A stretch of DNA of 64,000 nt, from contig CALEBT010000047.1 in assembly GCA_937942875.1 (NCBI GenBank), positions 27,134-91,133 on the forward strand. Reading direction: 5' to 3'. Source of the stretch: an uncultured Ignavibacterium sp. (GTDB lineage: Bacteria > Bacteroidota > Ignavibacteria > Ignavibacteriales > Ignavibacteriaceae). How positions within the stretch are numbered: the first letter of the stretch is position 1; each line of letters opens with the position of its first letter. Positions 1 to 64,000 of the stretch are shown one piece after another. Position numbers and translations under genes: made by a program. The notes beneath the pieces were generated by a model. The model ran no database searches. It saw only the letters and a program-made list of their open reading frames with translations, and had not been told where the DNA came from.

Positions 1-30
1 GGTGGAAATAAAGAGGATATGTATGTCTGA
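1..30 (+). CDS. fliG: 3' end of flagellar motor switch gene fliG (partial)
   Basis: Reading from base 1, frame 1 gives GGNKEDMYV and then TGA at 28-30. An acidic stretch followed by hydrophobic residues ending in V is typical of FliG C-termini, and fliG normally lies just before fliH. The stop overlaps the fliH start by 8 bases, an arrangement repeated elsewhere in this locus. Only ten codons are visible, so the call rests mainly on position. Confidence 0.5.
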   Translation, partial: GGNKEDMYV

Positions 31-661
31 GAAAATTGTTCTAAAGAGTTCATCAAGTAGAATTAAGGGAGTTAAACTTAATGAGATTTTTGACCTGACT
101 GAGGTTGTTAATGAGTCAGAGGATCAGAATAAAAAAATTGAAATCGAGCTTCATAATCATTTTATTAAAGGATTTAATGAAGGGCAGAAAGAAGCATTGA
201 ATCGCCTTCAAAAAGAATATTCAGAAAAATTAAGAGAAGCATATTCTGTTATTGATTCTGTTACCTCAAAAATTGATACACAGATTAAAGAACAAGTCCA
301 AAAGATTAATGAATTTGTCCTCCAATTATCTTTTCAAATAGCTGAAAAAATTATTCGTCGGGAAATTGATAAAGATTCTCCGGTGTTAAAAATTGTTGGC
401 GAATCATTAAAAAAGCTGACTTCAGCAAATGAAGTCACTATTAAGTTAAATCCAACTGATCTCAAATTAGTAGAATCTCATTTATCTATTATAAACAGAA
501 AAATTAATTCTGGAAATATTCGATTAGAAGCTGATGAGAGAATTGAAAAGGGCGGATGTCTTATAGAAACTGAAATTGGTAATTCAGATGGAAGAATTTC
601 ATCACAAATTGAAAATATAAAACGTCAGATAGAAACTTATTTTGAGGATAATAATGCTTGA
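23..661 (+). CDS. fliH: Flagellar assembly protein FliH (export ATPase regulator)
   Basis: FliH binds the export ATPase FliI, restrains it and docks it to the export gate on the cytoplasmic side. The product of about 212 residues has a charged, coiled-coil-prone first half and a C-terminal FliH/V-type ATPase E-subunit-like half with the motif QIAEKIIRREI. I chose the ATG at 23 because AGAGG lies 6 bases upstream; a GTG at 2 is in frame but would run deep into fliG. The gene sits between the fliG end and fliI, overlapping fliI by 8 bases. Sequence similarity in FliH is always low, so the family call leans partly on synteny. Confidence 0.88.
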   Translation: MSEKIVLKSSSSRIKGVKLNEIFDLTEVVNESEDQNKKIEIELHNHFIKGFNEGQKEALNRLQKEYSEKLREAYSVIDSVTSKIDTQIKEQVQKINEFVLQLSFQIAEKIIRREIDKDSPVLKIVGESLKKLTSANEVTIKLNPTDLKLVESHLSIINRKINSGNIRLEADERIEKGGCLIETEIGNSDGRISSQIENIKRQIETYFEDNNA

Positions 662-1970
662 TAATCTTTTCCCAAAATATGTTTCAATAATTCAAAATGC
701 TGATACAATAAAACTTAGCGGTAAAGTTACCGATGTAATTGGATTGATTATCGTTTCAGTAGGTCCGAACGTGTCTTTGGGAGAGACTTGCAAAATAATT
801 GATAAAGATGGCAACCTTGTTTGCAGAACTGAAGTAGTTGGTTTTAAGGATGGAAAAGTCTTATCAATTGCTTTGGATGATGTTCATAACATTGCGCCCA
901 AATCTGAAATTATTGCAGAAGGCAAACCTTTTTCAATTGGAGTAGGAAAAGAACTATTAGGAAGAGTAATTGATGGATTAGGATTGCCAATAGATGGAAA
1001 AGGAGACATTAAGTATAGTTCCTTCCGTTCTATTCACAGACAGCCTCCTTCGCCTCTGCAAAGAAAGAGAATTGATACTCCGCTTCAAACAGGGGTAAGA
1101 TCTATTGATGGTCTATTGACGATTGGTAAAGGACAAAGAGTTGGAATTTTTGCAGGCAGTGGAATTGGCAAAAGTGTCTTACTGGGAATGATAGCAAGAA
1201 ACACTAATGCAGATGTAAATGTTATTGCTCTTGTTGGTGAAAGAGGCAGAGAAGTTAGAGAATTTATTGAAAGAGATTTAGGTGAAGAAGGATTAAAAAG
1301 ATCTATTGTAATTGTTGCAACAAGTGATAAATCCGCTTTGTTGAGAATAAAAGGAGCGTTTCTTGCTACAACTATTGCTGAATATTTCCGTGATCTTGGA
1401 ATGGATGTATTATTGATGATGGATTCAGTAACCCGTTTTGCTATGGCTCAAAGGGAAATCGGTCTTGCAATCGGTGAACCGCCAACTACAAAAGGTTATA
1501 CTCCAAGTGTTTTCGCTCTTCTTCCAAAATTATTAGAAAGGGCTGGAACTTCTAAACTTGGATCAATCACAGGTTTATATACAGTACTTGTAGATGGTGA
1601 TGATATGACTGAGCCTATAGCGGATTCTGTCAGGTCTATTTTAGATGGACATATTGTTTTATCAAGAAAATTAGCTAACAGTGGTATTTATCCCGCAATT
1701 GATTCATTACAAAGTATCAGCAGGGTGATGCCAGATATTGTTTCAAAAGAGCATAGAGACCGGGTAAGAATTTTTAATGAAATTTTAGCAACATATAAAG
1801 AAGCAGAAGATCTAATTAATATTGGAGCTTATGTAAAAGGCAGTAATCCTCAGATTGATCATTCATTATCAAAAATCGGTCAGCTTAAATCTTTCATTAA
1901 GCAGGATATGTTTGAGAAAACAGATTTAAGATCAACAATAGAAAGACTAAATAACATAATTCAATTGTGA
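654..1970 (+). CDS. fliI: Flagellum-specific export ATPase FliI
   Basis: FliI is the F1-beta-like ATPase that unfolds and delivers export substrates to the flagellar type III gate. The product has 438 residues, normal for the family. Walker A is GSGIGKS near residues 168-174, followed by the conserved GERGREVREFI and by LLMMDSVTRFA, with the Walker B aspartate. The ATG at 654 gives the usual length and overlaps the fliH stop; a TTG at 642 is a less likely start. The downstream fliJ start overlaps or immediately follows the stop, suggesting translational coupling of the FliH-FliI-FliJ complex. Confidence 0.97.
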   Translation: MLDNLFPKYVSIIQNADTIKLSGKVTDVIGLIIVSVGPNVSLGETCKIIDKDGNLVCRTEVVGFKDGKVLSIALDDVHNIAPKSEIIAEGKPFSIGVGKELLGRVIDGLGLPIDGKGDIKYSSFRSIHRQPPSPLQRKRIDTPLQTGVRSIDGLLTIGKGQRVGIFAGSGIGKSVLLGMIARNTNADVNVIALVGERGREVREFIERDLGEEGLKRSIVIVATSDKSALLRIKGAFLATTIAEYFRDLGMDVLLMMDSVTRFAMAQREIGLAIGEPPTTKGYTPSVFALLPKLLERAGTSKLGSITGLYTVLVDGDDMTEPIADSVRSILDGHIVLSRKLANSGIYPAIDSLQSISRVMPDIVSKEHRDRVRIFNEILATYKEAEDLINIGAYVKGSNPQIDHSLSKIGQLKSFIKQDMFEKTDLRSTIERLNNIIQL

Positions 1971-1978
1971 GTTTTAAT

Positions 1979-2413
1979 ATGTCAAAATTCAAATTCAAAT
2001 TAGAACCGATTAAAAAAGTAAAAGAAAATCTCGAGTCGAAAGTGAAAAGAGAAATTGCTCAGTTCAATTCAAAGATTAATGATAAAAATTCTGAAAGAGA
2101 AAAATTAATCCAGGAACTGGATTCAATCAGAAATTATAATCTCCAAAGAATAAGCTCTTTTGAAATGCAGTTTATACAGAATTATAAAATCACTTTAATA
2201 TCCAAGATAAAAGATATCGAAAAAGAAATGATTGAACTTGAAAAACAGAAAGAAAATAAAATTAAACAACTTCAGATATACGCTAAAGAAAGAAAAATAA
2301 TAGAACAATACGAAGAACTAAAAAAAACTGAATTCGAAAAAGAATTGAACAAACTTGAAATGAAAGTATTTGACGAATTAGCTATTCAAAACTTTATGAG
2401 AGAACGATTATGA
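1979..2413 (+). CDS. fliJ: Flagellar export protein FliJ
   Basis: FliJ is the coiled-coil stalk of the export ATPase, equivalent to the gamma subunit of F1, and escorts chaperones. The product of about 144 residues is almost entirely charged coiled coil (many K and E, no cysteine). It begins MSKFKFKLEPIKKVKE, the usual FliJ opening. I prefer the ATG at 1979 for that match. A GTG at 1967 overlaps the fliI stop (GTGA) and would add MSFN; neither start has a clear ribosome site. The stop overlaps the next ATG by 4 bases. Confidence 0.88.
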   Translation: MSKFKFKLEPIKKVKENLESKVKREIAQFNSKINDKNSEREKLIQELDSIRNYNLQRISSFEMQFIQNYKITLISKIKDIEKEMIELEKQKENKIKQLQIYAKERKIIEQYEELKKTEFEKELNKLEMKVFDELAIQNFMRERL

Positions 2414-2967
2414 AAAAAGTAATGCTGATAATACCATTTGTATTCACTTTTCTTTTTGTCACGGGGATATTGGTTTATTTGAATACTATTTATAACAACA
2501 TATTCCATTTCGATTTTTCTCCAAAATCAGAAAATCAGATAGACTCTGTAATGGATTCACTTTTGGTCAAAGATGCAACAAAAACCGATAATACCAAATC
2601 AGAAATTGAATTGGCTTCTAATCAAGAAAAAAAAATTGATACAATCAATATCACTAATAATTCTGATCAATTAAAGCAGTCAATTACTGATTCTAAGAAT
2701 GAGAACTCATCAAATTTTGATGAGCAAAAATCATTACCGAAAAATTTTGTTGAAAAAACAAATAAAGATTCAGCTTACACTGCTTGGTTAAAAAAGACTG
2801 TTAAATTAATTGAAAATTTATCTCCTGCTCAGGCTTCTAAACTATTGAAAAATTATTCCGATAATCAAGCGAGAGATATTATTTACACAATGAAACAGAA
2901 ACAAGCAGCTAAAATCATTTCGTACTTAGAACCAGAGTATGTACACAAATTAACAAGGTTTCAATAA
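2410..2967 (+). CDS. MotE/YlxF-like membrane protein with MgtE N-terminal-type domain
   Basis: One N-terminal membrane segment (about residues 4-25) is followed by a low-complexity Ser/Asn/Lys linker and a C-terminal helical domain. That domain has the pattern LSPAQASKLLKNY, QARDIIYTMKQKQAAKIISYL, as in the MgtE intracellular N domain. Proteins of this design lie between fliJ and fliK in many flagellar operons (YlxF in Bacillus, MotE in alphaproteobacteria, where it acts on stator/motor assembly). The exact role here is inferred. The gene is coupled to fliJ (ATGA overlap) and to fliK (TAATG). Confidence 0.75.
   Translation: MKKVMLIIPFVFTFLFVTGILVYLNTIYNNIFHFDFSPKSENQIDSVMDSLLVKDATKTDNTKSEIELASNQEKKIDTINITNNSDQLKQSITDSKNENSSNFDEQKSLPKNFVEKTNKDSAYTAWLKKTVKLIENLSPAQASKLLKNYSDNQARDIIYTMKQKQAAKIISYLEPEYVHKLTRFQ
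2838..2864 (+). promoter_or_regulatory. Candidate intragenic sigma-28 (FliA) promoter before fliK
   Basis: TAAACTAT, an 11-base spacer and TCCGATAA match 14 of 16 positions of the enterobacterial FliA consensus (TAAAGTTT-N11-GCCGATAA, G or C allowed at position 5). It lies inside the motE-like gene about 100 bases before the fliK start. FliA itself is encoded in the window. Chance is possible because it sits in coding sequence. Confidence 0.35.
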
Positions 2968-5900
2968 TGTTAATCAATACACTTTTTTTGTCAAAACCAT
3001 TGCCTGAATCTGATTATCTGAGTAAATCAGAAAGTTCAGATAAAATGTTTGGATTCCTTTTTTCAGAAATTATGAATGTCGATAAACAATCTGAAAAACT
3101 GAAATTAGTTCCGGAACATATAGGAGGAAATCTTATTGACTATAAAAGTGTTTTCATTAATTACAATTTCGAATCAAATGTTATCATATCGCCCCCAGAG
3201 AACAAAGAAACCAAAGATCCCATTATCTGTCTTTCAAAATTGTTTTTAGAAGAAAACCTTGATAATCAAAAAATAAATGAAGCTGAAAAGATAATCTATT
3301 CTCCACAGCAATTTGTAAGCAGTTTTACCCAGTTAATAAAATCCCTCGTTGAAAACAATCCATTATCTGAAAATGTAGAATTAAAACTTTTCTCAAAGAA
3401 TTTCATCTTATCTCAAAATGTAGATAATAATGTACAGAATATTGAAAAATTCCTCTCTGAAATAATTGAAAATGAATCATCTTTCTCATTGACATTAAGT
3501 GCTTCTGGTAAACAGATATTATTTGAAGTTTTTTCTCAGGTAGTTCCATCAATATTAACTAAAGAAACTTTGGATGTTCATAATACAGATTATATTGAAA
3601 CCGAAATTACTTCTTTGAAAGACAAACCGCTTAATCAAATATTATCTAATAATAACAGCCATATGAATGAGCCTTTATCAGATAGCATATTTGCATCCAC
3701 CGGAGAAAAATTAAACACTGAATCAGAGAAGGAATCTTTATTGCACAAAGATGATCAGATTATATCAGTTAAAGAGGATTCGAGCGTCTTTCGAAATAAA
3801 AAATCAATTGAAGCATTCACTTCTGAAAAAACAAATGGAAATTTAGAAATAGATTGGCAACTGAGAAGTAACTTTAATAAAGTCCATAATACAGAGATTA
3901 CTAATTCTTTATTAGAAGGAAATCAGGAAGAAAAATTAAATAATACAGACTTAAACAAGAGCCTATTTTCAGAAAACTCAGCAATAAAGAATAACGATGA
4001 AAAAAACTCATTTAATATTTTACCTTCCGTCAACAAAAATGGTCAGAGATCCACTATTGAACTAATTGATAACTCACAGAAGCAACCAAATTCATTATTA
4101 AATGTCACAACAAAGAATGAAGGTTTAATTTCAAATAATTCTTCTGAAAATCCTCAAATAAAAATTATTATTCAAAGCGATAACCAGAATCAAGTTTCAT
4201 CAAATACTAATGTTAATTCTGAAACAATATCAAAGATTTCGGCAATTCTTGAAGAAAATAAAGGACAAAAGCAGTCCGTTTTGAGTGCAAAAATAACAAC
4301 TAACTCACAGTCTCCACAGAATAAAAATAATGGCGTTAATAGTGAGCAATTCTTTCAGGATAATCTAATTTCTGACAGGCAAGTTCAAAATCTATTTAGG
4401 TCAATTTCATTAAACAAGCAGACTGTTCAAAGGGAATTATCTTCGGTTAATAGTGTAAAATCGCAAATAATCAATGAACAAAGTCCAGCATTAAATCTCA
4501 CAGATGAAAATGTTCAGATAATTACTCAAAATAATTCAGTCAAAAATTTTAATAAGGATTTGTCGGTAAAACTAAATCAATTTCCAGAAAATGAAGTGGA
4601 CTTAAATTCTGAATTAAAGGTATCAAATGGAGTTGTTTCTGAAAAATCGATCTCAGATAACTTAAAAACTATGACACCAACTAATGTTGAAAATCCTGTA
4701 CATAACACTGGTGTAAAAAAGTCTGATAATATTTTAATAAATAGAGAACAAGATTATTCGATAAATACAAATCCTTCATTTCGTGAGAATAATAAAGTAT
4801 TTACAAAAGATTTTACAGACATTAAAATCGATATTCCAGATGACGAAAGCCAAATCATTAATAACAATTCAATTAATAAAAATATTGTATTAAATACTTC
4901 ATCAAGCAGCACAGAAATTAGAAAAGAAATAGCTAATGAACCTTCGATTGGGAAAGTTACCTTTGCAGAGGGAAAGAATCCTGAATTTTTCAGTTTTAAT
5001 AAACAAGGGAAAGACATAAAAGTAGTTGATAGTAAGGAAATTAATTCTAATAACTCAATTGAAACACTTGAAAACGAAGAAGTTTCAAAAATCAACTTAG
5101 ATGTTCGAGATTCTCAGAACGACGTTAAGTCTGAACAAAAAACTAATAATGAATTAGCTTCATTAAGTAATAAATCAGAAAATCAAAAGTCAAATTCGAT
5201 TTCAGCAAACAACAATAAGCAAACTGTTTCAAACAATTCACTTGAAACATTTAATAATGAAGGAAAATCGGCAAGTAGCTTAAGTGTCAAAGAATCTCAG
5301 AAACATTCTGAATCAGAATTGAAATTAGTAAATAATAATAGCCTGAAAGCTGAAGTAAATTCCGCTGAAGAAAAGGTATCTTCCAATACTGTTCATCAAG
5401 TTCAAAATTCATTCATAAAAAAATCTAAAAATATTTCATCATCTGAACCAGTATTAGATTCACATCAAAGTAACTCTTCAGATAAATCAAATGAAAACAG
5501 AGAAATCAAACCATACAGTTTAACAAATTTACAAGAAGAAGTATCAGAAAGATCGGATGTCAATCTTAAAAAAATTCAAAAAGATTATTCTTCACCGAAT
5601 AATGTTTTTAGAGTTGTGATTGAAAAACCTGCAAAGGGTATTGTGGGAAGAAGCTCTGAATTTGTACAGGAAGAAAAGTCAAATACAGAAAATCCAAAAT
5701 TTAATTCTGAAGTTCCAAAGGAAGTTAAAATAAATGAAGAAATTGTAAGGACTTCAGATAAAGAAACTCCTCACATTGAAACTAAAACTGATTTTAATAG
5801 TCATCAGGAAGATAGCACGAAGAACACAAACCAGAACATTACAAATATGACGTATAAGGAAAGTAATTTCTCTAAACATTATGAAGAATCTTCTATTGAT

Positions 5901-6440
5901 TTTAGAAATATTATCCCTGGATTTGAAAAGAAAGTTTCACCTGCATCTTCAAGAAATATTAATGAGGTGCATATAAATTCAAACAAATTTGATTTTAACA
6001 AATTTTTTGAATCCAAATCGTTAGAAAACTTTGTCCGAATAATTAATGAAAATAATCTGAATTATCGTGCAGAATTAAACAATTTAGGTAGGAATAGTAA
6101 CTTTATCGAACTGAAACTTTATCCGGAGGAATTGGGTCGAGTTAAAATTCTGATTGATAACTCTGATAATATAGTTTCCGCCAAAATTGAAGTTCAATCG
6201 GAACAAGCTAAGAATATTATAATTTCAAATTTACCTCAGTTAAAAGAGTCTCTTAAACAAGAGGGATTGAATAGCCAGAATATTAATGTTTACCTTGGAA
6301 CCGAAGATCAGAAAGGTCAGCATAGTGCTAATCAAAAACGCCAGAACGGAAATAGCAAAGTAATGTATGATGCTGAAGAAAAATCTGAAGAAGTTAAAAT
6401 TAAAAATTTAGGTTATAACACAATAGAATATTTAGCATAG
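2967..6440 (+). CDS. fliK: Flagellar hook-length control protein FliK, giant form
   Basis: FliK is an exported ruler that sets hook length and switches the export gate to late substrates through its C-terminal domain. The Flg_hook C-terminal domain is clear near residues 1046-1112 (FIELKLYPEELGRVKILID, then ISNLPQLKESLKQEGL). The preceding thousand or so residues are Asn/Ser/Glu/Lys-rich, low-complexity and probably disordered. At 1157 residues it is two to three times the usual length (about 400-500), so either the hook is long or the ruler is folded. It overlaps motE by one base and is followed 9 bases later by flgD. Confidence 0.9.
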   Translation: MLINTLFLSKPLPESDYLSKSESSDKMFGFLFSEIMNVDKQSEKLKLVPEHIGGNLIDYKSVFINYNFESNVIISPPENKETKDPIICLSKLFLEENLDNQKINEAEKIIYSPQQFVSSFTQLIKSLVENNPLSENVELKLFSKNFILSQNVDNNVQNIEKFLSEIIENESSFSLTLSASGKQILFEVFSQVVPSILTKETLDVHNTDYIETEITSLKDKPLNQILSNNNSHMNEPLSDSIFASTGEKLNTESEKESLLHKDDQIISVKEDSSVFRNKKSIEAFTSEKTNGNLEIDWQLRSNFNKVHNTEITNSLLEGNQEEKLNNTDLNKSLFSENSAIKNNDEKNSFNILPSVNKNGQRSTIELIDNSQKQPNSLLNVTTKNEGLISNNSSENPQIKIIIQSDNQNQVSSNTNVNSETISKISAILEENKGQKQSVLSAKITTNSQSPQNKNNGVNSEQFFQDNLISDRQVQNLFRSISLNKQTVQRELSSVNSVKSQIINEQSPALNLTDENVQIITQNNSVKNFNKDLSVKLNQFPENEVDLNSELKVSNGVVSEKSISDNLKTMTPTNVENPVHNTGVKKSDNILINREQDYSINTNPSFRENNKVFTKDFTDIKIDIPDDESQIINNNSINKNIVLNTSSSSTEIRKEIANEPSIGKVTFAEGKNPEFFSFNKQGKDIKVVDSKEINSNNSIETLENEEVSKINLDVRDSQNDVKSEQKTNNELASLSNKSENQKSNSISANNNKQTVSNNSLETFNNEGKSASSLSVKESQKHSESELKLVNNNSLKAEVNSAEEKVSSNTVHQVQNSFIKKSKNISSSEPVLDSHQSNSSDKSNENREIKPYSLTNLQEEVSERSDVNLKKIQKDYSSPNNVFRVVIEKPAKGIVGRSSEFVQEEKSNTENPKFNSEVPKEVKINEEIVRTSDKETPHIETKTDFNSHQEDSTKNTNQNITNMTYKESNFSKHYEESSIDFRNIIPGFEKKVSPASSRNINEVHINSNKFDFNKFFESKSLENFVRIINENNLNYRAELNNLGRNSNFIELKLYPEELGRVKILIDNSDNIVSAKIEVQSEQAKNIIISNLPQLKESLKQEGLNSQNINVYLGTEDQKGQHSANQKRQNGNSKVMYDAEEKSEEVKIKNLGYNTIEYLA

Positions 6441-6449
6441 GAGAAAAAT

Positions 6450-7121
6450 ATGTTAACAGGAAGTTTAAGTGGATATGGTGCAGTAAATGGTAATCCGAAG
6501 AATAAAAACAATGTTATGGGAAAGGATGATTTCCTCAAGTTAATGTTGACTCAAATGAGGAATCAGGATCCAATGAATCCAATGGAATCTTCGGAGTTTG
6601 CAGCACAACTTGCACAATTTACTTCCGTTGAACAATTGATGAACCTGAATGAAGCAATGAAGATAAGCCTTGATGCAAATTATATGCTTTCACAATCCAT
6701 TAATAATACCCTTGCTGCTACTTTAATTGGGAAAGAAGCAAAACTGGATACAGCAGAATTCAGATATACCGGGCAAGATGAACAAACCTTAGGATATAAT
6801 TTAAGTACAAATGCAAAATCTGTAACAATAAAAATATACAATGAAAGTGGTGCATTAGTCAGAACTATAGAAAATGTTTCTGGAAATGCGGGCGACAATA
6901 AACTTTCCTGGGATTTCACCGATAATAATGGTGACAAAGTTTCTAATGGTAAATACAGATTTGAAGTTACAGCGACAGATTATAATGGAAATGCAATCAA
7001 TGTAAATAGCTTCTTATTTGGAAAGATTGATGGTGTGAAATTTACTGATTCAGGCACTAAACTTATTGTAAATGGCGTCGAATATAACTTAGCAGACATA
7101 ACTGAAATATTAAATCCATAA
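6450..7121 (+). CDS. flgD: Flagellar hook assembly scaffold FlgD
   Basis: FlgD caps the growing hook and is needed for FlgE polymerisation. The N-terminal half has the family signature FLKLMLTQMRNQDPMNPM and AAQLAQFTSVEQL (about residues 29-58). The C-terminal half is the FlgD Ig-like domain (LSWDFTDNNGDKVSNGKYRF) wrapped by a Tudor-like fold. The length of 223 residues is normal. A good AGGAG-type site precedes the ATG. It lies directly before the TIGR02530 gene and flgE, the standard order. Confidence 0.96.
   Translation: MLTGSLSGYGAVNGNPKNKNNVMGKDDFLKLMLTQMRNQDPMNPMESSEFAAQLAQFTSVEQLMNLNEAMKISLDANYMLSQSINNTLAATLIGKEAKLDTAEFRYTGQDEQTLGYNLSTNAKSVTIKIYNESGALVRTIENVSGNAGDNKLSWDFTDNNGDKVSNGKYRFEVTATDYNGNAINVNSFLFGKIDGVKFTDSGTKLIVNGVEYNLADITEILNP
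6899..6925 (+). promoter_or_regulatory. Candidate intragenic sigma-28 (FliA) promoter before the hook genes
   Basis: TAAACTTT, an 11-base spacer and ACCGATAA match 15 of 16 FliA consensus positions. The site lies in the Ig-like domain of flgD, about 210 bases before the TIGR02530 gene and 700 before flgE. The same bases encode a conserved FlgD motif (LSWDFTDNN), so coding constraint could have produced the match. Confidence 0.35.
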
Positions 7122-7136
7122 AACGGAGGTAAATAA

Positions 7137-7508
7137 ATGTATGAGATAAATGGAATACAAGTACCCTTCCTTCCGATAAATAACTTTGAGGGAAATCGGG
7201 TACATAACCGTGGATCTTCTGAAAGCTTTGAGTCGATCTTTCAACAAGAGCTTGAAAGAGTTAAGTTTTCTCAGCACGCCGTTAGAAGACTTGAAGAGAG
7301 ACAAATCAAACTAAGTGATGAAGACTTGACGAAAATTAACGAAGCAGTTGAAAAAGCTGAACAAAAAGGCTCACGTGATTCTTTAGTAATGATGAACTCA
7401 ACAGCATTTATCGTTAATATCCCAAATCGAACAATAATTACTGCTTTGCCAATTGAAAGCAGCAGTGAAAATGTGTTCACAAATATTGATTCTGTAGTTT
7501 TTGCTTAA
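7137..7508 (+). CDS. Flagellar operon protein, TIGR02530 family
   Basis: A 123-residue cytoplasmic-type protein with no signal or membrane segment. The core FSQHAVRRLEERQIKLS, EKAEQKGSRDSLVMM and FIVNIPNRTIITA matches the 'flg_new' family found between flgD and flgE in many phyla; the molecular role is not established. A strong CGGAGG site lies 9 bases before the ATG. It is followed by a 113-base gap containing a GC-rich hairpin element and then flgE, so it is cotranscribed with the hook genes. Confidence 0.85.
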   Translation: MYEINGIQVPFLPINNFEGNRVHNRGSSESFESIFQQELERVKFSQHAVRRLEERQIKLSDEDLTKINEAVEKAEQKGSRDSLVMMNSTAFIVNIPNRTIITALPIESSSENVFTNIDSVVFA

Positions 7509-7527
7509 TAAGTAAATAATTAACAAT

Positions 7528-7578
7528 GGGCGGGACCTTTCGAGGACGCCCGGTCCGACCGACTGACTGAAGTCGGAC
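7528..7578. repeat. GC-rich multi-hairpin (REP-like) element between TIGR02530 gene and flgE
   Basis: About two thirds G+C in an AT-rich setting. GGGCG (7528-7532) can pair with CGCCC (7547-7551), or GGACC (7533-7537) with GGTCC (7552-7556). A second hairpin forms from CCGACT (7559-7564) with AGTCGG (7571-7576), or alternatively GTCCGAC (7553-7559) with GTCGGAC (7572-7578). No T-run follows, so it is not a standard terminator. It could be a repetitive palindromic element, an mRNA-stability hairpin or a cis-regulatory RNA. No second copy was noticed in this window. Confidence 0.6.
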
Positions 7579-7621
7579 ATAAATTTAACAAATAATAGTA
7601 ATTAAATTTTAGGAGGTCATT

Positions 7622-9256
7622 ATGCCACTATTAAATTCACTCTTTTCGGGTGTCTCTGGTCTTAGAAATCATCAATCAATGATGGATGTTATAAGCAATA
7701 ACATTTCTAACGTTAATACAATTGGTTATAAAAGTTCAAGAGTCACTTTCAGCGATACTTTCAACAGAATTATCAGATACGGTTCAAATCCAACTGAAAC
7801 TTCCGGCGGAATAAATACTTTTCAAGTTGGCTTGGGAATGAGAATAAATACTGTTGACAGAACGTGGAATCAGGGAACTTTTGAAGGTACCGGAATTACC
7901 ACAGATTTAGCTTTGCAAGGTCCTGGATTATTTATTCTTGAAAACAATGGTGAAAGATATTTCACCAGAGCTGGTGCATTTATATTTGATGCTGATGGCA
8001 GATTGGTTAATTCACAAAACGGTGCTATTGTTCAGGGTAAAGTTGCAAATAAAGAAGGAATTATTCCTCCGGGAAACTATCTTGAAGATATTCAGATTGA
8101 TTCTTATATGAGATTGCCCGCTGTAGCTACTTCAAGAATTTCCTGGGGTGGTAACCTGAATAGTGCTTCGTCATTAACTCGTTCTGAAAATTATCTGCAG
8201 ACTGGAAATATCAACTCAGCTCTTGCAGTTGGTGAATCTGTAACCGATCAAAACATTATTTATGATGAAAATGGAAATAAATATACTTTCTCAGTTAAAT
8301 ACACTAAGACTGCTGATAATACTTACGATATGGAATATCAATTAAAAGATTCTGATGGTAATACAGTCGTTGGTCCGACAACTCTACCAGTTGTATTCGA
8401 TCCCGGAACAGGTCAGCTATTAACAGTAAATGGTAATCCACCAGCAGCAATTCAAATTCAGGATGTTAGTTTAGGCATCAATTTCAATTTTGATATGACT
8501 CAGATTACTCAAAATAATTCAACTTCTACAATTGCATCAACAGTTGACTCAAACAGACAACCAACAATTATCACTGGTTCTGTTACTATATTTGATTCAT
8601 TAGGTAATGCTCATATTTTAACTTTAAAGTACACAAAAGTTGATAACAATAGCTGGAAATGGACTGCTTCAGTTCCTGATAGTGCTGGAGGTTTAAGTGG
8701 AAATACAGGAAGCATTTCCTTTAACCCGGATGGTTCTGTGAATACAATTATTCCAAATCCTCCAGTATTGACATTTACTCCAAATGGTGGTGCAAGTGCA
8801 CAAAACATAATCTTAAATTTCGGTGAAAACTTCAGTGGAATTACGCAGACTTCAGCTAATTCAGTTTTGTCTGCATTGAGTCAGGATGGTTCGGCAGCAG
8901 CAACTTTGTCCAATCTTAGTATTGATAAATATGGTTTCATTGTTGGAGTATTCAGCAATGGTCAATCAAGAAAATTAGCACAAATAATGGTTGCAACTTT
9001 CCCAAATCTTAATGGTCTGTTAAGTGTTGGAGAAAATTTATACTCATTGAGTGCAAATACCGGTGATCCTTTAATTGGTGAGCCTGGTGAATCAACAGGA
9101 ACTACTATTCAATCTGGTGCTTTGGAACAATCTAATGTCGATTTGTCGGAAGAATTCACAAGGATGATAGTATCACAACGTGGATTCCAGGCAAGCGCAA
9201 GAGTAGTTACTGTATCTGATAATTTATTGCAGGAAATCACAAACCTTGTAAGATAA
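7622..9256 (+). CDS. flgE: Flagellar hook protein FlgE with duplicated D2-type domain
   Basis: FlgE polymerises into the universal-joint hook. The N-terminus has the rod/hook signature (SGLRNHQSMMDVISNNISN, about residues 12-30). The C-terminus has the matching helical end (GALEQSNVDLSEEFTRMIVS). At 544 residues it is longer than the roughly 400-residue Salmonella protein. The surplus fits two tandem D2 (FlaE-type) units: about 203-292 (IIYDENGNKYTFSVKY) and 316-410 (VTIFDSLGNAHILTLKY). A strong AGGAGG site precedes the ATG. A terminator follows, so flgE ends this transcription unit. Confidence 0.97.
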   Translation: MPLLNSLFSGVSGLRNHQSMMDVISNNISNVNTIGYKSSRVTFSDTFNRIIRYGSNPTETSGGINTFQVGLGMRINTVDRTWNQGTFEGTGITTDLALQGPGLFILENNGERYFTRAGAFIFDADGRLVNSQNGAIVQGKVANKEGIIPPGNYLEDIQIDSYMRLPAVATSRISWGGNLNSASSLTRSENYLQTGNINSALAVGESVTDQNIIYDENGNKYTFSVKYTKTADNTYDMEYQLKDSDGNTVVGPTTLPVVFDPGTGQLLTVNGNPPAAIQIQDVSLGINFNFDMTQITQNNSTSTIASTVDSNRQPTIITGSVTIFDSLGNAHILTLKYTKVDNNSWKWTASVPDSAGGLSGNTGSISFNPDGSVNTIIPNPPVLTFTPNGGASAQNIILNFGENFSGITQTSANSVLSALSQDGSAAATLSNLSIDKYGFIVGVFSNGQSRKLAQIMVATFPNLNGLLSVGENLYSLSANTGDPLIGEPGESTGTTIQSGALEQSNVDLSEEFTRMIVSQRGFQASARVVTVSDNLLQEITNLVR

Positions 9257-9279
9257 TTCCTTCCTTAGCCCTCAAAATG

Positions 9280-9309
9280 GGGAGTCTCTTAGTTGAGGCT
9301 CCCTTTTTT
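9280..9309 (+). terminator. Rho-independent terminator after flgE
   Basis: GGGAGTCTC (9280-9288), a 6-base loop and GAGGCTCCC (9295-9303) form a 9-bp stem with one G-T wobble, followed directly by six T residues. This is a textbook intrinsic terminator and separates the fliH-flgE unit from the fliL unit. Confidence 0.92.
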
Positions 9310-9389
9310 ATTTTTAACCAACTGTTTAATAATAACCACTTATAATTATTATAATCTGAAATTCGTTACTTATAAATGATAAATTTTGA

Positions 9390-9405
9390 TGGCATAACGA
9401 TTGCA
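9390..9405 (+). promoter_or_regulatory. Sigma-54-type -24/-12 promoter before fliL
   Basis: TGGCATAACGATTGCA has GG and GC separated by exactly 10 bases and both core blocks TGGCA and TTGCA, against the consensus TGGCAC-N5-TTGCA. It lies 58 bases before the fliL ATG and 80 bases after the flgE terminator, where a promoter is required. RpoN and its activator are not in the window. Confidence 0.75.
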
Positions 9406-9462
9406 AATTATTTATAAAACTCTTTTTAAGGATAATTATAAAAAATTAACATAGAGTCGATA

Positions 9463-9996
9463 ATGAAATCCAAAATTTTAATTATAGGATTACCACTTTA
9501 TATAGTTCAATTGGTTTTGGTTTATTTTATCACTGCTAACATATTACTTTCCCAAAATAACCATTCAGAAAACAAATCAGAACGCAGAGAAGAAGTTAAA
9601 TCCGAAGCATTAAACTCTGATAATAATAATGAAGAAAAGAAAAGCGAACAATCTGAGAAGAAAGAACAAGCAAAATCTTCCGGAAAATCTGTAGGGGAAT
9701 TTCTTTTTACACTTGATGATGTAATTTGTAACCCAGCCGAATCTAATGGTAAAGTATTGGTACTTACAAGTATTGGCTTTGATATGAATAATGCAGAATC
9801 TAAAAAAATTATGGAAGAAAAAACTGTGATATTGAAAGATGTTGTTATTAGCAGCATAGCCAGAAAAACAGTAAGCGAATTAAATAATGTTGCTAAAAGA
9901 GATTCTCTTAAAGCACAAATAGTGCAAAATATCGAATCAAAAATTCCAAATGTTAAAATAAACGATCTTTATTTCAGCAAATTTATCATTCAATAA
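9463..9996 (+). CDS. fliL: Flagellar basal body-associated protein FliL
   Basis: FliL is an inner-membrane protein that rings the stator units and supports torque. It has one N-terminal membrane segment (about residues 4-30), a highly charged Glu/Lys/Ser linker (about 35-75), and a periplasmic FliL domain. That domain has FTLDDVICNPAESNGKVLVL and ends with ISKVxI-like ...IPNVKINDLYFSKFIIQ. The length of 177 residues is normal. It is first in the unit behind the sigma-54-type site and directly precedes fliM, as in most phyla. Confidence 0.92.
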   Translation: MKSKILIIGLPLYIVQLVLVYFITANILLSQNNHSENKSERREEVKSEALNSDNNNEEKKSEQSEKKEQAKSSGKSVGEFLFTLDDVICNPAESNGKVLVLTSIGFDMNNAESKKIMEEKTVILKDVVISSIARKTVSELNNVAKRDSLKAQIVQNIESKIPNVKINDLYFSKFIIQ

Positions 9997-10014
9997 AAGA
10001 GAGAATTAAAAATT

Positions 10015-10989
10015 ATGGCAGAAGTATTATCACAACAAGATATAGATGATATTCTCAAAGGCGGCGGTAACTTTAATGATGTTAAAACAAATGAAAAAGA
10101 AGTACTACCTTATGATTTTCGTTTGCCGAACAGAATATCTAAATCTCAATTAAGAACTATTAGAAATATTAGTGAAAATTTTGCTGAAAGTTTTGGTTCT
10201 TATTTGATGACAACTCTGCAAACAGTGGTTAATATAAGAGTAAATACTGTAGATCAGATTTATTATTCTGAATACGTGCTATCAGTTCCTGATCCGGCTG
10301 TACTTTATGCTTTTACAATTAAAGGTACAGACATCAGATTAGTGCTTGAACTTAACGTTGACTTTGCTTTAGCTCTTGTGGATAGACTTCTTGGTGGAAA
10401 TGGTAACAGTATGAAACCTCAGAAGGTAATTACTCAGATAGAACAAAAAGTACTATCAAATGTCATCGAAAAAATTATGTTCGATCTTAAGAAAGCTTGG
10501 ATGGTGGTAGATAATTTTGAATTCAAACTTGATAGTTTTGAAACTGATATAGATTTTGTTCAATTATCTTCATCAAACGAATCAGTGCTTCTTATCTCAT
10601 TCGAAATTTCTATCGGAGATCAAGCATATCTAATGAATTTATGCTTTACTACTTTTGCTTTTGATCCGATTCTCTCTAAGCTTTCATCAAAAAAAGTAAG
10701 CAACATTAAAAATTCAAAATATTATGGTATGTCTGCTGCTGAAGTAATCAAACTTCAACTTTCAGAAGTTGAATTACCGGTTGTCGTTGAACTTGGTGAA
10801 ACACAAATTACATTTCAGGAGCTGATTGACTTAAAAATCGGTGATATAATTGTTCTGGACAATAAGATTCACAATGAACTCAAAGTCAGTGTAAATGATA
10901 AACTTTCGTATTATGCTCATCCTGGCATAGTAAATAATCATAAAGCTATAAGAATAACAAAAAATTTATTAACAAATATTTCAATGTGA
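10015..10989 (+). CDS. fliM: Flagellar motor switch protein FliM
   Basis: FliM forms the C-ring wall and binds phospho-CheY to switch rotation. The first residues, LSQQDIDDILKGG (5-17), are the N-terminal CheY-binding peptide. The middle CheC-like domain follows (FSEYVLSVPDPAVLY-type stretch, GGNGNSM), and the last 75 or so residues form the SpoA domain (VVVELGETQITFQELIDLKI). At 324 residues the length is normal. The intact CheY peptide implies chemotaxis genes elsewhere in the genome. Confidence 0.97.
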   Translation: MAEVLSQQDIDDILKGGGNFNDVKTNEKEVLPYDFRLPNRISKSQLRTIRNISENFAESFGSYLMTTLQTVVNIRVNTVDQIYYSEYVLSVPDPAVLYAFTIKGTDIRLVLELNVDFALALVDRLLGGNGNSMKPQKVITQIEQKVLSNVIEKIMFDLKKAWMVVDNFEFKLDSFETDIDFVQLSSSNESVLLISFEISIGDQAYLMNLCFTTFAFDPILSKLSSKKVSNIKNSKYYGMSAAEVIKLQLSEVELPVVVELGETQITFQELIDLKIGDIIVLDNKIHNELKVSVNDKLSYYAHPGIVNNHKAIRITKNLLTNISM

Positions 10990-10998
10990 GGAAATACT

Positions 10999-11385
10999 AT
11001 GGATAATCCATTAGATAATCAGAATCTAAATCAATTTCAGTCCCCAGATATGAATAAAAAGTCTGCCTCTACTGCTGATTTTCCGTCTTTCGACGAAAGT
11101 CAGTTCAGTGGAAGTTCAGAAATAGATGAGAAAATAAACTTCTTAAAAGATTTGAAACTGAATGTATATATCGAATTAGGCAGAACATTTATGCAAATTA
11201 AAGACATACTTGAACTGGAAAGAGGTTATGTTATTGAGCTTGATAAATTAGCAAGTGAGCCAGTAGATATTTACGTGAACAATAAAAAAATTGCAGAAGG
11301 CGAAGTTGTGGTAATTGATAAACATTTCGGCGTTAAGATTGTTTCTCTCACAGAGCCAAAAAATACCTTGAAGGGATTGATATAA
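10999..11385 (+). CDS. fliN: Flagellar motor switch protein FliN
   Basis: FliN is the base of the C-ring and a docking site for FliH-FliI. The 128-residue protein has a Ser/Asn-rich N-terminal tail (1-50) and a C-terminal SpoA domain (LNVYIELGRTFMQIKDILEL, then LASEPVDIYVNNKKIAEGEV). It is the short FliN type rather than the Bacillus FliY fusion with a CheC-like phosphatase domain. The TAATG stop-start overlap couples it to fliO. Confidence 0.95.
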   Translation: MDNPLDNQNLNQFQSPDMNKKSASTADFPSFDESQFSGSSEIDEKINFLKDLKLNVYIELGRTFMQIKDILELERGYVIELDKLASEPVDIYVNNKKIAEGEVVVIDKHFGVKIVSLTEPKNTLKGLI

Positions 11386-11714
11386 TGAGTTTGTTTGATA
11401 TAATCAAACTCATCTTTCCGCTTCTTCTTATAATTGGTCTTTTATCTGGACTCCTTCTTTTGGTAAAAAAGATTCAATTTAATGGAAGCAGAATAATTCA
11501 ATCAAATATTAAAGTTGTTCATACTTTAATGCTTATGCCTAAGAAATATATGAGTTTTGTAAAGATTAATGACAGAATAATTGTATTAGGTATTAGCGAT
11601 CATAACATTACTTTAATAAAAGAATTAAATGCCAATGAACTTGAAATAAATGAGTCAAACAATACCTCAGGTTCAAGCTTTAGCGATCATTTAAAGAGTT
11701 TGATTAAAAGATGA
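11385..11714 (+). CDS. fliO: Flagellar biosynthesis protein FliO
   Basis: FliO is a small membrane protein that helps FliP assemble into the export gate. The 109-residue product has one N-terminal membrane segment (about residues 6-27) and a small cytoplasmic domain (IKVVHTLMLMPKKYMSFVKI, IIVLGISDHNITLIKEL) that fits the FliO pattern. Sequence similarity in this family is low, but the position between fliN and fliP is diagnostic. It overlaps fliP by 4 bases. Confidence 0.88.
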   Translation: MSLFDIIKLIFPLLLIIGLLSGLLLLVKKIQFNGSRIIQSNIKVVHTLMLMPKKYMSFVKINDRIIVLGISDHNITLIKELNANELEINESNNTSGSSFSDHLKSLIKR

Positions 11715-12478
11715 AAAAAAATTTTTTGATTTCGGCTTTATCTCTTTTTTTAATTTTTGCTTCGACTAGTTTTGCACAAACAACCCAAAGTTTATCTTTT
11801 CCAGTTCCAAAACTAAATGTTGATATTGGCACTTCTCAGAGCGGTCAGGATGTAGCTGTTACATTACAGATTTTACTTTTAATGACAATCCTTGCTCTTG
11901 CACCATCAATTATTATAATGACAACATCTTATCTGAGAATAATTATTGTTTTTCATTTTCTTAAAAGTGCACTCGGAACTCAGCAAATGCCACCGGGGCA
12001 GTTATTATCCGGTATAGCTTTATTTATTACTTTCTTTGTAATGGCTCCAACCTGGAACGAGGTAAATGAAAAAGCATTAAAACCTTTGATGGATAAAAAC
12101 ATATCCGTTGAAGAAGCTTATGATAAGGGGATTGAACCAATCAGAAATTTTATGTTTAAGCACGTTAGAAATGAAGACCTTGAACTTTTTATTTCTATGG
12201 CTAATATGGAAAGGCCAAACTCAAGAAATGAATTACCAACTTATATTATTGTTCCCGCTTTTGCTCTTAGTGAGTTAAGAACTGGATTTATAATCGGATT
12301 TTTCTTGTTTATTCCTTTTTTAATGGTGGATTTAATTATTTCCAGTATTCTTATGTCAATGGGAATGATGATGCTTCCACCAATGTTAGTTTCATTGCCT
12401 TTCAAAATATTACTTTTTGTACTAGTTGATGGATGGAATTTAATAGTAGGTTCAATAGTAAGGAGTATCATACAATGA
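11711..12478 (+). CDS. fliP: Flagellar export gate protein FliP
   Basis: FliP forms, with FliQ and FliR, the helical pore of the export gate. The 255-residue protein has a cleavable signal peptide (about 1-22, ending SFAQ), a family hallmark. It then has four membrane segments and conserved motifs: APSIIIMTTSYLRIIIVFHF, QMPPGQLLSGIALFITFFVM, and near the C-terminus MMLPPMLVSLPFKILLFVLV. It overlaps fliO by 4 bases and fliQ by 4 bases. Confidence 0.97.
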   Translation: MKKNFLISALSLFLIFASTSFAQTTQSLSFPVPKLNVDIGTSQSGQDVAVTLQILLLMTILALAPSIIIMTTSYLRIIIVFHFLKSALGTQQMPPGQLLSGIALFITFFVMAPTWNEVNEKALKPLMDKNISVEEAYDKGIEPIRNFMFKHVRNEDLELFISMANMERPNSRNELPTYIIVPAFALSELRTGFIIGFFLFIPFLMVDLIISSILMSMGMMMLPPMLVSLPFKILLFVLVDGWNLIVGSIVRSIIQ

Positions 12479-12744
12479 CCGAACAAATAGTAATTGACCT
12501 TTTATCAGAAGCATTTTATGGCGCTTTTTATATCTTATTGCCAATTCTGGGAGTAGCTTTAGTGGTTGGTATTTTAGTCTCAATCTTTCAGGCAGCGACT
12601 TCTATTCAAGAAATGACATTAACTTTTATTCCTAAAATTTTAGTTACTGCAATAACAGTAATTCTTATTATACCATTTGCCCTGGACATTATGATTCCAC
12701 TAACTAAAAAATATTTCACAATATTTATCACATTGATTAAGTAA
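12475..12744 (+). CDS. fliQ: Flagellar export gate protein FliQ
   Basis: An 89-residue protein with two membrane hairpin segments and the family motif LVVGILVSIFQAATSIQEMT; four copies line the gate around FliP-FliR. I chose the ATG at 12475, which overlaps the fliP stop (ATGA) and gives the standard length. A reading frame start at 12433 would add 14 residues not seen in the family. Confidence 0.96.
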   Translation: MTEQIVIDLLSEAFYGAFYILLPILGVALVVGILVSIFQAATSIQEMTLTFIPKILVTAITVILIIPFALDIMIPLTKKYFTIFITLIK

Positions 12745-13515
12745 ATGATAAACATAGCTGATTTCATTTTATTGTTATTAGTATTTCTAAGAATTTCCTC
12801 AGCGATAATTGTTGCACCATTTCTTGGGAGCAGAGGAATTCCGGTTACTATAAAACTTTTTTTATCTTTAGTAATCAGCTATATAATTTACCTTTCTCTT
12901 GATAAAAACCTTATCCCTCCGATTGAAGCAAATTGGACTCTTTTTGTGTTTGCAGTAAAAGAAATAATTGCAGGCTTAATAATAGGCTTTATGCTTCAGT
13001 TTGTGTTTTTTGCGGTGAATTATGCCGGAACACTTATAGGATTTGATATGATGCTAAATATGGCAGAAGTTTTTAATCCAAATGAAGATGTTCAATCAAA
13101 TATTATTGGTGAAATGTTGTATTACGGAGCTTTGATTATTTTTATTCTGATTAATGGACATCACTATCTGATTCAATCATTAAATTACTCTTACAAAGTA
13201 ATTCAGGTTGGAAATTTTATAATTTCTGAGCCATTGCATATATATCTTGTGAAACTAACTGCAAGTGTATTCGTGCTTGCAATAAAAATTGCTTCTCCTG
13301 TGCTGGTTTCATTTTTTCTTGTTCATATCGCAGAAGGAATCATAGCACGAATGATTCCTCAAATGCAGGTATTTTTTGTAACTCAACCACTTAAACTGGG
13401 ACTTGGAATATTTCTAATTCTATTAACATTACCGCTTTACATATATATGATAAAGAATCTGCTTATTGAGTATGAAAAAAGACTTTATATTCTAATAAAT
13501 ACTATGGGTGCATAA
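12745..13515 (+). CDS. fliR: Flagellar export gate protein FliR
   Basis: A 256-residue polytopic membrane protein with about six segments. Conserved features include FLRISSAIIVAPFLGSRGIP at the N-terminus, KEIIAGLIIGFMLQFVFFAV and ARMIPQMQVFFVTQPLKLGL. One FliR completes the FliP5-FliQ4-FliR1 gate. The ATG directly follows the fliQ stop and the gene ends directly at the flhB ATG, so the whole gate is translated as a coupled block. Confidence 0.97.
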   Translation: MINIADFILLLLVFLRISSAIIVAPFLGSRGIPVTIKLFLSLVISYIIYLSLDKNLIPPIEANWTLFVFAVKEIIAGLIIGFMLQFVFFAVNYAGTLIGFDMMLNMAEVFNPNEDVQSNIIGEMLYYGALIIFILINGHHYLIQSLNYSYKVIQVGNFIISEPLHIYLVKLTASVFVLAIKIASPVLVSFFLVHIAEGIIARMIPQMQVFFVTQPLKLGLGIFLILLTLPLYIYMIKNLLIEYEKRLYILINTMGA

Positions 13516-14592
13516 ATGGCAGAGCATCAAGGACAGGAAAAAACTGAACAACCGACACAGAAAAAATTAGATGACTCACGTAGAGAAGGAATGGTTGCTA
13601 AAAGTATGGAAGTTAATTCTTTACTTATTGTATTTGCTGGTATTGTTACGATCTTTTTATTTCAGTCTTCTATTGCAAAAAACTTTACTTCCTTTTCGGT
13701 TAATATTTTTGGTGCCCTTGATGTCTTGCCTAAAAGACTTGGAATGATTCAAAGTTATTTTATTGATTGGTATTGGTTTTTTCTTGCTGTGATTGCTCCT
13801 GTTTTAGTGGCAGTTTTTTTTATTTCTTTAGCTTCAAATATTTCACAGGTCGGATTAAAAATCTCTCCAAAAGCTCTTGAGCCAAAGTTTAATAAACTTA
13901 ATCCTTTGAATGGAATAAAAAGAATTCTGTCTACGAGGTCATTGGTTGAACTTGTTAAGACATTACTAAAATTCTTTCTAATATCTTTATTCACATATGT
14001 GGTTCTAAAAGATTTTTTTAATTCAGCTACAATTTTAGAGAACAGCGATATTGCAGATATAATGACTTTTATGATTGATTCTGCATTCTCTCTTATGTGG
14101 AAATTTGCAATACTTTACACACTAATTGCAGCAGCAGATTTTGCTTATCAGAAATTTAAATTCAAAAAAGATATGATGATGACCAAAGAAGAAGTGAAAG
14201 AAGAAATGAAGCAAACCGAAGGTGATCCGATAGTCAAATCAAGAATTAAAAGAATGCAACTTCAGTCTGCCAAAAATAGAATGATGAAGGAATTACCAAC
14301 TGCCGATGTTGTGATTACTAACCCCACTCACTATGCTGTTGCATTAAGATATGATATGCTAAAAAAGAATGCTCCTGAAGTAATTGCAAAAGGCGTTGAT
14401 GAACTTGCCCAGAGAATAAAAAAAGTAGCTGCTGAACATAATATACCTATTCACGAGGACCGAGAGTTAGCAAGGGCGTTATATAAAATGTGTAATATTG
14501 GCGACACAATTCCGCAACAATTATTTAAAGCTGTTGCACAAGTTCTTGCTTATATCTACAACCTGAAAAAGAATAAAAAGAAAAATTATTAG
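13516..14592 (+). CDS. flhB: Flagellar export switch protein FlhB
   Basis: FlhB wraps the gate and changes substrate specificity after cleaving itself. The 358-residue protein starts with the EKTEQPTQKKLDDSRREG signature and has four membrane segments. The autocleavage motif NPTH lies at residues 269-272, the same numbering as Salmonella. It is followed by the conserved HYAVALRYD and ENRELARALY-like EDRELARALYKMC. The cleavage residues are intact, so the FliK-triggered switch should work. Confidence 0.98.
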   Translation: MAEHQGQEKTEQPTQKKLDDSRREGMVAKSMEVNSLLIVFAGIVTIFLFQSSIAKNFTSFSVNIFGALDVLPKRLGMIQSYFIDWYWFFLAVIAPVLVAVFFISLASNISQVGLKISPKALEPKFNKLNPLNGIKRILSTRSLVELVKTLLKFFLISLFTYVVLKDFFNSATILENSDIADIMTFMIDSAFSLMWKFAILYTLIAAADFAYQKFKFKKDMMMTKEEVKEEMKQTEGDPIVKSRIKRMQLQSAKNRMMKELPTADVVITNPTHYAVALRYDMLKKNAPEVIAKGVDELAQRIKKVAAEHNIPIHEDRELARALYKMCNIGDTIPQQLFKAVAQVLAYIYNLKKNKKKNY

Positions 14593-14594
14593 CT

Positions 14595-16643
14595 ATGAAA
14601 CTATTTAATCAAAATACTGATATGTTGCTTGCCTTTGGATTACTTTTAATCCTTGGCTTGATGATAATTCCACTACCAGCAGGGCTATTGGATTTTTTTC
14701 TAGCTTTAAGCATTACTTTATCAGTCTTAATCTTAGTTGTTTCTCTTTTTATTAAATCTCCATTAGATTTATCTGTATTTCCGGGATTATTACTTATTTC
14801 AACTTTATTCAGATTATCATTAAACATAAGTTCCACAAGGTTAATCCTGATTGATGGCTATGCCGGAAAAGTAATTGAAACTTTTGGTTCTTTTGTTGTA
14901 AGGGGGGATTATGTAGTTGGATTTATAGTTTTCATTATTCTTGTAATAATTCAATTCATTGTAATTGTAAAAGGTTCTGGTAGAATTTCTGAAGTCGCTG
15001 CTCGTTTTACTTTAGACGCAATGCCTGGAAAACAAATGGCTATAGATGCTGACTTAAATACAGGTTTAATTAATGAAGATGAGGCAAAGAAAAGAAGGGA
15101 AAACATTTCCCGAGAAGCGGAATTTTATGGTGCTATGGATGGAGCAAGTAAATTTGTTAAAGGTGATGCAATTGCTGGTTTAATTATAACAGCAATAAAT
15201 ATTATTGGTGGTTTTATTATCGGAGTCGGACAAAGGGGTCTTCCTGTTGTTGATTCACTTCAGCAATATACAATTCTTACAATTGGTGATGGATTAGTTT
15301 CTCAGATCCCAGCTTTATTAATATCAACAGCAGCGGGATTTGTTGTAACAAGAGATGCCTCGGGAGTTTCTTTAGACTCTAAATTTAAATTACAATTACT
15401 ATCTAATTACAGAGTTTTAGCTATTGTTGCTCTGACGGTTGTTATTTTTGGATTGCTTCCCGGAATGCCAACTTTACCGTTTTTAATTCTTGGTGTTTCT
15501 TTGGGAATAAGCTCACTCTTAAAGAGAAAAGAAGTTCAGGAGGCTGCTCAAGCTATAACTGAAGAAAAGATTTCTCAACCAATTCCTGAAGAAACTGTTG
15601 AACAATATCTTCAGGTTGACCCGATAGAAATTGAGATTGGCTATGGTCTCATCTCTCTTGTTGATGAAAATCAAGGAGGAAATTTATTTCAAAAAATTGC
15701 TTCAATAAGAAAATTTATTGCTTTAGAATATGGAGTTCTAATACCACCAGTAAGAGTAAGGGATAATCTTCAACTTAATCCCAATCAATATGTGTTTAAG
15801 ATTAAAGGTAATATTGTTTCGAATGATGAAATTTTCCCGGACAGATATCTTGCTATGAATCCTGGTGGAATCTCGGAGTCTTTGCAGGGAATACTGACTA
15901 AAGACCCTGCCTTCGGATTAGAAAGTTACTGGATAACAAGCGAAGAAAAAGATAGAGCTGAAATGCTGGGCTATACAGTTGTTGATTCTATTTCTGTTCT
16001 TTCAACAAATTTGCAGGAAACATTAAAGAAAAATTTTGACAAAATATTAACTCGTCAGGCAGTAAAACAGTTACTGGATAACTTAAAGAAAGAATATCCT
16101 GCAGTTGTAGAAGAAATTCAACCTGATAATCTGCCTCTCGGTACTATACAGAAAATTTTACAGAATCTGCTGAAGGAATTTATCCCGATTAAAGATCTGG
16201 TTCAGATAATTGAGTCATTGATTGACTATTCCAAGGTAACTAAAAATATTGATGTTTTAACTGAATATGTCAGACACTCATTGGGCAATACGATTGCAAA
16301 TATTTATAAAGATTCAAACGGAATTATCCACGCTGCATCAATCGGGCAAGGCTTAGAACAATTTATTACAAGATCTTTACAAAATCAGAAAGAGTCTGTT
16401 CAGACTTTAGGCCTTACTCCTCAGATGCTTGCTGACATTAAGTCTTCTCTAGAAAGCATTTATGAGAAATTTAATTCTTTGGGATATCAGCCGGTTCTGA
16501 TTACCTCTGCTACCATCAGACCATATTTTTATAGACTGATAAACAGTTCATTCCCTGATTTTGCTGTATTATCCTTTACTGAATTACCTTCAAATATTGA
16601 AATTGAATTTATTGATAATCTGGAGCTGACAAATGCAAATTAA
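14595..16643 (+). CDS. flhA: Flagellar export gate protein FlhA
   Basis: FlhA is the nonameric proton-coupled export gate with a large cytoplasmic ring that binds chaperone-substrate complexes. The 682-residue protein has about eight N-terminal membrane segments (1-330). The FHIPEP-type loop includes RFTLDAMPGKQMAIDADLN and GAMDGASKFVKGDAIAGL. A cytoplasmic domain follows (RDNLQLNPNQYVFKIKG, ARxxIRPYFYRL-like end). The last 11 bases overlap flhF. Confidence 0.98.
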   Translation: MKLFNQNTDMLLAFGLLLILGLMIIPLPAGLLDFFLALSITLSVLILVVSLFIKSPLDLSVFPGLLLISTLFRLSLNISSTRLILIDGYAGKVIETFGSFVVRGDYVVGFIVFIILVIIQFIVIVKGSGRISEVAARFTLDAMPGKQMAIDADLNTGLINEDEAKKRRENISREAEFYGAMDGASKFVKGDAIAGLIITAINIIGGFIIGVGQRGLPVVDSLQQYTILTIGDGLVSQIPALLISTAAGFVVTRDASGVSLDSKFKLQLLSNYRVLAIVALTVVIFGLLPGMPTLPFLILGVSLGISSLLKRKEVQEAAQAITEEKISQPIPEETVEQYLQVDPIEIEIGYGLISLVDENQGGNLFQKIASIRKFIALEYGVLIPPVRVRDNLQLNPNQYVFKIKGNIVSNDEIFPDRYLAMNPGGISESLQGILTKDPAFGLESYWITSEEKDRAEMLGYTVVDSISVLSTNLQETLKKNFDKILTRQAVKQLLDNLKKEYPAVVEEIQPDNLPLGTIQKILQNLLKEFIPIKDLVQIIESLIDYSKVTKNIDVLTEYVRHSLGNTIANIYKDSNGIIHAASIGQGLEQFITRSLQNQKESVQTLGLTPQMLADIKSSLESIYEKFNSLGYQPVLITSATIRPYFYRLINSSFPDFAVLSFTELPSNIEIEFIDNLELTNAN

Positions 16644-17736
16644 AAAATATACTGCTGCTACTCTGCGCGAAGCTACAAATATGATGAAAGAAGAATTAGG
16701 TTCTGATGCAGTAATTTTAAGTACCAGAGTCATTGAAAAAAATCAGAAAAAATTTTACGAGCTAACAGCCGGTATAGAAAAGTTTATTGAGCCGAAACAA
16801 CCTATCGAACCTAATAAATTATCTTTTCTTGAAGAATTAGCTAAAGTTTCTAAAGAACTTTCAATTGAGAAGAATGAAAAAGTCAATCAAAGAAAATTAA
16901 AGGAAACTTACAAACAACCAGAAACATTAAAAACTAAAAAGTCACCTTCAAAATCAATAGATGAAGCATTAAAAAAAGTCGTTTATAACTTAAAGGATAA
17001 AGAAGTTCAAAAAAATGTTATTGTTTCAATTATGGAACAAATGAAGAAATATAAAAACTTCCTTCAATATGACAATGTAGATAATTATGCCAAGATGTGT
17101 TTAAGTAGCATGATTCTTACAAAGAATTTTGATATTAAACCTTCTCAAAAGAAAATAGTTGCATTGATCGGCTCTACAGGTGTTGGAAAAACTACAACGA
17201 TTGCAAAACTGGCATTAATAGCCAAAATGATTCATAAACTTAATGTTGGATTAATTTCCATTGATACATTCAGACTTGGTGCTATAGACCAGCTTCAAAG
17301 TTTTGCTGATGTAAGTCAGATAGATTTACTTGTTGCTTACACTCCTGATGAAATGCCGTCCCTGATAAAAAGGTTTTCTAAAAAAGATATTATTTTTATT
17401 GATACTGTTGGAAGATCTCAAAACAGGACTGAACAGCTGAAACAAAACTTGGAATTTCTTAACCAGGTTAATATTGATGAAACATTACTGGTTATTAGCT
17501 CAACATCGTCCTATAGAACTATTCTTGATACGGTTAATAAGTTCAGAGTTTTTAATTATAATGGACTTATTTTCACAAAAACAGATGAAGCGCCGGTTTT
17601 AGGAAATATAATAAATATAATAACCAAAACTGGTGTTCCGGTTTCTTTTATAACCAATGGTCAGGTTATACCTGATGATATTGTAGCAGCGGATTCGGAA
17701 AATCTTTCGGATTTGATTTATAATGGTAATTTATGA
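16633..17736 (+). CDS. flhF: Flagellar SRP-type GTPase FlhF
   Basis: FlhF is the third SRP GTPase and sets flagellar position and number. The family opening MQIKKYTAATLREATNMMKE and the lysine-rich B region are followed by the NG domain. G1 is GSTGVGKTT near residues 180-188. Also seen are ISIDTFRLGAIDQLQSFADV, the G3-region IFIDTVGRSQ and the G4-region TKTDEA. The length of 367 residues is normal. It is coupled to flhG by an ATGA overlap, the usual pairing of GTPase and its activator. Confidence 0.97.
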   Translation: MQIKKYTAATLREATNMMKEELGSDAVILSTRVIEKNQKKFYELTAGIEKFIEPKQPIEPNKLSFLEELAKVSKELSIEKNEKVNQRKLKETYKQPETLKTKKSPSKSIDEALKKVVYNLKDKEVQKNVIVSIMEQMKKYKNFLQYDNVDNYAKMCLSSMILTKNFDIKPSQKKIVALIGSTGVGKTTTIAKLALIAKMIHKLNVGLISIDTFRLGAIDQLQSFADVSQIDLLVAYTPDEMPSLIKRFSKKDIIFIDTVGRSQNRTEQLKQNLEFLNQVNIDETLLVISSTSSYRTILDTVNKFRVFNYNGLIFTKTDEAPVLGNIINIITKTGVPVSFITNGQVIPDDIVAADSENLSDLIYNGNL

Positions 17737-18572
17737 TCTCAGGTCAGTTAAGAAGAGTAATCGAGTTTCAGGATAATCTTACACCTAATGACATTTCAGA
17801 CAAGTCCAATATCTTATCTTTTATTTCAGGTAAGGGTGGGACTGGTAAAACAGTTTTATCTTTGCTTACAGCTATAACTCTTGCTAAGAATAATAAAGTT
17901 TTATTGATTGATCTGGACATAGGCTTCCCAAACCTTAATATTCTATTGAATGAAAATTCTAAAAAATCACTCGATGACTTTTGTTTCAGGAATGAAGATC
18001 TAAGCAGCGCAATAACTGAGTTTGATAAAAATCTTCACATAATTTTTGGGTTATCAGAAAATCCTATCAGACTCAACTCCACAAAACATATCCTAAAAAG
18101 TCTAATATCAGAAATAAAAAAACTAAGTAACCAATATGATTATGTTATTTTAGATACTGGCGCCGGCATCGATGAATTCAAATTATGGATATTAAAGAAT
18201 TCCAAAATGAAAATGATTGTTACTAATGATGATCCTGCTTCAATTATGGATGCTTATGCGCTTATTAAAATTTATGAGCATTCGGAAGAGCCATCCCGTT
18301 TCTTCTTAATAATTAATAAGTGTCAAAATCAACAAGAGGGATTGGAAAGCTTCCTTAAACTGAACAAAGCTGTAAATAGCTTCCTAAAGAGTAAAGTAGA
18401 GTTATTAGTTGTAATTCCTGAAAAAACCGAATTAAAAACAGCAGTTAATAATCAGAATATTTTTGAATTCCTAGACTTTACATCAGATTTCTTTTCATTG
18501 CTTCAGGCATCTTTAATAAAATTAAATAAATTTATTCAATTGCGTAATATTAACCACTCTTCCGGATTGTAG
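17733..18572 (+). CDS. flhG: MinD-type ATPase FlhG (FleN/YlxH)
   Basis: FlhG is a membrane-associated ATPase that limits flagellar number by stimulating FlhF. The 279-residue protein carries the deviant Walker A SGKGGTGKT at about residues 32-40, followed by LLIDLDIGFPNLNILL and VILDTGAGI. The N-terminal ISGQLRRVIE resembles the DQAxxLR activator helix that contacts FlhF; that reading is an inference. It overlaps flhF by 4 bases, and a 100-base gap follows. Confidence 0.94.
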   Translation: MISGQLRRVIEFQDNLTPNDISDKSNILSFISGKGGTGKTVLSLLTAITLAKNNKVLLIDLDIGFPNLNILLNENSKKSLDDFCFRNEDLSSAITEFDKNLHIIFGLSENPIRLNSTKHILKSLISEIKKLSNQYDYVILDTGAGIDEFKLWILKNSKMKMIVTNDDPASIMDAYALIKIYEHSEEPSRFFLIINKCQNQQEGLESFLKLNKAVNSFLKSKVELLVVIPEKTELKTAVNNQNIFEFLDFTSDFFSLLQASLIKLNKFIQLRNINHSSGL

Positions 18573-18672
18573 TTCTTAAAAAGCCCCTAAAAAGTTTCAA
18601 AATTCTTCAAAATCAGCCTTTTAATTATAACTTCTTTGGTATGTCATTTGAAAAAATAAAGCAGGAGGAAAT

Positions 18673-18903
18673 ATGAATAAATTAGTATTAAATATCGGTC
18701 TGTTAGTCTTCTGCTTCTCAATTATATTTTTTAGTCAGAGACAATTACCTGTAACAGAAATTCTTCTTAAATCATTAGTCATTTTCATTATTACTACTGT
18801 AGTGCTGTCAATAGGTGCATATATTCTTGTTAAGTCCGTTGAAAGTAATGATGATAAAAAACAAAACGAGAATACAACAATATTGGGAAATAATAATGAG
18901 TAA
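18673..18903 (+). CDS. Small two-segment membrane protein, unknown, upstream of fliA
   Basis: I do not recognise this 76-residue protein. It has two predicted membrane segments (about residues 4-21 and 33-54) and a polar Asp/Asn/Lys tail, so both ends are probably cytoplasmic. A strong AGGAGG site 7-8 bases before the ATG supports expression. It starts a new block after a 100-base gap and its stop overlaps the fliA start by 8 bases, so it may set FliA translation. Confidence 0.7.
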   Translation: MNKLVLNIGLLVFCFSIIFFSQRQLPVTEILLKSLVIFIITTVVLSIGAYILVKSVESNDDKKQNENTTILGNNNE

Positions 18904-19528
18904 CTCAGAATTGTGGAGGGAATATAAATTAGCTCCTACTCCCGCATTAAAAAGGGAAATAATCATAAGGTACATAAACCTTGTACATTATGTGATTAGA
19001 AAATCCCATTTATCTAAAAATAATATTTTGGATGAAAGAGACTTCTTCCAGTTTGGAATTGAAGGGCTAAGTGAAGCTGTGGACAGATTCGATCCGGATT
19101 ATGGAACCAAATTCGAAACCTATGCAATACAGAGAATTAAAGGAAAGATTATTGATGAGCTAAGAAAAATTCAATCTAAACTTAAATTAAATGAAGAAGA
19201 AAATAAAGCTTCTCATTATCCACAAAATGTTTCAATAAATAACCAGATTGAAGATGAAGATGGAGGTTATCAACTCTCAGAAGTTATTGCAGATGAACAA
19301 AATACTCAGTTAGACGAAGTTGAAAATAATGAAATGAAAGAATTATTAGTTAAAGCATTAAAACAATTGAATGAAAGAGACAGATTGATTATTTCACTTT
19401 ATTACTATGAAAATCTCAGTTATCAGGAAATTGCTGAATTGATGAAAATTACTGTTTCCCGCGTTTCGCAAATTCATACTAAAATAATTAACAATCTTAA
19501 ATCAAAACTTTTAGTTTACAATGAATGA
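18896..19528 (+). CDS. fliA: Flagellar sigma factor FliA (sigma-28)
   Basis: FliA directs transcription of late flagellar genes. The 210-residue protein has region 2 (NLVHYVIRKSHLSKNNILDE, FFQFGIEGLSEAVDRFDPDY, FETYAIQRIKGKIIDELRK) and region 4 with the helix-turn-helix YYYENLSYQEIAELMKITVS RVSQIH. The ATG at 18896 gives the usual length; the reading frame extends further upstream but without support. It overlaps the preceding small gene by 8 bases and the next gene by 8. FliA-type promoters are found elsewhere in this window. No FlgM anti-sigma gene was seen. Confidence 0.96.
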   Translation: MSNSELWREYKLAPTPALKREIIIRYINLVHYVIRKSHLSKNNILDERDFFQFGIEGLSEAVDRFDPDYGTKFETYAIQRIKGKIIDELRKIQSKLKLNEEENKASHYPQNVSINNQIEDEDGGYQLSEVIADEQNTQLDEVENNEMKELLVKALKQLNERDRLIISLYYYENLSYQEIAELMKITVSRVSQIHTKIINNLKSKLLVYNE

Positions 19529-20399
19529 TTTAGTTACAGATTTAACTGCCAAAAGAGAACTTGGAAATAAACTCCTTTCAGGAATAAGAAACCTTCCGCC
19601 AGTTCCTTTCTTAATGTTAGAAGTATCCAAAATGCTTGAAAATCCACGCGTAGGTGCATCAGATTTAAGTAAAGTGGTAAGTAAAGATCAGGCAATGGTT
19701 GCAAAAATATTAACAGTAGCAAATTCGCCTCTTTATGGTTTACCAAGAAGAGTTTCGACTTTGGAGTTTGCAATTGTTATACTTGGTTTTGACCAGATAA
19801 AAAATATAATCGTTGCTTTTTCTATGATGGATGCTTTCAGAACAATTGATGAACGCAACTGGAATAAGAGAGCTTATTGGTTCCATTCAATTATGACTGC
19901 GGTTGCAGCAAAAAGAATAGCTGATGACCTTGGTTACAGAAAATCAGGGGAAGCTTTTACCGTTGGTTTACTTCACGATTTAGGTATAACTGTAATTCAT
20001 AAATACTTTAATAATAAATTCCACGAGATTGTTGCTCTTGTGGAGAATCAGAAAATGAGCTACTTATCTGCAGAAGAAAAAGTGATGAAGTTATCTCATC
20101 AGGAAATTGGAAAATTTCTTATTGAGAAATGGAATTTACCTGAAAGTATCGGAGATGGAATTTTATATCATCATACTCCTTCATTAGCAACGGACAACAG
20201 GGAATTAGCTGCTATTGTTCATCTCGCTGATTGTATGACTCAAAGATTTTTAATCGGAGATTTTGAATGGGATGAAAATTTAATGCTGGATATTGGAGTG
20301 ATAAACATTCTTAATCTCGGAGATTTACAATACCTGGAAAATTTTATAGATAGTTACAAAGATCTTTTTCAGGCACAATTTGATTCACTTATTTTTTAG
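19521..20399 (+). CDS. HDOD domain signalling protein (copy 1)
   Basis: A 292-residue cytoplasmic protein made almost wholly of one HDOD domain. Visible features are LPPVPFLMLEVSKMLENP, SKDQAMVAKILTVANSPLYG, the HD pair in VGLLHDLGITVIHKYF, HQEIGKFLIEKWNLPESI and AIVHLADCMTQ. The H...HD...D residues are present, so metal binding is possible. HDOD proteins in flagellar and chemotaxis loci usually act through partner binding; the target here is unknown. It is coupled to fliA and followed 8 bases later by a paralogue. Confidence 0.9.
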   Translation: MNDLVTDLTAKRELGNKLLSGIRNLPPVPFLMLEVSKMLENPRVGASDLSKVVSKDQAMVAKILTVANSPLYGLPRRVSTLEFAIVILGFDQIKNIIVAFSMMDAFRTIDERNWNKRAYWFHSIMTAVAAKRIADDLGYRKSGEAFTVGLLHDLGITVIHKYFNNKFHEIVALVENQKMSYLSAEEKVMKLSHQEIGKFLIEKWNLPESIGDGILYHHTPSLATDNRELAAIVHLADCMTQRFLIGDFEWDENLMLDIGVINILNLGDLQYLENFIDSYKDLFQAQFDSLIF

Positions 20400-20407
20400 G
20401 GATATAT

Positions 20408-21292
20408 ATGTTAAATACAGAACTTACATTACAGCAAAAAAGAGAAAGAACACTTAAAATCATTAACAATGTTTTTAACTTAAATGTGATTCCAAAAGTT
20501 GTATTTGAGTTAATAAAAGCTTTGGATAATCCGAGAACTAATGCAATGGAATTAAATAAGCTTGTAAGTCACGATCAGGCCTTGATAACTAAAATCTTAA
20601 CTGTTGCAAATTCTCCGATGTATGGTTTGCAGAGAAAAGTAACCACCATTGACTTTGCAATTTTGGTAATTGGATTTAAGGAATTAAAAAACATTGTCGC
20701 TGCTATCTCTATTTCAGATGCCTTAAGAAATAAAACTGATAAATATTTATCTCAAAAAGACTTTTTGTTGCATTGCTATCTTGTAGGATCTGCAGCAAAA
20801 AAAATCGCTAAAGATATTGGGCTTCAAAACAGTGGTGAAGCATTTATATGTGGATTTTTGCACGATATCGGACTTTCAATCATTCACAGATATATGCACT
20901 CAAGTTTTGTAAGGGTTGTTGACCTGATCCAAACACAAAGACTAACTCTCAGAGAAGCTGAATTAGAAGTCAATGGAATTACTCACGAAGAAGTTGGAAG
21001 TATTCTCTTAGAAAAATGGAATTTCCCAAACGAAATCTCTGAGCCGATTCTGTATCATCATTATCCATCTCAATCTCAGTCAAGTCCTACAATGTCTTCA
21101 ATTATAAACTTAGCAGATTTTATGACGGAGTCATTGAAAATTGGTGAATTATACATTGACAGAGGTGTAAGATTAGATGAATTGACTTTAAGCAAATTTA
21201 AGTTCGACAAAGAACTTGATGCAGAAAAATTCTCAAGTAATTACAAAGATTTATTCTGGGAACAAATGGATTTCGTGAGGTTTTTAAGTTGA
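20408..21292 (+). CDS. HDOD domain signalling protein (copy 2)
   Basis: A 294-residue paralogue of the preceding gene. It shares KILTVANSPMYGLQRKVTT, CGFLHDIGLSIIHRYM, THEEVGSILLEKWNFP and the ending YKDLFW. The HD pair is kept, but the later His seen as HLAD in copy 1 is NLAD here, so the two may differ in metal binding. It probably arose by tandem duplication and forms a unit with fliA, copy 1 and the following kinase-like gene, which starts within its stop codon. Confidence 0.9.
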   Translation: MLNTELTLQQKRERTLKIINNVFNLNVIPKVVFELIKALDNPRTNAMELNKLVSHDQALITKILTVANSPMYGLQRKVTTIDFAILVIGFKELKNIVAAISISDALRNKTDKYLSQKDFLLHCYLVGSAAKKIAKDIGLQNSGEAFICGFLHDIGLSIIHRYMHSSFVRVVDLIQTQRLTLREAELEVNGITHEEVGSILLEKWNFPNEISEPILYHHYPSQSQSSPTMSSIINLADFMTESLKIGELYIDRGVRLDELTLSKFKFDKELDAEKFSSNYKDLFWEQMDFVRFLS

Positions 21293-22575
21293 GAGTAATT
21301 AAACAAAATAAAAAGCAATATTATCCTTTTACTCTTTCATTACCGATTTTAGATCGTGATGAATTAGTAAAACAAACTGGCAAAACTCTTAAGGATAATG
21401 CGAAGAATATGTTTTCCGATGATTACAACACAGTTATTTCCTTAGAAAATATTTTAAACTATTCGGAAAAAATTCTTTCGCTTAAAAATTCTTTCGACGT
21501 TTTAAAGGAATTTAATAACTCAGTTGCATCATTAAAGTATTTCTTTTCTCCGGAAATATTTATCCTAAATGAAAAAACTTCAAATTTATTAGCTATAAAT
21601 TCTAACTGCGATCCCGTTATTTCGCTGTTTATAAAGAAAAGTGTAAATAGTGGAATAATTGAATGGATAGCAGAATCAAAACAACCACAAATAATTCTTA
21701 ATGAAATTGACTCAGGTTATGAAAACTGCTTAATTATTCCTTTATATAGTCAGTCAAAGTTTAAAGCTGTTTTCTTTTCTTATACAAGATTATCTCAGAA
21801 TGATGTGAACCGAAAAGAAGTAAGATATCTTCTTGCAATGCTAAATTTTACTTTTCAGAGAATACAAAATGATCTTAATAGATTAGAATTAAATAACGCA
21901 TATTCGCATTTACAAACACTCCAATCAAAATTAGAAAATGATTTCAGATTTGCTGCTCTGGGTGAACTTACATATAGAAGTTTGGAAGAAATTGCCTCGC
22001 CGATTCAGGTAATTTTAACTTACACCGACTTAATTAGACAAGAGATTCCAAACTCACAGGATGCAAATCTGGATATTATTAAAAATAAAATTTACGATAT
22101 CAAACAAATTCTGGATAGATTGGTAAAATTTATAAATCTTAACAACTCAAACCCGAAAATCAGTCCTTGTTCGGTAAATGAAAGCATAATTGAGTTTAAT
22201 AAATTAATTGAACCAGCTCTTCTCGCTGAAAACTGCGAAATGGTTCTTGATCTTGAAGAAAATATTCCGTCTGTACTTAGTTGTACAAACTACCTAAATC
22301 AAATTCTGATAAATGGATTTAGTTTGATAAATCCTCTTACAGAAAATAATGGAGGAATAATAATTCAGTCCAGATATTCAAAACAAAGTATTACTGTCAA
22401 AATGATTTTCACAAAATCAATTGATATTGATGATATAAAAGAAAATCAAATCGGCATAAATATTCTGAAATCACTGATGGAAAAACACGAAGGAGAATTT
22501 CTTATTGACTCAAAAAATTCTTCAGGCAGTACTTTAATATTTTCTTTCCCATTGATAAGAAAGGTCAGAGCATGA
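21289..22575 (+). CDS. Degenerate histidine kinase-like protein lacking the phosphoacceptor His
   Basis: A 428-residue cytoplasmic protein with a GAF-like N-terminal half, a helical DHp-like part and a HATPase-like C-terminus. The H-box region reads RSLEEIASPIQVILTYTDLI, where kinases have HEINNPL: the histidine is replaced by Leu. The ATP-binding G1 box (DxGxG) is also absent, although the last stretch (IGINILKSLMEKHEGEF, SGSTLIFSFPL) keeps kinase shape. It probably acts as a scaffold or pseudokinase. The TTG start overlaps the previous stop (TTGA); no nearby ATG fits better. Confidence 0.75.
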   Translation: MRVIKQNKKQYYPFTLSLPILDRDELVKQTGKTLKDNAKNMFSDDYNTVISLENILNYSEKILSLKNSFDVLKEFNNSVASLKYFFSPEIFILNEKTSNLLAINSNCDPVISLFIKKSVNSGIIEWIAESKQPQIILNEIDSGYENCLIIPLYSQSKFKAVFFSYTRLSQNDVNRKEVRYLLAMLNFTFQRIQNDLNRLELNNAYSHLQTLQSKLENDFRFAALGELTYRSLEEIASPIQVILTYTDLIRQEIPNSQDANLDIIKNKIYDIKQILDRLVKFINLNNSNPKISPCSVNESIIEFNKLIEPALLAENCEMVLDLEENIPSVLSCTNYLNQILINGFSLINPLTENNGGIIIQSRYSKQSITVKMIFTKSIDIDDIKENQIGINILKSLMEKHEGEFLIDSKNSSGSTLIFSFPLIRKVRA

Positions 22576-22871
22576 TTGATATTATTTTAATTATTATCGG
22601 TTCTCTGTCAATGCTATTAGCAATAATAGGTTCGGTTTATCTCAACAAATCAAATTCTGAATTATCAGAAAAGGAAGTAAAAGCAATTCAGATGTTGCGG
22701 GAGGAAAAGTTATTATCAAATAGGAAATCTTTCAGAAAGAAAAAATCTTTCCCCTCAAACATTGGATGTTTAAATAATCAGGATCAGAATTTCATTTGTA
22801 AGACTGCCAGGGAAAAGAAATTATCAGTCGGAGAATTATTACTGGCAGCCAGAATTAATTCTTTAAAGTAA
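22572..22871 (+). CDS. Small single-segment membrane protein, SwrB-like in position
   Basis: I do not recognise this 99-residue protein by sequence. It has an N-terminal membrane segment (about residues 2-24), a basic middle (SFRKKKSFP) and a short C-terminal helix-turn-helix-like end (ICKTAREKKLSVGELLLAA). Bacillus SwrB has the same layout and lies just after the sigma-D gene, so an analogous role in basal-body assembly is possible but unproven. It overlaps the degenerate kinase by 4 bases and is followed 9 bases later by flgF. Confidence 0.65.
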   Translation: MIDIILIIIGSLSMLLAIIGSVYLNKSNSELSEKEVKAIQMLREEKLLSNRKSFRKKKSFPSNIGCLNNQDQNFICKTAREKKLSVGELLLAARINSLK

Positions 22872-22880
22872 GGTAGAAAA

Positions 22881-23588
22881 ATGATAAAAGGTATCTATCA
22901 GGCAGCAAGAAGTTTGAATAATCATACCAGAAATCTTGAAAGAATTTCAAATAATCTTGCAAACATTAATACAGTCGGATTTAAAAGAGAAGGAATGTTC
23001 GTTGAAGTTCTTAATCAGTATGGAAACTCAGAAATAAGAACTCCAATTGATTTAAGACAAGGTAACCTATCCCAAACAGGAAATCCACTGAATCTTGCAA
23101 TTGCTGGTGAAGGATATTTTGTTTGTCAATCAAATGAGCAATATGAATTAACAAGAAATGGTAGTTTTCTGATTTCTGATGATGGATTCCTGATTGATCA
23201 GGCAGGGCGAAGAGTTTTAGGAAAAAATGGAGAAATCAATCTGCTCAATTATACTATAAATAAGGATCAAGCTCTTACTATAAATGAAAATGGTGAAATA
23301 AGAATAGGTGAAGAAATTGTTGATACACTATTGATTGCCCGAAATGATGAAAAACTAAATCAATTAGGAAATATGGGTTTGAAATATGATGATTTATCAG
23401 AGATACAGACCGATAATTCAGAAAATGGGTACAGAATTATGCAAGGTTATCTGGAAGAATCAAACGTTAATCCTATCGAAGAAATGGAACTTATGATAAG
23501 AATTTCTAAAGATTATGAAGCTTCTTACAGGATCGTTCAATCGTTGGATGATTCAATTCAAAAAGCAAATGAAATTGGAAAAGTTTAG
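22881..23588 (+). CDS. flgF: Flagellar proximal rod protein FlgF
   Basis: A 235-residue rod protein with the N-terminal signature RNLERISNNLANINTVGFKR and the C-terminal helix GYLEESNVNPIEEMELMIRI. It is shorter than the following flgG product and, by position, is the proximal rod FlgF. The start ATG matches the family opening MIKGIYQAARSLNNHTRNLE. The 10-base gap to flgG and similar architecture indicate a paired unit. Confidence 0.92.
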   Translation: MIKGIYQAARSLNNHTRNLERISNNLANINTVGFKREGMFVEVLNQYGNSEIRTPIDLRQGNLSQTGNPLNLAIAGEGYFVCQSNEQYELTRNGSFLISDDGFLIDQAGRRVLGKNGEINLLNYTINKDQALTINENGEIRIGEEIVDTLLIARNDEKLNQLGNMGLKYDDLSEIQTDNSENGYRIMQGYLEESNVNPIEEMELMIRISKDYEASYRIVQSLDDSIQKANEIGKV

Positions 23589-23598
23589 GAGTAAAATT

Positions 23599-24399
23599 AT
23601 GAGTACAAGAGCCTTAAGAACAGCAGCCTCAGGTATGTACGCACAGCAATTAAATATTGAAGTAATTGCTAATAACATTGCCAATATGAACACCACAGGC
23701 TTTAAGCGTAATAAACCTGAATTTCAGGATCTTATGTATCAGCGTGTTTCGGTTAATCCGATAAATTCATCCGCTCCCGGAATAAGAGAAGTAGGAACTG
23801 AAAATGTAAGTATTGGAAATGGTGTAAAACCTAGTTCATCTCAGAAAATATTTGAACAGGGAAGTTTAGTCCAGACAAATAACTTATTTGATATTGCCAT
23901 TAATGGTGAAGGTTTCTTCCAGGTGAGAAGACCTGATGGAACTTTTGCATATACAAGAGATGGTTCGTTTAAGCTTAATGCTGACGGTGTTCTTGTTAAC
24001 AGCAGTGGATTAGCTCTCTATCCTGATATTCAATTAACTGATGGAGCAATTGGGTTAAACATCTCTCCTGATGGAGTTATTGATATTATTCAGGGTGATG
24101 GTTCCAGTATTGGAACTGTAAATATTCAGTTGGTAAAATTTGTTAATCCTGCTGGATTAAACCCAATAGGAAATAATTTATATACTGAAACCGCGGCTAG
24201 TGGTGCTCCGATTTTCGGAAATCCCGGAACAGATGGTTTTGGAGAAATCCAACAAGGATATCTTGAGTCTTCTAATGTTGATGTGGTAGAGGAAATGATT
24301 AGTATGATTACAGCTCAGCGTGCTTATGAAATAAATAGTAAGACAGTTAAAACAGTAGAAGAAATGATGACAATGGCTAATAATTTAAAACGTGGTTAA
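23599..24399 (+). CDS. flgG: Flagellar distal rod protein FlgG
   Basis: The distal rod forms the drive shaft through the P and L rings. The 266-residue protein starts STRALRTAASGMYAQQLNIE, followed by IANNIANMNTTGFKRNKPEF. It ends with GYLESSNVDVVEEMISMITA QRAYE, near-consensus FlgG. I chose the ATG at 23599 (AGGAG site 6-7 bases upstream). A longer frame from 23515 overlaps flgF and lacks family support. flgA follows after 4 bases. Confidence 0.97.
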   Translation: MSTRALRTAASGMYAQQLNIEVIANNIANMNTTGFKRNKPEFQDLMYQRVSVNPINSSAPGIREVGTENVSIGNGVKPSSSQKIFEQGSLVQTNNLFDIAINGEGFFQVRRPDGTFAYTRDGSFKLNADGVLVNSSGLALYPDIQLTDGAIGLNISPDGVIDIIQGDGSSIGTVNIQLVKFVNPAGLNPIGNNLYTETAASGAPIFGNPGTDGFGEIQQGYLESSNVDVVEEMISMITAQRAYEINSKTVKTVEEMMTMANNLKRG

Positions 24400-24403
24400 T
24401 TAA

Positions 24404-25042
24404 ATGATAATTCTTTTATTAACGCTAATTTTTAATACTTTCATATTCTCACAGAATAATGAAGATCAGATTCAGAAATATCTGAATTCGCATTTTTCTG
24501 GGTATGATAAAGTTGAGTATCAGTTGATTAGTAAAATGAATATTAACGATATCAAAATTGATGCTTCCAGAACTCTTATTCAAAAATCTGATATAGTCTA
24601 TTTGCCTGTGATAATAAAAGATGATAGAAATAGTAATTCGGTTATTCGCCTGAAGATAAAATTATTAAAAAATGTTTTGACTGCTAAAACAGATATACCA
24701 TTTAATAAATCATTAGGTGAAAATGACTTTAATTATCAGTTGAAAGATGTAACTAAGCTCAGAGGAACTTTGGTAGATAAAGAAATAGAATTAACTAATT
24801 ATAAAACCAAATTCAGCTTAAGAAAAGATGATGTTCTGGTTTTGGAAAGTATTGAAGAAATACCGGCAGTAAAGTCTGGAGAAAAATTGGTGTTAGAAGT
24901 TCAGAAAGGCTCTGTAAAAATTACTTATGAATGTGTTGCCAGACAGAATGGAAGAATTGGAGAAATTATTGATGTTCTGGCTGCAAATAATGAACTAATA
25001 AAAGCAAAAGTAATAAGTTCACAAAAAGTATTAGTCGAGTAG
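24404..25042 (+). CDS. flgA: P-ring assembly chaperone FlgA
   Basis: FlgA is a periplasmic chaperone for FlgI. The 212-residue protein has a signal peptide (about 1-16, ending IFSQ) and a C-terminal SAF domain (TDIPFNKSLGENDF, VKSGEKLVLEVQKGSVKITY, GRIGEIIDVLAANN). It sits between flgG and the two ring genes, as expected. The sequence is divergent, but domain and context agree. Confidence 0.9.
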   Translation: MIILLLTLIFNTFIFSQNNEDQIQKYLNSHFSGYDKVEYQLISKMNINDIKIDASRTLIQKSDIVYLPVIIKDDRNSNSVIRLKIKLLKNVLTAKTDIPFNKSLGENDFNYQLKDVTKLRGTLVDKEIELTNYKTKFSLRKDDVLVLESIEEIPAVKSGEKLVLEVQKGSVKITYECVARQNGRIGEIIDVLAANNELIKAKVISSQKVLVE

Positions 25043-25045
25043 ATT

Positions 25046-25615
25046 ATGAAAAAAGTATTTTTAATCATTGCAATATTATCAATATCAATCTGGTCACAGG
25101 AAATGAGGAAAAATGCTAATTATTCTCTCTTTTCAGACCAGAAAGCAACAAGGGTTGGAGATGCAATTACAATAATTGTTGTGGAATCTTCTATTGCAAC
25201 AAATAATGCAGAAACAAAAAGCGGCAGGCAAACAGATATGTCGCTTAATTTCTCAGGTTCACTAAAAGGAACACCAATTCCCGGTGGTGACGCAAGCGTT
25301 GGAAATGGAAATGACTTCAAAGGCTCTGGTTCAACTAAGACTTCTGGTGTAATTCAAACTAAGATAAGTGCAACGATTGATTCTGTATTAGCTAATGGTA
25401 ATCTACTAATAAGCGGAAGTAAAAAAATTGTAATCAACGATGAAGAACAGTTGATATCAATAAGAGGAATCGTGCGAACTTCAGATGTTCGCTCAGACAA
25501 TTCAGTTCTTTCATATAATATTTCAAATGCAGAAATCACTTTTGAAGGTAGTGGAATTGTCAGCGGAGCTCAAACTCCGGGCTTATTAACCCGCTTTTTT
25601 AGATTTTTATTCTAG
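25046..25615 (+). CDS. flgH: L-ring protein FlgH without lipobox
   Basis: FlgH forms the outer-membrane bushing. The 189-residue protein has core motifs YSLFSDQKATRVGDAITIIV, ISATIDSVLANGNLLISGSK and IRGIVRTSDVRSDNSVLSY. The signal peptide ends SIWSQ, and there is no cysteine anywhere. Unlike the E. coli lipoprotein, it therefore cannot be lipidated at a lipobox. It is shorter than E. coli FlgH (about 230). It is flanked by flgA and flgI at 3- and 8-base gaps. Confidence 0.94.
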   Translation: MKKVFLIIAILSISIWSQEMRKNANYSLFSDQKATRVGDAITIIVVESSIATNNAETKSGRQTDMSLNFSGSLKGTPIPGGDASVGNGNDFKGSGSTKTSGVIQTKISATIDSVLANGNLLISGSKKIVINDEEQLISIRGIVRTSDVRSDNSVLSYNISNAEITFEGSGIVSGAQTPGLLTRFFRFLF

Positions 25616-25623
25616 GTGTCAAA

Positions 25624-26718
25624 ATGAAAAAAATATTTTTAACACTGGTAATTGTTTTTGGTCTTAGCAATCTCAGTTTTTCGCAAAGAATAAAAGACAT
25701 TGCTTACTTGAATAGTGAGCATACTGAACAGGTAATTGGTTATGGAATTGTAGTCGGATTAGCCGGGACAGGTGATAGTTATAGAACGCAGTTTACAATG
25801 CAATCAATCACCAGTATGTTAAAACGATTTGGTATTACTGTCCCACAAACTGATGTAAGAACAAGAAATGTTGCTGCTGTTATGGTTACTGCAAATCTGC
25901 AGCACAACTTTAAGCCAGGTTTCAAATTTGATGTAATAGTTTCTTCTTTAGGAGACGCATCAAGTTTGTTAGGTGGAACATTACTAATGACTCCACTTTC
26001 AGCAATGGATGGAGAAGTTTACGCTTTTGCTCAAGGGCCTATTTCAATAGGTGGATATGACTTTAATACCTATACGGGAAACAGAATAGCAAAAAATCAC
26101 GCATTGACTGGAAGAGTACCTTTGGGTGGTGTCCTTAAAAATGAAATTCCTCAAAATACTGTTACAAACAATCAACTTAGTTTATTCTTGAAGATGCCGG
26201 ATATAACAACATCCAATAATATTATGAAAACAATCAATACACGATTTGGTGATAATATAGCTACTGCTGTTGATGCATCTGAAATTAAGGTCAGAGTTCC
26301 CGGAGATAGGAGTAATGATGTAATTGGATTTTTGTCTGAATTGGAATCTCTGCCGGTTGAGACTGACTATGTTGCCAAAGTTATTCTTAATGAAAGAACT
26401 GGTACAATTGTCTCAGGTAATAATGTTCAGATTAAACCAGTAAGTATTACTCACGGCAGTTTGAATATAACAATAAGAAATTATCCAATTGTTTCTCAAC
26501 CGGGAGCATTCTCCAGTGGAACAACTGCAATCGTAAATAATGCTATTCCTTATGTAAGTCAGGATTCAACCAATTCTGTAGCAATTCAGGGAGCAACGAA
26601 TGTTCAGGAAGTTGCTGCAGCACTTAATTCGCTTAAAGTTTCTCCAAAAGATATAATTGCAATATTCCAGGCACTTAAAGAAGCTGGTGCTCTGGTAGCT
26701 GAACTAGTAATTATGTGA
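25624..26718 (+). CDS. flgI: P-ring protein FlgI
   Basis: FlgI forms the periplasmic ring around the rod in the peptidoglycan layer. The 364-residue protein has a signal peptide (about 1-20, ending SFSQ), then IKDIAYLNSEHTEQVIGYGI, VVGLAGTGDSYRTQFTMQSI and the C-terminal VAAALNSLKVSPKDIIAIFQ ALKEAGAL. Length and motifs are standard. Its presence with FlgH shows that the flagellum crosses a true outer membrane. Confidence 0.98.
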   Translation: MKKIFLTLVIVFGLSNLSFSQRIKDIAYLNSEHTEQVIGYGIVVGLAGTGDSYRTQFTMQSITSMLKRFGITVPQTDVRTRNVAAVMVTANLQHNFKPGFKFDVIVSSLGDASSLLGGTLLMTPLSAMDGEVYAFAQGPISIGGYDFNTYTGNRIAKNHALTGRVPLGGVLKNEIPQNTVTNNQLSLFLKMPDITTSNNIMKTINTRFGDNIATAVDASEIKVRVPGDRSNDVIGFLSELESLPVETDYVAKVILNERTGTIVSGNNVQIKPVSITHGSLNITIRNYPIVSQPGAFSSGTTAIVNNAIPYVSQDSTNSVAIQGATNVQEVAAALNSLKVSPKDIIAIFQALKEAGALVAELVIM

Positions 26719-26723
26719 TTATT

Positions 26724-27539
26724 ATGAACGGAATTGAATTAAAAATATCTAATCCTCAAAAACACTTTACTGAAGTAAGTGTTAACTCAGTTAAAACTGA
26801 AGCCGAAAAGAAAAAATTAGCTGAAGCTTCAAAACAATTTGAGAGTTTACTTACTTCTATGATGCTTAAAAGTATGAGTCAGACAACAGAAGGTATGTTC
26901 GGAAGTGAGGGTTACGGCGGGGATTCTTTTGAATCAATCTTCCAGTTTGAAATAGCAAACAAAATGGCTGAAGGCAAAGGATTGGGTATTGCAAATATGA
27001 TTTACAAAAAACTAACTGGTGAAGATTTGCCTAATGATTTGAGCTTGCGAGAGATTAGAATAAGACCAACAAGTCAAAGATTTAACTTTAAAGATCAGAT
27101 CTCTGATATGAATGCCATTGCACCGAGTAATGAATCAATTAACCGAATTAGAAGATTTGAATCAATAATTGAAGATGCTGCAAACAGATTTGGGGTTAAT
27201 AAAAATTTAATAAAATCAGTAATACTTGCTGAATCTGCGGGTAAAGAGGATGCTTTATCCTCGGCAAATGCTAAAGGACTAATGCAGATTATTGATTCAA
27301 CAGCAGAGTATTTAGGTGTCAGAAATGTTTGGAACCCTAAAGAAAATATTTTGGGTGGAACAAAATATCTCGCAGAATTACTTCAGAAATATAATGGAAA
27401 TCTTAAATTAGCATTAGCCGGTTATAATGCCGGACCTGGAAATGTAGATAAATACAATGGTATTCCTCCTTTTTCAGAAACCAGAGCTTATGTAAGCAGA
27501 GTAATTGGTTACTTAAATCACTTTGAGAGAAATTTATGA
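26724..27539 (+). CDS. flgJ: FlgJ: rod-binding domain fused to SLT-type lytic transglycosylase
   Basis: FlgJ opens peptidoglycan for the growing rod. Residues about 28-100 form the rod-binding domain (KQFESLLTSMMLKSMSQTTE, FEIANKMAEGKGLGIANMI). Residues about 145-271 form a Slt-type (GH23-like) lytic transglycosylase with the catalytic Glu in SVILAESAGKED, then ANAKGLMQIIDSTA and LALAGYNAGPGNVDKYNG. Enterobacterial FlgJ instead carries a GH73 domain. I start at the ATG at 26724; a GTG at 26715 overlaps the flgI stop and is possible. No signal peptide is seen, in line with flagellar export. Confidence 0.93.
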   Translation: MNGIELKISNPQKHFTEVSVNSVKTEAEKKKLAEASKQFESLLTSMMLKSMSQTTEGMFGSEGYGGDSFESIFQFEIANKMAEGKGLGIANMIYKKLTGEDLPNDLSLREIRIRPTSQRFNFKDQISDMNAIAPSNESINRIRRFESIIEDAANRFGVNKNLIKSVILAESAGKEDALSSANAKGLMQIIDSTAEYLGVRNVWNPKENILGGTKYLAELLQKYNGNLKLALAGYNAGPGNVDKYNGIPPFSETRAYVSRVIGYLNHFERNL

Positions 27540-27988
27540 GCTACAATAAATTAATTGATTTAATGAATGCACAAAAGAATAAGCTTACCGAGCTTCTTGA
27601 AAGTTTGAAACTTATGCAGCAGGCTATTGTAAATCAGGAATATGATAATTACCAGCAGACAATCGATATGCATCAGAAAATACTTTCTGATATCAGAAAT
27701 ATTGAAAAAGACAGAACAAAAATAGTTAAGTCTTTATTAGGTGTTAATCAGACTTACTCAAAAAGTAATCTTCCTGATTTAATTTTTAATACATTGAATA
27801 TAAAAGACAATAAGGAAAAACAGAGTTATTTAAATCTTAGAACTGAAATAGCTGAACTGATTAAAGATGTTACCAAATATAATTTTCAAAATATGTATTT
27901 AATTGAGCATTCAAGAAAATTTATTAAAGACCTTATTGTTACTCTGTATGGTTCTAAAAATCAAAGAATATTGGATAAAAAAGCATAA
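27536..27988 (+). CDS. flgN: FlgN-type export chaperone
   Basis: A 150-residue all-helical cytoplasmic protein with a coiled-coil N-terminal half (MNAQKNKLTELLESLKLMQQ). It matches the FlgN layout and lies directly before its expected clients flgK and flgL. Sequence conservation in this family is low, so the call depends largely on context. It overlaps flgJ by 4 bases and flgK by one (TAATG). Confidence 0.8.
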   Translation: MSYNKLIDLMNAQKNKLTELLESLKLMQQAIVNQEYDNYQQTIDMHQKILSDIRNIEKDRTKIVKSLLGVNQTYSKSNLPDLIFNTLNIKDNKEKQSYLNLRTEIAELIKDVTKYNFQNMYLIEHSRKFIKDLIVTLYGSKNQRILDKKA

Positions 27989-29346
27989 TGGCAATCACAA
28001 AAGTATTTGACATAGCAAATAGAAGTTTGGCAGTTTATCGCAGAGCGATGGACATCACAAGCCATAATATTGCTAATATCAATAATCCCAATTTCTCAAG
28101 GCAAAAAATAATCTTTGCTTCTGACTTTACTGATTTAAGTTCTGGAATTGTTTGGGGAAATGGTGTTAAAATCGGCGATGTTTTAAGATATCGTGATAAC
28201 TTTATTGAATCTCAATCTCGTATTATGAATGCTAAGTATAATGATAGTCGGAGACAAAGTGAATTGATTACAAATATTGAAAAATTTTTTTCCGAGCCAT
28301 CTGATTTAGGTCTGGGAAATATGATAGGTAAATTCTTTAATAGTTTCAGTGAACTTGCAGCTTCTCCTGCGTCCAATCCTTTAAGAACAAGTGTTTTGAA
28401 TGCTGCAACAAATCTATCATCTAAGATTAATACACTTAATAAGTCTCTTAATGATGTAAAAGATAATATTAAACTTGAATTTAACGATAAAGTAAAATCA
28501 ATAAATCATCTTTTAGTTCAAATTAATCAAATCAATAAGGATATTAAAAGTCAGCAAGTAAAAAAAATCTCCACAAATGACTTAATGGATCATCGTGATG
28601 GCTTACTAAAAGATTTGAGTAAATTAGTTAATATTAATGTTACTACTGCTTCAGACAATACAGTCAGTGTATCAATTGGTGGCTCTTTTGCAGTTGATTC
28701 ATATCACATTACAGAATTTGAAATGGTAGATGATAATGGCTATTTATCAATGAAGATGAAAGGTGGAACTAATTCAGTGATTTTAACCGACGGTGAAATG
28801 AATGCTTTATCTAGTGTTTATTCATCAAAAGTTACTTCTTATCAGCAAAAACTTGATAAGATTGTCAATACCATTGTAAACGAAGTAAATAAAATTCATA
28901 AAACCGGTTATTCAAAAACAACCCCACCCCAGACTGGACTCAATTTCTTTGAAGAATATAAGGATGGAGTTTTAAGAATAAATCAGTTATTGGTTAAAGA
29001 TCCTAATCTGATTGCTATTTCTTCCGATGGCACTTTAGGTAATGGTGATTTAGCTCTTAGAATAAGTGAGATTATTGATAAAAAACTTATCGATAATTCA
29101 ACTATTATGGAATATTATACGACTTTGATTAACGAAATAGGAAATGATGGTTTATTGAATAAAAATCTCTCTGAGGCAAATCAGCTCGTCCTTGATCAAC
29201 TTGAACAACAAAAGCAAATTAGTTCCGGGGTCTCTTTAGATGAAGAAATGACTAACGTTTTACAATTTCAGAGATCTTATGAAGCATCTGCAAAGTTGAT
29301 AAAAGTGTCTGATGAGTTACTTAGAACAATATTGGAGTTAGTATGA
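27988..29346 (+). CDS. flgK: Hook-filament junction protein FlgK (HAP1)
   Basis: The 452-residue protein begins with the rod/hook signature AMDITSHNIANINNPNFSRQ. It has the FlgK middle motif DLMDHRDGLLKDLSKLVNIN and ends with SLDEEMTNVLQFQRSYEASA KLIKVSDELLRTILELV, the standard HAP1 C-terminus. It joins the hook to the filament and is exported after the FliK-FlhB switch. It overlaps flgL by 4 bases. Confidence 0.97.
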   Translation: MAITKVFDIANRSLAVYRRAMDITSHNIANINNPNFSRQKIIFASDFTDLSSGIVWGNGVKIGDVLRYRDNFIESQSRIMNAKYNDSRRQSELITNIEKFFSEPSDLGLGNMIGKFFNSFSELAASPASNPLRTSVLNAATNLSSKINTLNKSLNDVKDNIKLEFNDKVKSINHLLVQINQINKDIKSQQVKKISTNDLMDHRDGLLKDLSKLVNINVTTASDNTVSVSIGGSFAVDSYHITEFEMVDDNGYLSMKMKGGTNSVILTDGEMNALSSVYSSKVTSYQQKLDKIVNTIVNEVNKIHKTGYSKTTPPQTGLNFFEEYKDGVLRINQLLVKDPNLIAISSDGTLGNGDLALRISEIIDKKLIDNSTIMEYYTTLINEIGNDGLLNKNLSEANQLVLDQLEQQKQISSGVSLDEEMTNVLQFQRSYEASAKLIKVSDELLRTILELV

Positions 29347-30593
29347 CAAGAATTACAGACGCCGCAATGTCAAACCATTATTTAAACAGTATTAACAGAT
29401 TAAAAAGCTCAATAAGTCTTTTGCAAAGACAAATTGCAAGTGGCAATACAGTGGAAAAACCATCTGATTCTCCAAGCAAATCTGTTATTTTAATAAGGAA
29501 TAATGATATTTTGAATCAGATTAATTCCAATCTTAACAATATTAAAACTGGTTTGTCATTTCTCAATCAGACAATATTTTCTTTGGAAGTAATTCAGTCA
29601 GAAATGTTGAATTTAATTGGTAAACTAACAGATATTGAAGATCCATTAAAGCAAAAAAATCTAAATAATTATGCAGACCAGATAGAGCAGTCTCTAAAAA
29701 TAATTATGGATGTTGCAAATGCTAAGGCAGATGGAAAATATGTTTTTGGAGGAACTGATTTATCTGGTGATCCCTTTAAATTTTCTTCAGATAATCAGAC
29801 TATCGAGCAAAATGCAAATTCAAAAGGTAGAATAAATGCAAAAGTATCAAGTGGAGTTACTCAGAAAATTAATCTGACTGGTGTGGAAGTTTTCGGTACT
29901 ATTTTAAATGGTAATGGTTCATTGGACAAAAATGCTGCTGTTGGTTCTGTTAAGAATATTGAGCAGGCAGTTTATGATAGTTTCGGCAATCAGTATAAAT
30001 TTCAAATGCAATTCGAAAAAGCTGATCAACAGAAATATGAGTTTACTTATACCTTATTAGATTCAGATAATAATATAATTCATTCATCTACAGAACCGCA
30101 GGTTTTGGAATTCGATCCAATTACCGGATATCTCATTTCAGTTGATGGTAAAGCACCTTCTGAAACAAATATTTCTGTACCTGACAAAAGGATTAATTTC
30201 TTCGTTGATTTTCAGAATATGATTGAAAGCAATTCAGATTCAGTTTATTTCGACCTCAATCAACAGACAGATATCTTTAATTTATTGAAAAACATTAGTC
30301 GGAATTTAAGAAATGGCATTTTGCCCACTGCAGAACAAAAAGCCCAAGTTGAAAAATTTAATTTAAGAGTTCTGGATAAGTTAGCTGAAATCGGTAATAT
30401 CATAAATCAGTTTAACTCTTTTGAAAATATGCTGAATCAGCAATCAATGGATTTACATACCATAAATCAGGAAGTTGATGGAGTAGATATTGTTAAATCT
30501 ATAATTGATTTACAGAATAAGGATTATCTGCTTCAGATTACTCAGAAAATTGCTGCATCAATTCTTCCGAAATCATTATTGGATTACTTATGA
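29343..30593 (+). CDS. flgL: Hook-filament junction protein FlgL (HAP3) with a hook D2-like insertion
   Basis: Flagellin-like ends identify FlgL: N-terminal LKSSISLLQRQIASGNTVEK PSDSP, ADGKYVFGGTDLSGDPF, and a C-terminal coiled coil ending IDLQNKDYLLQITQKIAASI. The family is usually near 300 residues; this has 416. The extra block, about residues 195-292 (bases 29925-30218), resembles the first D2 domain of FlgE in this window: YDSFGN...YKF against YDENGN...YTF, LLDSDNN against LKDSDGN, LEFDPITGYLISVDG against VVFDPGTGQLLTVNG, RINFFVDF against GINFNFDM. It overlaps motA by 4 bases. Confidence 0.93.
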   Translation: MTRITDAAMSNHYLNSINRLKSSISLLQRQIASGNTVEKPSDSPSKSVILIRNNDILNQINSNLNNIKTGLSFLNQTIFSLEVIQSEMLNLIGKLTDIEDPLKQKNLNNYADQIEQSLKIIMDVANAKADGKYVFGGTDLSGDPFKFSSDNQTIEQNANSKGRINAKVSSGVTQKINLTGVEVFGTILNGNGSLDKNAAVGSVKNIEQAVYDSFGNQYKFQMQFEKADQQKYEFTYTLLDSDNNIIHSSTEPQVLEFDPITGYLISVDGKAPSETNISVPDKRINFFVDFQNMIESNSDSVYFDLNQQTDIFNLLKNISRNLRNGILPTAEQKAQVEKFNLRVLDKLAEIGNIINQFNSFENMLNQQSMDLHTINQEVDGVDIVKSIIDLQNKDYLLQITQKIAASILPKSLLDYL

Positions 30594-31366
30594 TTAAAAA
30601 ATTAGGAAACATAAATGGATTTATTTTAGGAGTGATGTCGGTGTTCGGCGCATTCATTTGGGAAGGTGGTTCATTAAATGCTCTTTTCCTCGTTCCTCCA
30701 ATAATCATTGTATTCGGTGGTACATTCGCAGCAGTAATTATAGGATTTGGCTTTGAGAATTTTCTGAAAATATTTCATTTAATAAAAATTGCATACTTTC
30801 CTAAAACATATAACCATCAGGAAATAATAGACACTCTTGTGAAATTATCCTTCAAGGCTCGAAAAGAAGGTTTATTGTCAATCGAAAGTGAGATAAATAA
30901 TATCGATTTTTTCTTTTGTAAAAAGCTGTTAAGAAATGCAATTGATGGAACTGACCCCGAGATGTTAATGGATTTGGCAGAAGTCGAAATGAAAGCAATA
31001 CAGGACAGGCATAATCAAAATATTTTTATCTTTACAAAAATGGGAGGTTATGCACCAACGATGGGTATTTTAGGCACCGTTATGGGCTTGATTATGGCTC
31101 TGTCTCAGGCAGGAAGTGAACCAACAGTGCTTATTAAAAGTATTGCAACTGCTTTTATAGCAACTCTTTGGGGTGTTTTTTCAGCTAATTTAATTTGGTT
31201 ACCAATAGCGGATAGATTAAGAAAATGTCATCAGGACGAGAAACAACTGATGTTGTTGTCTCTTCAGGGAGTGATAGCAATTCAAAGTGGAGATATTCCG
31301 ATTCTGGTGAAATCTCGTTTGATAAGCATGTTACCCCAAAGAGAACAAGAACTAGTTTACAGTTAG
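30590..31366 (+). CDS. motA: Flagellar stator protein MotA (first set)
   Basis: MotA is the torque-generating stator subunit. The 258-residue protein is of the short MotA/PomA/Bacillus type. It has four membrane segments; the last two hold GGYAPTMGILGTVMGLIMAL and a cytoplasmic loop precedes them. The closing part (LSLQGVIAIQSGDIPILVKS RLISMLP) is conserved in the family, so its stop at 31366 is real even though motB appears to start 142 bases earlier. It is coupled to flgL by an ATGA overlap. Confidence 0.95.
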   Translation: MIKKLGNINGFILGVMSVFGAFIWEGGSLNALFLVPPIIIVFGGTFAAVIIGFGFENFLKIFHLIKIAYFPKTYNHQEIIDTLVKLSFKARKEGLLSIESEINNIDFFFCKKLLRNAIDGTDPEMLMDLAEVEMKAIQDRHNQNIFIFTKMGGYAPTMGILGTVMGLIMALSQAGSEPTVLIKSIATAFIATLWGVFSANLIWLPIADRLRKCHQDEKQLMLLSLQGVIAIQSGDIPILVKSRLISMLPQREQELVYS

Positions 31367-32040
31367 AAGATTCAGAAGATAATCCTTTTCAGGAATCATC
31401 TGAAAAGGATAGATATTTGATAACCTATGCAGATTTAATTACTCTGTTATTGGGATTGTTTATACTTTTGTACACTGCATCAAATCTTGATATTCAGAAA
31501 TACGAAAAAATGTTGGGTGCTTTTGGTGATGTTTTTGGCGGTCAGACACCTAAATTGAAAATTCAGGATTTGCCGGAACCGATGATTATTACCCCTATTG
31601 ACAGATTGAAGATTGAAATGAATCAATTAATTTCGGATAGTGAATTTTCGAATTCAATCAGAATGGAAGAAAACGAGAGAGGAATTGTTATTCACATTTT
31701 GGAAAATATTGTTTTTACTCCCGGTTCCGCCGAATTAAAAAGTACTTCTAAAATTGTTCTTAATAGAATAGCTGATATAATAAAGAAATTGCCGAATGAT
31801 ATCAGGGTTGAAGGGCATACAGATAATATTCCAATAAGTTCAGCTTTATATCCTTCTAACTGGCATCTTTCAGTTGCAAGAGCTTTAAGCACTGCTTATT
31901 ATTTAATTAATGTTGAGGGTGTTCCACCGGATAGAGTTTCAATAGTTGGAAATGCAGAGTATAAGCCAATTGAATCTAATGAAACTGCTTATGGAAGGGC
32001 ACTTAATAGAAGAGTTGACATTGTAATTATCAAAAAATAA
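31225..32040 (+). CDS. motB: Flagellar stator protein MotB (first set), long overlap with motA
   Basis: The 271-residue protein has one membrane segment (about residues 64-86) with the ion-binding Asp at about 70 (TYADLITLLLGLFILLYT). Its C-terminal OmpA-like peptidoglycan domain has IRVEGHTDNIPISS and GNAEYKPIESNETAYGRALN RRVDI. The only ATG, GTG or TTG in frame before the membrane segment is the ATG at 31225, inside motA. The first 47 residues (Ser-rich, unlike other MotB) are therefore overprinted on the motA end, unless a non-standard start nearer 31360 is used. Confidence 0.93.
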   Translation: MSSGRETTDVVVSSGSDSNSKWRYSDSGEISFDKHVTPKRTRTSLQLEDSEDNPFQESSEKDRYLITYADLITLLLGLFILLYTASNLDIQKYEKMLGAFGDVFGGQTPKLKIQDLPEPMIITPIDRLKIEMNQLISDSEFSNSIRMEENERGIVIHILENIVFTPGSAELKSTSKIVLNRIADIIKKLPNDIRVEGHTDNIPISSALYPSNWHLSVARALSTAYYLINVEGVPPDRVSIVGNAEYKPIESNETAYGRALNRRVDIVIIKK

Positions 32041-32050
32041 ATGTGAAAAA

Positions 32051-32434
32051 ATGAAAATCAAATTTGAACATATTGGTGAGATTGAATTTGACGATGATTT
32101 GATTTTAACCTTTGAAAATGGTTTAATCGGTTTTGAAGATCTAAAAAAATTTGTTTTGATTAAAACCGATGATGACTTGTTTTACTGGTTAAATTCAATT
32201 GAAAAGCCCGAATTCTGTTTACCTCTTATTGGTATAAGAGTTATTGACGAAAACTTCCCTTTCGAAGAAAATTTTGAAGCTTTTGCGGTCGTAATTCTTA
32301 ATAAAGATCCCTTAAAGATTATTACTAATCTTGCGGCTCCAATCTACATTAATCAGGATAGTAAGATCGGATATCAGAAAATTCTTGATAATGAGAAGTA
32401 TCCTGTTGACTATAAACTTTTTGTGGAGTCGTGA
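32051..32434 (+). CDS. fliW: Flagellar assembly factor FliW
   Basis: FliW binds flagellin and, when free, binds CsrA and relieves its block on flagellin translation. The 127-residue protein has the family features GEIEFDDDLILTFENGLIGF EDLKKFVL and a C-terminal LAAPIYINQDSKIGYQKIL. It precedes csrA with a near overlap, the classic partner-switch arrangement known from Bacillus. Flagellin itself is not in the window. Confidence 0.96.
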   Translation: MKIKFEHIGEIEFDDDLILTFENGLIGFEDLKKFVLIKTDDDLFYWLNSIEKPEFCLPLIGIRVIDENFPFEENFEAFAVVILNKDPLKIITNLAAPIYINQDSKIGYQKILDNEKYPVDYKLFVES

Positions 32435-32436
32435 AG

Positions 32437-32670
32437 ATGCTGATATTAACAAGAAAATTAAACGAAGAAATTGTTATTGATGGTGAAATTACCATAAAAA
32501 TTATATCAATATCTGAAAATCAGGTTAAACTTGGATTTGATGCTCCCAAAAATATTGAGATAAACAGGAAAGAAGTTTTTGAGAAAGTTAAGGAATCCTT
32601 ACTAATGGCAGCAGAAATGAAAAAGGAAATTCCAAATAATCTTGAAGGACTTAAACCAAATAAACTATAA
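32437..32670 (+). CDS. csrA: Carbon storage/translation regulator CsrA
   Basis: CsrA is an RNA-binding dimer that blocks ribosome sites containing GGA. The 77-residue product begins MLILTRKLNEEIVIDGEITI and has VKLGFDAPKNIEINRKEVFE, the core beta strands with the RNA-binding Arg/Lys. I use the ATG at 32437, giving the standard N-terminus, rather than the GTG at 32431 that overlaps fliW. It is paired with fliW as a regulatory switch for late flagellar proteins. Confidence 0.96.
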   Translation: MLILTRKLNEEIVIDGEITIKIISISENQVKLGFDAPKNIEINRKEVFEKVKESLLMAAEMKKEIPNNLEGLKPNKL

Positions 32671-32674
32671 CATT

Positions 32675-33376
32675 ATGAACAACGATCCACTTAAAATATT
32701 AATAGTTGATGATTCTGATTTAACAAGAACAAGTTTACTAGATTTATTCTCAAAATATATTTGTACTATTTATACAAGCATTGATGGTCTGGATGGAATA
32801 CAAAAGGCAGTAAATCATAAACCCGACTTAATTCTTCTTGATATTTTAATGCCTAATCTGGATGGAATAAAAAGTCTTCAGGTTATTAAAATAATTAACG
32901 AAATCAAGAACATTCCTGTTATAGTTATTAGTGGAAATAGTAATCGTAGCAATATGTTCGCTTGTCTGGAATCAGGTGCTGACAAAGTTATCACCAAGCC
33001 GATTGATGAAACCAAATTAATCTCATCAATTGAAGAATTAACAAACAGAAAACTTGAACTCATACAAAATACAAACAAAGAATTGCTTGAAACTGATTAT
33101 AGTGAATTAAAGAAAATTTATATTAAAGCCTTTCCTAAAAAAGAAGAACAAATTATTAAGGCAATTTCGTTAAAAGATAAAGACACTTTGGCTACAATTT
33201 TTCACGAATTAAAAGGTGTATCAGCTTCTATGGGCTTTCCTGAAATTACTGAAATAAGTAAGGAGATTGAATTAGCTGTAAATTCCCAGACTATAGACTG
33301 GAATTTTATCAGATATCAGGCTGATGAAATAATATCAATTATAGAAAGAAACTCGTTCTCGCTTAATCTGGAGTAA
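32675..33376 (+). CDS. Response regulator with C-terminal HPt domain
   Basis: The 233-residue protein has a receiver domain (LIVDDSDLTR; phosphoacceptor Asp in LILLDILMPNLDG; the Lys in VITKPIDE). An HPt domain (about residues 145-230) follows, with the phosphorylatable His in FHELKGVSASMG. No DNA-binding output is present. Such proteins pass phosphate between hybrid kinases and other receivers. The ATG at 32675 is favoured over an in-frame upstream one in csrA. Partner kinases may be the two encoded at 36.8-40.1 kb. Confidence 0.9.
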   Translation: MNNDPLKILIVDDSDLTRTSLLDLFSKYICTIYTSIDGLDGIQKAVNHKPDLILLDILMPNLDGIKSLQVIKIINEIKNIPVIVISGNSNRSNMFACLESGADKVITKPIDETKLISSIEELTNRKLELIQNTNKELLETDYSELKKIYIKAFPKKEEQIIKAISLKDKDTLATIFHELKGVSASMGFPEITEISKEIELAVNSQTIDWNFIRYQADEIISIIERNSFSLNLE

Positions 33377-33382
33377 AAGAAT

Positions 33383-34258
33383 ATGTTTGTTATAATTGGA
33401 ATAGCAGTAGTAATTATAGCAGTTATCGGTGGATTTATGTTTGCAGGAGGTAATGTAATGCTTCTAATCCAGCCTGCCGAATTCATAATAATTGTTGGTG
33501 CAGCTACTGGTAGCATGCTAATATCCTCTCCTCCAAACTTGTTAAAAAAAATAGTTAGCTCGATTCCTTTATTGATCAAAGGATTCAAAATTACAAAGCA
33601 AGATTATCTGGAATTGCTGAAATCATTAAATGATCTCTTCTTACTTGCTCAAAGAGATGGATTGTTAGCTATTGAAAAGCATATAGAAAACCCTAAAGAA
33701 AGTGAAATACTATCACAGGCAAAAAACTTTGTTGATAATCATCATGTAATTACATTCTTTTCAGATACGATGAAAGTTATGTTATCAGGTGGAGTACCAC
33801 CGCACGAACTCGAAACTTTAATTGATGCAGAAATAGAAACTTTTGAAATAGAAGGTAAACCTGTTACTGCAACAATTTCAAAAGTTGGTGATGCTTTCCC
33901 TGGTTTAGGAATTGTCGCTGCTGTTTTGGGTATCATCGTGACAATGAGTTCTATTGATAAAGGACCTGAATATGTAGGATTACACGTTGCAGCAGCTCTT
34001 GTAGGTACATTCCTGGGAGTTCTTTTGTCTTATGGATTTGTTGGTCCTATGGCTACAAATCTTGAACTAATTCACGAGAGTGAGAAAAGATATTTAGAAA
34101 CTATAAAGGCTTGTATTGTTGCTTACGCAAAAGGTAATCCACCAATTGTTTCAGTTGAATTTGCCCGAAGGACTATATTCAGTGATTACAGACCATCATT
34201 TTCTGAGCTTGAAAACTTTATAAGAGGTAAAGGAGAAATTAGCAGTGAAGGTAAGTGA
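33383..34258 (+). CDS. motA: Flagellar stator protein MotA (second set, E. coli-like long form)
   Basis: The 291-residue protein matches the longer MotA class. It has N-terminal segments, a large cytoplasmic loop (FFSDTMKVMLSGGVPPHELETL, charged EIETFEIEGKP) and the last two segments with VGDAFPGLGIVAAVLGIIVT and GLHVAAALVGTFLGVLLSYG FVGP. It differs clearly from the first MotA of the locus. It overlaps its motB partner by 14 bases. Confidence 0.95.
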   Translation: MFVIIGIAVVIIAVIGGFMFAGGNVMLLIQPAEFIIIVGAATGSMLISSPPNLLKKIVSSIPLLIKGFKITKQDYLELLKSLNDLFLLAQRDGLLAIEKHIENPKESEILSQAKNFVDNHHVITFFSDTMKVMLSGGVPPHELETLIDAEIETFEIEGKPVTATISKVGDAFPGLGIVAAVLGIIVTMSSIDKGPEYVGLHVAAALVGTFLGVLLSYGFVGPMATNLELIHESEKRYLETIKACIVAYAKGNPPIVSVEFARRTIFSDYRPSFSELENFIRGKGEISSEGK

Positions 34259-35027
34259 ACAACAAGCTCCCATAATAATTAAAAAGGGTAAGCACGGTCA
34301 CGGCCATCACGGCGGAGCTTGGAAAGTTGCTTATGCGGATTTTGTTACTGCTATGATGGCTTTGTTCATTGTTTTATGGGTTTTAGGGCAGGATCAAAAA
34401 GTTATTGAAAGTGTTGCAGGTTACTTTAAAGATCCCATAGGCTTTACTGAAAAAATTAGAGCAATTTCAGCTGGTAATGTCGAGAGTCTTCATTTTCAGG
34501 TTGATTCTGTAATTATCAAAGAGCAGCTTCGCGAATTGGAAATTCAAAGATTAGAGAATTTAGGTGAATCATTAAAAGAGGAACTCAAGCAAAATCCTGA
34601 ATTTCAGGAACTTGCCGATCAGATCAATATTGAAATCGCTAATGAGGGCTTGAGAATAGAATTAACAGAATCAATGGAAAATGTTTTTTTTGAAGTTGGA
34701 ACAGCCAACTTAAAACCTAATGCAACCAGAATTATTCAACAGATTGCCGTAAATCTTCAAAAACTTCCAAACAAAATAATTATTGAAGGACATACAGACT
34801 CAAGACAATATATTAACGGGGCAAAAGGTTATTCCAATTTTGAATTAAGCTCTGAGAGAGCAAATGCTACCAGAAGAACTTTGGTAAGTGCTGGGTTAGA
34901 GCCGAATAAAATTGATGAAGTCAGGGGATATGCTGATACGAGATTGCGTGATCCAAATGATCCATTTTCTGCTGTAAATAGAAGAACTAGTCTTATCATA
35001 AAATTTGCAACGGAAGCTCCTGAATGA
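34245..35027 (+). CDS. motB: Flagellar stator protein MotB (second set)
   Basis: The 260-residue protein has a His/Lys/Gly-rich cytoplasmic start (KKGKHGHGHHGGAWK), then the membrane segment with the proton-binding Asp at residue 32 (YADFVTAMMALFIVLWVLG, the E. coli-type sequence and number). The OmpA-like domain has IIIEGHTDSR and ERANATRRTLVSAGLEPNKI. GTG at 34245 is the start, overlapping motA by 14 bases. The ADFVTAMMALF motif suggests proton coupling. Confidence 0.95.
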   Translation: MKVSEQQAPIIIKKGKHGHGHHGGAWKVAYADFVTAMMALFIVLWVLGQDQKVIESVAGYFKDPIGFTEKIRAISAGNVESLHFQVDSVIIKEQLRELEIQRLENLGESLKEELKQNPEFQELADQINIEIANEGLRIELTESMENVFFEVGTANLKPNATRIIQQIAVNLQKLPNKIIIEGHTDSRQYINGAKGYSNFELSSERANATRRTLVSAGLEPNKIDEVRGYADTRLRDPNDPFSAVNRRTSLIIKFATEAPE

Positions 35028-35419
35028 AAAAACTTGTTGTTGTAGTTGAAGATGACCAATTAGCCAGTCAGCTTTATCAATTCTATTTTAATAGATATGG
35101 TATAAAGTCTTTTATTTCTGATAATGCCTCTGAAATAATTGATTTTGTTCATAGAGAAAAGGTTGGTCTGCTTATTATGGATATCAACCTTACAAATACT
35201 TTTATTGATGGTAAAAAGGTTGATGGACTGGAATTCACGAAGTATTTGAAAAACAATGAAACAACTAAAAATATTCCTATTATGTATGTTACCGGTACAA
35301 CATTAAATTATGATAAAGAAACAGAATCAATATATAATGATTCTGTTGATGTCATAACAAAACCAATTATCAATTTTAAGTTGTTCATTCAAAAAATTAA
35401 TAGATATCTTGATATATGA
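35024..35419 (+). CDS. Single-domain response regulator
   Basis: A 131-residue stand-alone receiver. It has the acidic pocket VVVEDDQ, a phosphoacceptor Asp in LLIMDINLTN, the Thr in MYVTGTT and the Lys in VITKPI. It is CheY-like in size, but the loop after the Asp (NTFIDGKKVDG) is longer than usual, so I would not call it CheY. It is coupled on both sides by 4-base overlaps to motB and to the next receiver gene. Confidence 0.88.
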   Translation: MKKLVVVVEDDQLASQLYQFYFNRYGIKSFISDNASEIIDFVHREKVGLLIMDINLTNTFIDGKKVDGLEFTKYLKNNETTKNIPIMYVTGTTLNYDKETESIYNDSVDVITKPIINFKLFIQKINRYLDI

Positions 35420-36075
35420 CATTAGCAAATAATGTATTATTAGTTGAAGATGAAAAGGATACTAGATTTATCCTCGAAAAGCTATTAAGTAAAAATGATT
35501 TCATTGTTGAAACAGCAACAAACGGTCAGGAAGCTTTGGAAAAACTGAAATCATTTTTTCCAAAAGTAATTTTAGCAGATTGGACAATGCCTGTTATGGA
35601 TGGGCTACGCCTATGCTCAATATTAAAGAACGATCCGAATTATAAAATGATTTATTTTATAATTCTAACTGCCCGTACTTCTTTGAATGACAGAGTAACA
35701 GGTTTGGATATCGGTGCAGATGACTTTCTGGTTAAACCTATTGAAAATCAGGAATTAATTGCCCGAATCAGGTCAGGTATTAGGATTTTTGATTTACAGA
35801 ATGAGCTTAAATTAGTAGAGCACTCCAAAGCTATTATCGAAATGGCTTGTACCATTGGTCACAATCTTAATAATCCTCTGAGTAGCCTGAGTATGGCCAT
35901 CGAAAACCTCAAGGCGGAAATAGATCAAAAAACTAAATCAAATCACGAAGATGACTTGAAAATAATTCAACTGTCTATAGAAAAAATAAAAACTTTGGCA
36001 GCTCAATTAATCAATATTCAAAATCCGGAATTGGTTGATTATTCAGATAATCAGAAAATGATTAAACTGGAGTAA
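35416..36075 (+). CDS. Response regulator fused to a kinase dimerisation (DHp) domain without ATPase domain
   Basis: The 219-residue protein has a receiver (LLVEDEKDTR, Asp in VILADWTMPVMDG, Thr in IILTART, Lys in FLVKPIE) followed by a DHp-type helical hairpin with an intact H-box, ACTIGHNLNNPLSSLSMAIE. It stops there: no HATPase domain is present. The histidine may be phosphorylated in trans or may serve as an HPt-like relay. The ATG overlaps the previous stop. After this gene there is a short gap with a sigma-28-type site. Confidence 0.88.
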   Translation: MTLANNVLLVEDEKDTRFILEKLLSKNDFIVETATNGQEALEKLKSFFPKVILADWTMPVMDGLRLCSILKNDPNYKMIYFIILTARTSLNDRVTGLDIGADDFLVKPIENQELIARIRSGIRIFDLQNELKLVEHSKAIIEMACTIGHNLNNPLSSLSMAIENLKAEIDQKTKSNHEDDLKIIQLSIEKIKTLAAQLINIQNPELVDYSDNQKMIKLE

Positions 36076-36080
36076 ATTTC

Positions 36081-36107
36081 TAAACTTAGCCTCATTTAAT
36101 CCGATAA
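36081..36107 (+). promoter_or_regulatory. Sigma-28 (FliA) promoter before unknown gene and two kinases
   Basis: TAAACTTA, 11 bases and TCCGATAA match 14 of 16 FliA consensus positions with exact spacing. Unlike the other two candidates it is intergenic, beginning 6 bases after a stop codon and ending 17 bases before the next start. It would place the downstream genes in the late flagellar regulon. Confidence 0.7.
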
Positions 36108-36124
36108 TAATAATGAGGTGGAAT

Positions 36125-36763
36125 ATGTTAAATAAAATTGAAAATATTAATCTTAAACCAGAGATGCGAAATGAGATTAAATCGTCCAGAAAAGAATCTG
36201 GTTTTAACAAAGTTTATAAAAAAGAAAACTTTGCTGACACTTTAACATACTCTTCTGCTTTAATTTATATTTCTCATCTTAACTGGAAATTAAAAAAGTT
36301 CAGTGTATCATCTGAAGAACTTATTGATGTGGAATTTCAATATGAAAACTACGCTTTTAATTTTCTTGTTAATACAAAATCTCCTTCAGTAAAAGATATT
36401 CCTGTCAAAATATCGGATTTTAGTACTGACAGTTATTCAAAAGTCAATAGGTTCATTCTTGATGTTTCATTTAATCACAGAACAGTAAATTATGAATATA
36501 TTAGCTATGAAGTTTTGAATAACATTTTTTCTAAGATAAAAACTTTCTTTATTCCGGGGGAATCAGAAGTGAACTCGACTTATTATTTTAGTATCTTAAA
36601 TGGATTTGAAGAAAAGCTTTGTAATTTGCTTTCTCAGATATACATCAACATCATAAATTTTATTGAAAAACTAAATAACAAAAAAATTATTTTGGGTTCT
36701 GAAGATTTGTCTGTTTATTCGGGTAATAATCTATCAATAAAAGGAATTTACATTGAATATTAA
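36125..36763 (+). CDS. Unknown protein at the head of a sigma-28-type operon
   Basis: I do not recognise this 212-residue protein. It has no signal peptide or convincing membrane segment, a basic N-terminus (KSSRKESGFNKVYKKE), a mixed alpha/beta middle and a long C-terminal helix (FEEKLCNLLSQIYINIINFIEKL). I place the start at the ATG at 36125, 3 bases after GAGGTGG; an ATG at 36113 is in frame but lacks a site. The 3' end overlaps the following kinase by 11 bases. The upstream sigma-28-type promoter points to a late flagellar or motility role. Confidence 0.75.
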   Translation: MLNKIENINLKPEMRNEIKSSRKESGFNKVYKKENFADTLTYSSALIYISHLNWKLKKFSVSSEELIDVEFQYENYAFNFLVNTKSPSVKDIPVKISDFSTDSYSKVNRFILDVSFNHRTVNYEYISYEVLNNIFSKIKTFFIPGESEVNSTYYFSILNGFEEKLCNLLSQIYINIINFIEKLNNKKIILGSEDLSVYSGNNLSIKGIYIEY

Positions 36764-38612
36764 AAACTCTGAAATATTGGCAGGTCAATTTGGACCAATG
36801 ATTGTAAATTCAGCAATGGATTTATTCCTTAATGATATTCCATTTCTTATCCTTGATTCAAATTTTAATGTTGTCTTTTACAATGATACTTTTAAGTATT
36901 CAGCTTTGTATAATCATTATTTAAGTAATGATGATAAGCACTTAAATAGTTTAAAAGAAAATTTACAATTATTCTCTGTATCTTCTTTTAACTTTTCAAC
37001 CTTAAATATTCAGTTGAAAGAAAATGAATCCGGTCAGAATGTTGATTATCTGATTAACATTAACAGGATAAGATTACCACAGGGTGAACTTTTCTTCTTA
37101 AAGTTCTCTGATACCACAAAGCTGTTAGAAAGAGAAAACAGAGTTGCTTCTATCCAAACAGCACTTGAGATGATGAAAATACCTGTGTTGATAACTTCAT
37201 CTAAAGGAAACATTATTTATGTCTCTGAAGAGTTTGAGAACATTCTGAATTTAAGTATTGAATCAATTCATAACAAATTTTTCTGTTTGGCTTTTGATAA
37301 ACTATTAAGCAAAGAAGAATCTCTTTCCTTAGAGAATGCATTCCTCAATAATCAGCCGTGGAGTAAGACAATTCAGTTTCAATCAAAAGATGGGAAAAAG
37401 AATCATAAAGAAATCAGATTTATACCCTCAGCCAGATTGATAAATGGTGAGAAACTTAGCCTGGTAATTATTTATGACATTACTATTCATATAGAGAAAA
37501 AATTAGAAGCAGAAGAAACCGTTGAAAAAATTAAATCGATTCTTGATAGTATCTCTGACCCGGTATTGATTATAAAGGATACAAAAAACTATCTTGCCTT
37601 GGAGAGAGCTAATAAAAGTTTCTATGAATTATTTAATTGCAATCAAACTAAAATTGGCAGTAATATAGAAATTCTTATTGATAAGGACTTATTTAATCTT
37701 ATCAAAACACAGGTCGGATTAATTCAAAATTCTAATATCAAATCAAAAGATTTTGAGTACAGCATAAATAATAATTTCTTTAAAGCTAAAATTGCCTCGA
37801 TGCTATCTGCCAATCAGGAATCAATTTTCATTATAACCTTAAATAATATTACTTCTGAAATTGAATATCAGAATAAAATAAAAGCTGCTTACAAAAAAGA
37901 GATGGACTTAAACAGATTAAAAGGTGCATTTATACAAAATATTTCTCACGAAATCAGAACTCCATTTCACGCAATATCAGGCTATTCAGAAATTATAGAC
38001 GAATCTTTGAATAAGGAAGATTACGGTACAGTTCAGGAAATAACAGCTCTACTTAAAGATGTATTAGGCAGAGTTACCAGACTTTTTGATAATCTTATCG
38101 AACTATCTCAGCTTGAATCCAGAGAAATGGTTCTGGATTTCAGTAATGTTAATCCAAATAAAATTGTCAAAAATGTCTATGATAATCTGATTAAAAGAGC
38201 AATTGAAAAAGGCATTCAACTTCTTTTGGATTTATGTGATACTGAAAGACAAATCAGAGTTGATAAGAACAAATTAGAAAAAATTATTCTTTCTCTGGTT
38301 GATAATTCAATTAAGTACACTCATTACGGAAATGTGGTAATCAGGACTTATCTTAAAGATAATAAACTTTTTATCGCTGTTACTGATACTGGCGAAGGGA
38401 TGAACCAGCATGAAGTTGATGATTTACTTCAACCTTTTAATCAGGAAGAAGATACATTTACCAGAAAATATCAGGGTATGGGACTGGGCTTAACTATTGC
38501 AAATAGATTAACTAAACTTATGGGCGGTCAGTTTGAAATTATCACTCAAAAGAGTGTTGGAACCAAAGTTATATTATCTTTCAATATTGTTGAAAGCAAT
38601 AATAATGATTGA
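36753..38612 (+). CDS. PAS-containing sensor histidine kinase
   Basis: A 619-residue soluble-looking kinase. Roughly three PAS-like domains fill residues 20-370 (DIPFLILDSNFNVVFYNDTF; KIPVLITSSKGNIIYVSEEF; SISDPVLIIKDTKNYLALER). The DHp H-box ISHEIRTPFHAI has His near 399, and the HATPase domain has LSLVDNSIKYTHYG, VTDTGEGM and GMGLGLTIANRL. All catalytic boxes are present. There is no membrane segment, so it senses a cytoplasmic signal. The start is TTG at 36753, overlapping the unknown gene; an internal Met at 36798 is an alternative. Confidence 0.9.
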   Translation: MNIKNSEILAGQFGPMIVNSAMDLFLNDIPFLILDSNFNVVFYNDTFKYSALYNHYLSNDDKHLNSLKENLQLFSVSSFNFSTLNIQLKENESGQNVDYLININRIRLPQGELFFLKFSDTTKLLERENRVASIQTALEMMKIPVLITSSKGNIIYVSEEFENILNLSIESIHNKFFCLAFDKLLSKEESLSLENAFLNNQPWSKTIQFQSKDGKKNHKEIRFIPSARLINGEKLSLVIIYDITIHIEKKLEAEETVEKIKSILDSISDPVLIIKDTKNYLALERANKSFYELFNCNQTKIGSNIEILIDKDLFNLIKTQVGLIQNSNIKSKDFEYSINNNFFKAKIASMLSANQESIFIITLNNITSEIEYQNKIKAAYKKEMDLNRLKGAFIQNISHEIRTPFHAISGYSEIIDESLNKEDYGTVQEITALLKDVLGRVTRLFDNLIELSQLESREMVLDFSNVNPNKIVKNVYDNLIKRAIEKGIQLLLDLCDTERQIRVDKNKLEKIILSLVDNSIKYTHYGNVVIRTYLKDNKLFIAVTDTGEGMNQHEVDDLLQPFNQEEDTFTRKYQGMGLGLTIANRLTKLMGGQFEIITQKSVGTKVILSFNIVESNNND

Positions 38613-40092
38613 GCAACCTAAAAAAATAAGAGAAACTTTGTCTATAGAACATTCACTTTTTAACCAGAAAAATCTTGGAGTTATTAGAATTGATCACAAA
38701 GGCTATCCGGTTTCCATAAATGAACATCTATTAAATCTTCTATCGTTCGAAAGTGCTGATGATTTTTATGGATTTATATCTTCAGATGACCAATTCCAAA
38801 AAAATTTTGATCCGAATAAATACATTAATTATCTGAATCGTGCGATTAAATCTAATTATCTTGAAAGTAAATGGCTTAATAAAAATGGGAAAATTTTATT
38901 CTTTAAAGAATTTGTAAATCCTGTTTATAATGAAAACAATGAAATAGTTTTTTTCGATTGCATAATTGAAGATATTACAAATATTAAACTGGTTGATGAG
39001 CTTATTAAAAATTATCAATTAAGAGACTTGTCTATATTAAAAGCTCTTCCTGACTTTTTATTCCTTATTTCTTATGATGGTATTTTCCTTGACTACAAAT
39101 ACAGCAACAGAAATAATTTTAATCTCTTTATAAATCCACTCGATATTATTGGCAAACGTGTTGAAGACATCTTTCCTAATGAAGTTGCAGATTTAATAAT
39201 TACTGCAGTTAAAAAAACCTTATCTGATGAAGAACTTCAGACTGTGGAATTTTCATTAGACAATTCCGATAAATTCGCTTTTTTTGAAGCAAGAATAATT
39301 TTTAATTCTTCAGACCAGGCATTGATTTTATTAAGAGATATTACCACTCAGAAACAAGCTGAAATTGAATTAAGAAGAGTTACTGAAGACCTTGAAGTAG
39401 CAAACAGAGAAAAAGATAAATTCTTTTCCCTAATTGCTCACGACTTAAGAACTCCATTAGTGGGCTTAACCGGATATGCCGAAATTCTTTCTCAGGATAT
39501 AGATGAATTAACAAAAGATGAGATTAAAGAATATTCAAAAAGTATTGTGGAAATTTCCAGACAAACTATAAAATTTCTATCTAATCTTTTGGAATGGTCA
39601 CGTTTGCAAACAGGAAAAATTCAATACCTTCCAAATGACCTGAGTATTAATCTTACAGTTCAAAGCATTTTTCAACTGCTTAAATCAAATGCCGCAAGAA
39701 AAAATATTAATCTTGTAAACAATACAAATCCAGAACATATTGCTTATGCTGATGAGAATATGATTTATTCCGTACTGAACAACTTGATTTCTAATGCAAT
39801 TAAGTTTACAAATCCTGGAGGAGAAATAATTGTTGCCAGCAGGGAAGAAGGTGATAAAATAATAACCTCTGTTAAAGATAATGGCGTTGGAATGGATGAT
39901 GAACAGCTTAAAAATTTATTTGCGTTAAATAAATCTTTTACAACTATTGGTACAGCCAAAGAAAAAGGAACTGGTTTGGGAATAATTCTCTGCAGAGATT
40001 TTGTTAATAGAAATTTTGGAAAACTTTGGGTGGAAAGCAAAGTAGGAGAAGGTAGCGAATTTTCCTTCTCCTTACCTAAATTTAAAGATTAA
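38605..40092 (+). CDS. PAS-containing sensor histidine kinase
   Basis: A 495-residue kinase with two PAS-like domains (NLGVIRIDHKGYPVSINEHL; ILKALPDFLFLISYDGIFLD), a short coiled linker (EVANREKDKFFSLIAHDLRT), the H-box LIAHDLRTPLVGLTGYAEIL, and a full HATPase domain (NLISNAIKFTNPGG, VKDNGVGM, GTGLGIILCRDF). No membrane segment is seen. The ATG at 38605 overlaps the previous kinase gene by 8 bases. Its stop shares a TTAA with the stop of the convergent decarboxylase gene. No receiver is attached, so phosphate must go to separate regulators such as those at 32.7-36.1 kb. Confidence 0.92.
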   Translation: MIEQPKKIRETLSIEHSLFNQKNLGVIRIDHKGYPVSINEHLLNLLSFESADDFYGFISSDDQFQKNFDPNKYINYLNRAIKSNYLESKWLNKNGKILFFKEFVNPVYNENNEIVFFDCIIEDITNIKLVDELIKNYQLRDLSILKALPDFLFLISYDGIFLDYKYSNRNNFNLFINPLDIIGKRVEDIFPNEVADLIITAVKKTLSDEELQTVEFSLDNSDKFAFFEARIIFNSSDQALILLRDITTQKQAEIELRRVTEDLEVANREKDKFFSLIAHDLRTPLVGLTGYAEILSQDIDELTKDEIKEYSKSIVEISRQTIKFLSNLLEWSRLQTGKIQYLPNDLSINLTVQSIFQLLKSNAARKNINLVNNTNPEHIAYADENMIYSVLNNLISNAIKFTNPGGEIIVASREEGDKIITSVKDNGVGMDDEQLKNLFALNKSFTTIGTAKEKGTGLGIILCRDFVNRNFGKLWVESKVGEGSEFSFSLPKFKD

Positions 40093-41252
40093 CCCATAAA
40101 GAAACTTAACATAATTCCTGCTGCAACTGCACTTCCGATAACTCCTGCAACATTCGGTCCCATTGCGTGCATTAATAAATGATTGGTCTGATCATATTGC
40201 AATCCAATCATTTGAGAAACTCTGGCACTGTCCGGTACTGCTGATACTCCGGCATTACCAATTAACGGATTTATTTTCTTTCCTTCGGGCAGAAATAAGT
40301 TCATTACTTTAACAAATATTACTCCGCCTGCAGTAGCAATTACAAATGATGCAGCTCCTAAAGCAAATATGCCAATTGATTTTGGAGTTAAAAAAGTTGT
40401 TGCCTGTGTTGATGCACCTACTGTTAATCCAATTAAAATTGTTACAATATCAATCAATGAACCTTTAGCAGTATCAGCTAATCTTTTTGTAACACCACTT
40501 TCTTTCAATAGATTTCCGAAAAATAGCATTCCCAATAAAGGCAAAGCACTTGGTGTAATAAAAGTAGTAAGAATCAGACCAACAATCGGGAACATAATCT
40601 TTTCAGTTTTTGATACAGATCTGGGGGGCTTCATTCTTATTCTTCGCTCTTTGTCATTAGTCAGTAGTTTCATTATTGGAGGTTGAATTACCGGCACCAA
40701 AGCCATATAGGAATATGCTGAAATCGCAATTGCACCAATTAAATCAGGAGCTAATTTTGATGATAAGAATATTGCTGTTGGTCCATCTGCTCCTCCGATT
40801 ATTGCAATAGCCGCAGCTTGCTCAGGAATAAATCCAATAAGAAGCGCTAACATATATGCACCAAAAATTCCTACTTGTGCAGCTGCTCCAAGTAGCATAA
40901 GTTTTGGGTTAGATAAAAGAGCAGAGAAATCTGTCATTGCTCCAATGCCAAGGAAAATTAAGGGTGGATAAATACCTTTCATTACACCGAAATAAAGATA
41001 ATTCAATACACTTCCCGGTTCATAAATGCCGATTTGCAATTTTGCACTTTCAAGAAATGGAATGTTCCCAATAAGAATTCCAAATCCTATTGGTACTAGT
41101 AAAAGAGGTTCGTATTCTTTTTTTATTGCCAGATAAATAAAAATTAATCCAACTGTAATCATTATAATATGACCAACTGTCATATTAGGGAATGCAGTAT
41201 AAGATATAAACTGTTCAATTCCGTGGGCTATAAATTCAAAAAATTTTGCCAT
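40089..41252 (-). CDS. mmdB: Na+-pumping decarboxylase beta subunit (methylmalonyl-CoA/oxaloacetate decarboxylase family)
   Basis: The beta subunit decarboxylates carboxybiotin and expels Na+ across the inner membrane. The 387-residue polytopic protein has the family signatures GIGAMTDFSALLSNPKLMLL, AIIGGADGPTAIFLSSKLAP (with the key Asp), MLFFGNLLKESGVTKRLADT, and NPLIGNAGVSAVPDSARVSQ. It is last in a five-gene minus-strand operon. The carboxyltransferase and epimerase upstream point to methylmalonyl-CoA rather than oxaloacetate or glutaconyl-CoA as substrate. Confidence 0.94.
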   Translation of the reverse strand: MAKFFEFIAHGIEQFISYTAFPNMTVGHIIMITVGLIFIYLAIKKEYEPLLLVPIGFGILIGNIPFLESAKLQIGIYEPGSVLNYLYFGVMKGIYPPLIFLGIGAMTDFSALLSNPKLMLLGAAAQVGIFGAYMLALLIGFIPEQAAAIAIIGGADGPTAIFLSSKLAPDLIGAIAISAYSYMALVPVIQPPIMKLLTNDKERRIRMKPPRSVSKTEKIMFPIVGLILTTFITPSALPLLGMLFFGNLLKESGVTKRLADTAKGSLIDIVTILIGLTVGASTQATTFLTPKSIGIFALGAASFVIATAGGVIFVKVMNLFLPEGKKINPLIGNAGVSAVPDSARVSQMIGLQYDQTNHLLMHAMGPNVAGVIGSAVAAGIMLSFFMG

Positions 41253-41257
41253 TTTGT

Positions 41258-41698
41258 TTACCCGATTTCAATTAATGTATCGCCTTCAAGCACACTATCA
41301 CCTTTGCTGACTTTTATTGATTTTATCGTACCTTCCTTGTCAGCATTTATGTTGTTCTCCATTTTCATAGCTTCAAGAGTAATTAGTTTTTGTCCAATTG
41401 AAACTTTATCTCCTTCTTTAACATAAATGTCAAGAATTACTCCCGGCAATGGTGATTTTATAAAACCTGCTCCCTTAGGTGCTGAAGGTGCAGATGTTTT
41501 CAATTGTGATGGTGCAGTTTCAGTTGAAGGAACTGCGTATGATCTTACAAGTTTTGGTGTTTTAGGTTTTGCTATCTTTTTCTCTAATTCAACTTTGTAA
41601 ACAGTTCCGTTTACTTCGATCTCAGCGATTTCATCCTCAATATTTAGAACATTAACATCGTATTTGTTTCCCTGAATTGTGAATTTGAAGCTTTTCAT
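41258..41698 (-). CDS. mmdC: Biotin carrier protein of the decarboxylase
   Basis: The 146-residue protein ends in a biotinyl domain with the biotinylated Lys in TLEAMKMENNINA, and IKSPLPGVILDIYVKEGDKV before it. A Pro/Ala/Ser linker (about 50-75) and a short N-terminal beta domain precede it. It carries CO2 from the carboxyltransferase to the beta subunit. It lies 5 bases from the beta-subunit gene and 10 from the gamma/delta-type gene. Confidence 0.95.
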   Translation of the reverse strand: MKSFKFTIQGNKYDVNVLNIEDEIAEIEVNGTVYKVELEKKIAKPKTPKLVRSYAVPSTETAPSQLKTSAPSAPKGAGFIKSPLPGVILDIYVKEGDKVSIGQKLITLEAMKMENNINADKEGTIKSIKVSKGDSVLEGDTLIEIG

Positions 41699-41708
41699 TT
41701 TTATTCCT

Positions 41709-42116
41709 TTATCTTGGATATTGTCTTAAACCATAAATTTTTGAACTCCACGGGGAATAGGCTTTTGATACTCTGTTTATTGTAATAATCGGATTTTCCT
41801 GATCGTGCAGTTCATTGTAATATAAATAAATTGCGTATGCTATTGCTGCATTTACTTCTCCACTGATCTCTTCAACCTTGCTGGCTTCATCAGATTTTCC
41901 TTCTTTTTTCAGTAGTCTTTTAACATTTAAAGTCATTGCTTTAGACAGATTATAAAAAATTATATAAAGTAAAAGTAAAGCTATAAAAACAACACTGTAA
42001 CCAATTACCGTCATCCCAATTCCAAAGGGATCAATTTTCATAAACAAATCTGAATTACGGTGCACAAGCACAGCAGTTGAATCATTAGCAGTTTGTAGAA
42101 CTTGAGCTATAAACAT
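41709..42116 (-). CDS. mmdD: OadG-like small membrane subunit of the decarboxylase
   Basis: The 135-residue protein has one membrane segment (GMTVIGYSVVFIALLLLYII, about residues 33-55) and a cytoplasmic tail, as in OadG/MmdD, which anchors and assembles the complex. The tail contains EVNAAIAYAIYLYYNELHDQ and PWSSKIYGLRQ, seen in many subunits of this type. The family is poorly conserved, but context in the operon is decisive. Confidence 0.85.
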   Translation of the reverse strand: MFIAQVLQTANDSTAVLVHRNSDLFMKIDPFGIGMTVIGYSVVFIALLLLYIIFYNLSKAMTLNVKRLLKKEGKSDEASKVEEISGEVNAAIAYAIYLYYNELHDQENPIITINRVSKAYSPWSSKIYGLRQYPR

Positions 42117-42132
42117 TTTCTTAGTCCTTCAT

Positions 42133-43692
42133 TTACAAAGGTAAATTTGAGTGTTTTTTAGGAGGATTTATATCCTTTTTAGTACGCAACGATTCTAATG
42201 CTCTGATTATTCTGAATCTTGTATTTCTTGGTTCAATCACGTCATCAATAAATCCGTATTTTGCCGCTTCATAAGGTGTGGTAAACTTTCTCCTGTATTC
42301 TTCTTCTTTCTGCTGAAGGAATTTCATTCTCTCTTCTAAATCAGTAATTTCTTTGTACTGTTTGCTATATAAAATCTCGATAGCACCTTTAGGTCCCATA
42401 ACGGCAATTTCTGCTCCCGGCCAGGCATAATTTATATCTCCTCGTAGGTGTTTGGAACTCATAACATCATAAGCACCGCCATATGCTTTTCTTAGAATAA
42501 TTGTAACTTTAGGAACAGTGGCCTCTCCGTATGCATATAAAAGTTTTGCGCCGTGAATAATAATTCCACCATATTCTTGAGTTGTACCGGGAAGAAATCC
42601 TGGAACATCAACAAAAGTAACAACAGGTATATTAAAGGCATCACAGAATCTGACAAATCTGGCTGCCTTACGGGATGAATTTATATCTAATACTCCTGCT
42701 AAATAATTAGGTTGATTTGCTACGATTCCCACAGATATTCCGTTAAATCGAGCAAACCCAATTACAATGTTTGGTGCATAATGGCGCTGAACTTCAACAA
42801 ATTCATTATAATCTACAACTGCGTGAATTACATCTTTGACATCATAAGGTTTGCTTGGGTTATCAGGAATAATTTCATTGAGAGAATCCTCTAATCTATC
42901 AATTGGATCATCACAAGGCATAATAGGTGGATCTTCCAAATTATTCTGAGGCATATAACTTAAAAGTTTTCGAATTAATGCAATGCCTTCCTGCTCAGTG
43001 TCTGCTACAAAATGAGTAACACCAGACTTTGCGCCGTGAATCATTGCACCGCCCAACTGATCCTCAGTGACTGTTTCACCAGTAACTGTTTTTACGACTT
43101 TAGGTCCTGTAACAAACATATAACTGGTATCTTTCGACATCAAAATAAAATCTGTAAGAGCGGGAGAATAAACAGCACCACCAGCACAGGGACCAAATAC
43201 TGCTGATATCTGTGGAACTACTCCCGAAGCCATTATATTTCTCTGAAATATTTCAGCATATCCCCCCAGACTTTTAACTCCTTCCTGAATCCTTGCACCA
43301 CCACTATCGTTAATTCCTATTATTGGAGCTCCAACTTTCATAGCTTTATCCATAATTTTGCAGATTTTAGCAGCATACATTTCTGAAAGTGAGCCACCAA
43401 ATACAGTAAAATCCTGTGAGAAGACATAAACAATTCGTCCGTCGATAGTTCCATAACCTGTCACAACACCATCTGATAAATAAGTTTCTTCAGCTAACCC
43501 GAAGTCAATACATCTGTGAGAAACAAACATATCGAATTCTTCAAAACTGCCTTCATCTAAAAGTAATTCTATTCTTTCGCGTGCGGTTAATTTACCTTTT
43601 TTATGTTGTGCCTCTATTCTTTTAGGTCCACCACCGATTCTGGCTTTTTCTCTTAATTCCAGTAATTCTTTGATTTTTTCTTGCTGATTCAT
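42133..43692 (-). CDS. mmdA: Methylmalonyl-CoA decarboxylase/propionyl-CoA carboxylase carboxyltransferase subunit
   Basis: This subunit moves the carboxyl group from methylmalonyl-CoA to biotin (or the reverse). The 519-residue protein has the double crotonase fold of the family: [76 protein letters not shown], and later [21 protein letters not shown]-type and [16 protein letters not shown] motifs. No biotin carboxylase subunit is next to it, so the operon fits decarboxylation with Na+ export. Carboxylase use cannot be excluded. Confidence 0.95.
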
Positions 43693-43703
43693 TTTAATTC
43701 TTT

Positions 43704-44114
43704 CTATTGTTTCGGCTTTTCACAAAATTCTGTTAATACTCCGAAAGTTGATTTCGGATGAAGAAATGCAATATTTAAACCTTCTGCTCCCTCTCTTGGT
43801 TTTGAGTCAATCAACTGAACTCCTTTCGAACTAACGGATTCGAGAGATTCCTGCAATCCATCAACCGCAAAAGCTATATGATGAATACCCTCGCCTTTCT
43901 TTTCAATAAATTTTCCGATTGGTCCATCAGGTGAAGTTGATTCCAATAATTCGATTTTAGTCTGACCAACCTGAAAAAATGCTGTTTTAACTTTTTGGTC
44001 TGCTACTTCTTCAATTTTGTAACATTTAAGGTTTAAAATCTTTTCGAAGAAGTCGATGCTTTCTTGCAGATTTTTGACAGCAATACCTATATGTTCAATA
44101 TGTGTTATATTCAT
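43704..44114 (-). CDS. mce: Methylmalonyl-CoA epimerase
   Basis: The enzyme interconverts (R)- and (S)-methylmalonyl-CoA. The 136-residue glyoxalase-fold protein begins [20 protein letters not shown] and has [20 protein letters not shown] and [14 protein letters not shown], with the metal-binding His and Glu residues. It is first in the decarboxylase operon, 11 bases before the carboxyltransferase gene, and 36 bases downstream of a sigma-54-type site. Confidence 0.96.
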
Positions 44115-44149
44115 TAGAATTCCATTTATTAAAAAAGATAACTAACGTT

Positions 44150-44165
44150 TGCAAAGTAAATGCCA
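44150..44165 (-). promoter_or_regulatory. Sigma-54-type promoter of the methylmalonyl-CoA decarboxylase operon
   Basis: On the minus strand the site reads TGGCATTTACTTTGCA: complete TGGCA and TTGCA blocks with GG and GC exactly 10 bases apart. It ends 36 bases before the epimerase start, leaving room for a 20-30 base leader. The rest of the 290-base gap (to 44404) shows only AT-rich sequence, an 8-bp inverted repeat (AATTCTAA near 44233 with TTAGAATT near 44258) and the terminator of the next operon. Confidence 0.65.
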
Positions 44166-44370
44166 CAAAGTAGTTTATTATAAATCGTTATTAAACATTT
44201 AAATAACTACTAATAATGTGAGTAATTTAAAAATTCTAATCTATGAGAAACCAATTTTTAGAATTAGGATTGAAACTTTAATAATGATTAGAGTATTTAT
44301 GTTTTCGCCATTTGCTTAAGTTTTAAGATTAAATGAAGAATCCAATCAAATTCTGAATAAATTTTATAAT

Positions 44371-44402
44371 AAAAAACAGGTTTGAAAGAATCTAATTAAA
44401 CC
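44371..44402 (-). terminator. Possible weak terminator after the VanX-like gene
   Basis: On the minus strand GGTTT (44402-44398) pairs with AAACC (44383-44379) across a 14-base loop and is followed by a run of T residues (44376-44371), starting 2 bases after the stop codon. The stem is short, so the strength is uncertain. Confidence 0.4.
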
Positions 44403-44404
44403 AT

Positions 44405-45163
44405 TCACTCAATTACAAAATCAAAATATGTGTCAGGGTAAGGTTCGTTTTTGAGAGTATAGTGCCACCATTCAAATGGATAATTTTTGAAGCCATATTT
44501 TTCCATCAGTGTTTTTAATAATAATCTATTGATTCGTTGATTTAATTCTAAATCATTATTAATCGTATTTGAAACAGGATGGAAACAATCAAAACCAGAT
44601 CCCATATCAATTGAATTATCCCTGAATCTTTTATGGAGTGGTAAGTAACATTCACATAATGCTGTGGAGTCAGTAAAATCTTCTTGCTCGGGTACAGGTA
44701 TAGGTACTATCGTTAAATCAACAGTGCTTCCTCTGGAGTGAGATGATTTGTCAGCGATATAACCATCCTTGAATAAATTTCTTTTATCCACTGTTGGATA
44801 AAATTCTTTTTTCATAAGTGTGTCAGATAAATCTTTTGCCCACTCAACAAAATGATTTACTGCTCTCTGGGGACGATAGGCATCATAAATTTTTATTGTG
44901 AGATTAAATTTCCTTAATTCCTCCTGAACTTTTGCAAGTGAATCAGCAGCAGTTTTGGTTATATAGCAGATCTCTGCGTTGTATCCATTAATTCTTTTCC
45001 CAATAAAATTATGACTACCAAAATATCTTAATTCAACAATAACATCGGGAATGACTTCTTTAATATTTACAAAATCATCAGGCTTTGTTTGGATTGAGAT
45101 TTGAGCTTCTGTAGAATAGAAAAAAAATAATAATAATAGAAAAATTTTAAGACACAATTTCAT
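44405..45163 (-). CDS. Exported VanX-like D-Ala-D-Ala dipeptidase (peptidase M15D)
   Basis: VanX/DdpX enzymes cleave D-Ala-D-Ala. The 252-residue protein keeps the zinc ligands and catalytic residues: Arg in IYDAYRPQ (98), SSHSRGSTVDL (His142, Asp149), and FEWWHY (Glu231, His234). Unlike cytoplasmic VanX it has a signal peptide (about 1-20, ending TEAQ) and probably works in the periplasm. No vanH or vanA is nearby, so peptidoglycan turnover or dipeptide scavenging is more likely than drug resistance. It is the last gene of the symporter operon. Confidence 0.9.
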   Translation of the reverse strand: MKLCLKIFLLLLFFFYSTEAQISIQTKPDDFVNIKEVIPDVIVELRYFGSHNFIGKRINGYNAEICYITKTAADSLAKVQEELRKFNLTIKIYDAYRPQRAVNHFVEWAKDLSDTLMKKEFYPTVDKRNLFKDGYIADKSSHSRGSTVDLTIVPIPVPEQEDFTDSTALCECYLPLHKRFRDNSIDMGSGFDCFHPVSNTINNDLELNQRINRLLLKTLMEKYGFKNYPFEWWHYTLKNEPYPDTYFDFVIE

Positions 45164-45168
45164 TTTGT

Positions 45169-45822
45169 TTAATACATTATTCCAAGATTTAAGGTAATAA
45201 ATAGTCCCTGAAGATTTTTTTGATATCTTCCAACTAAACTCTCAACACCTTCGCCAAATAATTTTATGTAATAGTATCTTAAGTTGATTCCAACAAGACT
45301 GGATTTATCAAGCCCAAAGTTTGCACCTAATCCGATATATCCTCCATAAGCCCATTGAGAATTTGCACTGCCGAAAGCACTGAAAAATTCTTCATCATAT
45401 GGAGTTGTTATTATTAGACTTGGTCCTGTACCAAAATTAAGATAGGGTCGTAAATTTTCTGCAATTGAATTTTCAAACATTCTGTATTGCAAGCCAAAGA
45501 ACATTGGTATCTGAAAGATTCTGTTCTTTTTCCCAACCACGAAAGAATTACCCCAGTAATCAAAATATTCTATTTCACGTTCGTCTTTTGCTTCAGAAAA
45601 TGAAACATCAAAATAACCAGTTAGTTTTTGGTTTAGCTGATGTCGAATAAAAGTGCCAAGTCCAAAACCTGATTCACCAAACATAATATCTATTCCCCAC
45701 GCACCATTAGGAAATTTTTCTAAAGGTTTCTCTGGTTCAATCTCTCCAAGTCTCTGACCAAAAGAATCAGGGACTTGACCAAATAGCAGTAATATTATTG
45801 TAATTATTAAAAAGTTTTTCAT
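45169..45822 (-). CDS. Outer-membrane beta-barrel protein, unknown function
   Basis: The 217-residue protein has a signal peptide (about 1-22, ending SFGQ). Alternating aromatic/polar strands typical of small OmpA/OmpW-like barrels follow, e.g. GYFDVSFSEA, IPMFFGLQYRMFE, PYLNFGTGPSLI, YGGYIGLGANFG and a final FITLNLGIMY. I cannot assign a specific family. It lies 5 bases before the dipeptidase gene and 17 bases after the symporter gene. Confidence 0.75.
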   Translation of the reverse strand: MKNFLIITIILLLFGQVPDSFGQRLGEIEPEKPLEKFPNGAWGIDIMFGESGFGLGTFIRHQLNQKLTGYFDVSFSEAKDEREIEYFDYWGNSFVVGKKNRIFQIPMFFGLQYRMFENSIAENLRPYLNFGTGPSLIITTPYDEEFFSAFGSANSQWAYGGYIGLGANFGLDKSSLVGINLRYYYIKLFGEGVESLVGRYQKNLQGLFITLNLGIMY

Positions 45823-45839
45823 ATTCTTGAATAATTATT

Positions 45840-47936
45840 TTACATTTCTTTTTCAGCAATCAGTTTTTGACCTTTAACGAATTGCCCCTGCTCAAAGTGT
45901 TCTTTACTTATGTAAACAATACCATCCTCATCGTGCGGCTCACCATAAACTGAATGACAGGATTTTAATCCGCCCAAGTATTTTCTTGAGTCAGAAATAT
46001 AAACAAGATCACCGACTTCAGCAGCCATTTTCTTCATATCATTCTTTGAAAAATGAATTGTATCATCCTCACCATCTTTAAGTTTCCAATCTACTTTAAT
46101 CTTTTCACCTTCACGATCATTGATTTTAGAACCCTTGAAGTATTCTTTTGCTTTATTGATTGACCAGACGGTTAAACCATTAGTTTTTTCTTCTTCATTA
46201 TATTCGATATAATAATTAGCAACAAGCACAACAATGAAAACCATAACGAAAGTCAAAATAATCAATGCCATCATAGGTAATAGATTAAATGCAACTAAAA
46301 TGAATATTGCTATAGAAGCAATAACCATTGAAGCCATTATCAGCTTATGATTAGGATTCTTCTTAATTATTTCGACTATTTTAATCTGCTGCTTAATCGT
46401 AAAAGTTGTCAATACTGCAAAGAGCACACAAACGAATAAATTGTATAAAGCACCAATGTATGTGTAAGGATGTTTTGGATCAAAAGCAGTTCCGTGATCA
46501 AAAAACTCAATTAATGGTCTTGGATAATACATTCCTAAGATCATTAACGCTACTCCGCCAACAAGAGTTCCTATAACCGAGGAATTGCTAAATCTTTTCC
46601 AGAAAACTCCAAGAAAGATTGCCACTACCAATGGTGGGGTTAAAGTTGAATGAAAATATCCGTGTGCTTCATATACTGTTGGAAATTTACTAAATGGAAT
46701 AACAGTAAGCACACCAAGAAATGTGAACACAGCAGTTGCGATTCTTGCTGAGAATAATTCTTCTCGGTCTTCTTCTTTCCAGGACTGAATCTTTTTTGTT
46801 AACCATTTCTTTACAGGTCTGTGTATATCATTTATATAAACTGCTGCGGTAGCATTTAACAAAGTATCAACCGTTGACATAAGAGCGGCTGTTAATGCTG
46901 CCATTATAAAACCAAAAACTCCCGGATGAGAAATAATATTTGCTACCACTACGAAAATTGCATCGGGGTTAGTATCAGGTGGAACAACAGATGGATTAGC
47001 TACTGAAATTGCTTTTCCGATCCATCCTGCATTTCCAACCACTATTGCGGAAATTGGAAGCATAAAAAGAATATTAAAAGTAGCTGCTTTTCTTCCTTCA
47101 TCAACACTCTTGCAAGCCATAAATCTCATTACTAATCCCATATTCATAAATAAAAATCCAACCGAGCCAGCAACCCCATCCTGCCAAAATATTCCAACGA
47201 AGTTAAACCCAGGTGGATCATTAAAATGAGCAAAAGGTAATTTCCATTCTGTAGGTAGCAAGTTCCAGAACATACCGAAACCACCTATGTAATCAATTCC
47301 AAGTAAAAATACTAAAGCTCCTGTAAAGATTAGTATAAATCCTTGCAGCAAATCTGTAAATATTACTGCTGTTTGACCACCATAAGTAATATATATTCCA
47401 ATTATTAGTGCTATTACGATTACTAAACCCATCAGGGTTACATTGAAATGAAATCCAAAAATTGTAAATTCAGGAGGTAACAGTGGCAGTATTGCTTTTC
47501 CCATTGTCAAAAAACCGATTCCCACATATCCAATCATATAAAGCAATAACAAAAACGTCGCAAAAAATCGGGTGATTGGAGAAAATCTTTTTTCAAAATA
47601 TTCGGGGATTGACCTAATCTTGGTATAGACTATAATTGGCAGCCAACCAAAGATAAAAAAAGGAACGAAAAACCAATCGTTTATATAAGTCATTGTAGAT
47701 GAGAATCCTGCTTCGAAACCTTTGGCAGAATATTTAATAAAACTATGACTTCCAACACCGGTTGCGACAATACTCATTGCAATTAACCACCATGCAAATC
47801 TTCTTCCTCCGAAAAAGAAATCTGTGGTTGTTCTGTTGTATTTACTGAAATAAGCTCCAAATGCTAAAATTGCAATGAAGTAAACTAACATTACAATCCA
47901 GTCGCTTGAAGTACCTAAACTGTGATGTGATTCCAT
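45840..47936 (-). CDS. Sodium:solute symporter (SSS family) with long C-terminal region
   Basis: A polytopic transporter of about 698 residues with 13 or more membrane segments. It has the SSS features DFFFGGRRFAWWLIAMSIVA TGVGSHSF (helix 1 Na+ site), GIYITYGGQTAVIFTDLLQG and MAALTAALMSTVDTLLNATA (helix 8). The cytoplasmic tail (from about residue 580) is charged. The substrate cannot be told; the layout resembles sugar or organic-acid SSS proteins. I start at the ATG at 47936, preceded by AGGGA; the frame opens with a TTG at 47948. Two small membrane proteins lie just upstream. Confidence 0.9.
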   Translation of the reverse strand: MESHHSLGTSSDWIVMLVYFIAILAFGAYFSKYNRTTTDFFFGGRRFAWWLIAMSIVATGVGSHSFIKYSAKGFEAGFSSTMTYINDWFFVPFFIFGWLPIIVYTKIRSIPEYFEKRFSPITRFFATFLLLLYMIGYVGIGFLTMGKAILPLLPPEFTIFGFHFNVTLMGLVIVIALIIGIYITYGGQTAVIFTDLLQGFILIFTGALVFLLGIDYIGGFGMFWNLLPTEWKLPFAHFNDPPGFNFVGIFWQDGVAGSVGFLFMNMGLVMRFMACKSVDEGRKAATFNILFMLPISAIVVGNAGWIGKAISVANPSVVPPDTNPDAIFVVVANIISHPGVFGFIMAALTAALMSTVDTLLNATAAVYINDIHRPVKKWLTKKIQSWKEEDREELFSARIATAVFTFLGVLTVIPFSKFPTVYEAHGYFHSTLTPPLVVAIFLGVFWKRFSNSSVIGTLVGGVALMILGMYYPRPLIEFFDHGTAFDPKHPYTYIGALYNLFVCVLFAVLTTFTIKQQIKIVEIIKKNPNHKLIMASMVIASIAIFILVAFNLLPMMALIILTFVMVFIVVLVANYYIEYNEEEKTNGLTVWSINKAKEYFKGSKINDREGEKIKVDWKLKDGEDDTIHFSKNDMKKMAAEVGDLVYISDSRKYLGGLKSCHSVYGEPHDEDGIVYISKEHFEQGQFVKGQKLIAEKEM

Positions 47937-47952
47937 ATTCCCTGTCAATTAA

Positions 47953-48165
47953 TTAAAGATATAGTGCTGCTAAAATTATAAGTGCGTGAAGTACCATAAA
48001 ATAAAAAAAACCAAATATTGTTATTCTCCACCAAAATCGGTGCCGCTTATTTGCTGGGTTATAACCCCCGGCTTTTTTAACAATTATCAATCCACTTAAA
48101 AAGAATAATCCACCCACACCATATAGGTAAATGTAAGGTAACCAAGTATAATAAATTGAAGGCAT
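47953..48165 (-). CDS. Small two-segment membrane protein (paralogue B), symporter-associated
   Basis: I do not recognise a named family. This 70-residue protein has two membrane segments (about 10-28 and 46-69) with a basic loop between (NKRHRFWWR). It is closely similar to the product of the next upstream gene: both share WLPYIYLYGVGGLFFLSG and HRFW. It ends 16 bases before the symporter start. Small subunits are known for some SSS transporters, so an accessory role is a reasonable inference. Confidence 0.75.
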   Translation of the reverse strand: MPSIYYTWLPYIYLYGVGGLFFLSGLIIVKKAGGYNPANKRHRFWWRITIFGFFYFMVLHALIILAALYL

Positions 48166-48184
48166 ATAAATTCTTTCTGAATAA

Positions 48185-48403
48185 TCAAAAATATAAAGCT
48201 GCTATTATTAAAAAAGCGTGCATAAACATAAAAAAGAAAAATCCACCGAATAAGATTCTCAACCAAAAGCGATGTTGTTTTTTCTTTAAATTTAATGAAC
48301 CGCTTTTAACGATTATATACATACCACTGAGGAAAAATAATCCGCCAACGCCGTATAAATATATGTATGGTAGCCAGGATTGGAAAAATGTTTGTAATAT
48401 CAT
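48185..48403 (-). CDS. Small two-segment membrane protein (paralogue A), symporter-associated
   Basis: A 72-residue protein and tandem paralogue of the gene that follows it, 19 bases away. Two membrane segments flank a basic loop (LKKKQHRFWLR). The shared N-terminal block WLPYIYLYGVGGLFFLSG is almost perfectly kept between the copies while the loop differs, suggesting selection on the membrane parts. It is the first gene of the operon; I could not identify its promoter in the AT-rich 48404-48480 stretch. Confidence 0.75.
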   Translation of the reverse strand: MILQTFFQSWLPYIYLYGVGGLFFLSGMYIIVKSGSLNLKKKQHRFWLRILFGGFFFFMFMHAFLIIAALYF

Positions 48404-48601
48404 ATTACTAAATAATTATTTCTTAAAGATATATATACTAAAACATTTGATCAATTAACTTAATCTACACCTTAAATTTCCTAATATTTCTGTTAAAACC
48501 AATTCTTTTTGTTGAAATTAATAATTTATTAATATGAATTTTAAGTTTTGAGAATTATTTTTTTTTATTTTTAGAATCAATAATAAAATAAGGAGAGAAA
48601 A

Positions 48602-49663
48602 ATGGTCAGAATTTTAAAGCTCATAGTTTTTGTAGCTCTTGTAACTTTCTTTTATTCCTGTGGAGAAAAATCAGAAAATCAATCAAATGTAGAGGAATCT
48701 AAGAAACAAGATGAAACCTCTTTACAAAATACCAATCAAAACGAAGTCAGCGATGCAACTGCTGTAAAAGTTGATGAAAATATCCCTCATTATGAAAAAA
48801 CTTCTGGTGTATCGGGTAATCTTTCAAGTATAGGCTCTGATACAATGAACAATCTTTTAACTCTTTGGTTAGAGGGTTTTAAGAGATATTATCCGAATGT
48901 AAATATTCAGGTTGAAGGAAAAGGGTCGAGCACTGCCCCGCCAGCATTAATCAGTGGTACAGCTCAGTTAGGTCCAATGTCAAGAGATATGAAGCAGGAA
49001 GAAATTGATGCTTTTGAAAAAAAATTCGGTTATAAACCTACAGAATTACGAGTTGCTATAGATGCTCTTGCTGTTTATGTAAACAAAGATAATCCATTGG
49101 AAGGATTAACACTTCCTCAGGTTGACGCTATTTTCTCTAAAACCAGAAGGGGAGGATATAAGTCAGATATTACAACCTGGGGAGCATTAGGTTTAACAGG
49201 AGACTGGGCTAACAGACCAATAAGTCTCTATGGCAGAAATTCAGCATCAGGGACTTATGGATATTTCAAAGAACACGCACTATTTAAAGGTGATTTTAAG
49301 GATAATGTAAAAGAACAGCCTGGCAGTGCTTCAGTTGTTCAGGGAGTAACTGAAGACAGATTTGGAATTGGTTATTCCGGTATTGGTTATAGAACTTCAG
49401 GAGTCAAACCCTTACCGATTGCCTTTACCGATAAAGATGTATTCCATTTGCCAGATTATGAAAACTGTTTGAACAAAACTTATCCGCTTGCAAGAACATT
49501 AAACATTTATATTAACAAAGTTCCAAATAAACCATTAGATCCTCTGTTAAGAGAATTCCTAAAGTTCGTTCTTTCTTATGAAGGTCAGGAGGTTGTAGTA
49601 AAAGATGGATATCTCCCTCTTACAAAAGAATTAATTGAAAAAGAGCTTAAGAAACTTAACTAA
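48602..49663 (+). CDS. pstS: Phosphate-binding protein PstS
   Basis: PstS captures phosphate for the high-affinity importer. The 353-residue protein has a lipobox (TFFYSC, Cys20), a polar linker, then [45 protein letters not shown], and [19 protein letters not shown], the phosphate-binding loops. AGGAGAG lies 6 bases before the ATG. It heads the pst operon; I found no convincing Pho box in the AT-rich upstream 198 bases. Confidence 0.95.
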
Positions 49664-49669
49664 CACTTG

Positions 49670-51901
49670 ATGAATAAACAGCATAGAAAATCTTTATTCT
49701 ATGATAAACTTTCCAGAGTAGTTATCTACTTTGGTGGAATCGCTACAATTATATCGGTTATTGCGATCTTAATTTTTATTTTCTCTGAGGCTTTACCTTT
49801 ATGGTTTGGTGCTGATTCTGAAAAATCTTTAGAAATTAATTATGATGACTTTTCTAAATCTAATGTGCCAATTTTGATTGGTATTGATGAATATAAAGAA
49901 ATTATTTATGCTGTTACTGACTCGGGAAGAATTGATTTTCTAAACTTAGAACAAGATTCAATTATAAAATCAATTTCACTTGAACAAATAAAGAGTGAGA
50001 AAGTTACTGCATTTTCAAAAACCCTTGCCAATAACTTTATTGCTTTGGGAACAGATAAAGGTAAAGCCGTTTTATTTCAAATAGACTTCAAATCTGAATT
50101 TATGGAAAATGGTTTACGAACTATAAATCCTGTGTTCAGATTTATTGATCTTATACAACTTGATTCTCTTGAGAATTCAATCTCACATATATCATTCAGA
50201 TTAAAAGATAGTGAATCATATACAGTGATAGCTGTAAATTCTGATAATAATCTTCTACAATACAGCTACAATAAGAAATCAGACTTTACGGGCGAAGAGC
50301 AAGTAAAGATTTTCAGAAGCAGATTAGATCAATTTATTGATACAAAAATTACTTCTGTAGAGTTGGATAATTTTTGTGAAAAACTGATGGTTGGAACTTC
50401 TGATGGACAATTGCTTTATCTATCCATTAAAGATGAGGATAATCCTCAACTGATTCAAACAATAAAACCCTTTGGTGATGAACAGGCAGCTATTACCAAA
50501 CTTGGATTTGTTATTGGAGATCAATCAGTAATTGTTGCGAATTCTAATGGTAAGCTTGCATCTTATATGAGGATATTAGACGAGAAAACAGATTATGGCT
50601 GGAAATTAGTAAATCCCCACACTTTCAAGTCTCACAATAACAGTATAAATAGTTTTTCTGCTTCCTCCAGAAATAAAACCTTCATCACAGGAGATGTTAA
50701 AGGATATTCTTATTTACATCATCTTACAAGTGAAAGAACTTTATTAGAATTTGTAGGAGACAGTGCTGGAATAAAGGATATTTCATATGCTCCAAAAGGT
50801 GATGCTGTGGTTCTCTTATACAATAATTCAAGAATTGCACTTTTTGAAATTGATAATCCACATCCAGAAACTTCATTCAAAACACTGTTTGGAAAAGTAT
50901 GGTATGAAGGTTACTCTCAGCCGGCTTTTGTCTGGCAATCAACTGGCGGTACAGATGATTTTGAGCCGAAGTTTAGTTTAATCCCGTTAATTATAGGAAC
51001 CTTAAAGGGCACATTATATGCAATGTTATTTGCTATCCCTTTAGCTTTAATGGGAGCCTTATATACTTCGCAGTTTTCACATCCCAGCATAAAAAATGTA
51101 ATAAAACCAACTGTAGAAATAATGGCTGCTCTTCCCAGTGTTGTGATTGGTTTTATTGCCGGTCTATGGCTTGCTCCGTTGCTTGAAAAGATATTTGTTG
51201 GAGTTATGCTGATATTTATCATTGTTCCTATTATGATTTATATAGGTTTGCAGCTTTGGAACAAACTACCGACAAAAATTTTAGCAAAACTTAAGGCTGG
51301 AACAGAACTGATATTTATTATCTTTTTGATAATAATTGGATTTTTTATCTCTCAATGGTTAGGTCCGATAGTGGAAATCTATCTTTTAGGGGGCGATTAC
51401 AGAATCTGGATTTCAGAGTTCTTTAATCAACAATACGATCAAAGAAATAGCATTGTAGTAGGCTTTGCTATGGGCTTTGCAGTTATACCGATTATCTTTA
51501 CAATCTGTGAGGATGCTCTTTCAAGTGTTCCATCAAGTTTAACATCCGCCTCTCTTGCATTAGGAGCTACAAAATGGCAAACAGCAACAAGAATAGTTTT
51601 ACCTACAGCAAGCCCTGGAATTTTTTCTGCTGTTATGATTGGTTTTGGAAGAGCTGTAGGTGAAACAATGATCGTTCTTATGGCTACTGGTAATACTCCT
51701 ATTTTATCTTTCAGCCCTTTTAACGGTATGCGAACGCTTTCTGCTAACATTGCTGTTGAAATACCTGAAGCTCCTTACGGCGGAACTCTCTACAGAGTTT
51801 TATTCCTCGCAGCTACTTTGCTTTTTATTTTTACTTTTATCATTAACACTGTTGCTGAAATTGTCAGACAAAGATTAAGAAAAAAATACGCAGAGCTTTA
51901 A
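49670..51901 (+). CDS. pstC: Phosphate ABC permease PstC with large extracytoplasmic insert
   Basis: The permease core is at the C-terminus (from about residue 430), with six membrane segments and the coupling loop [25 protein letters not shown]. At 743 residues it is more than twice E. coli PstC (about 320). The extra part follows the first membrane segment (about 20-45) and is a repeated beta-strand region resembling a propeller (e.g. IIYAVTDSGRIDFLNLE, LMVGTSDGQLLYLSI, FITGDVKGYSYLHHL). Long PstC forms of this kind are known in marine gammaproteobacteria. I start at the ATG at 49670; a TTG directly before is also in frame. Confidence 0.92.
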   Translation: MNKQHRKSLFYDKLSRVVIYFGGIATIISVIAILIFIFSEALPLWFGADSEKSLEINYDDFSKSNVPILIGIDEYKEIIYAVTDSGRIDFLNLEQDSIIKSISLEQIKSEKVTAFSKTLANNFIALGTDKGKAVLFQIDFKSEFMENGLRTINPVFRFIDLIQLDSLENSISHISFRLKDSESYTVIAVNSDNNLLQYSYNKKSDFTGEEQVKIFRSRLDQFIDTKITSVELDNFCEKLMVGTSDGQLLYLSIKDEDNPQLIQTIKPFGDEQAAITKLGFVIGDQSVIVANSNGKLASYMRILDEKTDYGWKLVNPHTFKSHNNSINSFSASSRNKTFITGDVKGYSYLHHLTSERTLLEFVGDSAGIKDISYAPKGDAVVLLYNNSRIALFEIDNPHPETSFKTLFGKVWYEGYSQPAFVWQSTGGTDDFEPKFSLIPLIIGTLKGTLYAMLFAIPLALMGALYTSQFSHPSIKNVIKPTVEIMAALPSVVIGFIAGLWLAPLLEKIFVGVMLIFIIVPIMIYIGLQLWNKLPTKILAKLKAGTELIFIIFLIIIGFFISQWLGPIVEIYLLGGDYRIWISEFFNQQYDQRNSIVVGFAMGFAVIPIIFTICEDALSSVPSSLTSASLALGATKWQTATRIVLPTASPGIFSAVMIGFGRAVGETMIVLMATGNTPILSFSPFNGMRTLSANIAVEIPEAPYGGTLYRVLFLAATLLFIFTFIINTVAEIVRQRLRKKYAEL

Positions 51902-51906
51902 TCTCT

Positions 51907-53544
51907 ATGAAAAATAACATTAAATCTGGTGAGATTTTTATTTGGTTTACGGGTATGGGACTTGCCGTTAGTCTTATTATGATCTCAGGTTTATTATTGC
52001 TTATTCTTCTTAATGGTAAAGATTATTTCTGGCCTTTTCAATTAAATGAGATAAGACTTAATGATGGAAGAAAGGTTTTGGGAGAAGTTGTTAAAGAAGA
52101 ATTGATTCCTATTCACAATTTGCCGGATTCACTTAAAAATAAAGGTCTAAAGAGAACTCAGCTTAAAATCGGAAACAGAGATATTTATGGATTTGATTTT
52201 CAGTGGATTGATGAGAGAAATATTGAATCAATTAACTATCCATCAGATGCTGTTAGAATTGAAAGAACTGAATTTGGTAATTTTTATGGCTTTATTAAAG
52301 AACTTCAAATAGATGATAAAATAATAAAACCTGACAATCCTGATTTTTTTGATAAAGTAAAACAATCTGTTGATAAAATATCATCATACAGGAATGAAAT
52401 AAAAAAGATTGAAAAATCTGATATAGGTGAAGTAAATTATAACATTGAAAAATTAAGATTAGAAATTAAGAAAATTGAATACAAGCATAAGAAAAATGAA
52501 AAGTCCCAAAAGTTAATCGCAGATTTAGAGAGATCTATTGAAACAGAAAATGAAAAATATGACGCGCTTAAACACAAAGTTGATTCTATCAGAGAAAAAG
52601 CAAATTCATATTCTATTTATTGCGAAGATATCAGCGGAAGACCCAAAACAATCTCTCTTTTGAATGTTATTAGATTTTATAAACCTAACGAAATGAATTT
52701 CAGTGATAAGATTGGATTTATGTTTACAAAAATTATTGAATTCATATTTGATGAACCGAGAGAATCAAATACAGAAGGTGGAGTCTTCCCAGCGATTTTC
52801 GGTACAGTTATGATGGTGCTTATTATGAGTTTATTTACAGTTCCTTTTGGAGTTCTCGCTGCTCTTTATCTGAGAGAATATGCAAAACAAGGAACATTAG
52901 TTCGCCTGGTTAGAATTGCAGTAAATAACCTTGCTGGAGTTCCATCAATAGTATTTGGTGTATTCGGACTTGGCTTTTTTATCTATTTTATCGGAGGGAC
53001 AATTGATAATATTTTCTATCCTGAAAGATTGCCTTCACCGACTTGGGGAACAGGCGGAATTCTGTGGGCTTCATTAACATTATCTTTACTTACAATGCCG
53101 GTTGTAATTGTTGCTACTGAAGAGGCTTTAACACAAATACCACGCGGAATGCGTGAAGCTGCTTTAGCTCTTGGCGCTACAAAATGGCAGGTTACAAGAA
53201 GAATAATTATTCCAGCTGCTATGCCCGGGATATTGACAGGATTGATTTTAGCTATGGCACGTGCAGCAGGCGAGGTCGCACCTTTAATGATTACGGGTGT
53301 TGTTAAACTTGCACCAACTCTTCCTTTTGATTCTTATTTCCCATTCTTTCATCTCGATAGAAAATTTATGCATCTGGGCTTCCATATCTATGATGTAGGT
53401 TTTCAATCTCCTAATATTGAAGCTGCATTACCTATGGTTTTCACTACAACTTTGCTTCTTATTATTATTGTTGTACTCTTAAATATTACTGCTATGATTA
53501 TTCGAGCAAGATTAAGAAAAAAATATAAAACCTCTGCATTTTAG
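51907..53544 (+). CDS. pstA: Phosphate ABC permease PstA with coiled-coil insert
   Basis: The 545-residue protein has a first membrane segment (about 12-36) and a large extracytoplasmic part. A Lys/Glu coiled coil (about 160-230) is followed by the permease core with [12 protein letters not shown] and the coupling loop [28 protein letters not shown]. coli PstA is about 296 residues. PstC and PstA are both enlarged, which suggests that the two extra domains meet on the outer face. Five bases separate it from pstC and 13 from pstB. Confidence 0.93.
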
Positions 53545-53557
53545 AACTGGAGTTAAT

Positions 53558-54376
53558 ATGGAATTAGTCAATAAAGATATTGTAGAAAAACAAATTGGAA
53601 ATTCAGAGAAAAGCTCTAAGTTAAAAGTAAAAGTGAAAGATCTTGATTTTTACTACAGTGATGTTCTTGCTTTGGAAAAAATTTCAATGAATATCCCCTC
53701 TAATCAGGTTACTGCTCTTATAGGTCCGTCTGGTTGTGGTAAATCTACTTTCTTAAGAACTTTGAACAGAATGAATGATTTAATAGATGGTGTAAGAGTT
53801 GAAGGTGAAATTATAATTGATGGTAAGGATATTTATAAATCAGGAATAGATGTAGTTGAATTAAGAAAAAAAGTCGGAATGATTTTTCAAAAATCAAATC
53901 CTTTCCCGAAATCAATTTATGAGAATGTAGCTTTCGGTTTGAGAATCGGTGGTTTGGGTAATAAATCCAAATCCGAATTGGATGAAATAGTTGAATTGAG
54001 TCTGAAACAAGCTGCCCTTTGGGATGAGGTTAAAGACAGATTAGAAGAATCTGCACTTGGTCTCTCAGGTGGACAACAGCAAAGACTATGTATTGCGCGT
54101 GCTCTTGCCATTAAACCCGAAATTCTGCTGATGGACGAACCTGCCAGTGCGTTAGATCCGATTTCAACTGCTAAAATTGAAGAGTTAATTCACGAACTAA
54201 GAAAAAATTACACTATTGTAATAGTTACTCATAATCTTCAACAGGCAGCTCGTGTTAGTAACTATACAGCCTTTTTCTATCTGGGTCGTTTGATTGAGTT
54301 TGATAAAACCTCAAAAATCTTTACTAATCCATCAAATAAGCAAACCGAAGATTATATTACAGGCAGATTCGGTTAA
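53558..54376 (+). CDS. pstB: Phosphate ABC transporter ATPase PstB
   Basis: The 272-residue ATPase has Walker [10 protein letters not shown] (56-64), Q-loop [19 protein letters not shown], the signature [16 protein letters not shown] and Walker [14 protein letters not shown]. The PstB-specific KSNPFP and [13 protein letters not shown] are present. It powers phosphate import with PstC and PstA and is followed 23 bases later by phoU. Confidence 0.98.
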
Positions 54377-54399
54377 AATTTATTTAAAAGGAGAGAAAA

Positions 54400-55089
54400 A
54401 TGGAACGTTTATTAGATGAACATTTAGAAAAACTAAAGACCAGAGTAATTAAAATGTGTAGTCTGGTTGATGAACAGGTTCAGCTTGTAAGTAAAGCACT
54501 TGATGAAGATAATCTTGAATTGGCAAAATATGTTATCGAGCAGGATAAAAAAGTTGATAAATTCGATTTGAAAATCGATAAAATATGTCAAAAAATTTTT
54601 GCACTTACTCAACCAGTTGCAATGGATTTAAGACTGATTATGTCTTCTATGACACTTAATACTGATCTGGAAAGAATTGGGGATATTGCAGTAAATATTG
54701 CTGAGAATCTTATATTGATCGAAAAGAAACCGGATTTTTATTTTCAGACAAAACTTCCTGAAATGTTTTCAAGTGCCAAGAAAATGTTAAAGAATGCTAT
54801 TGATGCTTACATAAATGGCAATCCTGAACTTGCAAAATCTGTTATACACGATGATGGAGAAGTTGATAAATTAAATTCTGAAAATCATTCTATCCTTAAA
54901 ACTATAATGAAACAAAGTCCGGATAATATAGAAGGGGCTGTTGCTTTATTGGTTATTTCAAGAGAATTGGAAAGAATTGCGGATCACTCAACAAACATTG
55001 CAGAAGATGTTTTCTTTATTTACGAAGCTCAACTAATCAAACATAAATACGAGAAATTCTTTTTTGAAGATTCTTCTGATGAAGATTAA
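54400..55089 (+). CDS. phoU: Phosphate signalling protein PhoU
   Basis: PhoU restrains PstSCAB and the PhoR kinase when phosphate is ample. The 229-residue protein has two three-helix repeats with the metal-binding signatures VIEQDKKVDKFDLKIDK, LNTDLERIGDIAVNIAENL, and RELERIADHSTNIAEDV. AGGAGAG precedes the ATG. The stop TAA overlaps the stop of the convergent TetR gene in a shared TTAA. No phoB or phoR is in the window. Confidence 0.97.
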   Translation: MERLLDEHLEKLKTRVIKMCSLVDEQVQLVSKALDEDNLELAKYVIEQDKKVDKFDLKIDKICQKIFALTQPVAMDLRLIMSSMTLNTDLERIGDIAVNIAENLILIEKKPDFYFQTKLPEMFSSAKKMLKNAIDAYINGNPELAKSVIHDDGEVDKLNSENHSILKTIMKQSPDNIEGAVALLVISRELERIADHSTNIAEDVFFIYEAQLIKHKYEKFFFEDSSDED

Positions 55090-55664
55090 GGCAGAAAAGA
55101 TTTTATAATTGATTTTATCCGCGAATCACTGAAAAGATTTTTTTCTGTTCCGTCTTTGATTAGTTTGTTGTTTATAACTGATATCATCCAGCTGAGATAA
55201 ACAAGCTCTTTTGGTATTTTATCATCATATTTTTCAATTTGCTCCCGATTAAGAAAACTCATAACAAGACCAATAATTTTAGATTCATCTGCTATTAATC
55301 TCTCTAATAATTCTGATTCTTTTTCATTCAATTCTGATGAAATTTTTCTTATAAATAAAAGTGAAATAATCTTATTATCTGAAAGAATATTATTCTTTAA
55401 TTCAAAATACTTTATGAATCTTTCTGATATATCTATTGTTTCGTCATTAAATATTGATTTGATTTTTTCAATTATATCATTCGATTCCCATTCAAGTACA
55501 GCATTATATAATTCATCTTTTGAAGTGAAATAATGATATATAGTAGCTTTCCCAATTCTGATATCTCTTGCAACTTCTTCTAAGGTAGTTTTATAATATC
55601 CGAGTTTAGAAAATCTTTTAGAAGCCGCTTTAATTAACTGATTTTTTCTTTCGTTGTTTTTCAT
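55086..55664 (-). CDS. TetR/AcrR family transcriptional regulator
   Basis: The 192-residue protein has the N-terminal TetR helix-turn-helix (AASKRFSKLGYYKTTLEEVA, IRIGKATIYHYFTSKDELYN, about residues 9-50) and an all-helical ligand domain with no family clue. It is divergent from kdsA and convergent with phoU. The target is unknown: TetR genes often regulate themselves and a neighbour, but kdsA is a housekeeping gene. Confidence 0.92.
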   Translation of the reverse strand: MKNNERKNQLIKAASKRFSKLGYYKTTLEEVARDIRIGKATIYHYFTSKDELYNAVLEWESNDIIEKIKSIFNDETIDISERFIKYFELKNNILSDNKIISLLFIRKISSELNEKESELLERLIADESKIIGLVMSFLNREQIEKYDDKIPKELVYLSWMISVINNKLIKDGTEKNLFSDSRIKSIIKSFLP

Positions 55665-55731
55665 AGCGTTAAAATAAAAATAATTCGTATAAAAAATTAA
55701 ATTTATGGAATTAACATTTCACATAGTTTTT

Positions 55732-55759
55732 TTGCTTTAACTAATTTCTGTTGTATAAT
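55732..55759 (+). promoter_or_regulatory. Possible sigma-70-type promoter for the kdsA-lptB operon
   Basis: TTGCTT (55732-55737), 16 bases and TATAAT (55754-55759) lie in the 221-base gap between tetR and kdsA, leaving a leader of about 120 bases. The -10 box is perfect and the -35 box matches four of six. AT-rich sequence gives many chance TATAAT boxes, and Bacteroidota-type promoters differ. The near-identical TCTTAAACA at about 55793 and 55832 was also noted; its meaning is unclear. Confidence 0.35.
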
Positions 55760-55885
55760 TTTTAATATTATAATTTATATTCAGTAATCCTGTCTTAAAC
55801 AAAAAATGCTGTCTGTGCCTTTTTAAGATTGCTTCTTAAACAGTCAAAAAATTTTTATTTTAAGCCATAATTATTAAAAAATATT

Positions 55886-56704
55886 ATGATCGAATTAGGA
55901 AATATTAAAATTGGTGCTAATAAACCATTGGTTCTGATTGCTGGTCCTTGTGTAGTAGAATCAAAAGAAATCATTTTCCAGACTGCAGAAGAAATAAAAA
56001 GAATCACTGATAAACTTGAAATTCCTTTTATTTTCAAGTCCAGCTTTAAAAAAGCTAACAGAACGAATATTAATTCATTTGTTGGACTTGGAGACAGAGA
56101 GGCAGTTAAAATTTTAAGTGAACTTCGTCAAAATCTTAGTATCCCAGTATTAACTGACATTCATAAAGAAACGGACATTGACTTAGTATCAGGTTCAGTT
56201 GATATTATACAAATTCCTGCTTTCTTATGCAGACAAACAGATTTACTTTTAGCCGCTGGTCAGTCGGGATTAGTGGTAAACATCAAGAAAGGGCAATTTC
56301 TTGCACCAGGGGATATCAGACACGCCGCAGAAAAGGTTGCTTCAACCGGAAATAAAAAAATAATGCTTACTGAAAGAGGGACAACATTTGGATATCATAA
56401 TCTTGTCGTTGATATGAGGTCACTTGTGATAATGAAAGAATTAGGTTATCCTGTTGTAATGGATGCAACCCACTCCGTTCAACTACCAAGTAAAGAAAAT
56501 GTTAGTGGTGGAGAACCAAAATTTATAAAACCACTTGCAAAAGCTGCTGCTGCGGTTGGAATTGATGCATTGTTTTTAGAGGTTCATCCCAATCCAGAAA
56601 AAGCCTTGAGTGATGCTTCAAGCCAGTTGCCTTTAAATGAATTGGAATCACTTCTTACAGAAATTAAAGCAATAGATTCATTAATAAAATCTTTCAGTAA
56701 ATAA
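55886..56704 (+). CDS. kdsA: 3-deoxy-8-phosphooctulonate (Kdo-8-P) synthase KdsA
   Basis: KdsA condenses arabinose 5-phosphate and phosphoenolpyruvate to Kdo-8-phosphate for lipopolysaccharide. The 272-residue TIM-barrel enzyme has LIAGPCVVESKEI, FKSSFKKANRT, IQIPAFLCRQTDLL, KGQFLAPGDIRHAAEKV, TERGTTFGYHNLVVDMRSL and MDATHSVQLP. No Cys is seen at the N-terminal metal position of metal-dependent forms (the barrel start reads AGPCVVES), so metal use needs comparison. It is 10 bases before kdsD. Confidence 0.97.
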   Translation: MIELGNIKIGANKPLVLIAGPCVVESKEIIFQTAEEIKRITDKLEIPFIFKSSFKKANRTNINSFVGLGDREAVKILSELRQNLSIPVLTDIHKETDIDLVSGSVDIIQIPAFLCRQTDLLLAAGQSGLVVNIKKGQFLAPGDIRHAAEKVASTGNKKIMLTERGTTFGYHNLVVDMRSLVIMKELGYPVVMDATHSVQLPSKENVSGGEPKFIKPLAKAAAAVGIDALFLEVHPNPEKALSDASSQLPLNELESLLTEIKAIDSLIKSFSK

Positions 56705-56714
56705 AAAAAATTAA

Positions 56715-57716
56715 ATGAACAATCATCAGAAACTAACTCTTACTAACGATCAGATTATAGATCACGCAAAAGAAGTAATTCGTATTGAAGGAGAAGCTGT
56801 CTTAAATCTTATAAACTCTATTGATAACGAATTTGTAAAAGCAGTTGAAATAATTTATAAATCAAAAGGGCGAGTGGTGTTAACCGGGCTTGGAAAAAGT
56901 GGCCTTATTGCCAGAAAAATTGTGGCAACTTTAAACTCAACGGGCACACCCGCAATTTTTCTTCATCCTACTGATGCATTGCACGGAGATTTAGGAATGG
57001 TTAGAGGTGAAGATGTTGCCATTGTAATTTCCAAAAGCGGTGCAAATGAAGAAATTTTGAATCTGCTTCCTATATTTAAACGGATTGGCGTTAAAATAAT
57101 TTCAATGACGGCAAATAAAAACTCTAAGTTGGCTCAGCAATCGGATGTATTTTTAAACATTTATGTTAAAGAAGAAGCCTGCCCATACGATCTGGCACCA
57201 ACTGCATCTACCACTGCAACATTGGCTTTAGGTGACGCAATTTCAGTTACTCTTTTGCATCTTAGAAATTTTACAGTGGAAGATTTCGCTTTACTTCACC
57301 CTGCCGGTAGTCTTGGTAAAAGATTGTCTTTGAAGATAAAAGAGATTATGATTACCGGAGATAAAATTCCTATCGTTAAAGAAAATGATTTAATGACGAA
57401 AGTTATTTATGAAATTTCCAGTAAGAGACTCGGAACTACTTGCGTGGTTAATGATGATGGCACTCTTACAGGAATTATTACAGATGGAGATTTAAGAAGA
57501 CTTCTTGAAAAAACTTTGGATATTAAAAATCTTTGTGCTGCGGACGTAATGACCAAAAATCCAAAAGTAATTAAATCTGATACTCTTGCTTCTTTTGCTT
57601 TGCAGATGATGGAAAACTTTAAAATCACTTCACTGATTATTATAGATGATAATCTAAAACCAATAGGTATCATTCATTTACACGAGTTAATTAATCTTGG
57701 ACTTCAATCCAGATGA
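56715..57716 (+). CDS. kdsD: Arabinose-5-phosphate isomerase KdsD (KpsF/GutQ family)
   Basis: KdsD makes the arabinose 5-phosphate used by KdsA. The 333-residue protein has an N-terminal SIS domain (GRVVLTGLGKSGLIARKIVA TLNSTGTP, HGDLGMV, AIVISKSGANEEILNLLP, ACPYDLAPTASTTATLALGD A) and two C-terminal CBS domains (about 205-330). The cysteine/aspartate and catalytic His region are conserved. Its direct link to kdsA and lpt genes supports the Kdo role rather than GutQ. Confidence 0.96.
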   Translation: MNNHQKLTLTNDQIIDHAKEVIRIEGEAVLNLINSIDNEFVKAVEIIYKSKGRVVLTGLGKSGLIARKIVATLNSTGTPAIFLHPTDALHGDLGMVRGEDVAIVISKSGANEEILNLLPIFKRIGVKIISMTANKNSKLAQQSDVFLNIYVKEEACPYDLAPTASTTATLALGDAISVTLLHLRNFTVEDFALLHPAGSLGKRLSLKIKEIMITGDKIPIVKENDLMTKVIYEISSKRLGTTCVVNDDGTLTGIITDGDLRRLLEKTLDIKNLCAADVMTKNPKVIKSDTLASFALQMMENFKITSLIIIDDNLKPIGIIHLHELINLGLQSR

Positions 57717-58246
57717 AATATCTTTTGTCTCTTCTGATGATGTTATCATTTTTTAGTTGCAAAAGTGAAAGACTAAAACCGCCCATCGATTATACTTTTA
57801 AGGATGAAGATATTCCTTTGCAGGAATCCTGGAATTCTGAAGTAACTTTTTCTGACTCAGGAAAAATTAAAGCAATTTTATTTGCTGGTCATATTCAGGT
57901 ATTTCCTCAGAGAAATGAAACAATTATCAACGATGGAGTTAAAGTTGATTTTTATGATGAAGATCAAATTAAAACTACAACTCTTACTTCAAAACGAGGC
58001 AGAGTAGATGATTTAACAAGTGATCTTTATGCAATTGACAGTGTTGTGGTATTTAGTGACAGTCTCACAGTTTATACGGAATTGATAAAGTGGAAAAATG
58101 ATGACAGAAAAATTGTTTCTGATAAATTTGTTACTATTATCTCTCCAACAGAAAAAATTCAAGGTTATGGTTTTGAATCTGATCAATCACTAAAGAACTA
58201 TGTAATTTATAATATCACTTATGTGACAAGAAGAGATACGATTTAA
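57713..58246 (+). CDS. lptC: LPS transport protein LptC, lipoprotein-type
   Basis: LptC links the inner-membrane LptB2FG extractor to the periplasmic LptA bridge. The 177-residue protein has a LptC-type beta-jellyroll (SGKIKAILFAGHIQVFPQRN, VDFYDEDQIKTTTLTSKRGR VDDLTSDLYAIDSVVV). Its N-terminus ends in a lipobox, LSFFSC (Cys16), so it is anchored by lipid rather than by the E. coli membrane helix. It overlaps kdsD by 4 bases and lptA by 1. Confidence 0.9.
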   Translation: MKYLLSLLMMLSFFSCKSERLKPPIDYTFKDEDIPLQESWNSEVTFSDSGKIKAILFAGHIQVFPQRNETIINDGVKVDFYDEDQIKTTTLTSKRGRVDDLTSDLYAIDSVVVFSDSLTVYTELIKWKNDDRKIVSDKFVTIISPTEKIQGYGFESDQSLKNYVIYNITYVTRRDTI

Positions 58247-59631
58247 TGAAAATATTAACACTTATCTTTTTTCTCTCAGTTAACCTTTTTGCTCAAAGTG
58301 AGTTGATTACTATTGTTGGAGATAGTCTTAAAGGAATGGTAATTAATGGAGAGTCAGTAAGAGAGGTTTCCGGAAATGTAGTTCTTACTCAAGGAAATGT
58401 CAGAATTACTTGTAATCAGGCTATTCAATACCTTGCGAGAAATGATGCTGAACTAATCGGCAATGTAATTGTTACTCAGGACACCTTGACAATCAGAACT
58501 GAAAGAGGATTTTATTTTGGTAATCTTAGAAAGACTACAAGCAACTCCAAAGTAACACTTGATGATAAAAAAATAATCCTTTCGGCAAATCAAGGCGAAT
58601 ATTTTTTTGATGAACAGAGAGCATTTTTCAAAAATGATGTTAGGTTATATGATACTGTCTCAACTCTAACATCAGAAACTTTGACTTATTACAGAAATGA
58701 GGATAAGGCTATCGCAGTTGGTCTGGTTAAAATTGTTGATATTGAAAATACAATATATGCTGATAGTCTGGAGCATTACCGAAATCTGCAAAAGTCTTAT
58801 GCCTTCAGAAATGTTCTAATAAAAAATAATAACAATAATGTACTGGTCTTCGGTAATTATCTCGAAGATAACAGATTAACCAAATATACTCTTATCGATA
58901 AAATGCCTTTGTTAATTCAGATAGATACAGTAATCGTGAAAAAAGATGATGATACCGAAGATATAACCTTCGACACTCTTTTCATTTCCTCCGAAAAAAT
59001 GGAGGTCTTCAGAAATGCAGAAGATATATTTATTGCAACTGATTCAGTAAAAATTATACGAGGATTATTTAGCTCATTAAATGATATTACATTTTTCTTC
59101 AGGGACTCTTCAAAAATCATTACTCATAAAAAAGCAGACGAACTAAAGCAACCTGTAATCTGGTACGGCTATTCTCAATTAACAGGAGATTCAATTACAA
59201 TCTGTCTCGTAGATAATAAAATCAATCAACTTGATGTTGATGGCACTTCATTTATGTTGACGCAAAATGAAAATTTTCCTGAAAGATTTGACCAATCTTC
59301 CAGCTCTGCAGCAAAGATTTTTTTTGATAATAATAAAGTAAAACGTGTTGAGTATTTTGAAAATGTATTTTCCATTTATTTTATGTATGATGAAAATCAG
59401 CCGAATGGTTTAATTAAAGCAAATTCAAAAGATGCTGTTATTTATTTTGATGATGATGAAGTTAGTGATGTAAAATTAATTGGCAATCCGGGAACTGAAT
59501 ATTATCCTGAAAATCTTGTTGAAGGCAGAGAAAGAAATTTTCTGCTGCCCAAGTTCAATTTAATTCAGGCAAGACCATCTAAAGATCAAATGTATGAAAA
59601 ATTAAAGAATTTTAAATGGCACACACATTAA
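58246..59631 (+). CDS. lptA: LptA/OstA-like periplasmic LPS bridge protein, long form
   Basis: The 461-residue protein has a signal peptide (about 1-16, ending LFAQ) followed by several OstA-type jellyroll repeats ([61 protein letters not shown]). E. coli LptA has 185 residues; this longer kind is common in Bacteroidota/Chlorobi and could span more of the periplasm in one chain. The end overlaps lptB by 16 bases. Confidence 0.88.
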
Positions 59632-60353
59632 GAAGCGAAAATCTTGTTAAAATTTATAAGAAGCGAAAAGTTGTAAATGATGCCTCTGTAAAAGTTTCAA
59701 AAGGGGAAATTGTCGGTTTATTGGGTCCTAACGGAGCGGGAAAGACAACTACTTTTTATATGATTACCGGAATGATAAAACCTGACAGCGGGAAAGTTTT
59801 CCTCGACGAAAAAGAGATTACAAAAATTCCTATGTATCAACGAGCAAGACTTGGAATAGGTTACTTACCTCAGGAAGCTTCTATTTTTAGGAGACTAACT
59901 GTGGAAGAAAATCTTTTAGCTGTTTTGGAAATGACAAAATTGAATGCAAAGGAACGTAAAGAAAAATGTGAAAAATTGTTGGAAGAACTTTCAATCACCA
60001 GAATAAGAAAAAGTATTGGTTTTCAGCTTAGCGGAGGCGAAAGAAGACGTACTGAAATAGCTCGTGCTCTGGCTACTGATCCAAGTTTTATCCTTCTCGA
60101 TGAACCTTTTGCCGGTGTTGATCCTATCGCTGTTGAAGATATTATGAATATTGTGGCTAATCTTAAAAATCGTGGTATTGGAGTTCTGATTACCGACCAT
60201 AACGTTCACGAAACTTTAAGCATTGTTGATAATGCCTATATTCTAATAAACGGAGTAATTTTCAAGCAGGGGACTGCACAAGATCTTGCTGAAGATGAAG
60301 AAGTACGAAAACTTTATTTAGGAGAAAAATTCCGTTTGGACAGATATAGTTAG
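59616..60353 (+). CDS. lptB: LPS export ABC ATPase LptB
   Basis: LptB drives lipopolysaccharide extraction with LptF and LptG. The 245-residue ATPase has Walker [44 protein letters not shown] (LptB-specific), the signature [16 protein letters not shown] and Walker [20 protein letters not shown]. It starts inside the lptA end (ATG at 59616). No terminator was found after its stop. Confidence 0.97.
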
Positions 60354-60680
60354 ATTTAGAGAGAATTACCTATTATCCTATCTACTTGTAAGTGAACCTG
60401 TATTATTTTGTAATGCAGGAAAACGCATCCCTGAAGTCTTCGTTATCATACTTAATACATTAAGAGATTATCAGATGCCTTTGGAATTTTATTTTAAGTT
60501 CTTATAGCACACATAAAACCAAGACTATTTCAAAATGATTTTCAGTAACAAACTCACAGACAAATATACTTTAAGGATTGTTTGTTAATAAAAATCAGAT
60601 TTATCTGTCAAATAATTGAGAATATAGAACCTTTTTGTTTATTTTTATCATAAATTAGATTATAATTTTTTGGGTTTTTT
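60354..60680. other. 327-base intergenic stretch with no recognised feature
   Basis: AT-rich sequence between lptB and the zinc-ribbon/FHA gene. I found no coding frame of note, no tRNA, no clear terminator stem, and no sigma-28 or sigma-54 site. TATAAT at 60661-60666 is too close to the next ATG to be its ordinary promoter. Something in here must start the FHA operon, but I cannot point to it. Confidence 0.5.
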
Positions 60681-61337
60681 ATGAAATGTAGAAATTGCAA
60701 AAAAGAAAATCCTGAAGGTACCAAATACTGTAAATATTGCGGAGAATTACTGTATGAAATGATATCTTGTCCAAATGGCCATCATTACAATTCTTCTGAA
60801 AAATACTGCCCCTACTGCCCGCCTCCCGACACTGAAAAAACAGTCATTTTAGATGATATGAAAACTATTGCTGAAAAAGCTGTAAAATCTGTGGATTCTT
60901 ACGATAAAACAGTTATTGATAATTCAAAGACAGAACTTGAAAAACTTGAAGGTAACTTCAGCGATAAAACAGTAATCGCATCAGCAGAACAATCCAAACC
61001 TCAGTTAGAGAAAATCTCTCCCCAGAATTCAAGAAAATTAATAGGATGGTTAGTCACTTTTGATATTGATTCCAACGGCAAAGATTTTAGATTATTTGAG
61101 GGCAAAACTACTATCGGAAAAAATAATAAAAATGATATAATAATTCTGGACCCTTCTGTTTCAAATAATCACGCTATTATTCTCTACAGACCTCTTGATA
61201 AAAAATTATATATTCAGGATAATCTCTCTACAAATGGTACCTTTGTTAATGATAAACTTATAGATGACAAGCAAATTCTTTCAGATAATGATATAATTAA
61301 AATAGGTAAAATCAATCTTAAAGTTAAATTGATATAA
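60681..61337 (+). CDS. Zinc-ribbon and FHA domain protein
   Basis: The 218-residue protein opens with two treble Cys clusters (Cys3, 6, 17, 20; and Cys30, 43, 46 with His34/35 nearby). A linker holds three Asp/Glu-Lys-Thr-Val-Ile motifs (Thr54, Thr77, Thr97). The C-terminal FHA domain (about 125-215) has TIGKNNKNDIIILDPSVSNN HAIIL and DNLSTNGTFVND. FHA domains bind phosphothreonine. The linker threonines look like kinase sites, so the protein may switch between self-binding and partner binding. It lies 17 bases before a VWA-FHA gene. Confidence 0.88.
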   Translation: MKCRNCKKENPEGTKYCKYCGELLYEMISCPNGHHYNSSEKYCPYCPPPDTEKTVILDDMKTIAEKAVKSVDSYDKTVIDNSKTELEKLEGNFSDKTVIASAEQSKPQLEKISPQNSRKLIGWLVTFDIDSNGKDFRLFEGKTTIGKNNKNDIIILDPSVSNNHAIILYRPLDKKLYIQDNLSTNGTFVNDKLIDDKQILSDNDIIKIGKINLKVKLI

Positions 61338-61354
61338 TAATTTCAGGGGTTTTT

Positions 61355-62872
61355 ATGAAAGTATTTTATTTATTCATCCTTTTAACAAGTTCATTCTTAT
61401 TTGCTCAGAATATAAATCTCAAACTTATTAAAACAGAAACAGAGAGATTCCCAAACGTATCTTCTGGTTTGCAGGTTTATGATAATTACGATGAACCAAT
61501 TACAGATTTAAAGCCTGAAAACTTTAAAGTAACATTATCCGGTAAATACGCCGATTCAATCAAAATTACCACTTATAAACAAAGCGGAGCAGGTATCAAA
61601 ATAGTTCTTTGTATTGATGTATCAAAAACTATGGTTGGTGAACCATTTAATGCTTTGAAAAAAGCAGTTAATAAGTATATTGATGAGTTAAGAAATACTG
61701 ATAGAGTTGCCGTTTATACTTTTGGAGATGATGTAACTATGCTTTCAGACTTTAGCGGCGATAAACAGTACCTTAAAGATATTATCAATAAAATTAAACC
61801 CGATGGAAACTATACAGAACTTTATTCAGGATTGTATAAAGCTGTAAAAAAATTAGCTGATGATAAAGATAAAGAAGGAAAAATCGTCGTTGTAATCAGC
61901 GATGGTAAGGATGAAAGTAAAACTAATACTTATTCAGATAAGGATGTTATAGAGCTCGCAAAAGAAAACGGAATTCCTGTCTTTGCAATTGGTTACACCA
62001 AAATTGATAAAATTTATCTTCAGTCCCTTGAAAAAATTTCTGATAATACAAACGGCAGATATTATTACTCGCCGGATGAAGAAAATCTCGAAAAACAATA
62101 TAAAAAAATGAACAATCAGATACAGAATATTTACCTGCTTAACTATACTTTTTTTGATTTTGCAGGAGATGGAAATGAACATACTCATACTGTAACTGTA
62201 ACTAAAAATGGCAGTGCTAAATCGGTCTCAAATAAAGTACTTATTCCAGGTGGTATTGCTCCTGTAAAGAAACAAGAAATTCTTATCAAAGCTGATGAAA
62301 ATTATATAATTTATTATGTTATTGGCGGTGTTGGTTTGGTTGCTGTTGTTTTTCTATTCATTGTTTTATCAAAGAAAAAGAAAAAGGCAGTTGAAGAGAT
62401 TTCTCAGCCTCAAGCCGGCATTTCAGAACCTGTTAAAGATTCTTCTGAGAGTGAAACTGTAGTCGTAAAACAGGAGGTCGAAGAATATGCGGGTGACAAA
62501 ACAGCTATAGATTTAGATAAAACTGAAATTTCAGGAATTTCGGATTTATCAGGTGAGCGAACTGTTATTTTAGGTCAGGAACCTGCAGCTGCTAAGTTAG
62601 ATTTTAAAATTGGAACACTTGCCGGGCAGTCTTTTTCTCTAAACAAAAAAGTCTTTAAGATTGGAAGACGGCAGGATAATGATCTGATTATAGACGATAA
62701 AACTGTTTCAGGTTATCATAGCGAAATTCATTTTGATGGCAGGACTTATTCGATTATTGATAAAGGCAGCACCAACGGTACTTATGTTAATGGTACTAAA
62801 ATTTCTCAACAGCGTTTGTTTAGTGGTGATACTATTAAAATTGGAAGCAATGAAGCATATTTTATAGGCTGA
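61355..62872 (+). CDS. Membrane VWA domain protein with cytoplasmic FHA domain
   Basis: The 505-residue protein has a signal sequence (about 1-17, ending LFAQ) and a periplasmic VWA domain (about 75-270). The MIDAS starts IVLCIDVSKTM (DxSxT rather than DxSxS), with a Thr in GNYTELYSG and an Asp in VVISDGKDE. One membrane helix (about 322-342) and a basic stop (SKKKKKA) follow, then a linker with Thr motifs (Thr368, 383, 403) and a C-terminal FHA domain (FKIGRRQDNDLIIDDKTVSG YHSEI, KGSTNGTYVNG). It could pass a periplasmic signal to a Ser/Thr kinase network. Confidence 0.88.
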   Translation: MKVFYLFILLTSSFLFAQNINLKLIKTETERFPNVSSGLQVYDNYDEPITDLKPENFKVTLSGKYADSIKITTYKQSGAGIKIVLCIDVSKTMVGEPFNALKKAVNKYIDELRNTDRVAVYTFGDDVTMLSDFSGDKQYLKDIINKIKPDGNYTELYSGLYKAVKKLADDKDKEGKIVVVISDGKDESKTNTYSDKDVIELAKENGIPVFAIGYTKIDKIYLQSLEKISDNTNGRYYYSPDEENLEKQYKKMNNQIQNIYLLNYTFFDFAGDGNEHTHTVTVTKNGSAKSVSNKVLIPGGIAPVKKQEILIKADENYIIYYVIGGVGLVAVVFLFIVLSKKKKKAVEEISQPQAGISEPVKDSSESETVVVKQEVEEYAGDKTAIDLDKTEISGISDLSGERTVILGQEPAAAKLDFKIGTLAGQSFSLNKKVFKIGRRQDNDLIIDDKTVSGYHSEIHFDGRTYSIIDKGSTNGTYVNGTKISQQRLFSGDTIKIGSNEAYFIG

Positions 62873-62880
62873 TCAATCCT

Positions 62881-62909
62881 GTTTTCGATTAACCTGTAAA
62901 TCAGAAAAC
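62881..62909 (+). terminator. Possible hairpin after the VWA-FHA gene
   Basis: GTTTTCGATT can pair with AATC and GAAAAC (one bulged A) across an 8-base loop, 9 bases after the stop. No T-run follows, so it is at best a weak or rho-independent-like processing hairpin. The rest of the gap to 63078 is AT-rich with nothing recognised. Confidence 0.25.
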
Positions 62910-63078
62910 AATATTATTCAGACTATTCTTAATGGTGTATTTTATTTATGAAAGTTAATTGTGCCTGTGAATGTTGCTATTTGAAAATTTTATTATTTAA
63001 AATTCTTAAAATGAAATCAATATTAAATAAAATTGTAATTGATAATTAAAAATTTTAACAAATAATAATTGGTGATTT

Positions 63079-64000
63079 ATGAAAGTAAAAATTCAACAAG
63101 CCAATTTGAGCGATGTAGGAAAGAATAGAAAAGAAAATGAAGATTATTACGGCTCATTTAATATTCAGGATTTAGAGATTTTTATTGTAAGTGATGGGAT
63201 GGGCGGATATAAAGGAGGATTGGCTGCATCTCATATCGTAGTTGATACTGTAAGAGAATATTTCGAGCAAAAATACAAAAAAGATGAAAACATAATTCAG
63301 CATATTAAATTAGCTTTGGAGCAGGCTGACCTGAGAGTAAAACAAAAAGCTGATGAAGACATTGAATTAAAAAATATGGGAGCTACTGTAGTTTTACTTA
63401 TCATCAGAGATGATAAAGCTTATATAGCACACATCGGAGACAGCCGTGCATACATAATAAGAGATAAAAAAATAAATAAGATTACTAAAGATCATTCTCT
63501 TGTTCAGCAAATGGTGGATGGAGGTATAATAACTGAAGAACAGGCAAAAAATCACCCCAAAAGAAATATTATAACGCATTCACTTGGACACGGTGGGAAA
63601 TCTGATGTAGAAATTCAAGAACCTTTACAACTCTTTAAGGATGATATTTTAATCCTCTGCACCGATGGTCTTACCGGTCACGTTGAGGATTTTGAAATTC
63701 AAAATATTGCTCTTGAAAATGAGCCTATCACTGCCGTTCATAAACTGATTGATCTTGCAAATGATAGAGGTGGTAAGGATAATATAACTGTTCAGATAGT
63801 TAAAATATTAAATGGTAAAAGGAAACCACTTGATGAAAAAATTAAAAAGAAAATCATACATTATTTTCTTTATTCGATTTTTGGTTTGGCATCAGTAGCA
63901 TTTTTTATCATTGCCAGTCTTTTGACAGGAATTTTCGACCAAAATGGCAGTATCAAAAAAATTAGTAATACTGATACAGACTCAATTGCCAATACTAAGA
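63079..64000 (+). CDS. PP2C-type Ser/Thr protein phosphatase (truncated by window end)
   Basis: Reading from the ATG at 63079, the frame is open to the window edge (at least 307 residues). PP2C motifs are complete: VGKNRKENEDYYG, VSDGMGGYKGG, MGATVVLLII, IAHIGDSRAYIIRDKKI, TKDHSLVQQMVDGGIITEEQ A, LCTDGLTGHV and GGKDNITVQIV, with metal-binding Asp residues in each. A membrane helix follows at about residues 263-285 (FGLASVAFFIIASLLTGIF). With the FHA genes upstream, it would reverse a Hanks-type kinase, probably encoded just downstream. Confidence 0.95.
   Translation, partial: MKVKIQQANLSDVGKNRKENEDYYGSFNIQDLEIFIVSDGMGGYKGGLAASHIVVDTVREYFEQKYKKDENIIQHIKLALEQADLRVKQKADEDIELKNMGATVVLLIIRDDKAYIAHIGDSRAYIIRDKKINKITKDHSLVQQMVDGGIITEEQAKNHPKRNIITHSLGHGGKSDVEIQEPLQLFKDDILILCTDGLTGHVEDFEIQNIALENEPITAVHKLIDLANDRGGKDNITVQIVKILNGKRKPLDEKIKKKIIHYFLYSIFGLASVAFFIIASLLTGIFDQNGSIKKISNTDTDSIANTK

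Follow-up and report, generated by a model that had tools for sequence, protein, structure and literature searches.

We found that the hook-filament junction protein FlgL encoded in the window (the whole stretch of 64,000 nucleotides of Ignavibacterium sp. DNA analysed here) carries a D2 domain of the type known from the hook protein FlgE, and it is very probable that the FlgL of this lineage captured this domain, complete, from FlgE. Sequence and predicted structure are the basis for the homology, the completeness of the domain, its site, its patchy and restricted distribution, at least two independent captures and purifying selection. The gene concerned, its upstream neighbour and the parts of the protein are:

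27988-29346, forward strand: flgK, 452 aa, with just a helical domain and the terminal regions (FlgK_D1 at 95-321, Flg_bbr_C)
29343-30593, forward strand: flgL, hook-filament junction protein, 416 aa, long form (TIGR02550, position 3′ of flgK, structure match)
29343-29900, forward strand: first part of FlgL D0/D1 (helices and beta hairpin), residues 1-186; a short-FlgL profile matches residues 3-185
29901-30260, forward strand: FlgE-type D2 insert in FlgL, residues ~187-306 (PF07559, FlgE-only profile, hhalign, fold match)
30261-30590, forward strand: D1/D0 return part of FlgL, residues 307-416; the short-FlgL profile matches residues 305-416

Outside the insert the window protein is a genuine, ordinary FlgL. 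It matches the curated FlgL model TIGR02550 over its whole length (positions 1-387; 131.3 bits, cut-off 127.2), and its gene lies directly 3′ of flgK in a flagellar operon. The model of the whole protein aligns with the solved FlgLs 5yti, 3pwx, 5zj0, 2d4x and 5ziy (Z 20-23 over ~194-218 residues at 1.9-2.6 Å); it has helices at 4-32, 44-97 and 101-125 and the four-segment helical D1 of those structures. The protein is not a whole FlgE, as Flg_bb_rod, FlgE D1 and Flg_bbr_C are all absent from its 416 aa; it is a FlgL with the D2 domain of FlgE only. Elsewhere around the operon, 26715-27539 encodes a fusion of a FlgJ-type rod-binding domain with a domain of lytic transglycosylases (SLT, PF01464), and two motA/motB pairs lie close together 3′ of flgL (30590-32040 and 33383-35027). 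The listed reading frame of the first motB shares ~142 bases with motA; the actual motB start therefore probably lies further downstream.

The putative donor family is represented in the same window:

7622-9256, forward strand: flgE, encoding the 544-aa hook protein, which has a pair of D2 units (in Pfam: Flg_bb_rod, LlgE_F_G_D1, FlgE_D2 in two stretches, Flg_bbr_C)
8189-8557, forward strand: FlgE D2a, the first D2 unit, residues 190-312, nearest kin of the FlgL insert (BLASTP, hhalign, domain trees)
8558-8926, forward strand: FlgE D2b, the second D2 unit, residues 313-435, a canonical FlgE D2 (best PF07559 stretch 320-423)

An earlier note, made from the sequence by eye, had claimed that FlgL carries a FlgE D2-like domain at 29925-30218 (residues 195-292). 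The claim is borne out by the profile and fold searches described here; that range covers the core, and the full domain is wider, as listed above. The Pfam model FlgE_D2 (PF07559) matches FlgL residues 208-304 at 27.7 bits against a cut-off of 22.7 (E 4.3e-6), and in BLASTP against the window FlgE the protein is 34% identical over 124 aa to the first D2 unit (FlgE 195-316; E 5e-15), with a further match to the second (E 6e-6). A FlgE-only profile, built from the first D2 units of 31 FlgEs, matches residues 190-299 of the window FlgL (E 7e-21) and finds every other long FlgL tested in the order to which the genome belongs (E 1e-19 to 1e-37). Short FlgLs were not matched by this profile, nor were any of the retrieved Clostridium, KSB1 and actinobacterial FlgLs; the long Clostridium FlgLs L155, L166 and L172 are unmatched by both FlgE profiles. 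FlgE_D2 itself is found at E 0.001 or better in 23 of the 32 long FlgLs. When 31 FlgL inserts were compared by hhalign, FlgE D2a scored 99.9% (E 5.9e-34, 120 columns) and FlgE D2b 97.2%, against 7.7% and 0.2% for the controls, FlgE D1 and FlgL D1. In a search of PDB sequences with the insert profile, the top five matches were all FlgE. A chance or low-complexity similarity is ruled out by the FlgE-only profiles, the controls and the fold, and an assembly chimera by the occurrence of the same FlgL arrangement in dozens of genomes.

The predicted structure agrees with the earlier note's expectation of a FlgE D2 barrel. The insert was modelled alone, from FlgL sequences only, with a mean pLDDT of 94.2. 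In a Foldseek search with this model, ranks 1-19 were all FlgE or hook entries. VIA-align matched it to 17 FlgE entries (Salmonella, Treponema, Caulobacter, Helicobacter, Campylobacter and Pseudomonas among them) with Z 10.3-13.4 and rmsd 2.1-2.4 Å over 110-120 residues; the next row, of unrelated folds, had Z 5.2. As modelled, the insert thus has the FlgE D2 barrel fold across the whole domain. The known domain (PF07559; Salmonella 1wlg, Treponema denticola 6ndt) shares its fold with the insert from end to end (Z 10-13, rmsd 2.1-2.4 Å), and the sequence homology is significant, with both domain ends present in the FlgL insert. Unlike FlgE D2, the insert sits in a flagellin-like carrier, and in one copy rather than the two of the local FlgE.

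In the model of the whole FlgL the domain is flanked by a short helix (180-184) on one side and by the helix 311-323 on the other. These flanks place it at the gap between α3a and α3b, which in Xanthomonas campestris FlgL (5zj0, 5ziz) holds that protein's own D2 (PMC6155364); the two proteins also share D1, and both have an outer beta domain at this place, segment S3. The shared site, between the two parts of helix α3 (PMC6155364), raises the question of whether the insert is simply the usual FlgL D2 of Xanthomonas type, resembling FlgE D2 merely in its general beta-sheet character. We consider this highly improbable, because searches by sequence and by fold that started from the insert give FlgE and no FlgL (although the absence of a known FlgL D2 is in itself no proof of difference), and because the part of the whole model that superposes on Xanthomonas FlgL (203 of 309 residues, 2.1 Å) is about the size of D1 alone. 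Moreover, the Xanthomonas D2 has been published as a beta sandwich like that of FlgK D2 (PMC6155364), not a FlgE barrel. Among other FlgLs, short forms without D2 (Bacillus cereus 5ziy and the short forms of Melioribacteraceae) have the same D0/D1 architecture and no insert. Campylobacter jejuni FlgL (9gsx) has a bulky D2 and, likewise, an enlarged outer part in the junction (PMC12221982), but it is much longer (~750 residues), and neither the sequence nor the fold searches with the insert brought it up.

Every FlgE read from the order has two tandem D2 units; sampled FlgEs of other Bacteroidota mostly have one. In domain trees FlgE D2b clusters with the D2 of FlgEs that have just one, and the FlgL D2s of the order form one group adjoining FlgE D2a. 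By sequence, the FlgL insert of the order is thus derived from D2a, the first unit of the tandem pair in the order's FlgE. The domain trees are unrooted, and the neighbouring positions of FlgE D2a and FlgL D2 do not by themselves give a direction; FlgL D2 could have come first and given rise to FlgE D2a. This order of events is very unlikely, since FlgE D2 is general (Pfam finds it in the controls E. coli, Caulobacter and Thermotoga), since D2a stands in tandem with D2b, and since D2a occurs in each FlgE read from the order while the domain is missing from about half of the FlgLs. The transfer from hook to junction protein proposed in the earlier note is supported by the domain trees, in which FlgL D2 adjoins FlgE D2a, and by the distribution: D2 is general in FlgE, whereas D2 of this type is restricted in FlgL. 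Tandem D2 pairs are also seen in FlgE of three further members of the class (G097, G120 and G451), where they are apparently separate. Another hook-related gene in the window (2967-6440) encodes a FliK-type hook-length control protein of 1157 aa, mostly asparagine/serine-rich before its conserved C-terminal domain; so long a protein of this type may go with a long hook.

FlgL homologues with the insert proved widespread in the order (class Ignavibacteria), as a check of its spread suggested by the earlier note revealed. Among 164 genomes 108 have a FlgL match, with ~53 full long FlgLs, in which PF07559 was located, and ~47 short ones (290-320 aa). The long form occurs in Ignavibacteriaceae, Ignavibacterium included, and Melioribacteraceae; the FlgL of one Ignavibacterium MAG (L093) is 76% identical to that of the window. 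Long and short forms are sometimes found within a single genus, and one congeneric pair, 69.5% identical outside the insert, differs by one clean block of ~115 residues between FGTI and ERDIF. When the insert was left out of the alignment for a FlgL tree, the long and short states needed at least nine changes on that tree, three of them forced by well-supported branches. The single FlgL-D2 clade within the order has moderate support (83 in a quick tree, 90/67 in a later one), so the numbers of captures and losses within the order are unsure; the simplest reading of the sequences would be one capture followed by several losses, and transfers are also possible. Sampling was centred on Bacteroidota, with other phyla barely covered. 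A contig scan found 31 long FlgLs of FlgE-D2 type among its best 80, all titled Ignavibacteria-type, Chlorobiota or Bacteroidetes, although the scan rests on a single peptide pattern and is weak evidence for absence in other groups. We found no report of a FlgE domain in FlgL in the open-access literature.

In the class as a whole (294 genomes), the long FlgLs from outside the order number three and belong to other families (G014, G451 and G525); their D2s cluster with the first-D2 FlgE units of other families. A tree with all FlgL D2s in one clade was rejected by the AU test (p 0.0022), for a constraint group named before the tested tree was built but after a quick tree had already hinted at the grouping. 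In G451 (L244, G451:C16:8500-12000), furthermore, the domain lies ~20 positions further on, after helix α3 rather than before it. A single origin of all FlgLs with FlgE D2 in the class is thus rejected by the AU test and unlikely given the second insertion site. Together these results show, by sequence, that FlgL of the class Ignavibacteria captured FlgE D2 at least twice, and perhaps three times.

The captured domain is under purifying selection. Its dN/dS is ~0.08-0.15 against ~0.04-0.08 for the rest of FlgL, ratios that are rough because many pairs are almost saturated at synonymous sites. Amino-acid changes in it are mostly 1.5-3 times faster than in the remainder of FlgL. That faster change and the patchy presence of the insert, even within one genus, would fit a barrel that merely decorates the surface (for adhesion, antigenic or phage contact) and plays no mechanical part, being retained or lost as the outer domains of flagellin are. 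We regard this as unlikely, though a serious alternative, because the insert is still clearly under purifying selection and because its source is the hook, where the packing of D2 domains follows the 6-start lines and D2-D2 contacts set the curvature (PMC6874566).

The reading that we prefer is as follows. An ancestral FlgE already had two D2 units, and very probably a copy of the first one was inserted in frame into the FlgL D1 loop between the beta hairpin and helix α3, the place where other FlgLs hold an unrelated optional D2. In other species FlgL makes up a layer of 11 subunits whose D2 is exposed (PMC12221982); by analogy, in the assembled flagellum 11 copies of the domain would project outward as a ring of barrels in the distal junction layer. 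The hook-like outer surface that the earlier note expected the insert to give the junction is a reasonable inference. The barrels may add lateral contacts between subunits that stiffen the junction, in line with the reinforcing role that has been proposed for the D2 of Xanthomonas FlgL (PMC6155364). Such stiffening may matter here because FlgK is without an outer domain of its own: Pfam recognised no D2 or D3 in the window FlgK, and the insert, supplied by FlgL, would be the only outer domain of the junction. FlgK is ~452 aa in nearly all members of the order, with long and short FlgL alike, and no tie between long FlgL and FlgK size was found. Since the genomes with short FlgL share the same short FlgK, the insert is not needed to replace a missing FlgK D2. 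We put the chance that the insert reinforces the junction, a role proposed by analogy, at about even; it would be helpful but dispensable, because many relatives are without the domain.

Axial proteins of the flagellum have been described as two groups, those of rod and hook with a beta D1 and those of junction and filament with a helical D1. A hook outer domain in a junction protein, acquired more than once and missing as a single clean block from near relatives, amounts to a natural domain-swap experiment, and shows that outer domains move between the groups. On our best reading, the known optional D2 of FlgL is here filled by a hook domain, as a lineage-specific variant. More generally, we think it probable that flagellin-like junction proteins repeatedly acquire the outer domains of rod/hook proteins (FlgL of Ignavibacteria at least two times, once at a second site), and that domain exchange between these two unrelated axial families is a working route by which the outer shell of the flagellum evolves. 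The natural pairs of long and short FlgL within Melioribacter offer a handle on the role of the outer domain in the junction.
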